This document shows positions 1 through 64,000 of a DNA stretch of 64,000 nt, piece after piece. The DNA is from Thermococcus sp. JdFR-02. Lineage in GTDB: Archaea > Methanobacteriota_B > Thermococci > Thermococcales > Thermococcaceae. The notes under the pieces were generated by a model that searched no databases, was not told where the DNA came from, and saw nothing but the letters and a program-made list of their open reading frames with translations. The stretch spans positions 186,001 to 250,000 of the forward strand of contig MTLP01000042.1 of the NCBI GenBank assembly GCA_002009975.1. Reading direction: 5' to 3'. The position numbers and the translations under genes were made by a program. Position 1 is the first letter of the stretch. Each line of letters opens with the position of its first letter.

Positions 1-151
1 GCTCCTCTGGAACCTTATAACCCTTGACTTTTACTTCAATCTCATCGCTTAGCTCAACCCTAATGAAATCCCTTGGCTTTTCTAAGCAAAGACCAAAGAC
101 ATCAAATCCTGGTCCAAAGTTTGCTATCGTTGCTGGAACTGAGACTTTCAT
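1..151 (-). CDS. thrB: homoserine kinase, N-terminal part (cut by window edge)
   Basis: Only the first 50 codons are present; the gene runs off the left edge. The protein starts MKVSVPATIANFGPGFDVFG, the N-terminal signature of GHMP-family homoserine kinase, which phosphorylates homoserine with ATP on the way to threonine. The ATG at 151 overlaps the stop of the aspartate kinase gene by four bases (ATGA), so the two are translationally coupled in a threonine/aspartate-family operon. The rest of the GHMP fold, including the glycine-rich ATP loop, lies outside the window, so intactness cannot be judged. Confidence 0.88.
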   Translation of the reverse strand, partial: MKVSVPATIANFGPGFDVFGLCLEKPRDFIRVELSDEIEVKVKGYKVPEE

Positions 152-1203
152 TGAAAAATCACCTCATGTACGGCATTTAAAGTATTTTCAAGCTCTTCCC
201 TTCTTACAAGAAAACAAATCCAATTTCTGCCCCTCTTGTAAATCTGAGCATTGAAGTTCACTTCATTTACTCCAACAATCCCTATGCTTGCAAAGTTTTC
301 ATTGATGATTTTATAGGTCAATATTGGCATTCCAGCGTTTATTTTTGAAATAAGCGTCCCTAAGCGCCGATTATTTGTTTTCCCCAGAATTATTGGTATC
401 TTTCCCTTTACCGGTTCAATAGCCCTTTCATGCAAAGCCTTCATCCCAAGCATTGAAGCCGTCAAAACTTCTTCATAAGATGCAAAGGGGAGTAGCTTAG
501 CATCTCTAACTATCTTAGGATCAGCTGTGTATATTCCCTTAACATCGCTCATAATCAAAACGGCTCTTGCTTCTAAAAGCGAACCCAATATCGTTGCTGT
601 ATAATCACTTCCCCCTCTCCCAAGTGTTGTTCTAAAGCTTTTATAACCTCCCAGGAACCCTGTAACAACTGGAACCTTATTTTGTTTAAGCAAGTCTTCA
701 AGAACTTTTACTCTCTTTGCTGTCTCACTAAAGTCAACTTTTGCGTTTCCAAAACTGTTGTCCGTCCTAATTATGTGAAAGGCATCAACTGCTTCGCTCT
801 CTATTCCCAAGTTTTTCAAAGCATTTACGAATAGATTAACTGAAAGTCTTTCCCCAAAGGATAGGATATGGTCAATAAAGGCTTTTTTATTTGGAAAATT
901 CTTTTCATTTCTCAAAACTTGCTCGAGCTCAGCTAAAAGTATTTCAGCTGAATTAAGATCAATTCCGCTTTTGTTTGCTAATCTTTCATGCTTTTCTGCA
1001 ATTTCTTCTATTGTTGATTCGTCTTTGCTCTCAGCCAAGTACAAAAGAGCATCTGTGACTCCTTTAAGTGCTGAAAGCACGACCACAACTTCATTCCCTT
1101 CGTAGAGTTTCAAAACCAGTTGCAATGCCTCTTTAAAAGAGTTCCCAATAGAGCTTCCTCCAAATTTAACGACTATTCTCTTATTGGAGAGTTTGTAAAT
1201 CAC
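148..1203 (-). CDS. lysC: aspartate kinase
   Basis: 351 residues. It phosphorylates aspartate, the first step towards threonine, methionine and homoserine. Seen: the kinase opening VVKFGGSS at about residues 11-18, the TTLGRGGSDYTA loop near residue 195, and SDVKGIYTADP near 220. The C-terminus (about the last 60 residues) looks like a short ACT region, so the protein is shorter than bacterial LysC with two full ACT domains; feedback control may differ. The start is GTG: an in-frame stop lies three codons upstream and an AGGTGAT ribosome site lies at 1214-1220. It is followed by thrB with a 4-base overlap. Lysine is made by another route in this genome (lysW cluster), so this kinase probably serves threonine and methionine. 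It could be annotated simply as a monofunctional aspartokinase. Confidence 0.93.
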   Translation of the reverse strand: MIYKLSNKRIVVKFGGSSIGNSFKEALQLVLKLYEGNEVVVVLSALKGVTDALLYLAESKDESTIEEIAEKHERLANKSGIDLNSAEILLAELEQVLRNEKNFPNKKAFIDHILSFGERLSVNLFVNALKNLGIESEAVDAFHIIRTDNSFGNAKVDFSETAKRVKVLEDLLKQNKVPVVTGFLGGYKSFRTTLGRGGSDYTATILGSLLEARAVLIMSDVKGIYTADPKIVRDAKLLPFASYEEVLTASMLGMKALHERAIEPVKGKIPIILGKTNNRRLGTLISKINAGMPILTYKIINENFASIGIVGVNEVNFNAQIYKRGRNWICFLVRREELENTLNAVHEVIFQ

Positions 1204-1507
1204 CCATAATTAATCACCTATACAAAAGGTCTTTAACCCAAATATAGCTTTTTTTGAAAATTTTTTGTCAATAAGACAGAACTTGTAAAGTTACACTTTT
1301 TGATATGGACAATATGCTGGATTTCTCGGCTGTTTTGTTGATTTTTGATAAGATATTCTATAAGAAAATCCCATTTAGTAATTAGGGCAGGCTTTCCTAT
1401 CCAAAAGCTTAAATACATAATGTTACACTTTAAAGCTTGGTGATGGTGATGTCCCGCCAATATCTATAACTAAATTTGAAAAAAGAAAAGAGCCAAACGA
1501 TTTAGTT
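1204..1507. promoter_or_regulatory. divergent intergenic region between aspartate kinase and aromatic operon
   Basis: This 304-base stretch carries promoters in both directions. A minus-strand TATA-like GCTATATTT lies at about 1238-1248 for aspartate kinase. A plus-strand TTAAATAC at 1409-1416 would start the aromatic operon mRNA near 1437. The ten-mer GTTACACTTT occurs twice, at 1290-1299 and 1422-1431; the first copy is part of TGTAAAGTTACA (1284-1295), a TGTAA-NN-TTACA dyad. From about 1436 the plus strand is probably already coding for the winged-helix protein (see that entry). Confidence 0.6.
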
Positions 1508-1771
1508 GTGTTTAAAAAACTCTTTTTGAGGGCTTTAAACGAAAACCAGATATTAATTTTGGAGAACATAAATGGAAGCCATCGTTCTTTAAATGCCTTT
1601 TTAGAGGAGTTAAGCAAGGAATTCAACAAGCCAATGTCAACACTGAAGTTAAATGCCAGAATTCTAAAGGAGCTTGGCTTGATAGAGTACGGAGGGAAAG
1701 AGAATCCAAAACCAGTTGAACTAACGAAACCCGGAAAGCTCGTTCTAAAAATCCTTGGGGTGGGAGAATGA
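1508..1771 (+). CDS. winged-helix DNA-binding protein, first gene of aromatic operon
   Basis: 87 residues from the first canonical codon (GTG). The pattern is a helix-turn-helix: FLEELSKEFNKPMSTLKLNARILKELGLIEYGG followed by a short wing and Leu-rich end. Its position as first gene, with its stop overlapping the transketolase ATG by four bases, suggests a local regulator of the aromatic operon; this is inference. The reading frame stays open upstream to 1421 and encodes a plausible, basic protein segment (DVPPISITKFEKRKEPNDLVVF), but it contains no ATG, GTG or TTG, and the GTG at 1508 has no ribosome site. The ATGs at 1443 and 1449 are in another frame and stop at 1467. The true start is therefore unresolved: a non-canonical codon such as ATA 1460, or a one-base deletion. 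Confidence 0.7.
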   Translation: MFKKLFLRALNENQILILENINGSHRSLNAFLEELSKEFNKPMSTLKLNARILKELGLIEYGGKENPKPVELTKPGKLVLKILGVGE

Positions 1772-2436
1772 GCGAGAGCTTAAGCAGCTTACAACTAAAC
1801 GAAAAACTCAAGAGGATGCTATCAAATGTAAACAACTTCCATCTAAATTCATCGATAACGTGCTTAGAAATCTTGAAAGCAGTTCTTGCAAGAAAAAGAG
1901 AAGAAGATGTAATAATTTTAAGCAAAGGTCATTCAGCGCCAGCATTTTATGTGCTTTTGTCAGAACTTGGATTTTTAAGTGAAGAAGATCTTGAAAGCTT
2001 TGCTGACTTAGAAGGGCTTCCAAGCCACACCATTAAAGGTTTGCCTTTTATAGAAGTCTCAAGCGGCTCATTGGGACAAGGACTTTCAGTTGCAAATGGA
2101 ATAGCATTAGCCTCAAGGCTTCAAGGGAAGAAAAGAAGCATATATGTGATTTTAGGAGATGGTGAATTAGATGAGGGTCAAATCTGGGAAGCTGCCATGA
2201 CCTCTTCACATTACAAGTTAGACAACATCATAGCTATCATTGATAGAAACTTCAAACAGTTAAGTGGAGAAACAGAGGAAACAATGAGAAAAGAGCCATT
2301 AGCGGACAAATGGAAAGCCTTTGGATGGGAAGTTTTTGAAATTGAAAACAAAGCTGAAAAGCTTTTAGAGACCCTTTTTAAACTCGATAAAGTCAAAGGA
2401 AAGCCAAAAGTTATCATCGCAGAGTGGAAAACATAG
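1768..2436 (+). CDS. transketolase, N-terminal subunit
   Basis: 222 residues, the N-terminal half of transketolase made as a separate polypeptide, as is usual in archaea. It binds thiamine diphosphate pyrophosphate through LGDGELDEGQIWEAAM (about residues 127-142); SKGHSAPA near residue 52 and SGSLGQGLS near 100 are typical transketolase motifs. With the next gene it forms the active enzyme exchanging two-carbon units between sugar phosphates, and its place in this operon suggests it supplies erythrose 4-phosphate for DAHP synthesis. The ATG overlaps the regulator stop (ATGA). Only 25 bases separate it from the C-terminal subunit. Confidence 0.92.
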   Translation: MSESLSSLQLNEKLKRMLSNVNNFHLNSSITCLEILKAVLARKREEDVIILSKGHSAPAFYVLLSELGFLSEEDLESFADLEGLPSHTIKGLPFIEVSSGSLGQGLSVANGIALASRLQGKKRSIYVILGDGELDEGQIWEAAMTSSHYKLDNIIAIIDRNFKQLSGETEETMRKEPLADKWKAFGWEVFEIENKAEKLLETLFKLDKVKGKPKVIIAEWKT

Positions 2437-2461
2437 CTATTTGAATAAGGAGGCTTAAATT

Positions 2462-3382
2462 ATGGCCACAGTAAAGAGCTTTAGGGAAATATTTGGAAAG
2501 ACGTTAGTTGAAATAGGAAAGGAGAATGAAGATGTTGTCCTCCTAGATGCAGATGTAAAGAGTTCAACAAAAACAGTTTACTTTGAAAGGGTTTTTCCCA
2601 ACAGATTCTTTCAAATTGGCATAAGTGAGCAGGACTTAATCTCAACGGCTGCAGGATTTGCAATAGCTGGAAAAATCCCAATTGCTTCAGCCTTTGCAGT
2701 TTTTATGATGAGGGCTTGGGAGCAAATAAGAAACACCATAGCAAGGGATAACTTAAATGTTAAGCTTGTAGCAACTCATTCTGGTTTTTCTGACTTTATG
2801 GATGGTTCATCACATCAATCATTTGAAGATATTGCTTTGATGAGAGTTTTGCCAAACATAGGTGTTGTTGTCCCAGCGGATGGGTACTCAACAAAAGCTT
2901 TGCTTAAGCAGATAGTTGAAAAGGAGGGTCCATTTTACATGCGCTTGGGAAGAGATTATGCAAAGAAGGTTTACGAAGATGAAGAGTTAAAGCTTGGAAA
3001 AGCCGAGATTTTAAGGGAAGGAGAAGATGTGTTCTTAATTGCTTGCGGCTTTATGGTTTCAGCAGCTTTAGAAGTCGCAGAGAAATTAAAAGGAAAGCTA
3101 AGCATTGGTGTTGCAGATTTTCACACGATAAAACCCTTTGATGAGAAAAATTTACTCAAGATAGCCAAAAAAAGCAATCTAATTGTTACTTTGGAAGAGC
3201 ACAGTATTTATGGAGGTCTTGGAAGCGCTGTGGCAGAGATTTTAAGCGAAAAAATGCCAATGAGGGTTCTTAGGATTGGAACAACAGATTTTGGAAGAAG
3301 CTCGAGGGATTACTTGTCCCTTCTTGATGTTTATGGTTTAAGTGTAGATAAAATCACAAAACGGATCTTGGAGGTAGTTTGA
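2462..3382 (+). CDS. transketolase, C-terminal subunit
   Basis: 306 residues, the pyrimidine-binding and C-terminal domains of transketolase. GISEQDLISTAAGFA (about residues 52-66) carries the Glu that activates the thiamine ring. HSGFSDFMDGSSHQSFED (about 106-123) and the ATP-independent C-terminal transketolase fold from about residue 185 are also recognisable. It partners the preceding subunit. The start ATG follows an AGGAGG ribosome site at 2448-2453. The stop overlaps the DAHP synthase start by four bases, so the whole set is coupled. An alternative label would be a 1-deoxyxylulose-5-phosphate synthase-like protein, but the split gene pair and operon point to transketolase. Confidence 0.92.
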   Translation: MATVKSFREIFGKTLVEIGKENEDVVLLDADVKSSTKTVYFERVFPNRFFQIGISEQDLISTAAGFAIAGKIPIASAFAVFMMRAWEQIRNTIARDNLNVKLVATHSGFSDFMDGSSHQSFEDIALMRVLPNIGVVVPADGYSTKALLKQIVEKEGPFYMRLGRDYAKKVYEDEELKLGKAEILREGEDVFLIACGFMVSAALEVAEKLKGKLSIGVADFHTIKPFDEKNLLKIAKKSNLIVTLEEHSIYGGLGSAVAEILSEKMPMRVLRIGTTDFGRSSRDYLSLLDVYGLSVDKITKRILEVV

Positions 3383-4167
3383 TGTTAAGATTTAGTAAAG
3401 AATACAAAAGAAAAACCATAGTTAAAGTTGGAGATGTGAAATTTGGAGAAGGATTCACTGTTATTGCGGGACCTTGTTCAGTTGAGAGTGAAGAGCAAAT
3501 AATGAAAACAGCAGAATTTTTGAGCGAAATTGGAGTTAAGGTTTTAAGAGGAGGAACTTTCAAGCCAAGAACATCTCCATACTCTTTTCAGGGACATGGA
3601 AAGAAAGCCTTAAGATGGCTCAAAAAAGCTGGAGAAGAGTTCGATTTAATAACCGTAAGCGAGGTTATGGACACAAGAAAAGTTGAGCTTGTGGCTAAAT
3701 ATGTTGACATCCTGCAAATTGGGACGAGAAATTCCCAAAACTTCGAGCTTCTAAAGGAAGTCGGTAAAATAAACAAACCTGTGATCTTGAAAAGAGGATT
3801 TGCAAATACAATCCAAGAGTGGCTTTATTCAGCAGAATATATCCTAAGCAAAGGCAATGAGAATGTTATACTTTGTGAAAGGGGAATTAGAACCTTTGAA
3901 ACATCAACACGCTTTACTTTAGATATTTCAGCGGTTCCGGTTGTTAAAGAGCTTTCCCATTTGCCGATAATAGTTGACCCCTCTCATGCGGCTGGAAAGA
4001 GGAGTTTGGTTAAGCCATTAGCAAAAGCAGCTTTAGCTGTTGGTGCTCATGGAATTATGCTTGAAGTTCACCCAAATCCAGAGGAAGCACTGTCCGATAA
4101 GGATCAAGCTTTAAGGTTTGAAGACTTTCTTGAGCTCTGGGAGGAGTTAAAAAGATGGAACGTATAA
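3379..4167 (+). CDS. aroF: 3-deoxy-7-phosphoheptulonate (DAHP) synthase, type I beta
   Basis: 262 residues. It condenses phosphoenolpyruvate and erythrose 4-phosphate, the entry step to the shikimate pathway. GPCSVESEEQI (about residues 31-41), GGTFKPRTSPYSFQG (58-72), LKRGFANT and DPSHAAGKR near residue 208 are hallmark motifs of the I-beta/KDO8P-synthase-like group. There is no fused chorismate mutase or ACT domain, so it is probably not feedback-inhibited by an attached regulatory domain; a free chorismate mutase is encoded later in the operon. The start codon TTG/ATG region overlaps the transketolase stop; ATG 3382 is an alternative start with almost the same protein. Confidence 0.95.
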   Translation: MMLRFSKEYKRKTIVKVGDVKFGEGFTVIAGPCSVESEEQIMKTAEFLSEIGVKVLRGGTFKPRTSPYSFQGHGKKALRWLKKAGEEFDLITVSEVMDTRKVELVAKYVDILQIGTRNSQNFELLKEVGKINKPVILKRGFANTIQEWLYSAEYILSKGNENVILCERGIRTFETSTRFTLDISAVPVVKELSHLPIIVDPSHAAGKRSLVKPLAKAALAVGAHGIMLEVHPNPEEALSDKDQALRFEDFLELWEELKRWNV

Positions 4168-5156
4168 TAATAAGAGAGGGAAGTCTTAAAAAATTAAAAA
4201 AGCTCGTAGAAGAGGTTTCTCCTTACAAAACAGTTGTAATAACGAACACAACCCTCGAAAAGCTTTGGTTGAATGAGATTTTAGACCAAATAGATGCAAT
4301 TCCACTGGTAATTCCAGATGGAGAAGAATTCAAAAGCCTAAACACCGCTGAAAAAATTTGGAAAAATCTAATAGAAATTGGATTCACTCGGAAGTCTCTA
4401 ATAATAGGTCTTGGGGGAGGGGTTGTAACAGATTTAGCTGCTTTCGTAGCTTCTACTTTCATGAGAGGAACTTATTTGGGCTTAATACCAACGACACTCT
4501 TAGCTCAAGTTGATGCTGCTATAGGAGGGAAAACTGGAATAAACTTTGAAGGAAAAAACATCATTGGAACTTTCTACTTACCAAATTTTGTTTTAATCGA
4601 CCCTAAAATCTTGAAAACTCTCCCCAAAATTGAAATCTTGAATGGCTTTGGAGAAATTGTCAAATATGGAATTTTGGATAGAAATGTTTTCAATAAGCTT
4701 AATTTCCTGAAAAATCCCAACGAAGAGCTAATTAAAGAGTGTGTAAACGTTAAACTTGGGATTGTGAAGGAAGATTTAAGGGAAAGGGGAAAGAGGAGGA
4801 TTTTGAACTTAGGACATACGGTTGGGCATGCAATTGAGAAGGTTTCAGGCTACAGAATAAAGCATGGCTTTGCAGTTTCCATTGGACTAATGGCAAGTGC
4901 ATTAATAGCTGAAAAGATAAACGGATTTGATTCTGCAATTGTGGAAAGGCTCTTAGAAAAGTTTGAATTACCAAACAAACATGATCTGGATAGTAAAGAG
5001 TTGCTAAAAGCTATGAAGAGCGATAAAAAATCCTGGTATGGAAAGCTAACCTTTGTTCTTCCAGAAGAAATCGGAAAAGTTAACATAGAGAATGTTAGCG
5101 AAAAAACTGTTCTAAAAGTTTTGGAGGAGCTTAAAGATGATAGCTCTATCAATTAA
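4155..5156 (+). CDS. aroB: 3-dehydroquinate synthase
   Basis: 333 residues, near the family norm. It converts DAHP to 3-dehydroquinate using NAD+ and a divalent metal. GLGGGVVTDLAAFVASTFMRG-type nucleotide loop lies at about residues 80-100, IPTTLLAQVDAAIGGKTGIN near 110-129, and metal-ligand motifs GHTVGHAIE near 223 and KHGFAVSIG near 238. The ATG at 4155 overlaps the DAHP synthase end by 13 bases, a tight operon arrangement. It overlaps the next gene by 20 bases. Confidence 0.96.
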   Translation: MERIIIREGSLKKLKKLVEEVSPYKTVVITNTTLEKLWLNEILDQIDAIPLVIPDGEEFKSLNTAEKIWKNLIEIGFTRKSLIIGLGGGVVTDLAAFVASTFMRGTYLGLIPTTLLAQVDAAIGGKTGINFEGKNIIGTFYLPNFVLIDPKILKTLPKIEILNGFGEIVKYGILDRNVFNKLNFLKNPNEELIKECVNVKLGIVKEDLRERGKRRILNLGHTVGHAIEKVSGYRIKHGFAVSIGLMASALIAEKINGFDSAIVERLLEKFELPNKHDLDSKELLKAMKSDKKSWYGKLTFVLPEEIGKVNIENVSEKTVLKVLEELKDDSSIN

Positions 5157-5778
5157 GGCTAAGACAATTGATGGAGCGATAAAAATCATTGAAAAGGGCG
5201 AGGCGGATTTATACGAGCTTAGAGGTGATGCACTTGAAAGCTTAGAGGGAATGGAAATGCTAAAGCCCTTTGCAAAAAGATTAATAGTCACTGTGAGGTC
5301 TAAGGAGGAAGGGGGATTTAAAGAAATTCCCGATGAGGAAAGATTAATGCTTTTCAAAGAATTTATCCAGCTTAAACCAAAATTTATTGATGTAGAGTTC
5401 AACTCAAAAATAGCCGTGGAAATAATTAAACTGGCAAAAGATAACAAAGTTGGTCTTATTCTTTCTTACCATAACTTTAAAGAGACCCCTCACTCTGAAG
5501 AGCTGAAAAGAATTTTACATGATGCAAAAAGGTCAAATCCGGAGATTGTCAAGATAGTGACTTTTGCTAAAGAGCTTAAGGATAATCTAAGGATTATCAG
5601 TCTATACGAAGAGGAAGACAACTTAATAGCATTCTGCATGGGTGAAAAAGGGAAAATTTCAAGGGTTTTTAGCCTAATTTTTAGCCCGTTCACCTATGTT
5701 GGAAACGTTGCTCCGGGACAACTCACCCTTAACGAAGCAAAGATTATAGGTTCAATTTTAGGTGGTAGAGATGATTAA
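5137..5778 (+). CDS. aroD: 3-dehydroquinate dehydratase, type I
   Basis: 213 residues, the short archaeal form of the Schiff-base (type I) enzyme that dehydrates 3-dehydroquinate. YELRGDALES near residue 26, ILSYHNFKETP near 108-118 (catalytic His region) and IVKIVTFAK near 140 (Schiff-base Lys) fit the family; FSPFTYVGNVAPGQL is the expected C-terminal substrate loop. The ATG at 5137 follows GGAGG at 5122-5126 inside aroB. The end overlaps aroE. Confidence 0.95.
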   Translation: MIALSIKAKTIDGAIKIIEKGEADLYELRGDALESLEGMEMLKPFAKRLIVTVRSKEEGGFKEIPDEERLMLFKEFIQLKPKFIDVEFNSKIAVEIIKLAKDNKVGLILSYHNFKETPHSEELKRILHDAKRSNPEIVKIVTFAKELKDNLRIISLYEEEDNLIAFCMGEKGKISRVFSLIFSPFTYVGNVAPGQLTLNEAKIIGSILGGRDD

Positions 5779-6592
5779 TGCAAAGACCAAGCTCTATGCC
5801 CTAATTGGAAAACCTGTCGAGCATTCACTAAGCCCAGCTATCCACAATCCCCTATTTAAAAAATACAATATCAACTCAGTCTATTTGGCTTTTGAAGTTG
5901 ATGACTTGGAAATAGCAATTGAGGGTGTAAGGGGCTTAAAAATTTCTGGATTAAATATTACACTACCCTACAAAGAGAAAATTTTGCCCTTTTTAGATGA
6001 GCTTTCAGAAGAAGCTGAAGCTATTGGAAGTGTAAACACAGTTATTAACAGAAAGGGAAAGCTAATAGGATACAACACCGATGGAATTGGAGCTTTAAGA
6101 GCTTTGGAAAGATTCACAAATGTTAAAGATAAAAGGGTTTTGATTTTAGGTGCTGGAGGCGCTGGAAAGGCAATAGCTTATACTCTTTCAAAATTAGCAG
6201 AAGTTGTGGTTTTAAACAGAACAGAGAGGAAAGCAAAAGCTTTGGAGAGATTTGGAGTTAAAGGAGAGAAGCTTAACAAAGAAAATCTATCTCGTTATCT
6301 GACTTGGGCAGAGATCGTTATAAACGCAACATCCGTTGGAATGAATGAAGATAAAAGTGTTGTCCCAGAGGAATTCCTGAGAAAAGGGCTTGTGGTTTTT
6401 GATATTGTGTATTCGCCATTAGAAACCAAGCTTTTGAGAGAGGCTAAACAAAGAGAGTGCTTAACAATTGACGGTTTGTGGATGCTTGTCTATCAAGGAG
6501 CTGAGAGCTTTAGGCTCTGGACTGGAATAAAAGCAAATATAGAGTTTATGAGAAAGAAAGCTTTGGAGGCTTTAGAAGGTGGAAGCATTTAG
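5771..6592 (+). CDS. aroE: shikimate 5-dehydrogenase
   Basis: 273 residues. NADP-dependent reduction of 3-dehydroshikimate to shikimate. Substrate site motifs [11 protein letters not shown] and LNITLPYK lie in the N-terminal half; NTDGIGA and the Rossmann loop LGAGGAGKA near residue 123 mark the cofactor domain. I chose ATG 5771, which has a GGTGGTAG ribosome site just before it and overlaps aroD by eight bases, over the GTG at 5762 that would lie within that site. Confidence 0.95.
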
Positions 6593-7385
6593 TGCAGTGA
6601 CTGTAATTAATGCTTTTGCGACTGGAAAAGGAGGAGCTATAGGTATCGACCTAAAGGTCAAAGCTAAAGTCAAACTAAAAGAAGGTATTGGCGGTGAGAT
6701 CTTTGTTAGAGGGGAGAAGTTCATGGATTTTTCTTTAGTAAAGGCTGTTAGAGATGTTATAGCCGAGAAGTTTAACATTGATTTTGGGATTAAAGTCAAA
6801 ATAGACTCTGAAATTCCAATTGGAAAGGGGCTAAAAAGCAGTTCCGCTGTGACTAACGCTTTGATCAAAGCTGTTTTGAAGGAACTCAAAATTGAACTAC
6901 CAGATATTGAGGCTATTAAGCTCGGTGTTGAAGCGTCAAAAAGAGCAGGAGTGACTTTAACTGGAGCTTTTGATGATGCATGTGCTTCCTACTTTGGAGG
7001 TTTGTGCTTAACAGATAACTTAAATCTTGAGATTTTAAAGAGGGAGAAAGTCGAAAAGTTGCCTGTTGTAATATTAATTCCCAAAAGAACGGTATTAACA
7101 GCAAGTTTGAAAGATAAGAACTTCAAAATTTTAGCCCCTTATATCGAGGAAGCTTTTAATTTAGCTATGAAAGGGGAGTGGGAAAAAGCCACTTTTTTTA
7201 ACGGATTGGTGTACTCTTCCTTCTTGGGCTATGACCTTAAGCCTTTCTTTAAAGCCTTAGAGCTTAACGCAATCGTAGGTTTATCAGGAAAGGGTCCAGC
7301 AATGTTTGCAATATCCGAAGAACCTGAAAAAGTAGCGGAAGTCTGGAGAGAGCATGGGGAGATTGTAATAACAACGTTGAGGTGA
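6579..7385 (+). CDS. aroK: shikimate kinase, archaeal GHMP type
   Basis: 268 residues. This is the archaeal shikimate kinase, unrelated to bacterial AroK and a member of the GHMP kinase superfamily. The ATP loop [19 protein letters not shown] lies at about residues 77-95, and the C-terminal [11 protein letters not shown] motif near 235 is the third GHMP motif. Start GTG 6579 is preceded by GGAGGC at 6565-6570. It overlaps aroE by 14 bases and is followed directly by aroA. Confidence 0.95.
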
Positions 7386-7389
7386 GCAA

Positions 7390-8607
7390 ATGATAGAAAT
7401 TTTACCAATAAAAGAACTCTCAGGAAAAGTTGAAGCTCCTCCATCAAAGAGCTACACCCACAGAGCTTTGTTCTTAGCTTTGCTCTCTGAAGGGAAAACT
7501 AAGATAGAAAATCCCTTAGTTTGTACTGACACTATAGCAACGCTAAATGCTGTAAAGGATTTTGGGGCAAAGGGGAACTGGGAATTTGTGGAAAGTGATG
7601 GAAAAATTAGGCCCGCTTTAATTGATGCCATTGAATCGGGAACAACTGCAAGGATTTCCATCGCAATCAGTGCTTTAGCCAATGGAGAAAGCATAATCGA
7701 CGGGAGAGGGTCATTAAGGAGGAGACCTATGAAACCTTTGCTAAGAGCATTGGGAGATTTAGGAATAAGAACAGAATCGAGAGGAACTTTGCCTGTTAAA
7801 GTATTTGGTGGAAAAATAAAAAAGAATTATGTTAAAATTAAAGGCAGCATTTCGTCACAATTTATAACGGCTTTGCTTTTATTGGGAGCAAAAGTTGGAT
7901 TAACCATAGAAGTTTTAGACGAAATAGTCTCAAAACCTTACCTAAACATGACTTTGAAAGCTTTAAAATGGGCTAATGTTAAAGTTGAAAGGGAGAGTAG
8001 TGTTTTTCATGTTTATGAAGGCATAAAAAGCAAATCCTTCTCAATTCCCGGAGATTATTCATCAGCATCTTTCTTTTTAGCAGCAGGTGCCATATTTGGG
8101 AAAGTTAGGGTTGAGAATCTTGATAGAGATGATGTCCAGGCAGATAAAGCTATAGTCGAGCTTTTGAGGGAATTTGGAGCTAATGTTAAAGTTAGGAAGA
8201 ATTATGTTGAAGTTGAAAAAAATGAGTTAGTTGGGCAAGAAATTGATTGTAAAGATTTTCCGGACCTTTTCCCAATTTTAACTGTTTTAGGTACTTACTC
8301 TAAGGGGAAGACAGTTTTAAAGGCAAAGCATTTACGCTATAAGGAGAGTGATAGAATAAGGAACATGGCATTAAATTTGGCAAAGATGGGAGCTAAAGTT
8401 AAAGAACTTAATAATGGACTTTTAATTGAAGGAGGAAAGCTTAAAGATGCTATTTTAGATCCCCAAGGAGATCACAGAGTAGCCATGGCATTGACAATTG
8501 CCGCACTTGGTGCTAAAGGTAAGAGCACAATTCTAAATGAAAGATGCGTTGAAAAATCATATCCCTCCTTTTTTGATGACTTAAAGAGTTTGGGGGCTTT
8601 AAAATGA
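7390..8607 (+). CDS. aroA: 3-phosphoshikimate 1-carboxyvinyltransferase (EPSP synthase)
   Basis: 405 residues. Transfers enolpyruvyl from PEP to shikimate 3-phosphate. Seen: APPSKSYTHRALFLALL near residues 17-33 (the PSKSxTxR substrate motif), SGTTARI near 83, RRRPMKPLLRAL near 108, SISSQFITALL near 153, LRYKESDR near 317 and GDHRVAMAL near 360. All key Lys, Arg and Asp/Glu positions of the two-domain fold appear present. It starts four bases after aroK and overlaps aroC by four bases. Confidence 0.97.
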   Translation: MIEILPIKELSGKVEAPPSKSYTHRALFLALLSEGKTKIENPLVCTDTIATLNAVKDFGAKGNWEFVESDGKIRPALIDAIESGTTARISIAISALANGESIIDGRGSLRRRPMKPLLRALGDLGIRTESRGTLPVKVFGGKIKKNYVKIKGSISSQFITALLLLGAKVGLTIEVLDEIVSKPYLNMTLKALKWANVKVERESSVFHVYEGIKSKSFSIPGDYSSASFFLAAGAIFGKVRVENLDRDDVQADKAIVELLREFGANVKVRKNYVEVEKNELVGQEIDCKDFPDLFPILTVLGTYSKGKTVLKAKHLRYKESDRIRNMALNLAKMGAKVKELNNGLLIEGGKLKDAILDPQGDHRVAMALTIAALGAKGKSTILNERCVEKSYPSFFDDLKSLGALK

Positions 8608-9686
8608 TTGGAAGAATGCTCAGATTTTCAATCTTTGGAGAAAGTCATGGAAAATGTGTCGGTGTCATTATAGAGGGCTGTCCTCCAGGAATTAAAATCG
8701 ATGTGAAAAAGATAAAAGCCGAGCTTGAGAGGAGAAAAGGTATTGAGAGGCTCTCAACTCAAAGGAGAGAAAAAGATGAACCAATAATTCTCTCTGGAGT
8801 TTTCAATAGTTTTACAACAGGAGCGCCAATAGTTGTGACAGTGGAGAATAAAGATGTTGATTCAAGTTATTATGAGAAGATTAAAGACACTCCAAGACCA
8901 GGACATAGCGATTATACAGCCAAGATCAAGTATTTTGGGTTTAACGATTACCGAGGTGGTGGATTTTTCTCGGGAAGGCTAACTGCGGGAATAGTAATAG
9001 CCGGCTATTTTGCAAAGGAAATTTTAGCAAAAGCTGGAGTAGAAGTAAAAGCTTATATAAAATCAATTGGAAAAGTTAAAGCGAGAAATCTAAGTGTTGA
9101 GGAAATTTTCAACTCAAAAAACAGCTTTTGCCCGGATGAAGAGAATTTTCAAAAGATGATTAAAGAAATTGAAAAAGCAAAGAAAAATGGCGATAGTGTG
9201 GGGGGAATAATTGAAGTTATAGCTTCAAGCGTTCCCCCTGGTTTGGGTGGACCCTTTGATGAAGACTTAGAGGGAGATTTAGCTAAAGCCTTCTTTGCAA
9301 TTCCAGCTGTAAAAGGGGTAGAATTTGGTTTAGGATTTAAGATAGCTGAGCTTAGGGGAAGTGAAGCCAATGACAGCTTTATTATCGAAGATGGAGAGGT
9401 AAAAACAAAAACTAATAACGCTGGTGGGATCTTAGGTGGGATAAGCAATGGAATGCCCATCGTTGCAAGGATAGCTTTTAAGCCAACTCCCTCAATCTAC
9501 AAGCCACAAAAAACGGTTGATCTAGAGAAGATGGAAGAAAGGGAGATTAAGCTTGAAGGAAGATTTGATCCGTGTATAGTACCTAAAGCTTTACCTGTTG
9601 TCGAAGCCATGATGGCTTTGGTTTTGGCAGATCATCTATTGAGGTGGTTAAGTTGGAAAGGCTTTATGAACTTAGGGGAAGAATAG
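8604..9686 (+). CDS. aroC: chorismate synthase
   Basis: 360 residues. The FMN-dependent last common step, EPSP to chorismate. MLRFSIFGESHGKCVGVIIEG (first 30 residues), RPGHSDYTAKIKYFGFNDYR (positions 93-112), and the GGILGGISNGMPI region near 273 are family signatures; the histidine in GESHG and the conserved Arg residues are intact. Start ATG overlaps aroA (ATGA). ATG 8613 would remove three residues only. Confidence 0.97.
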   Translation: MIGRMLRFSIFGESHGKCVGVIIEGCPPGIKIDVKKIKAELERRKGIERLSTQRREKDEPIILSGVFNSFTTGAPIVVTVENKDVDSSYYEKIKDTPRPGHSDYTAKIKYFGFNDYRGGGFFSGRLTAGIVIAGYFAKEILAKAGVEVKAYIKSIGKVKARNLSVEEIFNSKNSFCPDEENFQKMIKEIEKAKKNGDSVGGIIEVIASSVPPGLGGPFDEDLEGDLAKAFFAIPAVKGVEFGLGFKIAELRGSEANDSFIIEDGEVKTKTNNAGGILGGISNGMPIVARIAFKPTPSIYKPQKTVDLEKMEEREIKLEGRFDPCIVPKALPVVEAMMALVLADHLLRWLSWKGFMNLGEE

Positions 9687-9880
9687 ATGAAATTGACAAA
9701 CAAATCATTGAGCTTTTAGAGGAAAGGATTAGAGTTGCTAAGGAAATTGGAAAAATAAAGAAGGAATTAAACCTGCCAATAAAGGATGAAGAGAGGGAAA
9801 GGGAAGTGCTAAAGAGAGCTGAGAGATTTGGAGAAATCTTTGAGAAAATAGTGGAGGTTTGTAGAGATGAGCAACTTTAA
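9653..9880 (+). CDS. chorismate mutase, AroQ type, stand-alone
   Basis: 75 residues, all-helical. Converts chorismate to prephenate. LRGRIDEIDKQIIELLEERIRVAKEIG is the AroQ helix 1 with the catalytic Arg residues and Lys; the rest forms helices 2 and 3. The start is uncertain: TTG 9653 lies five bases after GAGGTGG, the usual spacing in this window, while GTG 9644 (78 residues) would put the ribosome site inside the gene. It overlaps aroC by 34 bases and the aminotransferase by 14 bases. Confidence 0.9.
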   Translation: MERLYELRGRIDEIDKQIIELLEERIRVAKEIGKIKKELNLPIKDEEREREVLKRAERFGEIFEKIVEVCRDEQL

Positions 9881-10913
9881 TGTCTATGAGTTCTTCAACA
9901 AAATTTTCTCTATGAATGTTAAAATAAGGTTAGATGCGGGACAGCCAGATATTAAAGTAGATAGAAGGATAATAGAAGAAACCATAAGATCTTTGGAAAA
10001 TGGAGAGACAGGTTATACAAAAACCCTTGGAATAGATGAGCTTAGAGAAAAGATAGCCGAAAGTGAGGGCGTTGAAAAGGATAACATAATCATAGGAAAC
10101 GGCTCAAAGATTTTGATCGCTTCACAAGTCCTTAGAGCTAAAAGAATTGGAGTTATTTCCCCTCATTGGCAGGCTTACGAATCAATGGCAAGAGAGTTTG
10201 GAAGAAAGATTAGAATTTTCAAAACTTCTCTTGAAAAAGGCTGGGAGCCGAGGATAGATAGTTTGGAAGTTGATCTCTTGATATTAAATTATCCAAACAA
10301 TCCCACAGGGAAAATTCCTCCAAAAGATAAACTCAGAGAAATTCTCGAAAGAGCTGAAGAGAAGAAAGTTAAAGTTCTTTCCGATGAAAGTTACTCGGAC
10401 ATAACTTTTAAGCCTTTCACTCCACCTAGAGAACTTTATGAGAATGTTATAACCGTTAAAGGTTTCTCAAAACTATTTTCAATGACTGGATTTAGGCTAG
10501 GATATGCAATAGCTCCAAAAGAAGATGTTAAAAGTATGCAAAAATTTTTGGAGATAACGACTACTTCTGTGCCAATTTTCGTCCAAAGAGCTGGAATTAA
10601 AGCAATTGAGCTTAAAGAAGAGATTAAAACGAAGGTTGTGAAAATTTATAGAGAAAGAGCTGATTTAGCTGTTAGGACTTTGGATAAAAGGCTCTTTGAA
10701 TTTGAAAAACCAGATGGTGCATTTTATTTATTTGTAAGAACTAACGTAGATGGCTTGGAATTTGCAGAAAAGCTCTTAGAAAAAGGAGTTTCTGTTTTTC
10801 CAGGGGTAGCTTTTGGTGATTATAGGAAATTCATAAGGATTTCCTTAGTTAGTTCAAAGCTCGAAGAAGGTTTAAAGAGAATAAATGAGCTTGGAGATGA
10901 GCTTAATGGATAG
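9867..10913 (+). CDS. class I/II aminotransferase, probably aromatic amino acid aminotransferase
   Basis: 348 residues. A PLP-dependent fold-type I aminotransferase: NYPNNPTGKIPP near residue 142, LSDESYSD near 171 and the PLP lysine in VKGFSKLFSMTGFRLGYA near 198. It resembles HisC-like enzymes, but the his operon has its own hisC and this gene sits between chorismate mutase and prephenate dehydrogenase, so I infer transamination of phenylpyruvate/4-hydroxyphenylpyruvate or prephenate. Start ATG overlaps the mutase stop. The end overlaps tyrA by eight bases. Confidence 0.85.
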   Translation: MSNFNVYEFFNKIFSMNVKIRLDAGQPDIKVDRRIIEETIRSLENGETGYTKTLGIDELREKIAESEGVEKDNIIIGNGSKILIASQVLRAKRIGVISPHWQAYESMAREFGRKIRIFKTSLEKGWEPRIDSLEVDLLILNYPNNPTGKIPPKDKLREILERAEEKKVKVLSDESYSDITFKPFTPPRELYENVITVKGFSKLFSMTGFRLGYAIAPKEDVKSMQKFLEITTTSVPIFVQRAGIKAIELKEEIKTKVVKIYRERADLAVRTLDKRLFEFEKPDGAFYLFVRTNVDGLEFAEKLLEKGVSVFPGVAFGDYRKFIRISLVSSKLEEGLKRINELGDELNG

Positions 10914-11691
10914 GATTGCAATAATTGGATACGGAAAAATGGGGGAGTTCTTTGCTAATGAGTTTAGCAAAAGGTTCGAGGTTGGAATATACTCGAGGCA
11001 TTTAAAAGAGAGCGAATTTGAACTTTTCAATTCAATTGAAGAGCTTTTTGAGGGGAGCAAATATATAATGGTGGCAACTTCCCTTCAAGAAACTCCGAAA
11101 GTTTTAGAAAAGCTTGCAGAGCTTTCAAAAAACAATGAAGGAAAAGTTATTTTCGACATTTCAACCTTTAAAGGAAAGATAATTGAGATTTATAAGAAAT
11201 TTCCGAAGGAAGTTAAGGTTTGCAGCATTCATCCAATGTTTGGAAGTGGTGCAAAGAGCTTAAAGGGTAGGAAAATTATTGTAATCTCAATTGAAGGTAG
11301 AGAAAACGATGCTAAAGACGTCGTGGAGCTTTTTAAGAGCTTTGAAGCTGAGATCTTTATTAGTGACGCAGAGACTCATGACGAAATGATGAAAATCGTA
11401 ATTGGAATTCCCTATTTTATGGGATTATCCTTCTTGAGCTATATCTCAAAATTTAAAAACATTGAAAAATTTGGAGGAACTTCCTTTGAGTATCTGAGTA
11501 TCTATAGTAAGGCAATCTTGAATGACTCATCAGAGTTCATTAAAGAGGTTTTAAAATTCTCAGAAAATAGAATTGAGGAGTTCTTAGGATTTGCTAAAGG
11601 TGATGTCAACATTGAAGAGCTTAAAGAGAGATATAAAGATGAGATTAAAGAAAGCTATAGGACATTCTATAAAGTGTTAAATGAAGATTGA
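10906..11691 (+). CDS. tyrA: prephenate dehydrogenase
   Basis: 261 residues. NAD(P)-dependent oxidative decarboxylation of prephenate to 4-hydroxyphenylpyruvate for tyrosine. The Rossmann loop AIIGYGKMGEFFANEF is at residues 4-19; SIHPMFGSGAKSL near 111 has the His of the substrate site. Three in-frame ATGs exist (10885, 10897, 10906); 10906 has GGAGATGA five bases before it and puts the Rossmann strand at the normal position. No fused mutase or ACT domain is seen. I see no prephenate dehydratase gene in the window, so phenylalanine synthesis depends on a gene elsewhere. Confidence 0.9.
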   Translation: MDRIAIIGYGKMGEFFANEFSKRFEVGIYSRHLKESEFELFNSIEELFEGSKYIMVATSLQETPKVLEKLAELSKNNEGKVIFDISTFKGKIIEIYKKFPKEVKVCSIHPMFGSGAKSLKGRKIIVISIEGRENDAKDVVELFKSFEAEIFISDAETHDEMMKIVIGIPYFMGLSFLSYISKFKNIEKFGGTSFEYLSIYSKAILNDSSEFIKEVLKFSENRIEEFLGFAKGDVNIEELKERYKDEIKESYRTFYKVLNED

Positions 11692-11731
11692 TTGCAAAAC
11701 TCTTTTATTTGCATTTTTTAATGATAAGGTC

Positions 11732-12322
11732 ATGAGAAAAATTGCCTTTATAGACATCGAAGGAACATTAACACCTTTCGAGTGCTGGAAGGAGATAGCC
11801 ACGTTAGTTGGGAATGAGGAAATTGAAGAGCTTCTCAAAAAAGGAATAAAGGGTGAAGTTGACTGGCTTAAGAGCTTGTTAAGGAGGATTGAACTTATCA
11901 AAGGACTTGAAGAAAACGAGTTTCTTAAGCTTAGAGAAAAGCTCACAATAAGCGAAGAAGCTAAAAAAGTTATAAAAGCTCTCAAAGAGAAAGGCTTCTA
12001 CATTGTTCTGGTAAGTGGCTGTTTTGAGGAAGTTTTAAGGGAGTTTAAGCATTTTGGAGACCTGTTTATTACAAACAAAGCTATTTTTGAAAATGGAAAG
12101 TTCGTGGGCATCTCATTAAGATTTAGAGATAAAGGTGAGATTATAGAGAGAATAGCAAGGGATGGAGACTTTGTATTAGCTATAGGCGACGGAAATAACG
12201 ATGCTCCTATGTTTGAGAAAGCTAATCTAAGCATAGCAGTTGGTAGAAAAGTTCAAAGTGCTGATTACTATGCTAAAGACCTGAAAGAGCTTTTAGAAAT
12301 AATTAAAAAGCTGAGAGTTTAA
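11732..12322 (+). CDS. HAD-family phosphatase, phosphoserine-phosphatase-like
   Basis: 196 residues. Starts MRKIAFIDIEGTLTPFECW: HAD motif I, but with DxE where most HAD phosphatases have DxD. Motif II is LVSGCF near 107, and motif IV is AIGDGNNDAPMFE near 153, which strongly resembles SerB. It may dephosphorylate phosphoserine or another small phosphate ester; the Glu in motif I leaves this uncertain. A TATA-like CTTTTATTT at 11701-11710 sits about 25 bases before ATG 11732, so it may be a leaderless transcript with its own promoter rather than part of the aromatic operon. An in-frame ATG at 11681 would add 17 unconvincing residues. Confidence 0.78.
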   Translation: MRKIAFIDIEGTLTPFECWKEIATLVGNEEIEELLKKGIKGEVDWLKSLLRRIELIKGLEENEFLKLREKLTISEEAKKVIKALKEKGFYIVLVSGCFEEVLREFKHFGDLFITNKAIFENGKFVGISLRFRDKGEIIERIARDGDFVLAIGDGNNDAPMFEKANLSIAVGRKVQSADYYAKDLKELLEIIKKLRV

Positions 12323-12377
12323 GTATCAAATGGCACAAAAAGTTATATATTATAAGATAGTATTCTTTTTAGGTGAG

Positions 12378-13052
12378 ATGATGGCGGAAGAAAAAATTAG
12401 TGTTGCAAAGGCCGTAAAAGACATCGTTCTCTCCCGTCCAGCAATTAAGGAGTGCTTAATTTTAGATGTTATAAACTACAGCGCTTTAGCAAGGGTTATC
12501 TTAAAAGAATTAGAGAAGAAAAACATCAAAACCTCAACTGGAGCAGTAAAGATGGCTTTGATAAGAATTGGAGAAGAGCTAAAGAAAGAGAGAGCGTTCT
12601 TTGAAAGGAGAATTAAGAGTGTAGTTGCAAAAACAGTTATTGAGCTTCAATCTGATTTAACTGTAATAACAGCTGAAAAAAGAGCTGTTTTAAACAAAAT
12701 TGGACAGCTCTCTAAGGTAATGGAAAATGCAAGATTTTTCCAGCTCACTCAAGGCGTTGAAACATTCACACTCGTTCTCTCAAGTGAGGAAAAGGAAGAG
12801 GTTGTTAAGATATTGGGAAACAACATAGTCGATTTGATTGAAGAACAAACAGCTATAATTTTGATAAGTCCAGAAGAAATAATCGAAACTCCCGGATTCG
12901 TCGCATTTATTGCCTCAGCCCTTTCATCAAGTGGAATAAACATAACACAGGTAATCTCGTGTCATAAAGACACAATATTTGTTCTTGACCGTAGAGATGC
13001 TCCAAAGGCTTATCAAATACTTGAAGAGCTTATCTTGAAGATGAGGAGATAA
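12378..13052 (+). CDS. ACT-domain protein, possible regulator of arginine genes
   Basis: 224 residues, function unknown. The N-terminal part (about 1-75) is helical and looks like a small DNA-binding or dimerisation region; the last 70 residues (ETPGFVAFIASALSSSGINITQVISCHKDTIFVL) have the spacing of an ACT amino-acid-binding domain. A protein that pairs a helical head with an ACT tail, placed just upstream of argG with its own promoter (TATA at 12341-12352, mRNA start near 12371), suggests a ligand-sensing regulator; this is inference. Two adjacent ATGs (12378, 12381) follow AGGTGAG. The ten-mer TGGCACAAAA lies upstream at 12331-12340 and recurs before lysW. Confidence 0.65.
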   Translation: MMAEEKISVAKAVKDIVLSRPAIKECLILDVINYSALARVILKELEKKNIKTSTGAVKMALIRIGEELKKERAFFERRIKSVVAKTVIELQSDLTVITAEKRAVLNKIGQLSKVMENARFFQLTQGVETFTLVLSSEEKEEVVKILGNNIVDLIEEQTAIILISPEEIIETPGFVAFIASALSSSGINITQVISCHKDTIFVLDRRDAPKAYQILEELILKMRR

Positions 13053-13150
13053 TTTTTTTGTTACATTTGCAACATTTTTTATTAATTTTGACACATTAAT
13101 TACAAAAAATATAAAAGATGTTCTTTTTATTCCAGCTTAGGTGATTTTAC
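13053..13150 (+). promoter_or_regulatory. argG promoter and candidate operator
   Basis: The region contains GTTACATTTGCAAC at 13060-13073, an imperfect dyad (GTTnCAnnTGnAAC), then a TATA-like AAAAATATAAAA at about 13105-13117 and the ribosome site AGGTGATTT at 13139-13147 before the GTG start. The heptamer TGTTACA at 13059-13065 also occurs before the aromatic operon and before lysW. A role in control by amino acid supply is inference. Confidence 0.5.
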
Positions 13151-14383
13151 GTGAAGATAGTTTTAGCATATTCAGGTGGTTTGGACACATCCGTCATCTT
13201 AAAGATGATGCAGGAAAAGCTGAACGCTGAAGTAGTTACAGTTACTATAGATGTAGGGCAGAAGGACGATTTTGAAAAGATTGAAGAGAAAGCACTCAAA
13301 CTTGGTGCGGTGAAACACTACACAATAGATGCAAAGGAGGAATTTGTCGAGAAATACATATTCAAAGCAATAAAGGCAAATGCACTTTATGAAGGATCTT
13401 ATCCATTAGCTACAGCATTAGCTAGGCCTTTAATAGCTGAGAAACTTGTTGAGATAGCTAAAAAGGAGAATGCCGATGCAGTAGCTCATGGCTGCACTGG
13501 AAAAGGAAATGATCAAGTTAGGTTTGATTTAGCAGTTAAAGCTCTCTACCCAGAGATTAAGATAATTGCTCCAGTTAGGGAGCTTAACCTTACAAGGGAT
13601 TGGGAAATGGAATACGCAAAGAAAAAAGGAATACCAGTTAAGGATAAGATTTACAGCATTGATGAAAACCTTTGGGGACGCTCAATAGAAGGAGGAATCT
13701 TGGAAGATCCTTTTGAAGAACCTCCAGAGGAAATTTTTGAGTGGACTCTTTCTCCAGAAAAGACTCCAGAAAAGCCAGAATATGTTACGATAGACTTCGT
13801 AGATGGAATTCCCATAGCGTTAGATGGAAAGAAAATGAATCCCGTTGAGCTTATAGAAACTCTAAACTTCATAGCAGGGAAGCATGGGGTTGGTAGGATA
13901 GATCACATTGAAGATAGGACAGTTGGGATAAAGAGCAGAGAAGTTTATGAAGCTCCAGCGGCAATAACCTTAATAAAAGCACATAAAGACTTAGAAAAGC
14001 TAATTCTTACAAAATGGGTTCTCGAGTTTAAAGAAATCGTTGATTCAAAATGGGCATGGCTCACTTACAACGGTCTTTGGTTTGAGCCGCTTAGGGAAGC
14101 CTTAGATGCCTTCATAGATGAAGTTGAAGCAAATGTTAGTGGATCTGTTAAAGTAAAGCTCTACAAAGGAAATGTTACTGTAGTTGGAAGGTCGTCTGAG
14201 AATGCACTTTACGATACAAAGCTTGCAACCTATGAAAAGTTCAGCACTTTTGACCAAAAGCTAGCAGTTGGCTTTATTGAACTCTTTGGATTGCAGAGCG
14301 TTTTGGCTTATAGCACAAAAAACAAGCTAAAAGCTCTATATAATGCTCCAACACCCGTAAGGGCAAAGAAGGTCGTTAGTTAG
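13151..14383 (+). CDS. argG: argininosuccinate synthase
   Basis: 410 residues, full length. ATP-dependent condensation of citrulline with aspartate. [16 protein letters not shown] (residues 2-17) is the N-type ATP pyrophosphatase loop; [14 protein letters not shown] near 114 and [14 protein letters not shown] near 170 are aspartate and citrulline site motifs. Start GTG 13151 follows AGGTGATTT. It is followed by argH after eight bases and by both carbamoyl phosphate synthase genes, so this operon makes arginine precursors; ornithine carbamoyltransferase is not in the window. Confidence 0.98.
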
Positions 14384-14391
14384 GTGATGCT

Positions 14392-15753
14392 ATGTATAGG
14401 AAAAACCTGTTGGGTGATGCTGACCTTAATATCTTAACTTACACTTCCTCGATGGAAGAGGATAAAGAAATAGTTAGTGAGGTTATCGAAAGCTTAATTG
14501 CTCATGTGAAGGTTTTGACCACTCAAGGACTGATTCCAGCAGAAAAAGGACATAAAATACTAGAAGAGCTTAGAAAACTCCTTCAAAACCCATCACCATT
14601 ATTTTTCATTAATGCCGAAGATGTGCATGAAGCGATTGAGATTTATTTGAAGGAAAAGCTTGGAAAAGATGAAGGATATTTAGCCTTAGGAAAAAGCAGG
14701 AATGACCATGTTTCAGCGGCTTTGAGGCTAAAAGCAAAGAAGCTTCTAATTGAACAACTAAAAGAGTTGATAAACCTAAGGGAAATCCTTTTGGAAAAAG
14801 CAGAAGAGCATATATGCACAATAATGCCAGCTTTTACCCATTTACAGCCAGCACAACCTTCGACTTTTGCCCACTATCTTTGCTATATAGAAGAGGTCTT
14901 AGCTGATTATACAAAATCCTTGTTCTTTGCCCTCGAGATAGTTGATAACTCTCCTTTAGGAGGAGGCGCAGTTGGTGGAACGAGCGTTCCCTTAGATAGG
15001 GAAGCGCTGGCTAATGAGCTTTTTAGCAGAATAGTGCTCAATTCAATAAAGGCAACAAGTAGCAGGGATTTTCTGAGTATAGCATCATCAATGGACGTTA
15101 ATTTATCTGTATTTTTATCACGGATAGCTGAGGATATTGTCATTTTCTCAACACCTCAGTTTGACTATTTGGTTTTACCTAAAGAGCACTTGGCAACGAG
15201 TAGCATGATGCCCCAAAAGAAGAACCCAGTAACTATGGAGATAGCGAGAGCTTGGGGCTCTGAAAGCGTTGGGCATCTAACGGCTTTGTTAGGAATCCTG
15301 AAAGCTCTTCCAACTGGCTACAATTTAGATATGCAAGAAGCAAACAAGCATGCATTAGTAATCCTAAAGAAAACTCTAGAAACGCTAAAAATCTTTTCAG
15401 ACTTCTTCAAAAAGATTGAAGTCAATAAGAAAAAGTTATTGATGGATGCAAAGATTTTTCCAATTTTAGCAACTGATATAGCTGAAAAGGTCTCTCTAAA
15501 GAGCGGAAAGCCCTATAGAGAAGTTTATGGGGAGATTGCAAAGCTAATAAAAGATTCTAAGAGTGTCGAAGAACTCTATACCAAAGTTGAAGAATTTTAT
15601 GGAATCAAAGCAAACTTAGAAGAAGGAATTAAAAAGCCTGTTTTAGGTTCTCCAAATCCAGATAAGATTAAGGAATACATTAAGCTGGCAAAAAAGAGCC
15701 TCAAAGAAGATTCTTCTAAGCTAAATGGGGTGATCCCATGCAACCTTCTTTAA
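14392..15753 (+). CDS. argH: argininosuccinate lyase
   Basis: 453 residues. Splits argininosuccinate into arginine and fumarate. LGKSRNDHVSAALRLKAKK near residue 100, AFTHLQPAQPST near 146 (catalytic His), and the superfamily signature SSMMPQKKNPVTMEIARAW near 269 are all intact. The start ATG has GGTGAT at 14383-14388. The end overlaps carA by 16 bases. Confidence 0.97.
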   Translation: MYRKNLLGDADLNILTYTSSMEEDKEIVSEVIESLIAHVKVLTTQGLIPAEKGHKILEELRKLLQNPSPLFFINAEDVHEAIEIYLKEKLGKDEGYLALGKSRNDHVSAALRLKAKKLLIEQLKELINLREILLEKAEEHICTIMPAFTHLQPAQPSTFAHYLCYIEEVLADYTKSLFFALEIVDNSPLGGGAVGGTSVPLDREALANELFSRIVLNSIKATSSRDFLSIASSMDVNLSVFLSRIAEDIVIFSTPQFDYLVLPKEHLATSSMMPQKKNPVTMEIARAWGSESVGHLTALLGILKALPTGYNLDMQEANKHALVILKKTLETLKIFSDFFKKIEVNKKKLLMDAKIFPILATDIAEKVSLKSGKPYREVYGEIAKLIKDSKSVEELYTKVEEFYGIKANLEEGIKKPVLGSPNPDKIKEYIKLAKKSLKEDSSKLNGVIPCNLL

Positions 15754-16916
15754 TCGCAAAATTTAAAAATCCTGAGCGCTCCAATTGGCAAGGGCACTTG
15801 TCAAGTGAAGCATACTTAGTCTTGGAAGATGGGACTGTTTTTAAGGGCAAAGGCTTTGGAAGTGAAGGAATAAAATATGGAGAGGTTGTTTTCACAACTG
15901 GGATGGTAGGTTATCCAGAGTCGTTAACTGATCCTTCTTACAAGGGACAGATTTTAACCATGACGTATCCACTAATCGGAAACTACGGCGTTCCAAGCAA
16001 AGAAATAAAAGAAAACGGTGTTCCTATTCACTATGAATCAGATAAAATACAAGTCGAAGGATTCGTAATTTCAAAGCTCATGAAAAGCAATCATTGGGCA
16101 AGTAAAAAGAGTTTAGATGAATGGTTCAAAGAAGAGGGTATTTCTGGAATAGAAGGAATTGACACAAGGGCTTTAGTGAAAAAAATAAGGGAAAAAGGAG
16201 TCATGATGGGAGCTTTGGTTGTAGGAGATTATGAGCTCGATGAAATTATGGAGAAAGTGAAAAAGCTAAGCTACGATGAGATGAATTTCATAGATAAAGT
16301 TACTCCAAAGGAGATAATTGTTCATGAACCTGAAAACTCCAATAAGAGTATTGTTGTAGTTGATTGCGGTATCAAATATGGAATTCTAAGGGAACTCTTG
16401 AAAAGGGGATTTAAGGTAATAAGAATTCCATACCATTATGATCCAATTGATGTCTTAGAAGAGTTCAATGCAGATGGGATTTTATTTAGCAACGGTCCTG
16501 GAAATCCTGCATTGCTTAAAGAGCTGATAAAAAAAGCTCAAGAAGTTATTGAGTACAACATTCCAACGATGGGCATTTGCTTAGGAAGTCAAATACTCTC
16601 TTTAGCAGATGGGGGAGAAATTTACAAGCTTAAGTATGGACATAGGGGAATTAACAAACCAGTTAAAGACTTAAAAAGTGGAAAAGCCTTTGTGACAACT
16701 CAGAATCACGGATATGCTGTGAAAGCTCAAAGTTTAAACGAGTTTAAAGTTTGGATGATCAATATAGATGACAAAAGCGTTGAGGGAATTTACCATCCAA
16801 ACAAACCAATAATTGCTACTCAATTTCACCCTGAAGCGTCTCCTGGTCCCTTAGACTCAACATGGATTTTTGATGTTTTTTCAAAAATGGTTAAAGGTGA
16901 GGCTCATGGTTTCTAA
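15738..16916 (+). CDS. carA: carbamoyl-phosphate synthase, small (glutaminase) subunit
   Basis: 392 residues. Hydrolyses glutamine and passes ammonia to CarB. The class I glutaminase domain has the catalytic Cys in [13 protein letters not shown] near residue 282 and the His-Glu pair in [13 protein letters not shown] near 361. The Cys motif reads GICLGSQ rather than the usual GICLGHQ. ATG 15738 follows a strong GGGGTGATC site but gives about 20 residues ahead of the usual [17 protein letters not shown] opening; TTG 15798 would match the typical N-terminus. It overlaps argH and carB. Confidence 0.93.
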
Positions 16917-19900
16917 GGTCCTTGTTCTGGGCTCTGGAGCAATAAAAATTGGTGAAGCTGCTGAATTTGATTACAGTGGAAGTCAAGCTTTAAAGGCTTT
17001 AAAAGAAGAAGGCATAGAAACGATTTTAATTAATCCAAATGTCGCAACGATTCAAACGAGCCATGAGATGGCAGACAAAGTTTACCTCCTCCCTCTTGAT
17101 ATCAAATTTGTGGAGGAAGTTATAAAGAAAGAGAAACCTGATGGAATTTTGTTAGGCTTTGGAGGTCAAAGTGCTCTATCTTTGGGTGTAGCTTTACATG
17201 ACTCTGGAATTTTAGAAAAGTACAATATTAAAGTTCTTGGAACGCCTATAGAGGGAATAAAAAAAGCTCTGGATAGGGAGAAGTTTAGGGAAACAATGAT
17301 CAAAAATAATCTCCCAATACCTCCAAGTAAAGCCGCTAAAAGCGTTGAAGAAGCTCTAAAAGTGGCTCAGGAGATAAGGTTCCCAGTCATGGTTAGGGTT
17401 AGCTTTAACTTAGGTGGAAGGGGATCCTTTGTTGCTTGGAATGAAGAGGAGTTTAAGGGATATATAGTCAGGGCTTTTGCACAAAGTGAGATTGGTGAGG
17501 TTTTGGTAGAGAAGTACCTAAAAGGATGGAAAGAGATAGAGTTTGAGGTTGTTAGGGATAAAGATGGAAATGCTGTTGCTGTAGCGTGCTTAGAGAACTT
17601 TGATCCAATGGGAGTTCATACAGGAGATTCCATAGTTGTTGCTCCTTCTCAAACTTTAACAAATAGGGAATATCAACTCTTGAGGAGTGCAGCCATAGAA
17701 GTAGCAGAAGCTATAGATCTTATTGGAGAATGTAATGTTCAATTAGCCTTAGATCCCAAATCAGAGGAGTTCTACATAATTGAGACAAATCCAAGGATGA
17801 GCCGCTCATCTGCTTTAGCAAGCAAAGTTACAGGCTATCCCCTAGCATACATAGCGGCAAAGTTAGCATTAGGCTATACCCTGGATGAGCTCTTAAATGG
17901 GGTAACTGGAGTTACAACCGCTTTATTTGAGCCGAGCTTGGATTACGTTGTTGTTAAAATGCCAAGGTGGGATTTAGAAAAGTTTGAGAACGCGAAGAGG
18001 AAAATAAACACCGAGATGAAGAGCATTGGAGAGGTCATGGCAATAGGAAGGAACCTTCATGAGGCTTTTCAAAAAGCTATTAGGATGGTAGGAATTGGAG
18101 ATGAGCTTATAGGAAAGTACTATGAGAGCGAAGAGTCGTTGGAAAAAGTTATGGAGAGAATCAAAAATTACGAACCTTACATGCCTATGCATATTGCAAA
18201 AGCCCTGAAATTGGGAGCAAGTGTTGATGAGATTCACGAAATTACTGGGATAGACAAGTTTTACCTCTACATAATTGAAGATCTCGTTAAAATTGCAGAA
18301 GCCCTGAGAAATCCAGATGAAGAAACAATAAGAGAAGCCAAAAAGCTTGGATTTAGTGAGGAGCAGATAAAGGGTCTATCTAAAGATAGCATTAAAGAAT
18401 CAATCCCATTTGTCAAGCAAATAGATACATTGGCTGGGGAAGTTCCAGCAAGGACGAATTATCTATACATGACCTATGATGCACAAGAAAACGATATCCC
18501 CTATATAGAAAAGCCAAAGGTTCTGATTTTAGGAGCAGGTGTCTTTAGGATTGGGGTTAGTGTAGAGTTTGACTGGGCTGTCGTGAACTTTGCAAATGCT
18601 GCAAAAAAGAGGGGTTATGAAGTTATAGTTTTGAACTACAACCCTGAAACAGTCTCAACGGATTGGGATATTAACGATAAGCTTTATTTTGAGGAGATAA
18701 CTCTTGAGAGGGTTTTAGATGTTTACAATTTTGAAAATCCAGATGGTGTTATAGCCTTTGCGGGAGGACAGCTTGCAAATTCCTTAGCTAAAAAACTTGA
18801 GCAAAAGGGAGTTAAGCTTTTGGGAACGAGGGGAACGAGTGTAGATATAGCTGAAAACAGGGCTAAGTTCTCAAAGCTCTTAGAAAAGCTCAACATAAAG
18901 CAACCACCCTGGATCGAAGCTAAGAGCATTGGAGAAGTCTTAGCTTTTGCTGACGAAGTGGGTTATCCTTTAATGATAAGACCGAGCTATGTTTTGAGCG
19001 GAACTGCTATGAAAGTTGCATACAATGAGAAGGAATTAAAAGAGTATCTCTCCTTAGCAACAAAAGTCTCCCAAGAACACCCTGTTGTGGTTTCAAAGTT
19101 CTTAGATGCAATGGAAGCAGAGATAGATGCTGTCTCAGATGGAAAGAGGGTAGTTGGAGTTACATTGGAGCACATAGAAAAAGCGGGAGTTCATAGTGGA
19201 GATGCTACAATGGTTACTCCCTACCGCTATCTAAAAGAAAAGCATGTAAAAAAGATGCACAAAATAGCTTTAGAGCTTGCGTTGGCTTTAGGAATTAGGG
19301 GACCCTTTAACATACAATTCTTGGTTAATGATGATGTCTACGTTCTTGAGCTAAACTTGAGGACTAGTCGTTCTATGCCCTTCTCAAGCAAATCAAGGGG
19401 AGTTAACTTAATGGAGCTTTCAGCTCAAGCAGTCTTTGATGGAAAACTTTCCTTAGGAAGTGATTATAAATATTATGAGATTCCAGCAAAGGCTTTCGCT
19501 GTTAAGAGTCCTCAATTCTCTTGGTCTCAGCTTCAAAATGCTTATCCTTTCTTAGGACCAGAAATGCGCTCTACTGGGGAAGTTGCAAGCTTAGGATTTG
19601 AATTTGAGGATGCCCTATTAAAGAGCTGGCTCTCTGTAAAACCAAACAAAATGCCAAGGTCAAACATCTTAGTCTATGGCTATGACAAAGACGTACCAAC
19701 ATTATTGGAAACTGTAAAATTCCTTGAAAGCTTGGGATACAATGTCTTCACCTTAGAAGACAGCTTAAGCTATGGAAATGCTTTGAGCAAAGAAAAAGCT
19801 GTAGAACTGATGAAACTGGGCAAGATTGATCTAGTTATAACCTCTGGCTATGCAAAGGAGAAGGATTACTTTATTAGGAGGACAGCAGTTGATTTAAACG

Positions 19901-20052
19901 TTCCGATAGTCCTAGATGCAAATCTAGGTTACGAGCTTTCAAAAGCCTTTGCTTGGGCAAAAAAGAACTGTTTTGAGGTTAAAGAACTTTCTGAGTATTA
20001 CGGTCCAAAATTGCAAAGAGTCGTTAGCGAACCTTTAGAAGAGCTTGTTTGA
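16906..20052 (+). CDS. carB: carbamoyl-phosphate synthase, large subunit
   Basis: 1048 residues, full length and unsplit. Two homologous ATP-grasp halves: the first begins [21 protein letters not shown], the second [20 protein letters not shown] near residue 537. Half one carries [11 protein letters not shown] and [15 protein letters not shown]; half two [12 protein letters not shown] and [17 protein letters not shown]-terminal MGS-like allosteric region follows from about 915. It makes carbamoyl phosphate for arginine and pyrimidines. The ATG at 16906 after AAGGTGAG gives the conserved N-terminus and overlaps carA by 11 bases; an upstream ATG at 16870 only reads the carA end in another frame. 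Confidence 0.97.
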
Positions 20053-20248
20053 ATGACTCTTTGCATTTATCAAATTTTTCTTGCATCGTGAAAGCCCAGA
20101 TTAGAATGTACAAAAATTTTTTCGAAATAATTGCATGAAAACCGAAATATTATTTGCATTTAATAAAATTCAAGAAAAGCTTTTCGAAAAATAGCCAAAT
20201 TTTCCGAAAGATTTATATACTATTCCATAAATCTTAGATTGTCAAATC
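20053..20248 (+). promoter_or_regulatory. lysine operon promoter with phased repeat array
   Basis: The motif CGAAA (preceded by T- or A-rich bases) occurs at 20123, 20143, 20185 and 20205, that is with spacings of 20, 42 and 20 bases, close to whole helical turns. TTGCAT occurs at 20061, 20081, 20131 and 20154, and CGAAATA-n-TGCAT units repeat at 20123 and 20143. The TATA box ATTTATATAC is at about 20211-20220, so the mRNA would start at about 20245-20249, on or just before the homocitrate synthase ATG: a leaderless transcript. I infer a multi-site operator. Confidence 0.6.
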
Positions 20249-21361
20249 ATGGGGGTGGTATTATTAAGAGCCATACAACTTCTAGATTCAACATTGAGAG
20301 AAGGAGAACAATCACCAGGGGTTAACTTTAGTCCAGAGCAGAGATTAGGGATAGCGGTAGCTTTGGATGATTTTGGCGTTGATTTTATAGAAGTAGGACA
20401 CCCAGCAGTAAGTGAAGATGTCTTAGAAGGAATAAGACTGATTTCAGAGCAAGGTTTAAGGGCAAACCTCTTAGCACACTCAAGAGCATTAAGAAGGGAC
20501 ATCGATTTAATTTTGGATTTAAATGTGGATTGGGTTGGCATCTTCTTCTGCTTCTCAAATGCATGTCTCCAAAGGAGGTTTAGCATAACCCTTGAAAGAG
20601 CTTTGGAAAGAGTTGAAAATGCCATACTATACGCCAAGGATCATGGATTGAAAGTGCGCTTTACTCCTGAAGACACCACAAGAACAGAATGGGAAAACCT
20701 TGAAAGAGCTTTAAACCTTGCAAGAGAGCTTAAAGTCGATAGAGTAAGCATAGCAGACACAACTGGATCAGCCCATCCATTATATTTCTACGAGCTAACT
20801 AAAAGAGTTGTAAGCTTTGGCATTCCAACCAATGTGCACTGTCACAATGATTTGGGCTTGGCTTTAGCAAACGCAATAATGGGAATTGAAGCTGGAGCAA
20901 CATTAGTGGATGCAACTATAAATGGCATAGGAGAAAGAGTTGGAATAGTTGATCTAGCCCAAATTTCAACTCTCTTAACTTATCATTATGGGATTAGAAA
21001 ATATAAATTAGAGAACCTCTATGGACTGAGCAAACTGATAGAACAGATAACGGGAATAAAAACCCAAAGACACTACCCAATAGTTGGAGAAAATGCATTT
21101 GTTCACAAAGCTGGCTTACACGTTTCAGCCGTGATAAAAGATCCAAGCTTTTACGAATTTTTACCAGCAGAAGTTTTTGGACGAGAGAGGACAATCTATT
21201 TAGACAAATATGCAGGAAGGGATTCAATACGCTTTTACTTAGAAAGAATGGGAATTAGGGATGACAGAATCGCTGAGAGATTACTTAGCATTGTAAAAAG
21301 CTCTCAAGAAGTTTTTACACCAGAGAGGCTTCTTGAAGAGGCAAGGAGGTTCTTAAGATGA
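20249..21361 (+). CDS. lysS: homocitrate synthase (2-isopropylmalate synthase family)
   Basis: 370 residues. Condenses acetyl-CoA with 2-oxoglutarate, the first step of the alpha-aminoadipate lysine route. [17 protein letters not shown] near residue 10 and the metal-binding [13 protein letters not shown] near 197 are DRE-TIM metallolyase signatures; no regulatory LeuA C-terminal dimer domain is seen at this length. Neighbouring homoaconitase, homoisocitrate dehydrogenase and lysW genes decide homocitrate over isopropylmalate. No ribosome site precedes ATG 20249, consistent with leaderless initiation from the TATA box 28-38 bases upstream. The end overlaps the next gene by four bases. Confidence 0.9.
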
Positions 21362-22512
21362 CGATTATTGAAGAAATTCTAAAGGCAAAAACAGGAGAGG
21401 CAGTAATCAGAAATGTTGATTTAATTTATGCCCACGATGGAACAATGCCCCTAATCATAGAAGCATTTAGAAGGGTTTTTACACGAGTGAAGGATCCAGA
21501 GAGGGTTTTTATATTCTTTGATCATGTTTATCCAGCACCAACAGTTAAAGTGGCAAATCTCCAAAGAGAGATTAGAGAATTTGCAAGAGAGCAGGGAATT
21601 AAAATCTTTGAGGGTTATGGAATATCACACCAAGTTGTTCCAGAAGAAGGACTTTTGGATGGAGCAAAAATAATAGTTGGAGCTGATTCTCATACACCAA
21701 CCTTAGGAGCATTTGGGGTCTTTGCTGTAGGAATGGGTGCAACCGATACCGCTATAGCGTTAGGCTTAGGTAAAACTTGGCTTAAAGTCCCAGAAAGCGT
21801 TAGAGTGAATCTTGAAGGAAAGCTAAGCAAAAATGTAATGGCAATGGATTTAATGCTCCACTTAATTAACTTACTGAAAGACTTTGACATGAATTATAAA
21901 GCCTTAGAGTTCTTTGGAAACCTTGATTTCCCAATTGATGAAAAAATGACGATAGCAAATTTCAGCGTTGAGACAAATGCAAAAACTGCTCTTTTAGACA
22001 ATGGAATCTTTGAAGGCGATGGAAATTATCTGAGAGAAATCACAATAGAGCTTGGTGAAGTTGAGCCCCTTGTTGCTTTACCTCATCATCCAAGCAACGT
22101 TGAAAGAGCTGAAGGAGTTACTCAAAAAATTGACCAAGTCTTCATAGGTTCATGCACAAATGGGAGAATTGAACACTTTAGACGAGTGGCGGAGATTCTT
22201 GAAGGCGAAAAAGTTAGCGTTAGAACGTTTATTGGACCTGCATCAAGGAGAATTTACTTCAAAATGATTGAGGAAGGCATAGTTCAAATACTAAGTGAAG
22301 CTGGTGCAGTTATTTTGCCTCCAGGATGTGGACCTTGCTTAGGCAGACATATGGGAGTAGCTGGGGATGGAGAAGTAATTCTAAGCACCACCAATAGAAA
22401 CTTCAAAGGAAGAATGGGTTCTCCAAACGCTGAAATTTACCTTGCCAGCCCTGTTACTGCAGCGGTGAGTGCAATTTATGGAGAGATAACAAATCCGGAG
22501 GATGTGCTATGA
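21358..22512 (+). CDS. lysT: homoaconitase, large subunit
   Basis: 384 residues, the iron-sulfur subunit of an aconitase-family isomerase. Cluster ligands are seen in [14 protein letters not shown] near residue 262 and [14 protein letters not shown] near 320; [13 protein letters not shown] near 107 is the usual substrate loop. With the small subunit it converts homocitrate to homoisocitrate. Members of this family cannot be separated from isopropylmalate isomerase by motif alone; the operon supports homoaconitase. Start and stop each overlap the neighbouring genes by four bases. Confidence 0.92.
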
Positions 22513-22988
22513 GGGTGTGGAAATTTGGGGATAGCATTTCAACTGATGCAATAACCCCTGGGAGATATAATTTAACAAAAGATCCGCAAGAGCTTGCAAA
22601 AATAGCATTCATAGAGGTTAGACCAGAGTTCTCAAGGGAAGTAAAGAGGAGAGACGTTATTGTAGGTGGAAAAAACTTTGGGATAGGCTCTTCAAGGGAA
22701 TCAGCTGCTTTAGCATTAAAAGCCGCTGGGATTAGTGGAATAATAGCGAAATCCTTTGGGAGAATATTCTACCGCAACTGTATCAACTTGGGTATTCCCC
22801 TCCTAACTGGCGACACGGATTGGCTGAATGATGGTGATGAGATAGAAGTAGACTGGCAAAGTGGAATAGTTAGAAGAGGAAAAGAGATAAGACAATTCGA
22901 GCCTTTGGAAGAATTTCTCTTTGAGATAGTCAAAAATGGCGGAATAATAGAGTATCTACAGAGGAGGGGCGATTTATGTATAGAGTAG
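22509..22988 (+). CDS. lysU: homoaconitase, small subunit
   Basis: 159 residues, the swivel domain of the aconitase family. Opens with [16 protein letters not shown] and carries [19 protein letters not shown] near residues 55-74, the conserved substrate-binding loop of LeuD/LysU. It acts with the preceding subunit. It overlaps both neighbours (ATGA at 22509; 13 bases with the dehydrogenase). Confidence 0.93.
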
Positions 22989-24025
22989 CAGTGATTAAGG
23001 GAGATGGCATTGGAGTTGAAGTTACAAATGCTGCAATGGAAGTCATGAGAGCTGTAACGGACAAAATAGATTTCGTTGAGTTTGAGGGAGGAATTGAGAT
23101 ATTCAAGAAGTTTGGTGTTCCAATAAAAGAGGAGGATTTGGAAGAGATAAAGAAGATGGATGCAGTTTTATTTGGAGCAACGTCAACACCTTTTAATGTT
23201 CCAAACTACAAAAGCTTGATCCTAACTTTGAGAAAAGAGCTTAACCTTTACGCTAATTTAAGAATTATTCCAGACCTTTGGAGAGATAGGGAAATCTACA
23301 TAGTAAGGGAAAATAGTGAAGGGCTATACTCTGGGGAGTATGAGGTTGATAATAGCAGAGTTGTTGATTTCAGGGTAATAACGAGGGAAGGAGCAGAGAA
23401 AATAGCAAGATTTGCAATAGAATTAGCAAAAGACAGGAACTTTAAAGAAATTACTTTTGTTCACAAAGCAAACGTTTTGAGAGGTGATAGATTTTTCAGA
23501 AAAATCGTTTTGAGCTTGGCAGAAAGAGAGGGGATTAAAGTTAATGAGAAAATTGTTGATTCCTTTACTATAGAACTTGTCAGAAATCCTTGGCAGCACA
23601 AAATAATACTAAGCGAGAATCTTTTTGGTGATATCCTCTCAGATTTAGCTTCAATACATGCAAAGAGCATTGGGGTTATTCCATCAGGGAACTACGGAGA
23701 GGAAATAGCTTTATTTGAGCCTATACACGGGAGTGCGCCAGACATAGCTGGGAAAGGAATAGCAAATCCAATTGGAGCTATTTTGAGCGGTGCTATGCTC
23801 TTAGATTATTTGGGTTTAGATGGTTGGGTAATTTGGAATGCTGTCAAAAATTATGTGAAAAAAGGCAATTTAACACCTGATTTGGGGGGAAATGCAATGA
23901 CTGTGGATGTTGTAAATGGAATAATCTCAGAAATTGATGATCAAGAGATTGATCCCATAGAATGGGATGAGCTCTGGGTTGATGAGATAAGAATCAACAC
24001 CCTTCCAACTTTATTCATGAAATAA
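22976..24025 (+). CDS. homoisocitrate dehydrogenase (isocitrate/isopropylmalate dehydrogenase family)
   Basis: 349 residues. NAD(P)-dependent oxidative decarboxylation of homoisocitrate to 2-oxoadipate. [15 protein letters not shown] opens the protein; [13 protein letters not shown] near residue 109, [14 protein letters not shown] near 205 and [18 protein letters not shown] near 246 are the beta-decarboxylating dehydrogenase signatures. The gene closes a four-gene unit; the following 108 bases hold a separate promoter for lysW. Isocitrate or isopropylmalate activity cannot be excluded; archaeal enzymes of this clade are often broad. Confidence 0.9.
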
Positions 24026-24133
24026 TGTTATATTTGGCACAAAATTTAGAAATTTAAAATTAAATGTTACAAAAAAGATTTAAATCTTCCAAATGTCATG
24101 CGGATTGGAAACATAAAGAATGGAGGTGGAAAG
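24026..24133 (+). promoter_or_regulatory. lysW operon promoter region
   Basis: Contains TTGGCACAAAAT at 24034-24045 (sharing TGGCACAAAA with the ACT-protein promoter), TTAAATGTTACA at 24060-24071 (TGTTACA shared with argG and the aromatic operon), and AAGATTTAAATCTT, a perfect 14-base palindrome containing the TATA box at 24075-24088. The mRNA would start near 24108. The ribosome site is GGAGGTGG at 24122-24129. Confidence 0.55.
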
Positions 24134-24295
24134 ATGGTTGAATGCCCAGTTTGTGGAGTTGAAATAGAAATCGATAGTGTAGAGATACATGAGATAATTG
24201 AGTGCCCTGTCTGCAGTTCAGAGCTCGAAGTGGTTAGCTTAAACCCAATAGTCCTTGAAGAGCTCCCTGAGGTGGAAGAAGACTGGGGAGAGTGA
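24134..24295 (+). CDS. lysW: LysW amino-group carrier protein
   Basis: 53 residues. LysW carries the alpha-amino group of alpha-aminoadipate (or glutamate) on its C-terminal Glu through the steps done by LysX, LysZ, LysY, LysJ and LysK. Two CPVC pairs (residues 4-7 and 24-27 approximately) form the zinc site, and the protein ends EEDWGE, the conserved carrier tail with the acceptor Glu last. ATG 24134 follows GGAGGTGG with five bases; an upstream in-frame ATG (24098) would precede that site. A 20-base perfect palindrome follows the stop. Confidence 0.96.
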   Translation: MVECPVCGVEIEIDSVEIHEIIECPVCSSELEVVSLNPIVLEELPEVEEDWGE

Positions 24296-24296
24296 C

Positions 24297-24328
24297 GTTC
24301 TCAATATATTGAGAACTTTATTTTTACC
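24297..24328 (+). terminator. perfect palindrome plus T-rich tract between lysW and lysX
   Basis: GTTCTCAATATATTGAGAAC at 24297-24316 is a perfect 20-base palindrome one base after the lysW stop, followed by TTTATTTTTACC. As RNA it folds into an eight or nine pair stem with a small loop and U-rich tail, the form of an intrinsic terminator or processing site. Since lysX-lysK have no other obvious promoter, I infer partial termination or 3-prime-end protection that raises LysW over the enzymes. Confidence 0.6.
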
Positions 24329-24342
24329 TTGGAGGTCAAACA

Positions 24343-25164
24343 ATGAAAATAGGCATAACATACACAATAATGCGCAAAGAGGAGATAATGCTCAGAGATA
24401 GGGCAAAGGAGTTTGGGGAAGTGGTTATGCTCCATGATAGTGAAACAATCTTTCCAGAAAACTTTGACTTAGACATCGTGATAATAAGAAACGTTAGCCA
24501 CTTCAAAGCCCTATATATGGCAAAGCTCTTTGAAAGCTATGGAATTCCAACGGTTAATCCATTCAATATAATCCTTGAAGCAGGCGATAAGCTTTTCGCA
24601 ACGCTAAAACTTAGCAAGAAAGTTCCAGTGCCAAGATGGAGCGCTGCATTTGATAAGAAAAGTGCAATAAAAGCAATGGAAAGAATTGGCTATCCCGTGG
24701 TTATGAAGCCTGTCTTTGGAAGCTGGGGAAGAATGGTTAGCAAAATAAACGATTTGGATGCAGCTGAAGGAATTGTGGAGCATAGACAATGGATGGGAAA
24801 TCCTCTTTACAAGGTTTACTACATCCAAGAATACGTTGAAAAACCTGGCAGAGATATTAGAAGCCACGTTATTGGAGGAGAATTTGTAACTGCTATTTAT
24901 AGGTATTCCGACCATTGGGTAACCAATACTGCAAGGGGAGGAAGGGCAAAACCTTGCTATGATGAAGAAGTCAAAGAAATTTCAGTTAAGGCATGGGAAG
25001 CTTTTGGCGAGGGGGCTTTGGCAATAGACATATTTGAGAGCGATAGAGGATTGCTCGTTAATGAAGTTAACCCTGCTATGGAGTTCAAAAACGTAGTAAG
25101 GGTTACCGGTGTTGATGTGGCTAAAAAAATCGTTGAATATGCTATTGAGGTGGCTAAGAAATGA
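24343..25164 (+). CDS. lysX: LysW ligase (alpha-aminoadipate/glutamate--LysW ligase)
   Basis: 273 residues, an ATP-grasp ligase joining the amino group of alpha-aminoadipate or glutamate to the C-terminal Glu of LysW. VVMKPVFGSWGRMVSKIND near residue 121 is the ATP-grasp loop and NEVNPAMEFKNVVRVTGVD near 243 the metal-binding end typical of LysX/RimK relatives. The Thermococcus kodakarensis homologue is known to accept both substrates, so lysine and ornithine can both be made. Start ATG follows GGAGGTCAAACA. The end overlaps lysY by four bases. Confidence 0.95.
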   Translation: MKIGITYTIMRKEEIMLRDRAKEFGEVVMLHDSETIFPENFDLDIVIIRNVSHFKALYMAKLFESYGIPTVNPFNIILEAGDKLFATLKLSKKVPVPRWSAAFDKKSAIKAMERIGYPVVMKPVFGSWGRMVSKINDLDAAEGIVEHRQWMGNPLYKVYYIQEYVEKPGRDIRSHVIGGEFVTAIYRYSDHWVTNTARGGRAKPCYDEEVKEISVKAWEAFGEGALAIDIFESDRGLLVNEVNPAMEFKNVVRVTGVDVAKKIVEYAIEVAKK

Positions 25165-26153
25165 TAAAAGCAGCTGTTGTTGGTGCAAGCGGCTACATTG
25201 GAGGAGAGTTAGTTAGACTCTTAGCAATGCATCCCGAAGTTGAGATAAGTGCGGTAACATCAAGGCGTTACAATGGGAAGAAAATCCACAAAGTTCATCC
25301 AAATTTAAGGGGACTAAACCTTAAGTTTACCAATAACTACAACTTTGATGCGGATGTAGTATTTTTAGCCGTTCCACACGGAACTTCGATGAAGATAATT
25401 GACGAATACATGGGAAGTGCTAAGATAATTGACCTAAGTGCAGACTTTAGAGTAAGCTTAAACCTCTATGAAGAGTACTATGGAGAACATTTAAAACCAG
25501 AGCTTATAGATGAGTTCGTTTACGGCTTGCCAGAGATTCATAGAGAAGAAATCAAAAAAGCCGAGCTTATAGCAAACCCTGGCTGCAATGCAACAGCCGT
25601 AATTTTAGCATTGTATCCATTTAAAGGGGAAATTAGTGAGGCGATAGTGGATTTAAAAGTTAGCTCAAGTGCTGGAGGAAGAAGGGAAAACGTAGCAAGC
25701 ATTCACCCCGAAAGGAGCAATGTTGTTAGAATTTACAAATCATTCCATCATAGGCACGAAGCAGAAGTAAAGCAAGAAACCAAAGTTAATGCCCAATTTA
25801 CTGTTCATTCCGTTGATTTAGTAAGGGGGCTTTTAGCAACGATCTACTTTAAGATGGAGACCAATGAAAAAGAGCTTTATAAAAAATATTTCCTCTATTT
25901 AAAAGAGCCATTTGTAAGGATAGTTAAGGAAAAAGGAGGAATGCAGAGGTTACCCGATCCAAAATATGTAATAGGAAGTAACTTCGTTGATATTGGTTTC
26001 ACTTATGATGAGAAAAATCAAAGAGTGATTCTCTTTTCAGCATTGGACAATTTGATTAAAGGCGGTGCTGGACAAGCGGTGCAAAACATGAACATAGCCT
26101 TTGGATTAGACGAAACTCTCGGCTTAAATTATTTACCAGTTTATCCAATTTAG
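25161..26153 (+). CDS. lysY: LysW-aminoadipyl/glutamyl phosphate reductase
   Basis: 330 residues, ArgC family. NADPH-dependent reduction of the LysW-bound acyl phosphate to the semialdehyde. GASGYIGGELVRLL (residues 8-21) binds NADP; the catalytic Cys is in ANPGCNATAVILALYPF near residue 141 and the His in HRHEAEVKQE near 195. It overlaps lysX by four bases. Confidence 0.95.
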   Translation: MIKAAVVGASGYIGGELVRLLAMHPEVEISAVTSRRYNGKKIHKVHPNLRGLNLKFTNNYNFDADVVFLAVPHGTSMKIIDEYMGSAKIIDLSADFRVSLNLYEEYYGEHLKPELIDEFVYGLPEIHREEIKKAELIANPGCNATAVILALYPFKGEISEAIVDLKVSSSAGGRRENVASIHPERSNVVRIYKSFHHRHEAEVKQETKVNAQFTVHSVDLVRGLLATIYFKMETNEKELYKKYFLYLKEPFVRIVKEKGGMQRLPDPKYVIGSNFVDIGFTYDEKNQRVILFSALDNLIKGGAGQAVQNMNIAFGLDETLGLNYLPVYPI

Positions 26154-26162
26154 GTGGGAAAG

Positions 26163-26885
26163 ATGAGAATCCTTAAAATCGGAGGAAGCGTTTTAGATAA
26201 ACTCGAGGAATTTGAACTTAGAGCAGATTTAATTGTTCACGGTGGCTCGGATTATGTTGATGCTCTATGTGAAAGGCTTGGAATTGGGGTTAAGAAACTA
26301 ACAAGCCCTTCTGGAGTAGAGTTTAGATACACTCCAAAGGAAGTGCTTGAAGTTTATTTAATGGCTGTAATGAAAGCCAACAAAGATATTGTTGCTTATC
26401 TTCAAAGTAAAGGGATCAATGCTATAGGCTTGAGCGGTCTCGACTTTGGAGTTGTAAAGGCTAAGAGGAAGAGGATAATTAAAGCTGTGATAAAAGGCAA
26501 AAGAGTTGTGATTAGGGACGATTACTCTGGAAAAATAGAGAGCGTTGATACTGATATTCTAATTAAGCTAATGGATCTTGGAGTTCCCGTTATAGCTCCA
26601 ATAGCTATGAGTGAAGCCTTTGAGCCCTTAAACGTTGATGGGGATAAGCTTGCAAAGGAGATAGCTCTAAACCTGAAAGCTGATGAGTTGACATTCCTAT
26701 CAGATACTGCTTTTTTGGTAAATGGAGGAGTTGTGGATAAAATAAAGGCTGATGAGCTTGAAGAGTTCCTTCCTTTTGCAAGAGGCGGAATGAAGAGGAA
26801 ACTGCTAATGGCAAGGACTGCACTTGAAGGTGGCGTCAAAAAGATTATCATCCAAGGCTTAAACGGCAGGACGGTGATTGAATGA
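26163..26885 (+). CDS. lysZ: LysW-aminoadipate/glutamate kinase
   Basis: 240 residues, ArgB-like amino acid kinase. Phosphorylates the side-chain carboxylate of LysW-bound aminoadipate or glutamate. LKIGGSVLD is at residues 4-12, VHGGSDYVD near 23, and the ATP-binding [13 protein letters not shown] region near 203. ATG 26163 lies after AGGTGGGAAAG; the GTG at 26154 lies within the ribosome site and is less likely. The stop overlaps lysJ by four bases. Confidence 0.94.
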
Positions 26886-27973
26886 GGGAGATGAATCTTT
26901 ACAAGAAAAGACTAAAGCTCGTTAGAGGAAAAGGCGTTTATGTTTGGGATGAAAATGGGAACAAATACCTTGATGCCATAGCTGGAATTGGCGTGGCTAT
27001 ATTGGGGCACTCAAATGAAGAGTTAGCAAGTGCAATAAATGAGCAAATGGAAAAGCTTGTAGTTGCTGGTCCTATGTTCCATCATGAGGAGAAAGATGAA
27101 GCCTTAGAGGAACTTTCCAAATTCCTCAGCTTTGAATATGCTTATTTTGGAAATTCCGGGACTGAGGCTGTTGAAGCAGCTTTAAAATTTGCCCGCCTTT
27201 ATACCGGCAAAAAAGAGATAATAGCGATGACAAAAGCCTTTCATGGGAGAACCTTTGGTTCTCTAAGCGCAACTTGGAAGAAAAAATATAGGGAAGGTTT
27301 TGAGCCTTTAGTTCCTGGATTTAAGCATATTCCATTCAATAACATTGAGGTTGCAAAAGAGGCTATAACCAAAGAAACTGCCGCTGTAATAGTTGAGCCA
27401 ATTCAAGGAGAAGGTGGAATAATCCCTGCAAAAGAGGAGTTTATCAAAACTTTAAGGGATTTAACCCAAGATAACGGGGCTTTGCTAATAGTTGATGAGG
27501 TTCAAAGCGCCTTTAGAAGTGGAAAGTTTCTGGCAATAGAGCACTACAAAGTTCAGCCCGATATAGTTACAATGGGCAAAGGGTTAGCAAATGGAATTCC
27601 AATTGGACTAACGCTAACCAACTTCGACATCCCGAGAGGAAAGCACGGTTCAACTTTTGGAGGAAATCCCCTTGCTTGCAAAGCTATGGCAACGACATTG
27701 AAGATCTTAAGGAGAGAAAAGCTCATAGAAAAAGCTAAAGAAAAGGGCATAAGTATAGAAGGGGACAAAGTAATAATGACGAGAGGTAAAGGACTAATGC
27801 TTGGAGTTCTTTTGAAAGAGAATGCTGGGAAATATGTAGAAAAGCTTCAAGAGAGAGGATTATTGGTAAATACAGCTGGGAATAGAGTGATTAGGCTTTT
27901 ACCTCCACTGATAATTACAAAGGAGCAGATGCTTTGGGTCAAGGAAACTATTGAAGGTGTCCTTAATGGTTAG
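26882..27973 (+). CDS. lysJ: LysW-semialdehyde aminotransferase
   Basis: 363 residues, class III (ArgD/acetylornithine-type) aminotransferase. Transaminates the LysW-bound semialdehyde to LysW-lysine or LysW-ornithine. [17 protein letters not shown] near residue 92, [14 protein letters not shown] near 203 and the PLP lysine in [14 protein letters not shown] near 230 are intact. Start overlaps lysZ (ATGA). The end overlaps lysK by eight bases. Confidence 0.95.
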
Positions 27974-28961
27974 CGAAGAGGAAAAAATTGAGTTTTTGAA
28001 AGAGTTGGTTAACATTTACAGTCCAAGCGGTAAAGAAGAAAAAGTAGCCAAGTTTTTAGTTGAAAGTTTTGAAAGCTTTGGAGCTAAGGCATACATTGAT
28101 AAAGTGGGAAATGTTATAGCAGAAAAGAAAGGAAAAGGGAATAAAATCCTTTTAGCCGGGCATATGGACACTGTTGAAGGAATAATTCCCGTTAGGATCG
28201 AAAATAACTATTTATGGGGAAGAGGTAGCGTTGATGCTAAAGGTCCTTTAGCGGCTCTCTTTTTTGCATTCATTGAAAGTAAGGCAAATTTAATTTTTGC
28301 ATCACTTGTCGATGAAGAAGGATTTTCAAAAGGTGCTAAAAATTTGAATGTTCCAAAGCCAGATTTTATAATAATTGGAGAGCCAAGCGGCTTTGATGGA
28401 GTTACAATCGCTTATAAGGGAAGTTTAACGATGAAGTTTGTGGAAAAAGTTGAGAAGTTTCATGGGAGTTTAAACTCAAAAGGCGCTGCAGAAAAGCTAA
28501 TTGAAAAATGGCTCAAGATAAGCAGAAATTTTGGTGAAGGCTTTGATAAGCCAAGTGGCAGGATTTTGAGATTTGAAGCTTATGAGAGAGATTTTGACTT
28601 TTACGGGGAGATGATAGTTAATATTAGAACACCTATTGGCTATGAACCACCGATTGAAGGAGAAATTTTAGATTTTGTTCCCGCTTATGAAGTATCTATA
28701 AAAAGCCCATTGGTTAGGGCTTTTATTAGGGCTATAAGAAAAGGTGGTGCAAAGCCAAGGCTTAAAAAGAAGAGTGGAACAGCGGATATGAACATCTTGG
28801 CTCCTAAATTTGGGGTCGATGCAGTAGCTTATGGTCCAGGCGATTCCAAGTTAGACCATACTCCCTATGAACGCTTAAACTTGGAAGAATATTTGAAAGC
28901 AATAGAAGTGTTAAAAGCGGCTTTGGAGGAAATTAAAATCTTACAACCCCCTAAAGATTGA
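27966..28961 (+). CDS. lysK: LysW-lysine/ornithine hydrolase
   Basis: 331 residues, M20 metallopeptidase family. Releases lysine or ornithine from LysW. Metal ligands are seen in [11 protein letters not shown] near residue 62, [13 protein letters not shown] near 88, and [10 protein letters not shown] near 117; [15 protein letters not shown] near 296 completes the site. I chose ATG 27966 (GAAGGTGTCC upstream) over TTG 27951. It ends the operon; a TATTTATTTTTTAT tract at 29000-29014 may terminate it. Confidence 0.95.
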
Positions 28962-29110
28962 TATAAAGCACTTAATTAGCTTTACAGAGGTCGTTAAGGA
29001 TATTTATTTTTTATGAATGAGAAAGCGCTGAGAATTTACTGATAAACTTGAAGAAAGATATGTGATTATAAACCACAAGATTTTTATAAAAGTTTGTGGA
29101 TAATAATCAC
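28962..29110 (+). promoter_or_regulatory. ATPase promoter with 53-base operator-like dyad
   Basis: ATGTGATTAT (29060-29069) pairs with ATAATCACAT (29103-29112), CCACAA (29073-29078) with TTGTGG (29094-29099), and TTTT (29081-29084) with AAAA (29088-29091), all around one centre at 29086. That centre is the TATA box TTTATAAA (29083-29090). The mRNA would start near 29110, so the ATPase is probably leaderless from ATG 29111 and the right arm overlaps the start codon. A bound dimeric or tetrameric repressor would block the promoter fully. Confidence 0.65.
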
Positions 29111-30379
29111 ATGCTTAGTGTTGAAGAACTAAAAAGGATTATCATAACACAGCGGGAAGAGATGGATGAATTCTTAAACAGAGAAAGACTTATTGAAAGA
29201 GAAGTAGATAGGAGAAGATTGCTAAAGTTCCTTCAATATCCAAATATTTTAGCAATTCTTGGAGTTAGAAGATCCGGAAAATCCGTGTTAAGCTGGCTTT
29301 TAATGAGAGGCAAGAAATTTGGATACATAAACTTCTTTGATGAAAGGTTGCTTGGCTTTTCACCAGAAGATTTTGAAAAGCTTGTGCAGGCATTCCACGA
29401 GCTCTACGGTGACCTAGATTATTTTGTGTTTGATGAAATACAAAGTGTGCAAGGTTGGGAGAGATTCCTCTCAAGGGTGAGAACTTCAAAGAGAGTTATA
29501 ATCACTGGCAGCAGTTCAAATCTTCTCTCTGGCGAGCTTTCAACAGTCCTAACAGGTAGATATGTAAGCTTTGTGCTCTATCCCTTTAGCTTTAAAGAAT
29601 TTTTGGAATTTAAAGGAATAAAGTTGGAAAAAAACTGGATGTACTCCACAAAAGAGACTGCTAAGGTCAAGAAAGCGCTGGAAGAATACATCAAGCTCGG
29701 TGGTTTTCCGGAAGCATTGAAGTTTGGTAGGATATATCTTCAAACCATATACAGGGATATAGTGGAAAAGGATGTGCTGTTTAGATATAAAATAAGGGAT
29801 ATTCAAGCACTGAGGGAATTAGCCAAATATCTCATCTCAAACTTTTCTAAAGAGATAACTTACGGCAAACTGAAGAATTTAATCAACATCAAGGACGTGC
29901 ATACGGTGAAAAATTATGTTGAATACTTGGAGAGAGCATATTTAATTTTTCAAGTTAAAAGATTCTCGTTTAAACTAAAAAGTCAGATGCTATCTCCAAG
30001 AAAAGTCTATGCTGTTGATACTGGGTTGATAAATGCCGTTTCGTTTAAATTCAGCGAAAACATTGGTAGATTGATGGAAAACCTTGTTTTTTTGGAACTT
30101 TTGAGAAGGAGAAGCTACAAATTCTCAGACTATGAAATTTATTACTGGAAAGACGCTAAAGGAGAGGTAGATTTCGTCGTTAAGAGCGAAAACAAAGTTA
30201 CACAGTTAATACAAGTTACATATGAACTGAACAAGGAGAACTTTGAGAGAGAAGTTGCATCTCTGCTGAAGGCTTCAAAAGAGTTAAAGTGCAAGGAACT
30301 GCTACTCATAACATGGGGTCAGGAAGATACCATAAAAGAGGGAGTTAAAATAATCCCCCTATGGAAGTGGTTGCTTTAG
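29111..30379 (+). CDS. AAA ATPase with DUF4143-type C-terminal domain
   Basis: 422 residues. The Walker A loop is ILGVRRSGKSVLSWLL near residues 50-65 and Walker B YFVFDEIQSVQGWERFLS near 105; VIITGSSSNLLSGELSTVLTGR is sensor 1 and the Arg region. The C-terminal third (GEVDFVVKSENKVTQLIQVTYEL) is the DUF4143 nuclease-like domain with a possible PD-(D/E)xK core. Many archaeal genomes have multiple copies; functions are largely unknown and some copies behave like selfish or toxin-linked genes. It is single, between lysine and histidine operons, with a strong dyad at its promoter that suggests autoregulation. Confidence 0.85.
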   Translation: MLSVEELKRIIITQREEMDEFLNRERLIEREVDRRRLLKFLQYPNILAILGVRRSGKSVLSWLLMRGKKFGYINFFDERLLGFSPEDFEKLVQAFHELYGDLDYFVFDEIQSVQGWERFLSRVRTSKRVIITGSSSNLLSGELSTVLTGRYVSFVLYPFSFKEFLEFKGIKLEKNWMYSTKETAKVKKALEEYIKLGGFPEALKFGRIYLQTIYRDIVEKDVLFRYKIRDIQALRELAKYLISNFSKEITYGKLKNLINIKDVHTVKNYVEYLERAYLIFQVKRFSFKLKSQMLSPRKVYAVDTGLINAVSFKFSENIGRLMENLVFLELLRRRSYKFSDYEIYYWKDAKGEVDFVVKSENKVTQLIQVTYELNKENFEREVASLLKASKELKCKELLLITWGQEDTIKEGVKIIPLWKWLL

Positions 30380-30391
30380 CCTGAAGGATCA

Positions 30392-31135
30392 CTATTTTTG
30401 GATCAGGTTTAACAATTTCTCTACAGCTTCATTCACATCTTTTGCATCTCTTCCTATCATCACAAAGCCAAACTCTTTTCCATAAGCTTTTTTGTAATTT
30501 TCCACTAAAAGACCATCGTTCACCGTGTCACCGATATAAACTCCTCTTTCTCCTTTAACCAGATGCCAAAGAGCTTTTGGATCTGGTTTAACATAAAGCT
30601 CTCTTGTAACTGCACTTTCAAAGTGGAAGCCAATGAGTTCTTCAGCTAATTTAAGCTCAAGTTTGTTCCTTCCAGTTATAACACCAAGCTTAAACTTTTC
30701 ATTTGCTCTTTCCAAGAGCTCACTCTTAACTATCGGCTTCTCTTTTTTCCAAAGTCCATCAAATTGAAAAGCACTCTCTTCATAGTATCCACCTAAATAA
30801 AAGGTATTAAAAACTCTCTCAATTTCTTCTGACTTAACAATAATCCCAAATTTTTCTCTAACCCACTTAATCCCCTCTCCCTCTGGAAAGCTCTCAACAA
30901 AATCACTTAACTTTCCATTTAAAGCACCAGATATTAACGCTTCACTAACTTTAAAATCGTCTCCAAAAGCGCCTTTTCTTCTCAATACCCTTATTAACTC
31001 TAAGTCAACTTCAATGTTTTTACCAAGCTTTTTTAGAAAATACTCCACCGTGAGCTTTGTTGCTAAGTCATAGCTCTCAGTAACGTCAATCAAAACGCCG
31101 TCAACATCAAAGATTATCCATTTTAGCTTTTTCAT
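30392..31135 (-). CDS. HAD-family phosphatase, probable histidinol-phosphate phosphatase
   Basis: 247 residues. HAD motif I is WIIFDVDGVLIDVTESY (residues 6-22, DxD intact), motif II LGVITGRNKLE near 150, and motif IV YIGDTVNDGLL near 198. It is the last gene of the histidine operon and overlaps hisC by one base. Histidinol phosphatase is the only his step otherwise missing here, and a DDDD (HAD) superfamily enzyme has been shown to do this in Thermococcus onnurineus, so that is the most likely role. The gene converges on the ATPase gene with 12 bases between them. Confidence 0.85.
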   Translation of the reverse strand: MKKLKWIIFDVDGVLIDVTESYDLATKLTVEYFLKKLGKNIEVDLELIRVLRRKGAFGDDFKVSEALISGALNGKLSDFVESFPEGEGIKWVREKFGIIVKSEEIERVFNTFYLGGYYEESAFQFDGLWKKEKPIVKSELLERANEKFKLGVITGRNKLELKLAEELIGFHFESAVTRELYVKPDPKALWHLVKGERGVYIGDTVNDGLLVENYKKAYGKEFGFVMIGRDAKDVNEAVEKLLNLIQK

Positions 31136-32139
31136 TATTTGACCCCCAAAAACTCGTTCAATGCTTTAATCAACTCATTATTTTCCTCCCTTTTACCAAT
31201 GGTAACCCTTATGTGATTAGACAATCTACCGCTCAGATTTCTCACAACTATACCCTTCTCAAGCAGAAACTCGTAAGCGTTGAGCTTCATGAGTAAAAAG
31301 TTGGCTTCACTTGGATAAACATAATCTTTGAACTCCTTGTAAATCCTATCTCTTTCTTTAATTATGTAATTAATGTTTTGTTTAATTACATCATAATGGT
31401 CAAGCATAAGCTCTGCTATCTTCATTGAAAGGGCATTTAGGCTGAAAGGCGACTTAATGCGCAAAAGATAGTCTATTATTTCCTCACTTGCAACAGCATA
31501 GCCAACTCTAATTCCAGCTAATCCAAAAGCCTTTGAAAAAGTTCTCAAAATGACTAAGTTCTCATATTCATTAACTAAATCCACATTACTTCCTTTCGCA
31601 AACTCTATGTATGCTTCATCTAAAATCACTGGAGCGCCGGTTTCAAGGACACTTATTATCTTTTCTCTCTCTTGAGTGTTACCTGTGGGATTGTTTGGTG
31701 AGCAGATAAAGATAGCTTTCGCCTTTTCCGCATAATCTTCAACGTTCTGCAGTTTAAAATTTTCATCTAATGGGACATCAACGAGTTTAATTCCTTCAAG
31801 CTTTGCGTAGAAGTTGTACATTCCAAAGGTTGGAGAGCTTATAACTATGTGTTCTCCTTCAAAGAGCTTTAGGAGATAGGAGATAAGCTCATCGCTCCCA
31901 TTTCCAACGATTATATTCTCTTTTTCAAATCCCAAAAACTCTGCTATTCTTTCCCTTAGAGGATCTGCGGTTATGTGTGGATAGCGGTTTAGAGGTATTT
32001 TCTTCACTTCCTCGAAAATTTCATCTTTAATCTCTTCGGGTAAATCAAAAGGGCTTTCATTCTTATCAAGCCAAATTTTGTAGTTTCCTTCAACCACTTT
32101 ATAGGGCTTGAAGGCTTTAATTATCTCCTCAATCCTCAC
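31135..32139 (-). CDS. hisC: histidinol-phosphate aminotransferase
   Basis: 334 residues. PLP enzyme converting imidazole acetol phosphate to histidinol phosphate. [10 protein letters not shown]-type opening ([14 protein letters not shown] near residue 23), [11 protein letters not shown] near 146, ILDEAYIEF near 173 and the PLP lysine in [18 protein letters not shown] near 203 are intact. It overlaps hisIE by four bases. Confidence 0.95.
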
Positions 32140-32768
32140 TTTCTACGCCCCCTAAGCTCTTTCATAACCTCGCTTAGGCTTATTTCATTATAAGCGAGCA
32201 AAACTAAGAGGTGATAGAGTAAATCAGCAGTTTCATAGATTATTCTTTCTCTTTCTTCAGCGACCAAAACTTCTACTGCTTCTTCCCCAAATTTCTTGTA
32301 TATCTTTTCTTTCCCCTCTTTGAAAAGCTTTGAAGTGTAGGAACCTTCTTTTGGATTTTCTTTGCGCTGCTTTATGACCTCCTCAAGCTCCCTCAAAACT
32401 GTCAATGAGTAGTCAATCCCCCCAACTTCCCTCTCTAGCTCTCCTAATTTCCTGTAAAAGCAGCTCCTATTGCCGGTGTGGCAAGCTACACCAACTTGCT
32501 CAACTATTAAAAGCAACGCATCACTGTCGCAGTCTATCTTTATCTCTTTAACTTTTTGAACGTTCCCGCTAACCTCGCCCTTCATCCTAATTCTCTTTTG
32601 ACTCCTTGAATAATAATGTGCATAACCTGTCTCTAAAGTTTTTCTCAGCGCTTCCTCATTCATATAAGCCAAAGTCAAAACTTCTCCATCAACGCTCTGC
32701 ACAATAACCGGAACTATTTCGCTTTTCTCCCAGTTGACCTGCTTTATAAGCTCATTCAAGTCTGACAT
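32136..32768 (-). CDS. hisIE: bifunctional phosphoribosyl-AMP cyclohydrolase / phosphoribosyl-ATP pyrophosphatase
   Basis: 210 residues. The HisI domain (about 1-115) has metal ligands in [21 protein letters not shown] and [10 protein letters not shown]; the HisE domain (about 120-205) is a MazG-like helical fold with [10 protein letters not shown]. It does the second and third steps of the pathway. It overlaps both hisF (17 bases) and hisC (4 bases). Confidence 0.96.
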
Positions 32769-33507
32769 TCACACCCCTCCTCGCTAAATACTCCTTAAGC
32801 TCTCTAACGGTGTACTTTCCATAGTGAAAGATTGATGCAGCTAAAGCCGCGCTTGCACCAATTTCAAATGCATCATAGAAGTGTTCTGGACTTCCAGCAC
32901 CTCCAGAGGCAATAACGGGAATGTCAACAGCCTCGACTATTGCTTTAGTTAGGGGTATGTCAAAGCCCTCCTGCGTTCCATCCGTGTCCATAGAAGTGAG
33001 CAAAATCTCACCAGCTCCCAAACATTCGACCTCTTTAGCCCACTCTATTGCATCTATCCCTCTCGCTTTTCTTCCTCCGTGAGTATAAACCTCCCAAAAC
33101 TTCCCATTCCATTTAGCATCTATCGCTATTACTAAATTCGCACTCCCAACAACTTTTGCCGCTTCACTTACGAGTTTTGGATTGTCAACAGCCGCCGTGT
33201 TGAGGAAAACCTTATCGGCACCGCTCTTTATTATTTCTCTAATCTCCTCAACGCTCTTAATCCCCCCACCAACCGTGAAGGGAACGTAAATCTCCTCAGC
33301 TATCCTCTTTACCAAATCGAGGAGAATTTGCCTCTTTTCGTAAGATGCAGTAATGTCGAGGAAAACTATCTCGTCTATCCCTTCCTCCTCATAGCGCTTT
33401 GCCAGCTCTATTGGGTCTCCGGCATCTCTGATATTCTGAAACTTTATTCCCTTTACAACTCTCCCCTCTTTTATGTCCAAGGCAGCGATAATCCTCTTAG
33501 CGAGCAT
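32752..33507 (-). CDS. hisF: imidazole glycerol phosphate synthase, cyclase subunit
   Basis: 251 residues. TIM barrel that uses ammonia from HisH to form imidazole glycerol phosphate and [23 protein letters not shown] near residue 9, [11 protein letters not shown] near 80, and [12 protein letters not shown] near 220 are typical; catalytic Asp residues in LDIKEG and [11 protein letters not shown] are present. ATG 33507 has GGAGGT six bases before it; the adjacent GTG 33510 is too close to that site. Confidence 0.96.
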
Positions 33508-34190
33508 CACAATACCTCCAAAATCTCTTCTAAGCTTATTTTCTCCTCATAGAGAGCTTTTCCAACTATTGCTCCAGAGAACCCAATTTCTTTGAGCTTT
33601 AGGATATCTTCAACGCTTGAGACCCCACCAGCATAGATGAACTCCTCTCTGCCCCAAAAGCGCTCTATCTTTTCAATTCCCGTCAATGTGCCGTCCTTTT
33701 CTATTGCCGTGTAAATGAACCTATTAACGTACTTTTTGAGCATCTCGTAAGCCTCTTCAACGGTTATAGAGCTCTCCTCCTCCCAGCCTTTTACAGCTAT
33801 CCTCCCGCCTTTAGCATCTAAACTTACAGTTATCCCTTCAAAATCCTGCGTTATTTTTTCTAAAAACTCCAAATCAAAGGCTTTTGTGCCTATTATGACG
33901 TTCTCAACTCCAATTGAGTAGGCTTTCGCTATGCTCCCATAGTCCCTAAAGCCTCCACCTACCTGAACCTTCAGCCCCGTCTCCTCTATTATTCTCCTCA
34001 CGACGTCGAGGTTCTTTGGCTTTCCTTCAAAGGCCCCATCTAAGTCAACAACGTGTATTTTATCGAGAAGCTTGGCAAAATCCTTAGCTATCTCTACTGG
34101 ATCTCCATAAACTTTTATGCTCTCTTTTTTACCCTTATAGAGCCTCACAGCTTTCCCACTCATTAAATCTATTGCAGGGTAAATCCTCAT
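33507..34190 (-). CDS. hisA: phosphoribosylformimino-5-aminoimidazole carboxamide ribotide isomerase
   Basis: 227 residues. TIM-barrel isomerase; [20 protein letters not shown] (residues 5-24) with catalytic Asp, [11 protein letters not shown] near 77 and the second Asp region [13 protein letters not shown] near 160. It is homologous to the adjacent hisF. One base separates it from hisH. Confidence 0.95.
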
Positions 34191-34191
34191 C

Positions 34192-34779
34192 TCACAGCCT
34201 CCTGAAGTTTTCTAAAAGCCTCAACCCATTTTTGCTCGACTTTTCTGGGTGAAACTGAACTCCAAAGACGTTATCTTTGCAAACTGCTGAAGGAAATACT
34301 ACTTTCTTCCCCTTTGACTCATAATCCGTTACAGCTGCAATCACTTCTTTGTCTTGAGGATTTACGTAGTAGGAGTGCACGAAGTAGAAGTAGCTCCCGT
34401 TCTTGATTCCATCAAAGAGTGGGCACTCTTTAGCAGGAAAAACTTGATTCCAGCCTATGTGAGGGACTCTAACACCTTTAAACTTCACTACATTGCCTTT
34501 AAAGACTTCTAAGCCTTTCCCTTCGCTTTCTTCACTACACTCAAACAAAAGCTGCATCCCCAAGCATATCCCGAGGAATGGTTTTCCTTCATTGATCGCA
34601 TCTAAGATCGTTCCTTTTAGAGGCTCAAGCCTTTTCATCACTGCTCCAAAGTTCCCTACCCCTGGGAGCACAATTTTATCAGCTCTCTCAATCTCATAGG
34701 GGTCACTCGTGATTATTCCACCCAAGGCTTTTCTAACATTTGCCAAGTTCCCAATCCCTAAATCAACTATTGCTATCAT
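34192..34779 (-). CDS. hisH: imidazole glycerol phosphate synthase, glutaminase subunit
   Basis: 195 residues. Class I glutamine amidotransferase: catalytic Cys in PFLGICLGMQLLFE near residue 74 and His-Glu in GVQFHPEKSSKNGL near 174. Supplies ammonia to HisF. It abuts hisB with no gap. Confidence 0.96.
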   Translation of the reverse strand: MIAIVDLGIGNLANVRKALGGIITSDPYEIERADKIVLPGVGNFGAVMKRLEPLKGTILDAINEGKPFLGICLGMQLLFECSEESEGKGLEVFKGNVVKFKGVRVPHIGWNQVFPAKECPLFDGIKNGSYFYFVHSYYVNPQDKEVIAAVTDYESKGKKVVFPSAVCKDNVFGVQFHPEKSSKNGLRLLENFRRL

Positions 34780-35310
34780 TCACAGCACCCCTTTTGTGCT
34801 TTCCAAACGCTCGCTCTCTTCCAAAGCCTTTCTTAAAGCGACGCCGAGTCCTTTAAATGCCGCCTCAATGACGTGGTGGGCATTAACTCCGCTCAGCTGC
34901 TTCACGTGAATTGTAGCATTTAGTGTCCTCGCTAAAGCCCAGAGAAACTCCCTAACTAAAGTGAGCTCAAATCCCTCTTCGCTCTCTTTGAAATCAAGCT
35001 CGAGGTTTAAGTAAGGTCTCGAGATATCTACGGCAACCAAGACTAATGCATCGTCCATTGGCATTATCGCATTCCCAAAGCGTGCTATTTTCTTGCCCTT
35101 AATTTTCCCCCTAAGCTCTTCTCCAAGTGTAATAGCTAAGTCTTCCCATAAGTGATGCCTCAAATCCCATTTCGCTTTGACATTAGCCTTCTCTTGCATG
35201 TAAAAGAACAAAGCAGTAAGGAGGTGGTCTAATACCCTATCTCCAGTATTTATCTCCCCTTCAACGCCAATTTCGACAATTATATCAACTTCCTTAGTTT
35301 TTCTTCTCAT
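34780..35310 (-). CDS. hisB: imidazoleglycerol-phosphate dehydratase
   Basis: 176 residues, monofunctional (no fused phosphatase). The manganese-binding repeats are [15 protein letters not shown] near residue 50 and [15 protein letters not shown] near 145. The lack of a phosphatase domain fits a separate HAD phosphatase at the operon end. It overlaps hisD by four bases. Confidence 0.95.
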
Positions 35311-36434
35311 CTTCTTACCTCCAGAGCTTTTTTGTGGAGTTCTAACCCCTCAATCTCCGCTAAGCGAATTCCCAAATATCTTTCACTCAAGAACTCCTCT
35401 CTGCTGACGTAGGCTAAGCTAATTCTTTTCATAAAGTCCATAACCGTTAAAACCGAGCTGAATTTAGCCGCTCCACCAGTTGGAAGGACGTGATTGACTC
35501 CCAAGAAGTAATCCGCTGCTGGGACTGGTGTATACTCTCCCAAATAAATCGCCCCAGCATTTTCGATTAAGTCCACAAGCTTTAGAGGCTCTTTTGTGAG
35601 TATCTCCAAGTGCTCTGGAGCAATCTCATTGACCTTTTCCACACACTCCTCTAAGCTTTTGCACAAGACAACCTTAATGCCTTCCTTGTTACAATATTCT
35701 GCTAACTCTTTTGAAGTCGTGAGGAGCCAAGCCTTTGAGTCTTTCCCGTGCTCTAATTGGGAGAGCAGATCAGCCAAGACATAATCTTTATTTGCACTTT
35801 CATCAGCTATTACTGCTATCTCCGAAGGACCAGCTAAGCTGTCAATCCCAACAACGCCAAAAACCTGTCTCTTCGCTTCATTCACGAACTTGTTCCCAGG
35901 ACCAAAGATTTTGTCCACTTTCTTCATCCCAATGCCATAAGCCATTGCCCCAATTGCTTGGATTCCACCGAGCTTGTGGATCTCTTTAATATCGAGGAGC
36001 TTTGCAACGTAGAGGATATAGGGATTAATTTTTCCTTCTTTTGGTGGCGTAGTAACGACTATCTCCTTAACGCCAGCTATCTTTGCTGGAACCCCAACCA
36101 TTATGAGCGTTGAGGGGAGAGGCTTTCCTCCCGGAACGTAGATACCAATTCTTCTAATCGGCTTATAGATTATCCCGTAAAGCGATGCGTTCTTTATGTA
36201 GAGCTTATCATTTTCAAGCTGTCTTTCGTGGTACTCCTTAACGCGCTCGATAATTATTTGAATTATCTTTTTGTCCTCTTTTGGAATCAGTTTCTCAGCC
36301 TTTTCGAATTCTTCTTCTTTAACTAAAAACTCCCCCTCATAGTTATCAAACTTCTTTGAGTACTCCCTAAGAGCTTTAACTCCCCTAAACTTTATATCAT
36401 CTAAGATTTCTCTAACATAACTCTCTAACTTCAT
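35307..36434 (-). CDS. hisD: histidinol dehydrogenase
   Basis: 375 residues, a little shorter than the bacterial norm of about 430. Oxidises histidinol to histidine via the aldehyde. [11 protein letters not shown] near residue 101, [17 protein letters not shown] near 178 and [16 protein letters not shown] near 197 are signature segments; zinc and catalytic residues in [12 protein letters not shown] and EIAPEHLEI are present. Abuts hisG with one-base overlap. Confidence 0.96.
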
Positions 36435-37051
36435 TACAACCCCTCCCTAATGACCTTCTTAATCCTCAAAACCAAGTCATTGATCTCTTCAAACTTCATC
36501 TTTTGGGAAATTCTATTAACCAAAAGCAGAGCAGAGACATCCATTATTTTTTCAGCTTCAACTAAGCCATTAGCCCTTAGAGTGTTTCCAGTTTCAACTA
36601 CATCAACTATCGCATCAGCTATTCCAACTTTTGGAGCCAATTCTATAGCCCCACTAAGCTTTATTATCTCAACTTCAACTCCTTTGCTTTCAAAGAACTT
36701 TTTTGTTAGGTTTGTGTATTTTGTGGCAATTCTAAAGCCCTCCATCTCCTCGACATCAGTTATGCTTTCTTTGGGCATCGCTAAACTTAGCCTGCACTTT
36801 CCAAAGGGCAATTCAAGAGGAACAAAGACATCGCTCTCTCGCTCTTCTACAACATCACTTCCTGAAATCCCGACATCTATACCATGCTCTACATAAACTG
36901 GAACATCAAACGCCCTTGCGAGTAAGAGCTCATATCTTCCGTTTTTCACAATCAACTCTCTATTCTCTGGTGACTTAAGTCCAATTCCAGCTTTGGTAAG
37001 AATTTCAAGCGAACCTTGGAAAAGCCTGCCTTTTGGTAAAACAATCCTCAT
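36434..37051 (-). CDS. hisG: ATP phosphoribosyltransferase, short form
   Basis: 205 residues, lacking the C-terminal regulatory ACT-like domain of long HisG. Catalyses the first committed step. [16 protein letters not shown] opens the protein and [22 protein letters not shown] near residue 151 is the PRPP-binding loop. Short HisG needs a HisZ partner, and a HisRS-like gene lies directly upstream, overlapping by four bases. Confidence 0.95.
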
Positions 37052-37938
37052 TCTTTCACCTCCACTGGAATTCCAAGATTTACGAGTTCTTTTGCAAGTT
37101 TATATACCTCTTTAAGCTCTCCTCTGATTGTTTTACGATTCTTTTCGATTTTTCCACTGTAGAGCTTAGATAGGACGTTTAAATCAAAGGCAAAGCCAAA
37201 GGCATCTATTCCATTGAATTTGTATTCTCCGCCACCTCCAAGTGGATAGCCAAGCTTTGGAGAATAGATTTCAAAGATAATGTCGCTGTAATAGGGCAAC
37301 GGTCTAATAGTCCCAAAATCTATGAAAATTCTATCATCACCCAGCGCTTCTACAATCAGGTTAAGCTTTTCATAATCGCTCTTCTTCCCTCTAAAGTTGA
37401 AGAGACGCCAAAGCTCTTCTTTTTTCTCTTCGCTAATTGGGAGTCTTTCAATTATCTCAAAGTTTCTTTTAGCCAAAGCTCTAAAGATTTCCTCTCTAAA
37501 CTCTTCAATCCCCTTAATTGCATTCTCCCAAACCTTCAAGCTTCCAATGTCGATGTAAAACTCTTTAATCCCAAGAGCTTCAAGTGAAGTTATAACGGTC
37601 ATTAAGACCTCAACTTGCATCCAAAGGTCTTTTCCTCCGATAAATTCAACTCCTGCCTGCCATTTCCCTTTAACTCCACCGTTTAGCACTTCACTTATGT
37701 AAAAGAGCTTTAGTCTTCTTGGCTCTTTTAGATTCACCAATATTTGCGATGTTAAATCAGGTTTTATTACGTAGAAGCTGTTGTTGTAAGCAAATTTTGT
37801 GCCCTTCCTAAGACTCTCCCTGTATTCTTCAACCGTCGGTAGGAAAATCTCTTTATATCCCCAAAGCTCAAATGTTCGCCTTAAATATTTTGTAATATCT
37901 GCTAAGCGTTCTGATTCGGAAAATACATCCTTTTTCAC
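37048..37938 (-). CDS. hisZ: HisRS-like regulatory subunit of ATP phosphoribosyltransferase
   Basis: 296 residues. Resembles the catalytic core of histidyl-tRNA synthetase ([31 protein letters not shown] like class II motif 1; [20 protein letters not shown] like motif 3) without the anticodon domain, as in HisZ. It binds histidine and activates and controls short HisG. First structural gene of the operon; GTG 37938 has GGAGGGA (37944-37950) before it. A 312-base upstream region holds a leader peptide ORF, terminator-like stem and promoter. Confidence 0.9.
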
Positions 37939-37950
37939 AATAGTCCCTCC

Positions 37951-37972
37951 AAAAAGTTTTTGATTAAAACTT
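37951..37972 (-). terminator. stem-loop with T-run between leader peptide and hisZ
   Basis: On the minus strand AAGTTTT (37972-37966), loop AATCA, AAAACTT (37960-37954), continuing into CTTTTT (37956-37951) just before the hisZ ribosome site. This has the form of a weak intrinsic terminator. An identical AAAACTT at 38069-38063 inside the leader ORF could pair with the same AAGTTTT and compete, as an antiterminator would. Stem stability was not computed. Confidence 0.45.
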
Positions 37973-38016
37973 CTCTAATTGAAATGCAATCTAACAAGTC
38001 AATGATGCCAGAATAG

Positions 38017-38121
38017 TCAATGATGATGATGGTAGTAACTCACCGCTAAGCTTGAAGAAGAAAAGTTTTCTCTAATTATGCTCTCGTTGTATCCTGTTTT
38101 TATTCTTCCCTCTTTCATCAT
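38017..38121 (-). CDS. candidate his operon leader peptide ending in four histidines
   Basis: 34 residues, too short for usual gene calling. Starts with tandem ATGs four bases after GGTGA, and ends SYYHHHH followed at once by TGA; the four His codons are all CAT at 38031-38020. It lies between a well-formed promoter and hisZ, with its ribosome site at the very start of the predicted mRNA. The arrangement matches bacterial his leader peptides, where ribosome stalling at His codons when charged histidyl-tRNA is short controls downstream transcription. The middle has four serines and no other feature. The role as an attenuator is inference; the coding pattern itself is seen directly. Confidence 0.75.
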   Translation of the reverse strand: MMKEGRIKTGYNESIIRENFSSSSLAVSYYHHHH

Positions 38122-38250
38122 AACCTCACCTAAGGGCAAAGAATCGCAAGGGGTATATAAAGTTATCCCTAATTATTCTGGAATATTAACATCAACTCAA
38201 AAAAATTTTGGAGGAAATTTGGATAAATGTTAAATTGGAAGAGCTTAATT

Positions 38251-39222
38251 TCATCTTTTTGCAACGGTATTGATTAGCCTAAGCAAGTAGGCATTTTCCA
38301 TTGTCAATTCTGCACCTTTGTTCCTTGGAACTCCAAGTTCAATCTTCGCCCTTATTCCATGAGCTTTTAGGTACTCATGAACTTTAACACTTAAACCCTG
38401 ATACTCACTCTTCTTGATTAGACCATAAACTGTCGGTCCCCAAGAGCTTTGCCCATATCCATAGGTATTTTCCTTCAAAAAGTCGAGGATAAGCTTTACA
38501 TCTTCCCTAAATTCCCCACCTTGATAGCTTTCAAAGTATGCTCCAACCAAGGCTTGAATTTCACTTAAATACTTTCCAAAAGTTTCTATATCTCTCTCTT
38601 TTAGTGCTGGTAAAAGCCCAAGCAAAACTTTGTGGCTTATTTCCCTTGCAATCTCAACTTTTCCGCTTATGTTTTTCATTATTGGTTTTTCCTCTTCTTC
38701 ATCAAAACCCCTCTTAATCTCTGGAGTTACTATCAAAAATGCCCATTCTTCTGGGAACTCTTCTCTAACGATTAAAGGAGGAATGTCATTCCTAACACCG
38801 CCATCAATGACAAAGCCACCATATTTGAAGGCATAAATCCCAGCTCCAGAATTTTTACCTCTTTTTAAAATCCTTGCTAATTCTTCAATTTCAATGCTCA
38901 AATTGTTGATCTTTGCAAGTCCTAACGCAACCGCTAAGCTTAGCTGTGTTGTTGAGCCCAAACCAACATGCCTTGGAATTTCTCTTTCGACTTCTATTAA
39001 ATAGTTGAATCCAGTTCTAAACCTCTCATTTAGCTTTGAGACTGTAAATTTGATTGTTTTGACGTCTTCTCCCTTAGCTTTAATTTCAAGCCTATCATGA
39101 GGAACAAGCCTTATTTTGTATCCTCCTTCAAGTGCAACCCCTAAAGACCCGAATTTTCTCCCTAATGCACTACTTAAGTCAATTAGACCCAAGTGAAGAC
39201 GTTTTGGTGTTTCAATTATCAT
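38251..39222 (-). CDS. beta-ribofuranosylaminobenzene 5'-phosphate synthase family protein
   Basis: 323 residues, GHMP fold. In methanogens this enzyme joins p-aminobenzoate (or 4-hydroxybenzoate) and PRPP with loss of CO2 in methanopterin synthesis. The opening TPKRLHLGLIDLSSALGRKFGSLGVAL and HVGLGSTTQLSLAVALGLAK near residue 92 fit the family. It points towards the his operon, with a dihydropteroate-synthase homologue about 1 kb away on the other strand; together they suggest a modified folate/pterin cofactor. The ATG 39222 lies after a GGTGAATAAAA ribosome site. Confidence 0.85.
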   Translation of the reverse strand: MIIETPKRLHLGLIDLSSALGRKFGSLGVALEGGYKIRLVPHDRLEIKAKGEDVKTIKFTVSKLNERFRTGFNYLIEVEREIPRHVGLGSTTQLSLAVALGLAKINNLSIEIEELARILKRGKNSGAGIYAFKYGGFVIDGGVRNDIPPLIVREEFPEEWAFLIVTPEIKRGFDEEEEKPIMKNISGKVEIAREISHKVLLGLLPALKERDIETFGKYLSEIQALVGAYFESYQGGEFREDVKLILDFLKENTYGYGQSSWGPTVYGLIKKSEYQGLSVKVHEYLKAHGIRAKIELGVPRNKGAELTMENAYLLRLINTVAKR

Positions 39223-39276
39223 TTTTTATTCACCTTCTTTTTGATTACTACACTCCTATGCTTAAACTTTTGTGTT

Positions 39277-40197
39277 TTATTGAGGTTTAAGATTATTGCT
39301 CAAATTACCCACTTTTCCTTCTCTAATGGCAGGGTATAATTGTACTAATAAAACACCACAAAAAACCATGGACATTCCCACAATCTTGTATAGAGTGAGT
39401 GTTTCTTTTAAGAAAACATATGCTAACAGCGTTATCTGTATTAGCATCGTATTTTGGAGTATTGATTGCTCATAAGCTTTGAGAGTCTTTAAAGGGTGGT
39501 TCCAGAGAACAAAAGCCAATGCAGTATTTACAACACTTAAGAATAGTATTATAATCCATCCTCTATGAGAGGGCATAGTAAGATTTCCACTAAAAATAGC
39601 CGCCCCAAAGAGCATTAGAGACCCTAATGTCATAGACCATGCAGTTAATCCAATTACATTTTCCTGATTCTTCCTAAGATAGTGCCTCATGAGAACCATA
39701 TATGTAGCCCATCCAATCCCCGAGATAAGGGTTACAACAATGCCTAATGCCTCATTAAAAATTAGTGTACTTCCAATAAAGAACACCCTAACTCCAAGCA
39801 ACACAAAAATTATCCCTAACAGCTGGATAAATGAAGGAACTTCCCTGAGAAAGATGGTACTTAAAACAACAACAAAAACAGGCGTTAAATTAAGGATAAA
39901 CGTCACAGTAATGGCGGGTAGGTAATATAAGCCCACAAACTGCAAGCCTTGAGCTATAAAGTACCCTGTAAATCCAAGAAAAATAAACCACAAAACTTGT
40001 TTTGAAGTAATTCTAACCTGCCGAATTCCATATAACCGAAATACAAAGAGTATTAAGGCAAGAGAACCTAAAAGATATCTATAAGCGGCAAAAGTTATTG
40101 GATTAAGCTCTTTGAGACCAAGCTTAATGAGGACGTAAGAAGTTGACCACAAAAATGTAACAAATAAAGCTTCAGCTAATGCATGTGTCCTTTTCAT
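39277..40197 (-). CDS. EamA/DMT-family transporter
   Basis: 306 residues, ten hydrophobic segments in two EamA repeats of five (for example ALFVTFLWSTSYVLIKLGL at residues 8-26 opens repeat one, and the second repeat starts near 155). Such proteins export or import small metabolites; the substrate cannot be told. I chose ATG 40197: a TATA-like TTTTTTAAATTT at about 40215-40226 gives an mRNA start at about this codon (leaderless). An in-frame start at 40398 would add a non-membrane stretch overlapping the divergent gene and its promoter, which I reject. Confidence 0.85.
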   Translation of the reverse strand: MKRTHALAEALFVTFLWSTSYVLIKLGLKELNPITFAAYRYLLGSLALILFVFRLYGIRQVRITSKQVLWFIFLGFTGYFIAQGLQFVGLYYLPAITVTFILNLTPVFVVVLSTIFLREVPSFIQLLGIIFVLLGVRVFFIGSTLIFNEALGIVVTLISGIGWATYMVLMRHYLRKNQENVIGLTAWSMTLGSLMLFGAAIFSGNLTMPSHRGWIIILFLSVVNTALAFVLWNHPLKTLKAYEQSILQNTMLIQITLLAYVFLKETLTLYKIVGMSMVFCGVLLVQLYPAIREGKVGNLSNNLKPQ

Positions 40198-40302
40198 GGT
40201 ATTCATTAGTGTAGGCAAATTTAAAAAACTTCTCTTTTGGAGAACAATATTTTCAAAAAACTTATCAATCTCAAGAAAAAGCAAAGTTTCAGGTGATGAA
40301 CT

Positions 40303-41130
40303 ATGAAATTTGCTGGCGTTGATATAAGCGAACCAAAAATTATGGGAGTAATTAATGTTTCTCCCGAGAGCTTTTTTAAGGGGAGTGTAAAGACTCAAGA
40401 GGAAGAGCTGATTAATACAGCTTTAAAAATGATCGAAGATGGGGCTTCTTTTATTGATATTGGGGCAAAGTCAACAGCACCCTATCTTGAAACTCAAATC
40501 CCCATTGAAGAAGAAATAAGGAGAGCGGTCCAGGCAATAAAAACTATCCGTGAGCATGTGGATGTTCCAATAAGCATTGATACAACGAGTGCAAAAGTTG
40601 CTGAAGAGGCTATAAAAGCTGGTGCAGATATAATAAACGACGTTAGCGGTTTAAAAGGCGATAAAAACATGGTAAAGGTTGCAAAAGAATACGAGGTTCC
40701 AATAATCATTTGTGCCCATAAAGAAAGGGTTGAGGATTTTAGGGACCCAGTTCATGAAGTTATTGACGATTTAAAGGAGAGCCTTCAAATAGCATACAAA
40801 AATGGAATTGAGAAGGAAAAAATCGTGATTGATCCAGCAATTGGCTTTTTGAGACCAAAATATCCACCTTGGTATGAATGGGATTCAAAAATCTTGGCTA
40901 ATTTGAACATGCTCAAAATCTTTGGCTTGCCAATTTTAGTGGGTGTTTCAAGAAAGTCATTCATAGGTGCAATAACGGGAAGAAAAGACCCAATGGAAAG
41001 GCTGGCTGGTTCCTTAAGTGCTACTGCAGTTGCTGTTTTCAATGGAGCGAACATAGTTAGGACACATGATGTCAAAGAGACGTTAGATGCTGTTAAGGTC
41101 GCTTGGTTTATGAGGAAGTTTAGAATGTAA
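40303..41130 (+). CDS. dihydropteroate synthase-like protein
   Basis: 275 residues. TIM-barrel pterin-binding family: IMGVINVSPESFFKGS near residue 13, MIEDGASFIDIGAKSTAPYL near 42-61, and ISIDTTSAKVAEEAIKAGADIINDVSGL near 94 follow FolP signatures. In Thermococcales a standard folate route is absent, so with the RFAP synthase homologue nearby it may join a pterin to a ribosylated aminobenzene rather than to p-aminobenzoate itself; this is inference. Start ATG follows AGGTGATGAACT. Confidence 0.85.
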   Translation: MKFAGVDISEPKIMGVINVSPESFFKGSVKTQEEELINTALKMIEDGASFIDIGAKSTAPYLETQIPIEEEIRRAVQAIKTIREHVDVPISIDTTSAKVAEEAIKAGADIINDVSGLKGDKNMVKVAKEYEVPIIICAHKERVEDFRDPVHEVIDDLKESLQIAYKNGIEKEKIVIDPAIGFLRPKYPPWYEWDSKILANLNMLKIFGLPILVGVSRKSFIGAITGRKDPMERLAGSLSATAVAVFNGANIVRTHDVKETLDAVKVAWFMRKFRM

Positions 41131-41133
41131 AAG

Positions 41134-41442
41134 TTATTTTTCCAACTCTTCTGCAATTTCTCTTAGTATTTTTGAGAGACAAAGCTCAACATCCTTAGTT
41201 TTGTAATATTTTCTCACAATCATTCTCTTTTCATCAAATTCAACTCGATATTCCAAAAGGCCAGCGCTCATCAATTTTCTAAGATGAGAAATTAAGAGTG
41301 GTTTTGAAATTCCTAAAAATTCTCTAAGTTCTCTGCTTGTTCGTTCTCTATTCAAGCATAACGCTAGTATCTTTAGCCTAATTGGACTGGAAAGTGCTCT
41401 GAAAACTTCCGCTCCTCTCTCTGCAATCTTTTCCTCGTTAAT
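41134..41442 (-). CDS. ArsR-like winged-helix regulator (start unresolved)
   Basis: The frame encodes EVFRALSSPIRLKILALC then RTSRELREFLGISKPLLISHL, a typical ArsR helix-turn-helix, and ends EELEK. The first canonical start, TTG 41355, would delete the first two helices and the SSPIRLKIL motif; no ATG, GTG or TTG exists further upstream before the stop. I therefore place the start at an ATT (41442, third of three tandem ATT codons) six bases after a GGGGG site; this is a proposal, and loss of a start by mutation is the alternative. It is third in an operon with two membrane-anchored proteins and may bind the GTAAAC/GTTTAC dyad at their promoter. Confidence 0.65.
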   Translation of the reverse strand: MNEEKIAERGAEVFRALSSPIRLKILALCLNRERTSRELREFLGISKPLLISHLRKLMSAGLLEYRVEFDEKRMIVRKYYKTKDVELCLSKILREIAEELEK

Positions 41443-41456
41443 AATAATCCCCCGCT

Positions 41457-41696
41457 TTATTCTTTAAGTTCTTCCCTAAGCTCTCTTATCTCTTTTCTAA
41501 GTAGTTTTATCTCTTCAAGCAAGCTTTCCATAACTTGCTCCATCTTAGGAACAGATTCTTTATCTCTGCTACCTTGTTGGAAGCTCACTCCAGCGTATTT
41601 TAAAAGTATACCTATCACTAATGCTCCAATTATGATAAAAATTATCCACAATATAAATTCCATCCCTGGAGGTAAAGGTGGTAATGGCATCTTCAT
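41457..41696 (-). CDS. small membrane protein with C-terminal coiled coil
   Basis: 79 residues, function unknown. A proline-rich start (MPLPPLPPGMEF) is followed by one strong membrane segment (ILWIIFIIIGALVIGILLKYAG, about residues 15-36) and a heptad-patterned tail (VMESLLEEIKLLRKEIRELREELKE). It overlaps the preceding Pro-rich protein gene by four bases, so the two products are probably made together and may interact through the coiled coil. No enzyme motif is seen. Confidence 0.75.
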   Translation of the reverse strand: MKMPLPPLPPGMEFILWIIFIIIGALVIGILLKYAGVSFQQGSRDKESVPKMEQVMESLLEEIKLLRKEIRELREELKE

Positions 41697-42244
41697 CCCT
41701 CCTTTGTTAGAATTTCCCTTATTCCATGCAAGACTTCAATTGTCAAATGAGCATAAACCTTACTTTCTGTATATTGACCCTTTTCATATAAACTTCTCGA
41801 TTTTTCATAAAATCTTTCTGCTAGGTTCTCAAGTTCATCAATTTCGGTGTTTTTAGTTTGTGAAGAAATTATAAGCCTCTTAACTTCTTGAAATTCCCTA
41901 TAAGCATGCCAAAGCTCATTTTGGCTTATTTCTTGTTCTGAAGGGGGCTTTGGAGGCCGAGGGGGAGTTAGGGTATTCGACTCTGGCTGAAGCGGCATAG
42001 GTGGGTTTTGTTCTTTTATCTTTGATTCTTCTGGTAAGATTTGGGAAATTTCATTAGGAGCTGGTGGCTCTGGAGGCTGTGTTTGCAATGATTCATTTAT
42101 ATCTGGGCTTGGTGGAATTGGAGGTTGGGGAGGCAAAGATGATAACTGTGGAGGTAATTCATCTCCATTTACTGTCATGACAACTACTCCTCCAATGCCT
42201 AATACTACTAATGCTATTCCCAACTTTTTAACAGTGGTCGACAT
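41693..42244 (-). CDS. membrane-anchored proline-rich protein
   Basis: 183 residues. An N-terminal hydrophobic segment (LGIALVVLGIGGVVVMTV, about residues 8-25) is a signal anchor. Residues 30-115 are a Pro-rich linker (repeated PPQPPIPPSP-like, QPPEPPAPNE, PRPPKPPSE units). The last 70 residues form helices (WHAYREFQEVKRLII ... YTESKVYAHLTIEVLHGIREIL) like a small TPR-like or DUF pattern. Likely outside the membrane as a stalk plus helical head. ATG 42244 is preceded by GGTGA at the usual five bases; GTG 42253 is less likely. Promoter: TATA TTTATATAG at about 42276-42284 and operator dyad at 42256-42273. Confidence 0.75.
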   Translation of the reverse strand: MSTTVKKLGIALVVLGIGGVVVMTVNGDELPPQLSSLPPQPPIPPSPDINESLQTQPPEPPAPNEISQILPEESKIKEQNPPMPLQPESNTLTPPRPPKPPSEQEISQNELWHAYREFQEVKRLIISSQTKNTEIDELENLAERFYEKSRSLYEKGQYTESKVYAHLTIEVLHGIREILTKEG

Positions 42245-42255
42245 AAGTTTCACCA

Positions 42256-42273
42256 GGTAAACGTTTGTTTACC
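42256..42273. promoter_or_regulatory. GGTAAAC-N4-GTTTACC operator dyad
   Basis: A perfect inverted repeat, GGTAAAC / GTTTACC separated by GTTT, lies between the minus-strand TATA box (ACTATATAAA on the plus strand, 42275-42284) and the ribosome site of the Pro-rich protein gene. It would cover the transcription start, so binding would repress. The ArsR-like protein encoded as the third gene of this operon is the obvious candidate; this link is inference. Confidence 0.6.
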
Positions 42274-42314
42274 CACTATATAAAGCTTTCGCTTAAATCT
42301 GTATCTGGGTTATT

Positions 42315-43379
42315 TCATTTAATAGTATTCCACAAAAAGTAACACAAAATTCCAACTAGGAAAGCTAAGCTGTTATATAAATGAAACTCTATGAGATAGC
42401 TGCCTGAATTAGCACAATTCTCTTTATAAAGGCGATATGAGATTACACTCGCAAGAGATCCTATCAAAGTTCCAAAACCTCCAATACTAACGCCCCAAAG
42501 CAAAGCCTTCCAATCGCTTGTAAAGTCTGCAAATAACAGGGCACTTGGAACATTGCTTATTATTTGACTTGAAAATGCAGAATAAAGAAAAACTTGAGCT
42601 GAACTTTCTAAACTAAAGCTTAAGATATGTACAAGATTGTCTGTAAAGCCGAAGAAGGCTAGGAATGTCGCCAAAAGGAAATAGTCAATAAACAAAGCCT
42701 CTACATTAAACAAGAGAGAGTAAATTATTGGTAAAATGCCAGTCTCAAGAGGCAAAACTCTTAAAACAGCTAAAACAAAGAAAATAAAGAAAACTAAATA
42801 AACGTAAGCTCTTTTATCAAATTTTTCGATTTTTCTGCCCTCTCCTTTGATATTTGCCTTCTTATATGTTATCAACAAAACGAAAGAGAGTGAGACAAAA
42901 GTAAAAGGAGCAATGGTCTTAACAAAATCCCATGGATGAATATGATAATAGTAGTAGATGAAAATGTTTTGAGGATTTCCAAATGGTGTAAGTGATGAAG
43001 CGCCATTAGCTGTTATTGTTTCTAAAATTACTAAAATAGCCTTGTTCTCAACATTAAGTACTAATGTTAAAGGAACAATTGTTAATAATGCCACATCATT
43101 TGTCACAAACATTGAGAGGAAAGCAGTTAGCAGGATTAGTTTTAATGATAGGTAGTTACCTTCTTCAAACTTAGAAGCAACACTATGGAGAAATCCACTC
43201 TTTTCTAAGCCTTTAACGATAACCAAAAAGACAAAAAGGGTATAGATTACTTTAAAATCATTTTTGGAATAAGAAGGTAGTCGTCTTGAATAAAGAGAAG
43301 ATAAGATTAACCCAATAGAAACCAAAATCAAAAGCCATTCTTCTATGAATCTCCTAATGAACATATTTTCTCTTTTCAT
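42315..43379 (-). CDS. ArsB/NhaD (ion transporter superfamily) permease
   Basis: 354 residues with about ten membrane segments. Motif-like stretches FLSMFVTNDVALLTIVPLTLVL near residue 88 and ANGASSLTPFGNPQNIFIYYYY near 127 match the paired TND and GNPQN re-entrant loops of the ArsB/NhaD/CitM family, which move anions or Na+/H+. The substrate is unknown. The family is usually about 400-430 residues; this one is somewhat short. ATG 43379 is chosen because a TATA-like ATTTAAATATT (43400-43411) lies about 25 bases upstream (leaderless); TTG 43388 and ATG 43364 are alternatives. Confidence 0.82.
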   Translation of the reverse strand: MKRENMFIRRFIEEWLLILVSIGLILSSLYSRRLPSYSKNDFKVIYTLFVFLVIVKGLEKSGFLHSVASKFEEGNYLSLKLILLTAFLSMFVTNDVALLTIVPLTLVLNVENKAILVILETITANGASSLTPFGNPQNIFIYYYYHIHPWDFVKTIAPFTFVSLSFVLLITYKKANIKGEGRKIEKFDKRAYVYLVFFIFFVLAVLRVLPLETGILPIIYSLLFNVEALFIDYFLLATFLAFFGFTDNLVHILSFSLESSAQVFLYSAFSSQIISNVPSALLFADFTSDWKALLWGVSIGGFGTLIGSLASVISYRLYKENCANSGSYLIEFHLYNSLAFLVGILCYFLWNTIK

Positions 43380-43614
43380 TAAAAACAAAATTCGACGGAT
43401 AATATTTAAATCATTCTCTCTGAAAAAGAAATTCTTCTAAATAAATAGTAATTGCTCCAAATTTTCAAACTCCAACTTTGTTTAAAATGCTAACGATTGA
43501 ATTAATTTTTTAGAAAATTTTCCTGTTCTAGGATTTATGATACATCTCTCTTAAATAGCTCCCAATAATAATATCTTTAAACATCAACTTCAAATAAATC
43601 ATCAGGTGCAGAAA
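43380..43614. promoter_or_regulatory. divergent intergenic region
   Basis: 235 bases between the permease and the nuclease-like gene. It holds the permease promoter (minus strand, near 43400-43411) and a plus-strand TATA-like ATCTTTAAAC at about 43573-43582 that would start the nuclease mRNA near 43603. I see nothing else beyond AT-rich sequence. Confidence 0.45.
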
Positions 43615-44490
43615 ATGGAAAACATTGAGAGGGCGGTCAGAAATGTCCTCAGAAAGGTAAGCGAACATAGAGCACTTTATGAGAAGAACGAAGAAGCTGT
43701 AAAACAGCACTTACTTAGTGAAATATTTCAAGCGCTCAAATGGGACTGGGGAAATCCTAAGGAAGTGAGACCTGAAGAGAGGACAGAAGAAGGAAGGGCT
43801 GATTATGCTTTAATCCTAAATAATAGGGTTGTTGCCTTTGTTGAGGCAAAAAACTTGAGCGTTAATGTTCTTAAGAACGATAAACCCCTTAGACAGCTTG
43901 GAAGATACTGCTTTTTTCAAGGAGTTAAATATGGAATTCTGACGAATGGGATCGAATGGAGAGTAATCAAATCGTTTGAAGAAGGTTCAAGGCTTGAAGA
44001 TAGGGTTATTCTGAGTATAGACCTTGAGAATGAAGCAGTTGAAAGAAGTGCTTTTAAGCTTAGCTTACTTTCTAAAGACAGAATAGAAAAACTTGAAAAA
44101 CTTTCTGCTTTGTTAAAAGCTCTTGAAGTCAGTTTTGAAGAATTAAGGAGAGCTGGGTTTAAGGAAGAAGTGATAATCAACTATCTCCAAAGGGCTTCAA
44201 CTAAAGTGACCGTTGTAACCCTTGATAAACTTAAGGAAGATGAAACTCCAAAAGCCCTTTATGTATATGATAAGGGCTGGAAAGTTTTACCACTAACCGA
44301 AAAGAGCCTAAAAGGGGTTTTGCTATCTCTTCTTCTCTATCTAGCAGAAAAAAGTGAAGGAAACGAAAAAGAGGAAATTAAAAGAGCTTATGAGTATCTC
44401 AAAAAGCTCCCTCTCGAAACAGAGAAAGTTCTAAAGCTTCTGCGAGAAATTGAGAACGAGAAGGGAATTAAGATAGCTGTTGAGATCTAA
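43615..44490 (+). CDS. stand-alone HsdR_N-like nuclease-domain protein
   Basis: 291 residues. The first 150 resemble the N-terminal nuclease domain of type I restriction HsdR subunits: VKQHLLSEIFQALKWDW, EGRADYALILNNRVVAFVEAKN carries the D...ExK active-site pattern of the PD-(D/E)xK fold. The remaining 140 residues are helical, with no helicase domain. There are no hsdM or hsdS genes beside it, so it is not a normal restriction system. Function is unknown; possible roles in DNA repair or defence are speculation. ATG 43615 lies six bases after AGGTG; GTG 43606 would be inside that site. Confidence 0.8.
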   Translation: MENIERAVRNVLRKVSEHRALYEKNEEAVKQHLLSEIFQALKWDWGNPKEVRPEERTEEGRADYALILNNRVVAFVEAKNLSVNVLKNDKPLRQLGRYCFFQGVKYGILTNGIEWRVIKSFEEGSRLEDRVILSIDLENEAVERSAFKLSLLSKDRIEKLEKLSALLKALEVSFEELRRAGFKEEVIINYLQRASTKVTVVTLDKLKEDETPKALYVYDKGWKVLPLTEKSLKGVLLSLLLYLAEKSEGNEKEEIKRAYEYLKKLPLETEKVLKLLREIENEKGIKIAVEI

Positions 44491-44491
44491 A

Positions 44492-44716
44492 TCACTTTGC
44501 ATGGATATCTACAACTTCCGCTTTTTCTAAAATCTTTTTTACAACATCGGCTTTGTCTGTGAAAACGCTAACTCTTCCATCTGGATGCTTTTTAACAATA
44601 ATATCAACCCTCTTCTCTATTGGATTTGCAAATAGAATACCAACCGGAACTTCAATTTTCTCATATCCTTCAAGCTCTAAATTCGGCAACTCCCTCAACA
44701 CAAGCTCCACTATCAT
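44492..44716 (-). CDS. small conserved protein of unknown function
   Basis: 74 residues, no family recognised. The sequence alternates strands and a terminal helix (VGILFANPIEKRVDIIVKKHPDGRVSVFTDKADVVKKILEKAEVV). ATG 44716 has GGTGA at five bases, a typical site in this genome, so translation is likely. It converges on the nuclease-like gene with one base between stops. Confidence 0.65.
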   Translation of the reverse strand: MIVELVLRELPNLELEGYEKIEVPVGILFANPIEKRVDIIVKKHPDGRVSVFTDKADVVKKILEKAEVVDIHAK

Positions 44717-44856
44717 AAAAATCACCACTAATTGCTTATCTAGTCAAGTATAAACAAGTTTTGGTTCATTTGTCTAATTTCAGAGAGAAAGCTTTAAGCA
44801 GCATTGTTGAAAATGGATTACAAAGAAAAGTTTAAATAGTAAAAGCCGATTTAACC

Positions 44857-44955
44857 ATGAGGGATAATATGAGACATGTTTTAATCTCAATAATTGTCAT
44901 TTTAACAATTACAGTTCCTCTCAATAACTCAATTAGCAAGGAGGTAGATGGATGA
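44857..44955 (+). CDS. short hydrophobic peptide coupled to lipoprotein gene
   Basis: 32 residues, MRDNMRHVLISIIVILTITV then a polar tail, that is one possible membrane segment or uncleaved signal. A TATA-like AGTTTAAATAG at 44829-44839 puts the mRNA start at about the ATG (leaderless), and the TGA overlaps the ATG of the lipoprotein gene by four bases. This geometry suggests a translated upstream ORF that couples to the next gene; whether the peptide has a function of its own is unknown. Confidence 0.5.
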   Translation: MRDNMRHVLISIIVILTITVPLNNSISKEVDG

Positions 44956-45848
44956 AAAAATTTGCCCTTTTGCTTGTTGGAATGCTTTTAATTGGCTTGG
45001 CTGCTGGATGTATTGAAAAAGAGGAATCAAAGACCTCAACAACTTCAACGACTCGAATCTCCTCAACTACATCAACAATAACTCAAACAGAAACTACACC
45101 TACCATTGAACAAGAACAGCCTGAACAAACTGTCAAGAAAGTCTACACAAGAGAGGAACTCATAAAAAAGCTAGAGGAAATCAAGAGATTCACGTTCCTT
45201 GAAAATACCAGCGTAACTTTTGATGTAAAAGTAAAGCAGGGAAATTTAACATTTAATGCTGGTGAAGTGAACATAATCACAAAGAAAGTTGGATATGTTG
45301 ATTTAGAAAATCTTGAGGCAGATATAAACACCACAACAACGATCTTTCCTGGTGGAGCATCAAGCCTTACAAGAGAGATCATAAAAGACAACAGCGTCTA
45401 TTTATATGCAAATGGGATGTGGCAGAAATTAAGCAATGAAACTTTTGGATTCTCTCCTGAACTTCTGATAAACCTAACCTGGAAGTATAATCTTGTCAGC
45501 TTTGTTAAGCTCTATCTTCAAGAAGAGCCTCAGAATGTGACCATGGCAAATGAGACTCAAGTCTATTATTACACCGTGAAAGATGAAGATTTGGAAGAAA
45601 TTGTAACTCTCTTTATGGGAATTGGAAACAACGCTAATATAACTTTCAACGTCAGCAATGGAATATTGGAGATAACCTTCAAAGATGGTATCCTTTACGG
45701 CGGCAGAGTTATGTATGAATTGGAAATCAGGATAAAAGATGTCAATGCAGAGGTCATAGAAAAAGGACAAGAATACGATGAGTTTGTAATAAAAGACATC
45801 AACGTGAAGAAGAAAGTAGAAGAGCCAAAAGAGAGTGTTAAAGCGTAA
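44952..45848 (+). CDS. predicted lipoprotein with Thr/Ser-rich linker
   Basis: 298 residues. Signal peptide with lipobox: FALLLVGMLLIGLAAGC, Cys about residue 20. A Thr/Ser-rich stretch (residues 28-60) forms a likely glycosylated linker, followed by a beta-rich domain (NTSVTFDVKVKQGNLTFNAGEVNI ...) of the kind seen in archaeal surface lipoproteins. Probably outside the cell membrane; no ligand can be proposed. The ribosome site is GGAGG at 44940-44944 within the upstream short ORF. Confidence 0.8.
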   Translation: MKKFALLLVGMLLIGLAAGCIEKEESKTSTTSTTRISSTTSTITQTETTPTIEQEQPEQTVKKVYTREELIKKLEEIKRFTFLENTSVTFDVKVKQGNLTFNAGEVNIITKKVGYVDLENLEADINTTTTIFPGGASSLTREIIKDNSVYLYANGMWQKLSNETFGFSPELLINLTWKYNLVSFVKLYLQEEPQNVTMANETQVYYYTVKDEDLEEIVTLFMGIGNNANITFNVSNGILEITFKDGILYGGRVMYELEIRIKDVNAEVIEKGQEYDEFVIKDINVKKKVEEPKESVKA

Positions 45849-45914
45849 AGGTGTATTTGGGTCGTTTAGAAAATCTTTTATCTTTCCCTTATCTTATTTT
45901 TCTGATGTGGGACT

Positions 45915-47474
45915 ATGTGTGAGTATGTATTTAAAAATGGTAAAAAATGCCGTGATGCACCTTTAGAGGGCTCAAAGTACTGTGCCTTGCACATAAGTTT
46001 TGAGAAAGGAGAGAGATTATTCGGACGTGAAGAATTAAAAAAGCTTAAAGAAGAGGCTTTTAAAAAGAAAATTGAGAAGGGATGGCTGTATTTTGAAGGT
46101 GTTTACCTTTATGAAGCTAAGATTTCAAATGCAAAATTCAAAAAGAACATAATTTTTAACAAATCGAAGATACTCACGCTGAACATAGAGAAATCCGAGA
46201 TAGATGGTAATATCATCTGTATAAACATAAACTCCGAAAGGGTTGTAATAATTGATACAAAAGTCAAAAATATTGTTATAAGGAATTCCGAAATTTTTGG
46301 GCTTAACATTGTAAAATTGTCATTTTATGAGAACGTACTCTTGTATAACAACCAAATCCGTTATATTATGCTCAATGACTTCCATTTTGAGGGCAGAATA
46401 CCGAAAACAGAAGAAAGAGAAAGTTATTCTGAGAGGGAGTATCAACTTGGGAAAGTTGAAATTAAAAACCTCTCAAATTTAAGGCGGATTGCAGTAAACT
46501 CAAAATATCCTTACTTAGACACCCTCCTACAGCAGGAAAACATTAAATATTCTGAAATAACGAGGAAAAAATCTAAAGCGAATCTCTTCGCGCTGAGTGG
46601 AATAAAATTTGATGAAAGTCCGAAACTGAGAAGGCAGGTTAGGGTGTCTATTAGAAACGTTAGCGCTCAGCTTGTTATGGAGGATCTCTCCATTCCGGGA
46701 CACGTTTATATTGCAACAAGCAGAATTACTAGGCCTGAATTTATAAATGTGAAAATTCACAACAACCTCATCTTCAACAGGGTTTACTTTGTAAGCGATG
46801 AAATGTGGAATTTAACGGCTCTTCCAAATATTGCAACTGAAGTAACAATTAATGGATACATGCTTGTTGAGGATTGTAGGTTTAGCAACCCAGAGATTGA
46901 AGAAGCGGTTTATAAAAAAGCCAGAAAAATCTGGGAGGAGCATGGAGACAAAGAAAAGGCTGATGAGTATTTCTATCATGAAATGGTGGCGAGAAGAAAG
47001 AGGAAACTTAGAAGAGCTGGACAAAGTTTGAGAAGATTCTTAGAAAAGATTAAGCTTGGGATTATAGGCAAAATTTTTGGACGCATTTTAAAGAAACTCT
47101 CCTTTCTTCAAATCCCAAGAAAACTTCGAAAGTTGATTCTTCTCTTAGAGACATTTGCAGAATGGCTCCTGGCAGATTTAACATGCAAATATGGGACAGA
47201 TTGGAAGAGACCAATCATACTCTGGGTTTTTATGGTCAACATAGTCTTTCCAATCTTATATTACTCCACCCAAAGCGTCTATGGTAATGGAGTTCCTTTA
47301 ACATCTTTCCTCGCCTATGAATACTTTAGCATAGTAACGGCAACCACCCTCGGCTACGGTGACCTTCATCCTCTTGGCATTGGGAGGGTAATAGCCTCAA
47401 TAGAAGCAATCTTTGGAATGTTTATGTGGGCTGTATTCCTAACAGTTTTTGCTAGAAAATATATGAGACACTGA
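45915..47474 (+). CDS. potassium-channel-like protein with zinc-knuckle and beta-helix-like N-terminal region
   Basis: 519 residues in three parts. Residues 1-26 hold Cys2, Cys12, Cys23 and His26, a small metal-binding knuckle. Residues about 60-330 are a chain of short beta strands (FKKNIIFNKSKILTLNIEKS and similar) resembling a pentapeptide-like or right-handed beta-helix. The C-terminus is a two-helix pore: a helix near WVFMVNIVFPILYYST, the selectivity filter in SIVTATTLGYGDLHP (TxGYGD), and helix VIASIEAIFGMFMWAVFLTVF. A basic helical linker (about 360-410) joins them. I infer a K+ channel gated by an unusual cytosolic sensor. Start ATG follows GATGTGGGACT. Confidence 0.82.
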   Translation: MCEYVFKNGKKCRDAPLEGSKYCALHISFEKGERLFGREELKKLKEEAFKKKIEKGWLYFEGVYLYEAKISNAKFKKNIIFNKSKILTLNIEKSEIDGNIICININSERVVIIDTKVKNIVIRNSEIFGLNIVKLSFYENVLLYNNQIRYIMLNDFHFEGRIPKTEERESYSEREYQLGKVEIKNLSNLRRIAVNSKYPYLDTLLQQENIKYSEITRKKSKANLFALSGIKFDESPKLRRQVRVSIRNVSAQLVMEDLSIPGHVYIATSRITRPEFINVKIHNNLIFNRVYFVSDEMWNLTALPNIATEVTINGYMLVEDCRFSNPEIEEAVYKKARKIWEEHGDKEKADEYFYHEMVARRKRKLRRAGQSLRRFLEKIKLGIIGKIFGRILKKLSFLQIPRKLRKLILLLETFAEWLLADLTCKYGTDWKRPIILWVFMVNIVFPILYYSTQSVYGNGVPLTSFLAYEYFSIVTATTLGYGDLHPLGIGRVIASIEAIFGMFMWAVFLTVFARKYMRH

Positions 47475-47504
47475 ATTTCTTAAAATTTTAAGGGAAATGG
47501 TTCA

Positions 47505-48146
47505 TCATTCAATCCAGATTTCCAATCTCTGCTTTCCTCTTCCAATGCTTGAGCGTTTAAGCTTTTTAATATGTCCAATCTCCTTTATGTCTTTCACATG
47601 AGTTCCTCCACAAGGTAAAATCTCAAAGTCCCTTATCTGTGTTAATCTTGTCTCTCCTTCCCACCAGATCTTCATTTCACCGCCTTCATCAACATACTTG
47701 TTGAAAAGCTCAATCATCTTTTCCTTGTATTTGTTCAAGTTTTCTGGATATTCAACATCATAACGACCCTTCTCATAGCTTAACCCGCTTCCAGCTATTC
47801 TCCAATTTCCTTTACCTAAGACTTCATTTAAAACATGATCTAAGAGATGCATGGCGGAATGAATTCTCATAAGCTTATAGCGATAATCCCAATCAATTTT
47901 TAACTCAACCTCATCGCCAACTTTAAATTTACTTGCATCTTCAACCACATGCCAAACATTGCCCTCTTCATCCTTGTATACGTCCAAAACAGTTATCCCA
48001 CTTATCGTTCCTTTATCGTGAGGCTGTCCTCCTCCCGTTGGATAGAAGATTGTTTGGTTTAGAAGTAAAGCATTCTCTTTTATTTCAAGCACCTTTGCCT
48101 TTGCTTCCTTTAGATAAGCATCTTCATAATAAAGCTTCTTTGTCAT
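47505..48146 (-). CDS. AlaX-family alanyl-tRNA editing protein
   Basis: 213 residues. Hydrolyses mischarged Ser- or Gly-tRNA(Ala) in trans. The zinc/tRNA site HxxxH is in IHSAMHLLDHVL near residue 94, and the CxxxH in LPCGGTHVKD near 178; YPTGGGQPHDKG near 35 is the typical Gly-rich beta-barrel segment. Size fits AlaX-M (with N-terminal barrel). The start ATG 48146 is 5 bases after a GGTGGTTT site. Confidence 0.9.
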   Translation of the reverse strand: MTKKLYYEDAYLKEAKAKVLEIKENALLLNQTIFYPTGGGQPHDKGTISGITVLDVYKDEEGNVWHVVEDASKFKVGDEVELKIDWDYRYKLMRIHSAMHLLDHVLNEVLGKGNWRIAGSGLSYEKGRYDVEYPENLNKYKEKMIELFNKYVDEGGEMKIWWEGETRLTQIRDFEILPCGGTHVKDIKEIGHIKKLKRSSIGRGKQRLEIWIE

Positions 48147-48218
48147 TTAAACCACCAAGAATAATACAAGCAAACATCTATAAAATTCTTTTTACAAAAG
48201 AAAAAATAAATTAAAGGA

Positions 48219-49658
48219 TCACCTTCTCTTTATTAAGAATAGTGCGAGCCCTATTAGTATTAAAGCACCAGCCACTGCAGCCATCTGTTTATAGTCCAAT
48301 TGCGTTGCTTTTTGTTCTGGAAGGGTGTATTTAATGTATGCTTTCTCAATTCCCTCAAAGAGAGCTTTAACATCTTCCTGATGTGCTCCATATCTTATAA
48401 AGATGTTCGCTGTAACTGAAATTGTGTTTCCATTAACCTTTGTAACTACGGTAAATTTATTCCCTTTTATTTCTCTGCTTATGTTCTTTGGAACTTCAAC
48501 TATAGTAGCGCTCTTCGGAAGTACAAACTCCATTTTTAATGTTTGATTGATCTCATTTTGAGACCTGTAGCCCAAATTATAGAAGGAATATCCCAATGTT
48601 GGATCAAAGGAGTATTCATAGGTCCCGTTGATGAATTTCGTGAAGTTCTGCAGGAGATATCTTGATTCAATCACGAGAGGTCCTTCCTCGTCTATTCCTT
48701 TGATCTCCACATTTGCACTTTGAACTGTGACAAATTTTGAAGCTAAGCCCCTAACATTGTTTTGCAGTATTAGGTTTGTTACATTTTCAACACCAAGTGA
48801 CTTTATTTGCGTCTTTATAAGTTCTACTCTCTCCTTTGGTTCAATGTATTTATCTTGAACAAAAAGTCTTGTAGTGCCATTTTCGAAGACTTCAGCTTTC
48901 AGATATTGCTCATTTTTAACTTTTTGATAGGTTTCTTCTCCAACTGAGGATGATGTATATCGGATGTAAAATCCTTCATACTCTCCAAAAAGTGCTTTAA
49001 ATCCTTCTGGAGATAAGTATGGTTCCAATATGATATCAGATGTAATTATAATCTTGTTACCCTTTACCTCAGACCTCACATAGAATTTGCTTTGATTAAA
49101 TTCTCTGCTAATTGGCTTTGGATACTCTATAAGCTCGGCATCACTTGGGAGTTCAATTACGAAATAATTATGGAGCTCAGTCTTATAGGGTAAACCTGTA
49201 TCTGGTATCTTAGCACTTGCATACCCTCTCGTTGGATCAACGATTATTTCCCAGTACCCATCGTAGGAATAATATTTAGCAAAACCCTCCGCATATGCTG
49301 AAAAGACTATAGTTAAGTTACCCTCTTTATCAACACCAAGTAGCTTTAAGGTTTGGTTTGATGTCTTTATGCCAAAATTGACTAAGCTGGCAATGTATCT
49401 ATCTAGTTGGGTCTCCTCATACTTTTTAATAGCCTCTTCCTTTGTCAAATTAGTTTGGTTTAGTATACGTGAGATTTCCTTTTTGATCTCATCCTTAGGT
49501 TCAAGCCAAGAAGTTTTCATGGTTATTTGAGCATCCCCATTTTCTAAAACCTTAATCTCAAATCTAAACTCCTCCTTATAGAAGGGAACTTCCGAATTTT
49601 GGGCATATACAACACCCAAAAGCAGCCCTATAAGCATCAAACTGAACAATCTTTTCAT
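48219..49658 (-). CDS. secreted or membrane-anchored protein with two beta-rich repeats
   Basis: 479 residues. Signal peptide MKRLFSLMLIGLLLGVVYA at the start, and a C-terminal membrane anchor AGALILIGLALFLIKRR. Between them two related halves (about 20-235 and 240-450) share patterns such as ENGDAQITMK / ENGTTRLFVQ, SYDGYWEIIVDPTRGYAS / YEYSFDPTLGYSF and KPISREFNQSKF / KNISREIKGNKF, so an internal duplication is clear. No known family assigned. The upstream region has GGACG-TCT-CGTCC (49679-49691), a small dyad near the expected mRNA start. Confidence 0.78.
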   Translation of the reverse strand: MKRLFSLMLIGLLLGVVYAQNSEVPFYKEEFRFEIKVLENGDAQITMKTSWLEPKDEIKKEISRILNQTNLTKEEAIKKYEETQLDRYIASLVNFGIKTSNQTLKLLGVDKEGNLTIVFSAYAEGFAKYYSYDGYWEIIVDPTRGYASAKIPDTGLPYKTELHNYFVIELPSDAELIEYPKPISREFNQSKFYVRSEVKGNKIIITSDIILEPYLSPEGFKALFGEYEGFYIRYTSSSVGEETYQKVKNEQYLKAEVFENGTTRLFVQDKYIEPKERVELIKTQIKSLGVENVTNLILQNNVRGLASKFVTVQSANVEIKGIDEEGPLVIESRYLLQNFTKFINGTYEYSFDPTLGYSFYNLGYRSQNEINQTLKMEFVLPKSATIVEVPKNISREIKGNKFTVVTKVNGNTISVTANIFIRYGAHQEDVKALFEGIEKAYIKYTLPEQKATQLDYKQMAAVAGALILIGLALFLIKRR

Positions 49659-49678
49659 TAAACTACACCTCCATTAAG

Positions 49679-49691
49679 GGACGTCTCGTCC
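49679..49691. promoter_or_regulatory. GGACG-TCT-CGTCC dyad
   Basis: Five-base perfect arms around three bases, located 21-33 bases upstream of the ATG of the duplicated surface protein gene, before its GGAGGTG site. GC-rich against an AT-rich background. It could be an operator at the transcription start or a small 5-prime hairpin in the mRNA. Confidence 0.35.
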
Positions 49692-49756
49692 TAAACATTA
49701 GCCGTATTTTGACTATTTAACCTTATCTCTAAGAAAAGCAGGAATGTTTAAGAACT

Positions 49757-50308
49757 TCAGATTTCCTTCTTTAAAAGCTCAAGCTCATCTATGAGCTCTT
49801 TAAAATAATCATAGAATTCACTCTGCTTTAAATACTCCAAAGCTTTCCAAAATTCCTCTAAATTTTGAATCCCGGACTTTTCATACTCATAGGCTTGAAT
49901 GAGCATTTCCAATTTATCAGCAAATCTGACTAATCTTCCTTCCAAGCTCGTTTCTTCTTCATATTCCTCAAATAGTTTAAAATATTCCAGTGATCTGCTG
50001 TTTAAGCTAATTAAAAGCTCCATTATGGCTTTTTTCTCAGCTTTCTTCTTGTCTATATATCTTTGAGCTTCAAGAGGCAGATCCGTTATCTTCGCTTCGC
50101 CTAGATCATGGAGAATTGATATTTTTAGAGCTTTTTCAACATCAATTTCAACTCCCCTCTCTTTCAACATATCGGCTAAAACAAGTGTAATTAGAGCAAC
50201 TCTATAAGTGTGATCAGCAACACTTTCAGGATTTTTAATTCCTCTCAACAGCCACCCCATTCGTGGAAGCCTCTTTAACTTTCCAGCTTCCAAAAAAAGA
50301 GTAAGCAT
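49757..50308 (-). CDS. HD-domain phosphohydrolase
   Basis: 183 residues. HD metal site: H in PESVADHTYRVALITLVLAD near residue 34, HD in ISILHDLGEAKITDLP near 69, and the downstream Asp in RLVRFADKLEMLIQAYEYE near 130. Resembles YfbR-type 5'-deoxynucleotidases and the archaeal HDDC2 family, which dephosphorylate deoxynucleoside monophosphates; substrate not certain. It starts two bases after the stop of the upstream gene, so the pair is probably co-transcribed. Confidence 0.82.
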   Translation of the reverse strand: MLTLFLEAGKLKRLPRMGWLLRGIKNPESVADHTYRVALITLVLADMLKERGVEIDVEKALKISILHDLGEAKITDLPLEAQRYIDKKKAEKKAIMELLISLNSRSLEYFKLFEEYEEETSLEGRLVRFADKLEMLIQAYEYEKSGIQNLEEFWKALEYLKQSEFYDYFKELIDELELLKKEI

Positions 50309-50310
50309 CT

Positions 50311-50625
50311 CTACTCCTCCGTAACATAAAGAATTTTTTCTGTCTCAATTGCCTTCGCAACTATCCCATGTCCAATAAACCTGCCATAAACCCTAACTAT
50401 GTCTCCTCTTCCAAGATAAGGCGTTCCAGAAAACTCTATTTTCAACCCGTTTATGTGAAATATGGTCCTATAACTTGGTAATTCCATGGGTAAAAACTCA
50501 ACAATCGGCTTATCTTCAATTTTTCCCTCTAAGACAACATTCTTCCCCCTCATCTTGGGATTAGTTAAATCCTCCGATGTAACAATATAATAATAGTGAT
50601 GATCAAACTTTATACGCTTTGGCAT
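50311..50625 (-). CDS. small beta-rich (OB-fold-like) protein
   Basis: 104 residues, no family recognised with certainty. The pattern of strands (GKNVVLEGKIEDKPIVEF, YRTIFHINGLKIEFSG, GDIVRVYGRFIGHGIVAKAIE) looks like an OB fold, similar to the RecJ/RPA-like nucleic-acid-binding type. ATG 50625 follows GGTGA at five bases; GTG 50634 overlaps that site. It is divergent from the GTPase gene with 56 bases between starts. Confidence 0.6.
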   Translation of the reverse strand: MPKRIKFDHHYYYIVTSEDLTNPKMRGKNVVLEGKIEDKPIVEFLPMELPSYRTIFHINGLKIEFSGTPYLGRGDIVRVYGRFIGHGIVAKAIETEKILYVTEE

Positions 50626-50681
50626 CACTATCACCTACAAGTTTTAATTCCCTTATAGTGATATATTTAACGGTGGGAGAA

Positions 50682-51257
50682 GTGATAAAGGTTGCGATTA
50701 TTGGAGCAGAAAATGTTGGTAAAAGTACCCTCATGAACGCACTATTGGGCAGGAACATCTCGGAGATAGCACCGATTCCAGGAACGACTAAAGGGATTAT
50801 AAGAAGAGCTTTCGGAAAAGTAAAGATTCCAAAAAGCATTAAAAATCCCTTTGGAAGAGCTGACGAATTTGTGTTAATAGACACTGCAGGACTTTTTGAT
50901 CCTCAAATGGAGCTTAGGGGAAAAGTTCTAAGCGAAGAAAAGTTCAAGGAGATAATTAGAGAAATAACATCTTCAGATGTTATAATCCACATGATAGATG
51001 CACAGTTTGGATTACATAGGGGAATGGAAAAGCTTCATCATCTCCTAAAGTTCCGGTATGAAAAGCCAATTATAGTCGTAATAAACAAGATAGACTTAGT
51101 TCCCAGAGAAAAAGTTGAGGAGCTAAGGAGAATTGTTAAAAAGAGACTTGAGCAGGAACCAATTTTGTTGTCTCTGGTGACTTATGAGGGATTTAACGAG
51201 CTTTTAAATGCTTTGGTTTATTATGCTCAGTACGCAAAGAAAAATAGTTCCCTTTAA
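50682..51257 (+). CDS. Era/EngA-like GTPase
   Basis: 191 residues, a small TRAFAC GTPase. G1 is IIGAENVGKSTLMNALLG, G2 IPGTTKG, G3 LIDTAGLFDP, G4 VVINKIDLVP; no KH or second domain. The G1 motif GAENVGKS fits GxxxxGKS. Role unknown; similar stand-alone GTPases in Thermococcales are uncharacterised. Start is uncertain: GTG 50682 (after GGTGGGA) or GTG 50673; an earlier start at 50619 would overlap the divergent gene and its promoter. The 3-prime end overlaps the convergent gene by 65 bases. Confidence 0.8.
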   Translation: MIKVAIIGAENVGKSTLMNALLGRNISEIAPIPGTTKGIIRRAFGKVKIPKSIKNPFGRADEFVLIDTAGLFDPQMELRGKVLSEEKFKEIIREITSSDVIIHMIDAQFGLHRGMEKLHHLLKFRYEKPIIVVINKIDLVPREKVEELRRIVKKRLEQEPILLSLVTYEGFNELLNALVYYAQYAKKNSSL

Positions 51258-51471
51258 AATTTGCAAACTTTGATATGCCTTTCAATGTAATTAGACTATC
51301 TAACACAGCATATTCATTGGCAAGCTCTTCAGCGAGCTCTTTGGGTATGCCATTTTTAATTAGGGCTTTTCTGAATTTCCGCTTACTTCTTCTAACGGCT
51401 CTCTTCATTCCTGCAATATCCCATAGAATCTTTGGAACTAAGAATAAAACTCTAAAAAGGGAAATAATCAT
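51193..51471 (-). CDS. small basic protein with N-terminal hydrophobic segment
   Basis: 92 residues, unknown function. Starts MIISLFRVLFLVPKILWDIAG, a possible membrane or amphipathic helix, followed by a strongly basic stretch (RAVRRSKRKFRKALIKNG) and helix NGIPKELAEELANEY. Overlaps the upstream coiled-coil gene by one base and probably forms a unit with it and the wHTH gene. Its last 65 bases overlap the end of the convergent GTPase gene. Confidence 0.65.
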   Translation of the reverse strand: MIISLFRVLFLVPKILWDIAGMKRAVRRSKRKFRKALIKNGIPKELAEELANEYAVLDSLITLKGISKFANFKGNYFSLRTEHNKPKHLKAR

Positions 51472-52046
51472 CAGAGCTCCTCCTCAAAATCCTCCCCTAT
51501 CTTTTTCTTCCCCAACTTTTTTAACTCCTCAAGTTTCTCAAGTTTGCCCATTTTCTCCTTCATGAAAGCCGCTACGAGAGTTTTAACTATATTAACACTC
51601 TCCATATACTCCTTTGTAAGTTCAAAGGCTTTATCTGGATCCATCCCTGCTCCAACAAGTTCTTTATAAAAGCTGGCAACATTCTTTCCAAACCTTTCTG
51701 CTTTTTCTGGGTCATAGGTTTCATTAATTAAATCTTTTATTGGACCAAATATTGAATCCATTATCTTGGGCAAGCTTTCAGATAAAACTCCCATGACCTC
51801 TCTAAGCTCTTCAACATCTTCCTTATCACTCTTTTTTCCAGCAACTTTAAATTCACTGAGCATGTCTTCAAGGATTTCAATTTTTCTTTCAAGCAGTTCT
51901 AAATCCTCCTCACTCTTTGCTTCTTTAAGTTGCTGAGTGAGATCTCTTATAGTTTCCTCAATTATCCCCTTAGCCCCTACTTCGCTTTCTATAGCGGCTA
52001 AAACTTTCTTTTTAATCTCTTCTTTAAACTCCTCTTCATCAAACAT
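51471..52046 (-). CDS. conserved acidic helical protein
   Basis: 191 residues. Rich in Glu and Lys with long amphipathic helices (EEFKEEIKKKVLAAIESEVG, LLERKIEILEDMLSEF, ERFGKNVASFYKELVGAGMDPDKAFELTKEYM). No catalytic motif. The YKELVGAGMDPDKAFELTKEYM stretch may be a short helical pair. It lies between a winged-helix gene and a small membrane protein in one operon. ATG 52046 is six bases after GAGGTG; ATG 52052 and GTG 52055 are nearer to that site. Confidence 0.7.
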   Translation of the reverse strand: MFDEEEFKEEIKKKVLAAIESEVGAKGIIEETIRDLTQQLKEAKSEEDLELLERKIEILEDMLSEFKVAGKKSDKEDVEELREVMGVLSESLPKIMDSIFGPIKDLINETYDPEKAERFGKNVASFYKELVGAGMDPDKAFELTKEYMESVNIVKTLVAAFMKEKMGKLEKLEELKKLGKKKIGEDFEEEL

Positions 52047-52066
52047 TTCCATCACCTCGTTATCAT

Positions 52067-52522
52067 CTATATGTGCTCAAACTTAATTGGAATGCCGATT
52101 AATTCAAGCCACTTATTGAGCACTTCTTTTTTTAAAGTGTAGCACTTTCCTTTCTCGCCATCAACTTCACTAACAACCCCTAACTTCAAGAGGATCTCAA
52201 GTTTTTCCCTAACGGTATTTCGTGAACCTTTTCCTCTCCTTGCCTTCAACTCTCGAGCTATCTGGCTTATATTGGCTTTTTTAAGATCAAAAATTATCTT
52301 CACAATCTCCCTCGCTATTGGGTCATGTTTTATTTCTGGCACAACTATGTCTATGCTTAAATCTCCATGCTGGGCATAGAGGTTTATAAGCCTCAAATAG
52401 TTCTGTGCAAGCTGTGAAACAAGTTCAAAGCTTCTCATTAGCTCAGCCATTGCTTTTCTTAGACTCTCAACTTCCTTTGAGAGTTTCTCGACATCATTGT
52501 CTTCTGCCATTCTGAGCACCAT
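52067..52522 (-). CDS. winged-helix transcriptional regulator
   Basis: 151 residues. N-terminal helix (about 5-55, heptad-like LSKEVESLRKAMAELMRSFELVSQLAQNYL) suits dimerisation; residues 70-140 are a wHTH (EIVKIIFDLKKANISQIARELKARRGKGSRNTVREKLEILLKLGVVSEVDGEKGKCYTL region). Likely controls the three-gene unit it heads. ATG 52522 sits about 20-25 bases after a TATA-like CTATATTTTTT (minus strand, 52539-52550), so leaderless initiation fits; ATG 52510 is the alternative. Confidence 0.75.
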   Translation of the reverse strand: MVLRMAEDNDVEKLSKEVESLRKAMAELMRSFELVSQLAQNYLRLINLYAQHGDLSIDIVVPEIKHDPIAREIVKIIFDLKKANISQIARELKARRGKGSRNTVREKLEILLKLGVVSEVDGEKGKCYTLKKEVLNKWLELIGIPIKFEHI

Positions 52523-52640
52523 AACTAAGTTGTTTGGTCAAAAAATATAGAGGTTCTGATTAAAAATGACCACCAAAGACCGTGACTTATATTGATTAAT
52601 ATATTTGAAAGTAAATAAACCTTACTTAAAGTCAAAAGCA

Positions 52641-53603
52641 CTAATAATCTTCACTCTCGAGTTTCTCTTTAACGTACTCCGCTATAGCTTTTGCAACTGT
52701 TGGGGGAACAGCCTCACCAACGCTATCATACTGGACATCTCTTCCTCCCAAGAAGATGTGATAATCTGGATACCCCATTAAGCGAGCTTGTTCTCTTACC
52801 GTTAGAAGTCTATCATCGAAAGGATGAATAAACCTGCTTCCGCCTTTTACAGTTGGAGCAACCTTGTAAGGATGAAGTCTTGTCCAATTGGTAAATCTTC
52901 TTGTAGAATCTCCGAAATAATGCAAAGACTCTCCCCATCCCAGCGTCATTATTTTTCTACGCTTTTTGTAGGTTAGCGGAACATATTGGTGGTTTGGAAT
53001 TTCCAATGCCTCCGGAAGTCTTGGGTCTGGCAAATCTCCAATAGCTTCCCAAACTGTAATTCTCCTCCCAAACTTCTTTGGCTTAAGCTTTATGTTTGAA
53101 ATAAACACTCTTTTCCTCCTTTGTGGTGTTCCATAGTCTTGAGCATCTAAAATATTAAAATACACTTCATAACCGGCTTGCTCAAATTCGTATTTTAAAG
53201 CATCTTCAAGCTCTCCCTCTAAAACCTGAGGAACTTCCTCCATGACAAATACCTTTGGTTGCAAATCCTTAACAAATCTAATGAAATGCAGTACTAATTG
53301 CCCAATGGGGTCATTATAAAGCCTATCCAATGGGTTCTCTTTTCTCTTAAGACTTGCTGCTGTAAAAGGCTCACATGGAGGTCCTCCAATTAAAACGTCT
53401 GGAATTCCTACATCTCTAATAAGTTCAATAGCGTGAATCTTTTTGATATCTTCAATGTAGACTTTGACTTCAGGGAAATTATATTGATAAGTCTCTGCTT
53501 TAGGTTTAAAGTTCTCAACAGCTGCAAGAATTTTAAATCTCGCCTCTTTAAACCCCCTACTAAATCCTCCCGCACCAGCGAATAAATCAATAACCGTGTA
53601 CAT
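52641..53603 (-). CDS. DNA (cytosine-5) methyltransferase
   Basis: 320 residues. AdoMet motif I is VIDLFAGAGGFSRGFKEA near residues 4-21; motif IV is LIGGPPCEPFTAASLKR near 80, with the catalytic Cys in a PCEP rather than PCQ context; motif VI MEEVPQVL; motif VIII QRRKRVF; motif X VGEAVPPTVAKAIAEY. No restriction endonuclease gene is adjacent, so it looks like an orphan methylase. ATG 53603 follows GGTGA at five bases; the upstream GTG-type frames would overlap the DUF357 gene promoter. Target sequence unknown. Confidence 0.88.
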   Translation of the reverse strand: MYTVIDLFAGAGGFSRGFKEARFKILAAVENFKPKAETYQYNFPEVKVYIEDIKKIHAIELIRDVGIPDVLIGGPPCEPFTAASLKRKENPLDRLYNDPIGQLVLHFIRFVKDLQPKVFVMEEVPQVLEGELEDALKYEFEQAGYEVYFNILDAQDYGTPQRRKRVFISNIKLKPKKFGRRITVWEAIGDLPDPRLPEALEIPNHQYVPLTYKKRRKIMTLGWGESLHYFGDSTRRFTNWTRLHPYKVAPTVKGGSRFIHPFDDRLLTVREQARLMGYPDYHIFLGGRDVQYDSVGEAVPPTVAKAIAEYVKEKLESEDY

Positions 53604-53676
53604 AAGTCTCACCAGAAGTACTAAGAGAGGCAAGATTTATAAGCATTTCAAGATACCAATAAGCGAGGCGAGACCG

Positions 53677-53964
53677 GTGGAGCGAGAGATAAGCGAAGAA
53701 AAAATTCAAAAATACTTTGAAATAACGAGAAAAGCCCTGGAAAAGCTTGAAATTGCAGTACATGAAAAAAGCCTCCTCTATTCTGTTGCAAAAGACTTTT
53801 TAACCATGGCGAAAAGCTATTATGAGGATGCCAAATACTATTACGAAAAAGGAGACTATGTCACAGCATTCGCTGCTTTAAACTACGCCCATGGTTTCAT
53901 TGATGCTGGAGTAAGACTTGGAGTGTTTAAGGGTGAAGACGACAGATTATTTGCTTTTGGGTGA
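53677..53964 (+). CDS. DUF357 family protein
   Basis: 95 residues. Helical archaeal protein family; VEREISEEKIQKYFEITRKALEKL opens it and MAKSYYEDAKYYYEKGDYVTAFAALNYAHGFIDAGVRLG is the hallmark C-terminal half. Function unknown. I chose GTG 53677 because the family normally begins at this point and a TATA-like GATTTATAAGC (53634-53644) would start the mRNA near 53665; an upstream ATG at 53596 would overlap the methyltransferase gene and the promoter. Followed by UPF0212 after nine bases. Confidence 0.85.
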   Translation: MEREISEEKIQKYFEITRKALEKLEIAVHEKSLLYSVAKDFLTMAKSYYEDAKYYYEKGDYVTAFAALNYAHGFIDAGVRLGVFKGEDDRLFAFG

Positions 53965-53973
53965 GGTGAGAAG

Positions 53974-54363
53974 ATGGGGGATTATATAGTGGTGTTGGAA
54001 GCACCAATAATCGTGAGAGATGTCGAAACGGCAGAAGATGCAATAAACGTTGCTGTCTCAAAAGTCGCCAAGGCTTTGAATAAAGAAAAGCTTGATTTTG
54101 TGAAAGTTGAAATAGGCTACTCCCAATGTCCCGTGTGTGGAAGCCCCTTTGAAAGTGCCTTTGTGATCGGGAATGTTGGGCTGGTAGGGATTTATTTGAC
54201 GCTTAAAGTTTTTAATGCACAGAGTTTAGAGCATGCAGAGAGAATTGCAAAAGCTGTTGTTGGAAAAGCCTTAAGAAAAGTTCCGTTAAAGGTTTTTGAA
54301 ATCAAGGAAATGCACAATGGAAGAGAAGGGGAAGGAGTCCGTTTTGAAGGATCTCAAAACTAG
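53974..54363 (+). CDS. UPF0212 (DUF555) family protein
   Basis: 129 residues. Archaeal family of unknown function: MGDYIVVLEAPIIVRDVETAEDAINVAVSKV opening and GYSQCPVCGSPFESAFV near residue 46, a CxxC pair likely to bind zinc. The partner DUF357 gene is just upstream. Start ATG follows GAGGTGAGAAG. Confidence 0.88.
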   Translation: MGDYIVVLEAPIIVRDVETAEDAINVAVSKVAKALNKEKLDFVKVEIGYSQCPVCGSPFESAFVIGNVGLVGIYLTLKVFNAQSLEHAERIAKAVVGKALRKVPLKVFEIKEMHNGREGEGVRFEGSQN

Positions 54364-54389
54364 CTCCCTTTAATTTAAAAAAGAAAAAG

Positions 54390-54590
54390 CTAAGCTTCAA
54401 TAACTGCTATCACTTGTCCCTGAGAAACCTCTTCATTTTCTTTTATCAAAATTTTCACCCTTCCACTCGCTGGAGCGTTTATATGCATGGTAACCTCTTC
54501 TATCATGACTTCAGCTATCTCCTCTCCTAATTTGTATTTTAGAAAAGCTAGATTTTCATCGAGAATTATTAAAAAACAGAAAAACATCAC
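54390..54590 (-). CDS. degenerate lipoyl/biotinyl-domain protein without acceptor lysine
   Basis: 66 residues. The C-terminal 45 align by eye with a lipoyl domain: LGEEIAEVMIEEVTMHINAPASGRVK fits the usual EVETDKVTVEVEAPASG hairpin, but the acceptor Lys position is Glu (IEEV in place of TDKV). The first strands (MPKLG...) are also missing or replaced by hydrophobic MMFFCFLIIL. It cannot be lipoylated in the usual way. It is the last gene of the E1-alpha operon, overlapping DUF6506 by four bases. It may be a relic or a non-modified structural mimic. Confidence 0.7.
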   Translation of the reverse strand: MMFFCFLIILDENLAFLKYKLGEEIAEVMIEEVTMHINAPASGRVKILIKENEEVSQGQVIAVIEA

Positions 54591-54895
54591 TTGAAGATCT
54601 CATCGCCGCTCTTGTTTTCTAATCCTGGATGGATGTCAAACCTTACAACCCCAACTGGAACTTTTCCTTTTATTGCTTCTACTACTTTTGCCACCCCAAC
54701 ATGTCCAAATCCGCCGCAAAGTTCAATAGCAACGATCCCATCTTCAACAAGTTCTTTTGCCACCTCACAAGCTTCGTTATAATTTTTAACTCCAACTACG
54801 TGGAGTTCTACAATCGGTGTTGCAACTACAGCTCTGTGCTTTTTAGGGTCTGCCTCAGGGGCTACAAATATAAAGGCCGCTTTAAGCTCCCCCAT
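54587..54895 (-). CDS. DUF6506 family protein
   Basis: 102 residues. Compact alpha/beta protein: ELKAAFIFVAPEADPKKHRAV opening, VVGVKNYNEACEVAKELVEDGIVAIELCGGFGHVGVAKVVEAIKG and PVGVVRFDIHPGLENKSGDEIF are the family segments, with a conserved Cys, His and HPG loop that could be an active site. Function unknown. It lies in the dehydrogenase operon between the Trp-rich membrane protein and the degenerate lipoyl protein. Confidence 0.8.
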   Translation of the reverse strand: MGELKAAFIFVAPEADPKKHRAVVATPIVELHVVGVKNYNEACEVAKELVEDGIVAIELCGGFGHVGVAKVVEAIKGKVPVGVVRFDIHPGLENKSGDEIFK

Positions 54896-54930
54896 AGCCT
54901 TAATTCCTCCTTACGTTTTTACAATTTCAT

Positions 54931-55962
54931 TTACTCTTCCCACGACCAGGAAGGTGGAAATCCCGTTCTCTTTGATGGGAAGCATAGAGGTATCACAAAT
55001 CCCCAATGCACTCCAGCATACGCTAATACAAATGCTTGAAGCAAGTAGTAAGTATCTTCAGGAGAAGTTGGAGGCCATATGGATTTGGTTATTGCGATGC
55101 TCACCAAAACTGCTATGATTTGTATTATGATCACGCCTATGAGTCCTACAATAGCACCCAACGTTGGTGGCTTAATTTTTCTCCAGGGCCAGCCTTCAAA
55201 TATTACAAATACGCTCCAGTTAAAGCTACATCCCGCTCCAAACCATATTAAGAAGTATAGTGAGTACCCGCCTATTAGTGAAGCATATGGATTCTCTAAA
55301 GAGAAGTTAAAATATCCAAGTAATGATGCAAATGCTATTATTAGGAACACTACAGCCAGATTTATTGCCCAATATGTGATACCTGCTTCACCCTCTTTCA
55401 TATCTTTAGTCCAGTATGCTATAATACCTGAACCCAAAAGCCATTGGGTAGGAATAAACCACCATGCGGGCATAAGTCCTGGTTTGGGTAATACTATTAT
55501 TGTCACTATGACTAGTGAATACCAAAGTAAAAGATCCAATACTGTTTTTTTAGGCGGTGCAACTTTACCCCATAAATGGAATGAAAAGTCTGTTACTACT
55601 ATCCAAAAAAACAATCCTGCTAGTATTGGGAATCCATATGTTCCTAGATCAATTATCTTATCAGCCAGCCACCAACACAGCACTCCCAAGAACCAAGCCA
55701 CACTGAGCATCGTAATGCCACGAGCCCACCAATTCTCAATTTTGTTAAATGGCCAGTAGCCCCATACTACGAATGCAAAAACCCACCATAGAGCCCATAG
55801 ATACGTTCCAACTATATCAAGCCACTCTATATCGCAAATGGAAACTCTAGTAAACACCAAATGACCGATCCACCAGTTTAGTACAGAAGCTATAATTACA
55901 GCGAGCATTACTGGCCAATGATATCCCCATTTTAGTTTTTCACCTTTTTCTATCTCAACCAA
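54931..55962 (-). CDS. tryptophan-rich multi-spanning membrane protein
   Basis: 343 residues with about nine or ten membrane segments and 31 tryptophans (about 9 percent), an exceptional level. Trp-Trp pairs occur at LNWWIG, ALWWVF, NWWARG, LCWWLA and PAWWFI. No transporter family recognised. TTG 55962 is the start, seven bases after GGAGGC. Position between the VOC protein and DUF6506 in the dehydrogenase operon suggests that it handles the substrate or product of the complex, or scaffolds it at the membrane; this is inference. Confidence 0.75.
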   Translation of the reverse strand: MVEIEKGEKLKWGYHWPVMLAVIIASVLNWWIGHLVFTRVSICDIEWLDIVGTYLWALWWVFAFVVWGYWPFNKIENWWARGITMLSVAWFLGVLCWWLADKIIDLGTYGFPILAGLFFWIVVTDFSFHLWGKVAPPKKTVLDLLLWYSLVIVTIIVLPKPGLMPAWWFIPTQWLLGSGIIAYWTKDMKEGEAGITYWAINLAVVFLIIAFASLLGYFNFSLENPYASLIGGYSLYFLIWFGAGCSFNWSVFVIFEGWPWRKIKPPTLGAIVGLIGVIIIQIIAVLVSIAITKSIWPPTSPEDTYYLLQAFVLAYAGVHWGFVIPLCFPSKRTGFPPSWSWEE

Positions 55963-56022
55963 GTTTTTCGCCTCCTATGTTTTAAACAAAGAATTAAGAA
56001 GAGAGTAGATACCCTTGCATAC

Positions 56023-56538
56023 CTACTCCTTTGATTCTTTTTCAGATTCAGGCGGGTATACCGCATCAGGTTCTGGCCACTCAAAGTCTGGTGGCATGTT
56101 GTAAATTTCTGCAATAAACTTTAGATTTTCCTCAGTGGTTAGATAAGTGTAAGTAAGGCCATACCATGTACCGCCTTGTAAGATCTTGTGACCTTTAGCG
56201 CGGAAGAATTTCATGGCTTCCTCATAATTATCAACTGCAAATGCCACATGATGCAATCCTTCTCCACAAGTGCGTAGAAACTCTGCATAAATGCTTTTTT
56301 CATCTTTAGGCTCGATTAGCTCCCATTGAACATTGCCGATATTACAAAGAGCAATACGCATAGCATAATCTTCCCTTTTTTCCCTGATAATCATGTTTTC
56401 CACAGTTTTTGGGTCAAATTCATATATTTTCCATGGTCCTATACCATACTCATCAGCATATTTTTTAACTGCTTCATCTAAATCTCTCACTACTACAGCT
56501 ACTTGGAGCACATTTTTAAATATGGGCTTCTCCACTAT
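56023..56538 (-). CDS. VOC-family (glyoxalase/epimerase-like) protein
   Basis: 171 residues. Two beta-alpha-beta-beta modules: FKNVLQVAVVVRDLDEAVKKYADEYGIGPW opens the first, EGLHHVAFAVDNYEEAMKFFRAKGHKIL the second; the His and Glu ligands of a metal site (Q/H in LQVAV, E in WELIEPK, H in LHHVAF, E in FIAEIYN) can be picked out. Similar to methylmalonyl-CoA epimerase and lactoylglutathione lyase relatives. In the operon it may isomerise or hydrate the substrate of the dehydrogenase. GTG 56538 lies five bases after AAGGTGA; starts at 56544 or 56574 are possible. Confidence 0.8.
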   Translation of the reverse strand: MVEKPIFKNVLQVAVVVRDLDEAVKKYADEYGIGPWKIYEFDPKTVENMIIREKREDYAMRIALCNIGNVQWELIEPKDEKSIYAEFLRTCGEGLHHVAFAVDNYEEAMKFFRAKGHKILQGGTWYGLTYTYLTTEENLKFIAEIYNMPPDFEWPEPDAVYPPESEKESKE

Positions 56539-56576
56539 TTTCACCTTCTTCTCACGTCTAAAAATAAAAAACAAAA

Positions 56577-57560
56577 TTAAAGAACATCTCTAACAGCTTT
56601 TTCAATCTTTTCAGAACTTGGTATCCACTCTTTCTCTAGAGCCGGGCTAAATGGAACTGGCGTTGCTGGAGGTGTGATTATCTTAACCGGAGCTTTTAGA
56701 GCATCAAATGCTTTACTTACAGCCAATGCCGCGATGTCTGTTGCAAAGCCACATCTTGGATACCCTTCATCTACAACAACTAATCTCCCAGTCTTCTTTA
56801 TGGAATTGAGTATTGTATCAACATCTAAAGGCACCAAAGTCCTTGGATCAACTACTTCAACACTTATACCCTCTTCTTCGAGCTTCTTTGCAACCTCTAA
56901 TGATTTATGAACCATCGCCGCTGTTGCAACTATTGTAACATCCTTTCCTTCTTTCTTAATATCTGCCTCTCCTAATGGAATTGAATAAGGTTCTTCTGGG
57001 ACTGGACCTTTAATGCCATAAAGCCCTTTATGTTCTATGAAAACTACTGGATCATCATCCTCAATTGAGGAAATTAGCAATCCTTTTGCATCATAAGGAG
57101 TAGATGGCATTACCACCTTAAGTCCAGGTACATGGATAAAAAGTGCATGGAGTGATTGTGAGTGCTGTGCAGCTGCTGCAAATCCTGCTCCACAGGTTGT
57201 TCTTAAAACCATAGGAATTTTAGCTTTTCCACCGAACATATATCTTATCTTTGCAGCTTGGTTGTAGATTTGGTCATAGGCAACTCCTAAGAAATCTATG
57301 AACATGAGCTCCACTACCGGTCTCAAAAGACCTGCAGCAGCTGCTCCTACAGCGGTTCCAATAAAGCCACTCTCTGCGATTGGGGTATCCTTAACTCTCT
57401 CTGATCCATATTTTTCATAAAGCCCTTTTGTCACTCCAAATATTCCTCCATAAACTCCCACGTCTTCACCCATGACAATAACTTTTTCATCTTTTGACAT
57501 CTCGTAATCTAGAGCTTCATTGAGAGCTTCTGCAAAAGTGATCTCTCTCACCACTGCCAT
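56577..57560 (-). CDS. 2-oxoacid/acetoin dehydrogenase E1 component, beta subunit
   Basis: 327 residues. Partner of E1 alpha in the thiamine-diphosphate decarboxylase. EALNEALDYEMSKDEKVIVMGEDVGVYGG opens it, and the PDH-beta features (ESGFIGTAVGAAAAGLRP-like loop near residue 63, VDEGYPRCGFATDIAAL near 264) are intact. The complex oxidises a 2-oxoacid or acetoin to an acyl-CoA. Overlaps E1 alpha by 13 bases. Confidence 0.9.
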   Translation of the reverse strand: MAVVREITFAEALNEALDYEMSKDEKVIVMGEDVGVYGGIFGVTKGLYEKYGSERVKDTPIAESGFIGTAVGAAAAGLLRPVVELMFIDFLGVAYDQIYNQAAKIRYMFGGKAKIPMVLRTTCGAGFAAAAQHSQSLHALFIHVPGLKVVMPSTPYDAKGLLISSIEDDDPVVFIEHKGLYGIKGPVPEEPYSIPLGEADIKKEGKDVTIVATAAMVHKSLEVAKKLEEEGISVEVVDPRTLVPLDVDTILNSIKKTGRLVVVDEGYPRCGFATDIAALAVSKAFDALKAPVKIITPPATPVPFSPALEKEWIPSSEKIEKAVRDVL

Positions 57561-58552
57561 ACTAACACCCCCTTGGTTGGTGTTGAGAAAACATCTTCAA
57601 CAACATCCTCCTTAGTTGGCCATGGACTTTCTTCTGCAAACTTCACAGCCTCTTCAATCTCCTTTCTTGCCTTTTCCCACATCTTTTCAAGTTCTTCTTT
57701 TGTAGCAATGCCCTTCTTTAGAAGAACGTCTTCAAAAATCTTAATTGGATCTTTGTTATTCTTCCACCACTCTATCTCTTCTTTTGATCTGTAAACCTCA
57801 GGATCACCCTCAAAGTGTCCTCTGAACCTGTAGGTCTTCACTTCTATTAAAGTTGGTCCTTCTCCTCTTCTCGCCCTTTCAATGGCTTCCTTAGCAACTT
57901 CATACACAGCCAAAACATCTTGCCCATCCACTGCGACACCAGGGATCCCATATGCTTTTCCTCTTTCTGCAACGCTCTTAATTGTCTGTTGCTTTGAGTA
58001 TGGGAGGGATATTTGATATAAATTATTCTCACAAACAAATACTACTGGAAGCTTCCATATTGATGCTATGTTTATTCCTTCATGGAAATTTTGCTGGTTT
58101 GAAGCACCTTCACCAAAGAAGGCAACTGCAACGCTGTCAAGACCGTTTAGCTTTATCCCTAACGCCGCACCTACTGCATGTGGAATTCCGCCACCAACGA
58201 TACCATTTGCTCCCAATTCACCAATCTCAACATCAGCGATGTGCATTGAGCCACCTTTACCTTTACATATTCCCGTCTTCTTTCCAAAGAGCTCAGCCAT
58301 TGAAGCCTTTATACAACCTCCTTTTGCAATGTAATGACCATGACCTCTGTGTGTGCTTGTTATAAAGTCATCTTTTCTTAAATGCGCCATGATACCTACT
58401 GCAACTGCTTCCTCACCAACGTATAAGTGAACAAATCCCGGAACTTTTCCCTGTGCAAAAAGTTCTGCGACTCTTTCTTCATGTACTCTAATCCTTACCA
58501 TGGTCTCATACATCCACAATAGGGTTTCTTTCGGAATTTCCTCCACAACCAT
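57548..58552 (-). CDS. 2-oxoacid/acetoin dehydrogenase E1 component, alpha subunit
   Basis: 334 residues. Thiamine diphosphate loop FFGEGASNQQNFHEGINIASIWKLPVVFVCENNLYQIS near residue 158 (GEGA instead of GDGA, Mg ligands otherwise normal), THRGHGHYIAKGG near 71 and the YRFRGHFEGDPEVYR loop near 258. Resembles AcoA/PdhA. ATG 58552 is chosen because GGAGG ends seven bases upstream; ATG 58567 overlaps that site. Heads the minus-strand operon. Thermococcales usually oxidise 2-oxoacids by ferredoxin oxidoreductases, so an NAD-type complex is unusual. Confidence 0.9.
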   Translation of the reverse strand: MVVEEIPKETLLWMYETMVRIRVHEERVAELFAQGKVPGFVHLYVGEEAVAVGIMAHLRKDDFITSTHRGHGHYIAKGGCIKASMAELFGKKTGICKGKGGSMHIADVEIGELGANGIVGGGIPHAVGAALGIKLNGLDSVAVAFFGEGASNQQNFHEGINIASIWKLPVVFVCENNLYQISLPYSKQQTIKSVAERGKAYGIPGVAVDGQDVLAVYEVAKEAIERARRGEGPTLIEVKTYRFRGHFEGDPEVYRSKEEIEWWKNNKDPIKIFEDVLLKKGIATKEELEKMWEKARKEIEEAVKFAEESPWPTKEDVVEDVFSTPTKGVLVWQW

Positions 58553-58724
58553 TTTATTTTCCTCCATAGGTTTTAGATTGTATCAAGACTGTTCTAGAGT
58601 TTATCAAGAACAGACTTTAGTCGATATAGTAGTTTGTAAAACTACTATATACGTTTTTCGCAAACGTTATATATTTATGACAACTATTAATGCATAAAAA
58701 CATTGTCACGTGGGGGCAAAAATT
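58553..58724. promoter_or_regulatory. divergent operator region between dehydrogenase operons
   Basis: 172 bases with three inverted repeats: CTGTTCT/AGAACAG (58589-58595 and 58607-58613), the perfect 27-base palindrome ATATAGTAGTTT-GTA-AAACTACTATAT (58624-58650), and ACGTTT-TTCGC-AAACGT (58651-58667). TATCAAGA repeats at 58581 and 58602, 21 bases apart. The plus TATA box TTATATATTTA is at 58667-58677, giving an mRNA start near 58698 for the lipoyl gene. Confidence 0.65.
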
Positions 58725-58970
58725 ATGACAAAAATAAATATAATTATGCCAAAATTTGGAATGACAATGCAAAAAGGGACAATAATAGAGTGGAAGAAAA
58801 CAGTGGGTGAAAAAGTGGAGAAAGGAGAAGTTATAGCAGTTGTAGAATCCGAAAAAATAACGGGGGAAATAGAAGCTCCAGCATCTGGAATATTAGCGGA
58901 GATTTTATATGAAGTAGGTGCTGAAGTCCCTGTGGGCGAGAGAATAGCCATAATTGAAACGGAAGAGTGA
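58725..58970 (+). CDS. free-standing lipoyl-domain protein
   Basis: 81 residues, a complete lipoyl domain: INIIMPKFGMTMQKGTIIEWKKTVGEKVEKGEVIAVVESEKITGEIEAPASG with the acceptor Lys in ESEKI (about residue 43). It serves as the swinging arm for the E1/E2 complex although it is not fused to E2. ATG 58725 has GGGGG eight bases upstream; an earlier start at 58710 would overlap that site. It overlaps no gene; E2 starts five bases after its stop. Confidence 0.9.
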   Translation: MTKINIIMPKFGMTMQKGTIIEWKKTVGEKVEKGEVIAVVESEKITGEIEAPASGILAEILYEVGAEVPVGERIAIIETEE

Positions 58971-58974
58971 TCAT

Positions 58975-59793
58975 ATGGTGAGTGAAGAAGTTAGAATGAT
59001 AGCTGAGCAATACGATATTGATTTGTCCAAAATAAAAGGTTCTGGTCCTAATGGAGAAGTCACTCTCCATGACCTCGAAGCCTATATAAAGGAGCATTTT
59101 TATCCAAAAGTAAAGCAAGAAGTTAAGATCTTCGGGATTAGGAAGGTCATAGCAGACAGGCTCTCAAAAAGTTACAGAGAAGCAGTTCATGTAACACTTA
59201 ACATGGAGATTGAGATGGACAAACTCATTGAGATTAGAGGGAAACTGGCAGAAAAACTTGAAAAAAAGCCTTCCTATACGGTTTTAATGCTTAAATGCAT
59301 TGCAAAAGCAATTAGAGACTTCATAGAAATAAATGCAACAATGGAAGGAGACAAGATAATTATTTATGATGACATTAATATAAACGTGGCTGTAGACAGT
59401 CCAATAGGCTTAATAACACCAGTTATTAGAAATGTAGATAGAAAAAGCTTAGAAGAACTTTTGAATGACTATCAGGGCTTAGTTGAGAGGGTTAAAAAGG
59501 GTATCCTTAAGGAGAAGGATTTTGTTGGAGGGACTTTTACAATAACAAATCTCGGCATGTTTGGGATTGATTCTTTTACCCCAATTATCAATCCACCACA
59601 AATAGCAATTTTGGGGCTTAACAGAATTGTAAAAAAGCCTGTAATAAAAGATGGAAAAGTTGAGAGCTGCAATGTCATGAATGTATCCTTAAGCTTTGAC
59701 CATAGGGCAATAGATGGAGCTCCAGCTGCTAAGTTTTTGCAAAAAGTAAAATATTACATAGAGAACCCAGAGGAAGTGTTTAGAGTTGAGTGA
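58975..59793 (+). CDS. dihydrolipoyl acyltransferase (E2) without lipoyl domain
   Basis: 272 residues. An E1/E3-binding domain (EVRMIAEQYDIDLSKIKGSGPNGEVTLHDLEAYI, residues 6-39) followed by the catalytic 2-oxoacid dehydrogenase acyltransferase fold from about 55, ending with the HxxxDG motif in SLSFDHRAIDGAPAAKFL near 245 (His and Asp present). The lipoyl domain is encoded separately just upstream. ATG 58975 is chosen over 58954. The stop overlaps the next gene by eight bases. Confidence 0.9.
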   Translation: MVSEEVRMIAEQYDIDLSKIKGSGPNGEVTLHDLEAYIKEHFYPKVKQEVKIFGIRKVIADRLSKSYREAVHVTLNMEIEMDKLIEIRGKLAEKLEKKPSYTVLMLKCIAKAIRDFIEINATMEGDKIIIYDDININVAVDSPIGLITPVIRNVDRKSLEELLNDYQGLVERVKKGILKEKDFVGGTFTITNLGMFGIDSFTPIINPPQIAILGLNRIVKKPVIKDGKVESCNVMNVSLSFDHRAIDGAPAAKFLQKVKYYIENPEEVFRVE

Positions 59794-60163
59794 ATGGAAA
59801 AGGTATGTCATAGAAATCGGCATGGGAATTGATCAACACGGTCAAGATTCAACAAAGGCTAGCATAAAAGCAGTTAAAGATGCTATAAGTAGAGTTTGTG
59901 CCGTTGGACTACTCGAGTTGTTTGGGCTTGATTTTGAAAAAGATGTAAAGGTTGAAGCCCTCATAGGTGTCCCTTACCCAGAAAAAGTCGACATTGAGAA
60001 AGTTTGTGAAGCTATTCCCTTAAAGTGTGAGAAAGCTATTACAGTTGTTAGCGGAGGATTAAGCGGTCCAGGTATTATCCTTGAAGAGTTTGGAGATAAA
60101 ACGAATGAAATACTTATTGCACTCGCATTCATCACAGTATACGTAAGGAGAGAAAGCATATGA
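59786..60163 (+). CDS. Lin0512 family protein
   Basis: 125 residues. RYVIEIGMGIDQHGQDSTKASIKAVKDAISR is the family opening, with PYPEKVD and VVSGGLSGPGI later. Function unknown; the family is often found near AcoX-type loci (family knowledge, to be checked). TTG 59786 lies nine bases after GAGGAAG and overlaps the E2 stop. It overlaps acoX by four bases. Confidence 0.8.
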   Translation: MSEWKRYVIEIGMGIDQHGQDSTKASIKAVKDAISRVCAVGLLELFGLDFEKDVKVEALIGVPYPEKVDIEKVCEAIPLKCEKAITVVSGGLSGPGIILEEFGDKTNEILIALAFITVYVRRESI

Positions 60164-61140
60164 AAAAAACTACGGTTGGCATCATCGCAAATCCCGAATC
60201 TGGAAGGGACATAAGGCGATTAGTGGCACATGCTAGTGTTTTTGATAATATGGAGAAGGTCAACATAGTCGAAAGACTTTTACTCACACTTCAAGATTTA
60301 GGTGTTGAGAAAGTTTTAGCTATGCCAGAAACCTTTGGAATCATTCCTGCAGCCACACATGCCATAGAAGACCATTTGAAGATTGAAGTTGAAGTTATCC
60401 CAATGAGAGTTTTTGGAAATTGGGAGGACACATTTGAGGCTGCAAAGTTAATGAAAGATAAAGTAAGCGTAATAATTGTCATTGGGGGAGACGGGACTAA
60501 CAGAATTGTTGCAAAAGTCTGTGAGGATATACCAATAATGCCAATCTCAACAGGAACCAACAATGTATTTCCCTATATGATAGAGGCTACAATAGCAGGT
60601 GAAGCAGTTGCAGCTATAGCTATGGGTATCGTAAAACCTGAAGAAGGTACTTACAAAGCTAAAAGGGTTGAGATTTTTGAAGATGGGAATTTGAAGGATA
60701 TAGCTCTAATTGATGTTGTTGCAACAATGCATTCATTTATAGGTTCAAGAGCTGTGTGGAAGCCAGAATACTTAAAAGAAATTGTTGTTAGCAGGTGTTC
60801 ACCTTCAAACATCGGGTTAAGCTCAATCCCAGGGATACTGAAAGAGATAACAGAGAGAGATGATTTAGGAATGTATATTGAAGTTGGGGAAGGTAGGAAA
60901 GTAAAAGCTCCGATAGCTCCAGGAGTTCTAAGAGAAGTGAGCATTAAAAGCTATAAAACTTTAAAACTTGGTGAAGAAGTTGAGATAAAGACAACTCCAG
61001 CTTTATTTGCTTTAGATGGGGAAAGGGAAGTTGAGATTGAAGGTGAGGTTATAGTGAAAGTTACAAGAAATGGACCGAGAGTTATAGATTATCAAAAAAC
61101 CCTAAAAATTGCAGCTGAACGGGGATTCTTTGAAGACTAA
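60160..61140 (+). CDS. acoX: AcoX-like protein, NAD kinase fold
   Basis: 326 residues. ATP-NAD kinase superfamily: VIIVIGGDGTNRIVAKVC near residue 104 (GGDG loop) and PISTGTNNVFPYMIEATIAGEAVA near 128 replace the usual kinase segments. AcoX proteins are encoded next to acetoin dehydrogenase genes in bacteria, and their role there is still unclear. Here it ends the plus operon after lipoyl, E2 and Lin0512. Its end overlaps the lipoate ligase gene on the other strand by four bases. Confidence 0.85.
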   Translation: MKKTTVGIIANPESGRDIRRLVAHASVFDNMEKVNIVERLLLTLQDLGVEKVLAMPETFGIIPAATHAIEDHLKIEVEVIPMRVFGNWEDTFEAAKLMKDKVSVIIVIGGDGTNRIVAKVCEDIPIMPISTGTNNVFPYMIEATIAGEAVAAIAMGIVKPEEGTYKAKRVEIFEDGNLKDIALIDVVATMHSFIGSRAVWKPEYLKEIVVSRCSPSNIGLSSIPGILKEITERDDLGMYIEVGEGRKVKAPIAPGVLREVSIKSYKTLKLGEEVEIKTTPALFALDGEREVEIEGEVIVKVTRNGPRVIDYQKTLKIAAERGFFED

Positions 61141-61934
61141 CCCAGAACTTCTTCAATTTTTCTTTCAATTTTCTTTGTATCTATATTTGGAGATCGCTTT
61201 AAATTCCATTCTTCCTTTGAGTATTTTTGCTTATAGAGTATTTGAGCAACTTTGAGCTCTTTTTTTGTTGGATTATCAAAATAGGGCTTAGCTGAAAGAA
61301 CTTTTGAATAACCGAAAATAAGAGCATCCCTCATTTTTTCATAGTTCAAATCTTCCACAAACCGTGAAAGGTTGGCAACTCTATATTTTACTGGGTCTAT
61401 TGAGTCCTTAACACTTTTGGGGACCTTTAAAAGGAAATAAAGCATGTTTAGGTCTGAATTGATCAAAATCGAACCATGTAAAAATAGAACGTTCCATTTT
61501 ATACTTCCTGCAGTGCCGGATATCTTTTTTCCATTCACAACAATATCGTTTGTGTTTTTTATGTGAGGTTTAATCCCTAATTTTTTCAAAGCTATTAACG
61601 TGCCTTTTAAAAGTTCATTATAGAGGTAAGAAACTGGGAATCTTACGCTTCTCTTTATTACTATGGAATAGTTTACACATCCCAAATCATGATAAACCGT
61701 TCCTCCACCACTAAAGCGTCTAACAATTGAGAAGTTCATTTCTTTTGCTCTTAAAAGATTTATGTCATCTTCAGCATTTCTAAAATAGCCCAAAACCAAC
61801 GCCTTTTCATTTCTCCATATCCTTAAGGTGTCCTCAACTAAATCTTTTGCTCTAACCCTAGCCAAAGCTTCTTCAAAAGCCAAATTTAAGTGAGGATTTC
61901 TTGGAGTTTCGTAAGTTAAAACTCTAATAGGCAT
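61137..61934 (-). CDS. lplA: lipoate-protein ligase A
   Basis: 265 residues. Attaches lipoate to acceptor lysines with ATP. VRRFSGGGTVYHDLGCVNYS near residue 68 and the catalytic Lys in VVNGKKISGTAGSIKW near 133 are conserved. The size fits the archaeal LplA without the C-terminal accessory domain (which can be a separate LplB), though the last 60 residues may cover part of it. ATG 61934 sits about 22 bases after a TTAATTATTTC TATA-like box, giving a leaderless mRNA. It converges on the dehydrogenase operon, which contains its likely target, the free lipoyl protein. Confidence 0.9.
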   Translation of the reverse strand: MPIRVLTYETPRNPHLNLAFEEALARVRAKDLVEDTLRIWRNEKALVLGYFRNAEDDINLLRAKEMNFSIVRRFSGGGTVYHDLGCVNYSIVIKRSVRFPVSYLYNELLKGTLIALKKLGIKPHIKNTNDIVVNGKKISGTAGSIKWNVLFLHGSILINSDLNMLYFLLKVPKSVKDSIDPVKYRVANLSRFVEDLNYEKMRDALIFGYSKVLSAKPYFDNPTKKELKVAQILYKQKYSKEEWNLKRSPNIDTKKIERKIEEVLG

Positions 61935-61974
61935 GATTAAAGAAACGTAAAAGAAATAATTAAGCCTTTTGAAA

Positions 61975-63240
61975 TTAAAGAGCGAGAGATTCAAAAAGCT
62001 TACTCCAGAGTTTTAAAGGTGTTAATTCAGTTAACATTAAAAAACCAATTAAAACAAGCAAAATCCCAAGAGCTTTTTCCCATTTTCTGCCTTTGCTAAC
62101 ACTTAAGGAAAGCTTGTTGGATAGGAATTTTCTATTTATCCATTCAGCTAGCTCCTTTGAACTTAAGATCAGATAGAGCGTCAATCCCAAGCCTAAGGAA
62201 TAGACAAACATAACTACAAAACCCCTAATAAAATCTCCACTCAGCGCTGCTGTCAATATTGCAAAGCCCACGTAAGGTGCTATACATCCAATCCATGTTA
62301 CTCCTAATGCCGTCCCAAACAAAAAGTCAGCCAATTTTCCTTGCCTTTTTGTAATTCTATTAGCAGAGCTTTGAAATAGAGATAAATGCTCAATTAAAAG
62401 TGTCTCTGCCCTGTTGCTTATCATAAGAGTACCGAGAATTATGAATCCCACACCACCAATTAAATAAAAAAGCGATGCAATTTGTGCTACAAATGAACCC
62501 AAGCTTCCAGCCAATGCTCCAAGTAGTGAAAAGCTCACAATAATTCCAGAAATTATAAGTTCAAGGTTTCTTTTTGCTAAAATTAAGGTAAAACCGCTAA
62601 TTATCAAAGGTAGGACACAAGGGGAGAATATACTCAAAATTCCAGCTGAAAAGATTGTTAATAGAACTGCAAATGAAATTTTGGATTTTTCTTGCTTTTC
62701 ACTTTGGAAAGTTTGCTTATCTTTTGTGGCCTCTTTTATAAACGATTCAAAGCTCTTTGGGCTTAAAGCACCAATCGCGACTCCTTTAAGAATTTTCTCG
62801 CCCTTTTCAACCTTAAAAACAACCATAGTTGGTGTTCCAGGAACAGAAACAGTTATTTCTTCCTTTTCACTCTTTGGGACATAATAGCCAGCATTATCTG
62901 GCTGAATGACAAGAACCTTGTCTTTTATTATATACCTTAATGATTTAATTTCTCGTCCTTTATATACATCAACAGCGACTGGAATGATATTTTGATCCAT
63001 TAACTCAGCAATGTTTGGATCAGCAAACACACTCTCCTTCATATAATTACAGGCAGGGCAAGTTTGAGAATGGTAAAAGAGGAAAAAATATTCCCCTTCA
63101 TGGGAGCTTATAATCTTGGTGAGTTCATCCATTGTGGTAACATCGATAAACTGTACTTTTCCAAAGGTAATCGTTTGATTGGCAAACACAAACCCAGTCA
63201 ACATCAGTGTCAAAAAGAGGAAACTTATCTTTTTCATCAT
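61975..63240 (-). CDS. thioredoxin-like / CcdA fusion (thiol-disulfide transporter)
   Basis: 421 residues. Signal-like segment (FLFLTLMLTGFVFA), then a thioredoxin-like domain with the CPAC motif in SQTCPACNYMKES near residue 54, then a CcdA/DsbD-type six-helix domain with Cys in SIFSPCVLPLIISG near 209 and WIGCIAPYVG near 317. It would carry electrons from the cytoplasm to thiol proteins outside. Tandem ATGs 63240 and 63237 follow TGGTGTTA. The end overlaps upstream of lplA. Confidence 0.87.
   Translation of the reverse strand: MMKKISFLFLTLMLTGFVFANQTITFGKVQFIDVTTMDELTKIISSHEGEYFFLFYHSQTCPACNYMKESVFADPNIAELMDQNIIPVAVDVYKGREIKSLRYIIKDKVLVIQPDNAGYYVPKSEKEEITVSVPGTPTMVVFKVEKGEKILKGVAIGALSPKSFESFIKEATKDKQTFQSEKQEKSKISFAVLLTIFSAGILSIFSPCVLPLIISGFTLILAKRNLELIISGIIVSFSLLGALAGSLGSFVAQIASLFYLIGGVGFIILGTLMISNRAETLLIEHLSLFQSSANRITKRQGKLADFLFGTALGVTWIGCIAPYVGFAILTAALSGDFIRGFVVMFVYSLGLGLTLYLILSSKELAEWINRKFLSNKLSLSVSKGRKWEKALGILLVLIGFLMLTELTPLKLWSKLFESLAL

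Positions 63241-64000
<760 letters not shown>

Follow-up and report, generated by a model that had tools for sequence, protein, structure and literature searches.

A short open reading frame (ORF) ending in tandem histidine codons precedes the his operon of Thermococcus sp. JdFR-02, and a counterpart lies upstream of every hisZ gene that we found in the Thermococcaceae. This leader is very likely translated and His-tRNA-sensing, and it points to a type of sensor so far known only from bacteria. The leader peptide gene probably acts in cis on the his operon. When stalled on the His codons, a ribosome would cover a short linear element, CUNUUCU, and exposure of that element would lower expression. 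A conserved hairpin appears to play no part in the switch.

The his Operon and Its Leader

The DNA that we analyzed (hereafter the window) is a stretch of 64,000 nt from Thermococcus sp. JdFR-02 (GCA_002009975.1, contig MTLP01000042.1, positions 186,001–250,000). Coordinates are those of the window, and all of the features located below are on the minus strand. The his promoter has the TATA box TTTATATA (38154–38161), from whose position a transcription start at about 38130 is predicted. The ribosome site of the leader ORF, GGTGAGG (38124–38130), sits at this predicted 5′ end of the mRNA and fits the Thermococcus consensus GGDGRD (PMC4247193). The ORF itself (38017–38121, ATG at 38121) has 34 codons and encodes MMKEGRIKTGYNESIIRENFSSSSLAVSYYHHHH; the peptide ends in YYHHHH, directly before a TGA stop at 38019–38017. 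Its position and frame are orthologous at all 47 hisZ loci of the family. The presumed sensor is the run of four tandem CAT codons at 38020–38031. Within the leader, 7 nt 5′ of the first His codon, is an SD-like GGTGAG (38039–38044) of moderate conservation, with about 0.8–1.1 bits per position for GGTGA across loci. This internal site stands 7 nt before the His run in many clades and could slow a ribosome that has a His codon in its P site.

Immediately 3′ of the leader stop is the linear element CTATTCTGG (38008–38016). It is followed, in the leader frame, by a copied CATCATTGA (37999–38007), which was not seen at the same position in the other hisZ loci inspected. Past the leader TGA the frame of the window reads CTA TTC TGG CAT CAT TGA, and readthrough would reach two further His codons. 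In eukaryotes a UGA with CUN behind it is a leaky stop, and this combination is retained at the leader stop in most TGA-type clades.

The leader stop is 78 nt from the GTG of hisZ, with no other gene in the gap. hisZ (ATP phosphoribosyltransferase regulatory subunit; 37048–37938, GTG at 37938) is the first structural gene of the operon and has the ribosome site GGAGGG (37945–37950). The best NCBIfam match of its product is TIGR00443, at 125 bits, below the curated cut-off of 271.65. The genes that follow, hisG, hisD, hisB, hisH, hisA, hisF, hisIE and hisC (31135–37051), match NCBIfam models above curated cut-offs, and the operon downstream of the leader is complete (hisZ-G-D-B-H-A-F-IE-C). The preliminary description of this DNA had noted the promoter, the GGTGAGG site, the 34-codon ORF ending in YYHHHH, the spacing to hisZ and the gene-free gap, and all of these details, which can be read from the sequence, are correct. 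HisZ of the window contains no histidine at all. The same holds for most of the relatives checked (none in 9 of 15, with a maximum of 3), as though the leading product of the operon were kept free of the amino acid in short supply.

Conservation across the Thermococcaceae

We searched 94 Thermococcaceae genomes and found HisZ in 46, which together with one further partial gene gave 47 loci. These were sorted by eye into 18 sequence clades, a grouping that is not a tree. Upstream of each of the 47 is a short ORF that closes, or nearly closes, with two to four tandem His codons. The commonest leader end is VSYCHHH followed by the stop; VSYRHH, VSLHH, HHHLF, HHPF and FHHI are variants. The distance from leader stop to hisZ is 24–80 nt, mostly 60–80 nt, with three loci (L035, L037, and L038) at the 24-nt minimum. 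In locus L028 the TGA after the His run has become TGC, which lengthens the leader by six codons through CTCTTC.

An SD-led ATG is found in the frame of the His run at 45/47 loci, and in the other two frames at 0/47 and 1/47. A TATA-like box lies 30–50 nt 5′ of the leader ATG in 46/47 loci and 65 nt from it in L031. As in attenuators generally, a short ORF stands between promoter and operon (47/47), and the tandem cognate codons are kept while the rest varies. Comparison with relatives had been called for in the preliminary description, a lack of conservation counting against its reading. The short ORF and His run are kept in all 47 loci, and the ribosome site and promoter in nearly all, while the body varies; the presence of leader and His run at every locus rules out a lack of conservation.

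Tandem His codons at the end of a short ORF are uncommon elsewhere. Among about 1,500 SD-led short ORFs taken as a control, six outside the window (0.4%) carry HH among their six C-terminal residues; this rate is rough, as many control loci are from genomes of the same family and some overlap. A 33-nt core motif, allowing up to three mismatches, occurs in 13 of the 94 genomes, every time at the his leader and never twice per genome. The motif is absent from those of the 94 genomes that have no his operon, and a reversed control pattern gave 0 matches. We did not find a His leader at the distant HisZ/HisRS-like loci of Methanomethylicota, Jordarchaeum, Bathyarchaeota, and Clostridium.

Selection on the Leader

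Close pairs of loci differ in the leader body by 38, 38, and 43 substitutions at codon positions 1, 2, and 3, which is no position bias, and by 24 synonymous and 73 non-synonymous codons. The information content of the body is 0.17 bits per site with clades weighted equally. The peptide body is thus free to change, but its reading frame is retained. The 14 nt immediately 5′ of the His run carry 0.84 bits and the His run itself up to 2.0. Leader His codons are CAT in 115 cases and CAC in 4 (47 loci); the long open frames of the same loci, some of which are possibly not genes, use CAT 226 times and CAC 393 times. Selection has preserved the His codons of this leader ORF ahead of the his operon, and therefore their translation is very probably the sensor.

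Alternatively, the peptide itself could be the sensor. In a TnaC-like nascent-chain arrest peptide, the VSYCHHH end would bind free histidine or a metal, and the final residues V-S-x-x-H-H are the best-conserved part of the leader. However, conservation does not extend to further residues of a long arrest motif, and a metal site is not kept, since other clades have Arg, Tyr, or Leu in place of the Cys and the L033 type is one residue short. We consider such a sensor extremely unlikely.

Just past the His run is the element CTNTTCT. Its TTCT is present in every clade, 9–18 nt from the start of the His run, and the frame of the element is constant. It stands 3′ of the TGA in some clades and before the stop in others, where it is read as xF-stop. 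The leader stop thus shifts between clades (HHH-stop or HH(H)xF-stop), while CTNTTCT holds its place and frame. The TTC of the element never becomes TTT, and the distance from the His run to CTNTTCT changes by multiples of three. The invariant TTC and the conservation beyond codons would also be consistent with a site on RNA or DNA to which a protein binds. In one rival reading, the conserved stretch is untranslated, either a DNA operator or an RNA element that a protein or histidine binds, and the ORF is incidental. This would suit conservation that extends past the ORF (CTNTTCTG) and a codon choice that is near fixed (CAT, TTC). We regard this as very unlikely, however, in view of the in-frame SD and ATG (45/47, against 0 and 1 in the other frames), a His run that differs by whole codons (2, 3, or 4) and includes synonymous CAC, and indels in multiples of three before CTNTTCT.

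Proposed Mechanism

The translated leader that we favor would work as follows. A ribosome would load onto the his mRNA at its 5′ end, read about 25–35 codons of mostly irrelevant sequence and reach the two to four His codons. If charged His-tRNA is scarce, it would stall on them. A ribosome covers about 12–15 nt ahead of its decoding site, and CUNUUCU starts 9–18 nt past the first His codon, a geometry in which the stalled ribosome would be expected to hide the element. With ample histidine the ribosome would terminate at the adjacent stop and depart, exposing CUNUUCU. The exposed element would lower his expression, and starvation would hence raise it. Candidate outputs of the exposed element are premature termination (e.g., by FttA), hindered initiation at hisZ, or decay of the mRNA. 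It is from conservation and geometry that we infer this output step.

RNA Structure, Sequestration and Reinitiation

In a classical transcription attenuator, such as that of enteric hisL, the leader ribosome toggles between a terminator and an antiterminator hairpin. Tandem cognate codons do precede the operon, and coupling of transcription and translation has been reported in archaea (PMC8116511, PMC11616081). However, we found no conserved RNA structure between the His run and hisZ, where the folding energy is no different from that of dinucleotide shuffles (the mean of the 18 clade means is z +0.24). No T-run is conserved in the leader–hisZ region of the 47 loci, the longest run being 1–5 nt, and the His_leader family of Rfam (RF00514) gave no match even at an E-value of 5. 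The 24-nt gaps in L035, L037, and L038 also argue against a hairpin switch, which we judge highly unlikely. The preliminary description had proposed a translation-based attenuator of the his operon, with hisL as the precedent. The conserved leader ORF with its selected His codons bears out the first part; a hisL-type terminator switch, with no conserved structure, no kept T-run and gaps as short as 24 nt, is not borne out. Two other Rfam candidates were rejected: the C/D box sRNA sR44 (RF01129), which scored 16.8 bits against a gathering threshold of 45 and lies on the opposite strand, and sR19, for which there was a sub-threshold match alone.

Translational attenuation in the style of Bacillus subtilis rtpLP-rtpA or of ermC would have the end of the leader pair with the hisZ ribosome site until a stalled ribosome opens it. 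Such pairing is predicted in some clades and is strong in two. In the clade of L016–L020, L025, L027, L029, and L031, CAUUGACUCUUCU at the leader end can form 13 contiguous pairs with GGAGGGGUUAGUG, and a like pairing is predicted in L003, L006, L009, and L010. The rare CAC codons of L037, L045, and L046 also sit in a stretch able to pair with the ribosome site. On the other hand, when partners were swapped between clades, own pairs were not better than the swaps (0.57–0.91 of permutations were at least as good), and only in 13/47 loci did masking of the His codons open the hisZ site by more than 0.5 kcal/mol. The pairing in the window, at -5.0 kcal/mol, is the weakest of all loci. With a negative swap test and a weak masking test, we rejected SD sequestration as a family-wide switch, and translational attenuation of this kind seems unlikely overall. 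Since folding parameters are unreliable at 80–100°C, sequestration may still operate in particular lineages.

Termination at the leader stop followed by reinitiation at hisZ was also considered. Translational coupling is reported to fade past 30–40 nt (PMC12548453). Most gaps in our loci (60–80 nt) exceed this distance, and we therefore judge reinitiation unlikely as a general output.

A Possible Role for FttA

With no RNA structure apparent, a switch of another kind is suggested, one linked to the question of how archaeal ribosomes shield nascent RNA from FttA. FttA terminates transcription in Thermococcus, and the authors of its structure hypothesize that coupled ribosomes and FttA are mutually exclusive (PMC11616081). 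Polarity in archaea has been attributed to FttA (PMC12548453). FttA would be a plausible partner of CTNTTCT. We tentatively suggest a structure-independent form of attenuation, in which a ribosome stalled on cognate codons hides CUNUUCU and so keeps a factor for termination or decay, such as FttA, from being recruited; an analogous device with other codons might control the ilv operon. If true, this would give archaea their first example of ribosome-mediated attenuation, in a form suited to temperatures that weaken RNA hairpins. The family is genetically tractable, and with tandem cognate codons ahead of each of the his operons examined, the question is testable by a single reporter experiment.

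Comparison with Bacterial Leaders

Leader-peptide attenuation is a textbook bacterial mechanism. Enterobacterial hisL (Rfam RF00514) and the Thermococcaceae leader share a tandem-His leader ORF right before the his operon. The Thermococcaceae leader differs in that it has an archaeal promoter and two to four His codons, and lacks terminator/antiterminator hairpins and Rfam or Pfam matches (the leader peptides of the his operons have no match in Pfam). In B. subtilis rtpLP-rtpA a leader peptide also carries tandem cognate codons, and the position of the ribosome governs initiation at the next gene. By contrast, sequestration of the ribosome site is only lineage-specific in the Thermococcaceae his leaders, and the test of co-evolution failed. 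The rtpLP-rtpA (anti-TRAP) work is credited to Chen and Yanofsky (2004) in a passage of PMC4027176. The sensor of the his leader is thus like that of bacterial leader-peptide attenuators, but the hallmarks tested for hisL attenuators and, across the family, those tested for rtpLP/erm attenuators are absent.

A 2014 transcriptome study of T. kodakarensis stated that regulation by attenuators or riboswitches in Archaea was without direct experimental support (PMC4247193), and a review of archaeal coupling does not mention attenuation (PMC8116511). We found no description of a leader peptide for an archaeal amino-acid operon in the open literature, a search that leaves most subscription journals outside and priority unproven.

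Candidate Leaders at ilvB, and Other Operons

A short ORF with a run of Ile, Leu and Val codons lies directly 5′ of ilvB in five of six complete Thermococcaceae loci (L210–L214; first noticed in L165–L168). The carriers are all four Pyrococcus-like loci and one Thermococcus-like locus; one of the six complete loci is without it. These ORFs end, before the stop, in VILVIIIIIIRA, ILILLVIIIIIILI, LLVLLSIIIGLIILL, VLLLLILIIIGLIILL, and VIIGIIIL, and 13–17 of the last 20 residues are Ile, Leu, or Val. They are unannotated, and their ribosome sites are weaker than those of the his leaders. Like E. coli ilvL and the ilvB leader of Corynebacterium glutamicum, they are rich in Ile, Leu, and Val near the stop; unlike the bacterial leaders, they are archaeal, and their N-terminal parts are mutually unrelated. 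A rival reading of the ilvB short ORF is a small membrane peptide. Pfam matches of the ilv leaders were at chance level only and were set aside.

We found no Trp-rich leader at the trp operon and no evident leader at thrC. No obvious leader was seen among the few lys/arg and aro loci inspected by eye. Because the trp and thr operons are without such a leader, the device is not general. In a single genome (L214), a perfect inverted repeat, CCCGGC-CAA-GCCGGG, lies 3′ of the ilv leader stop.
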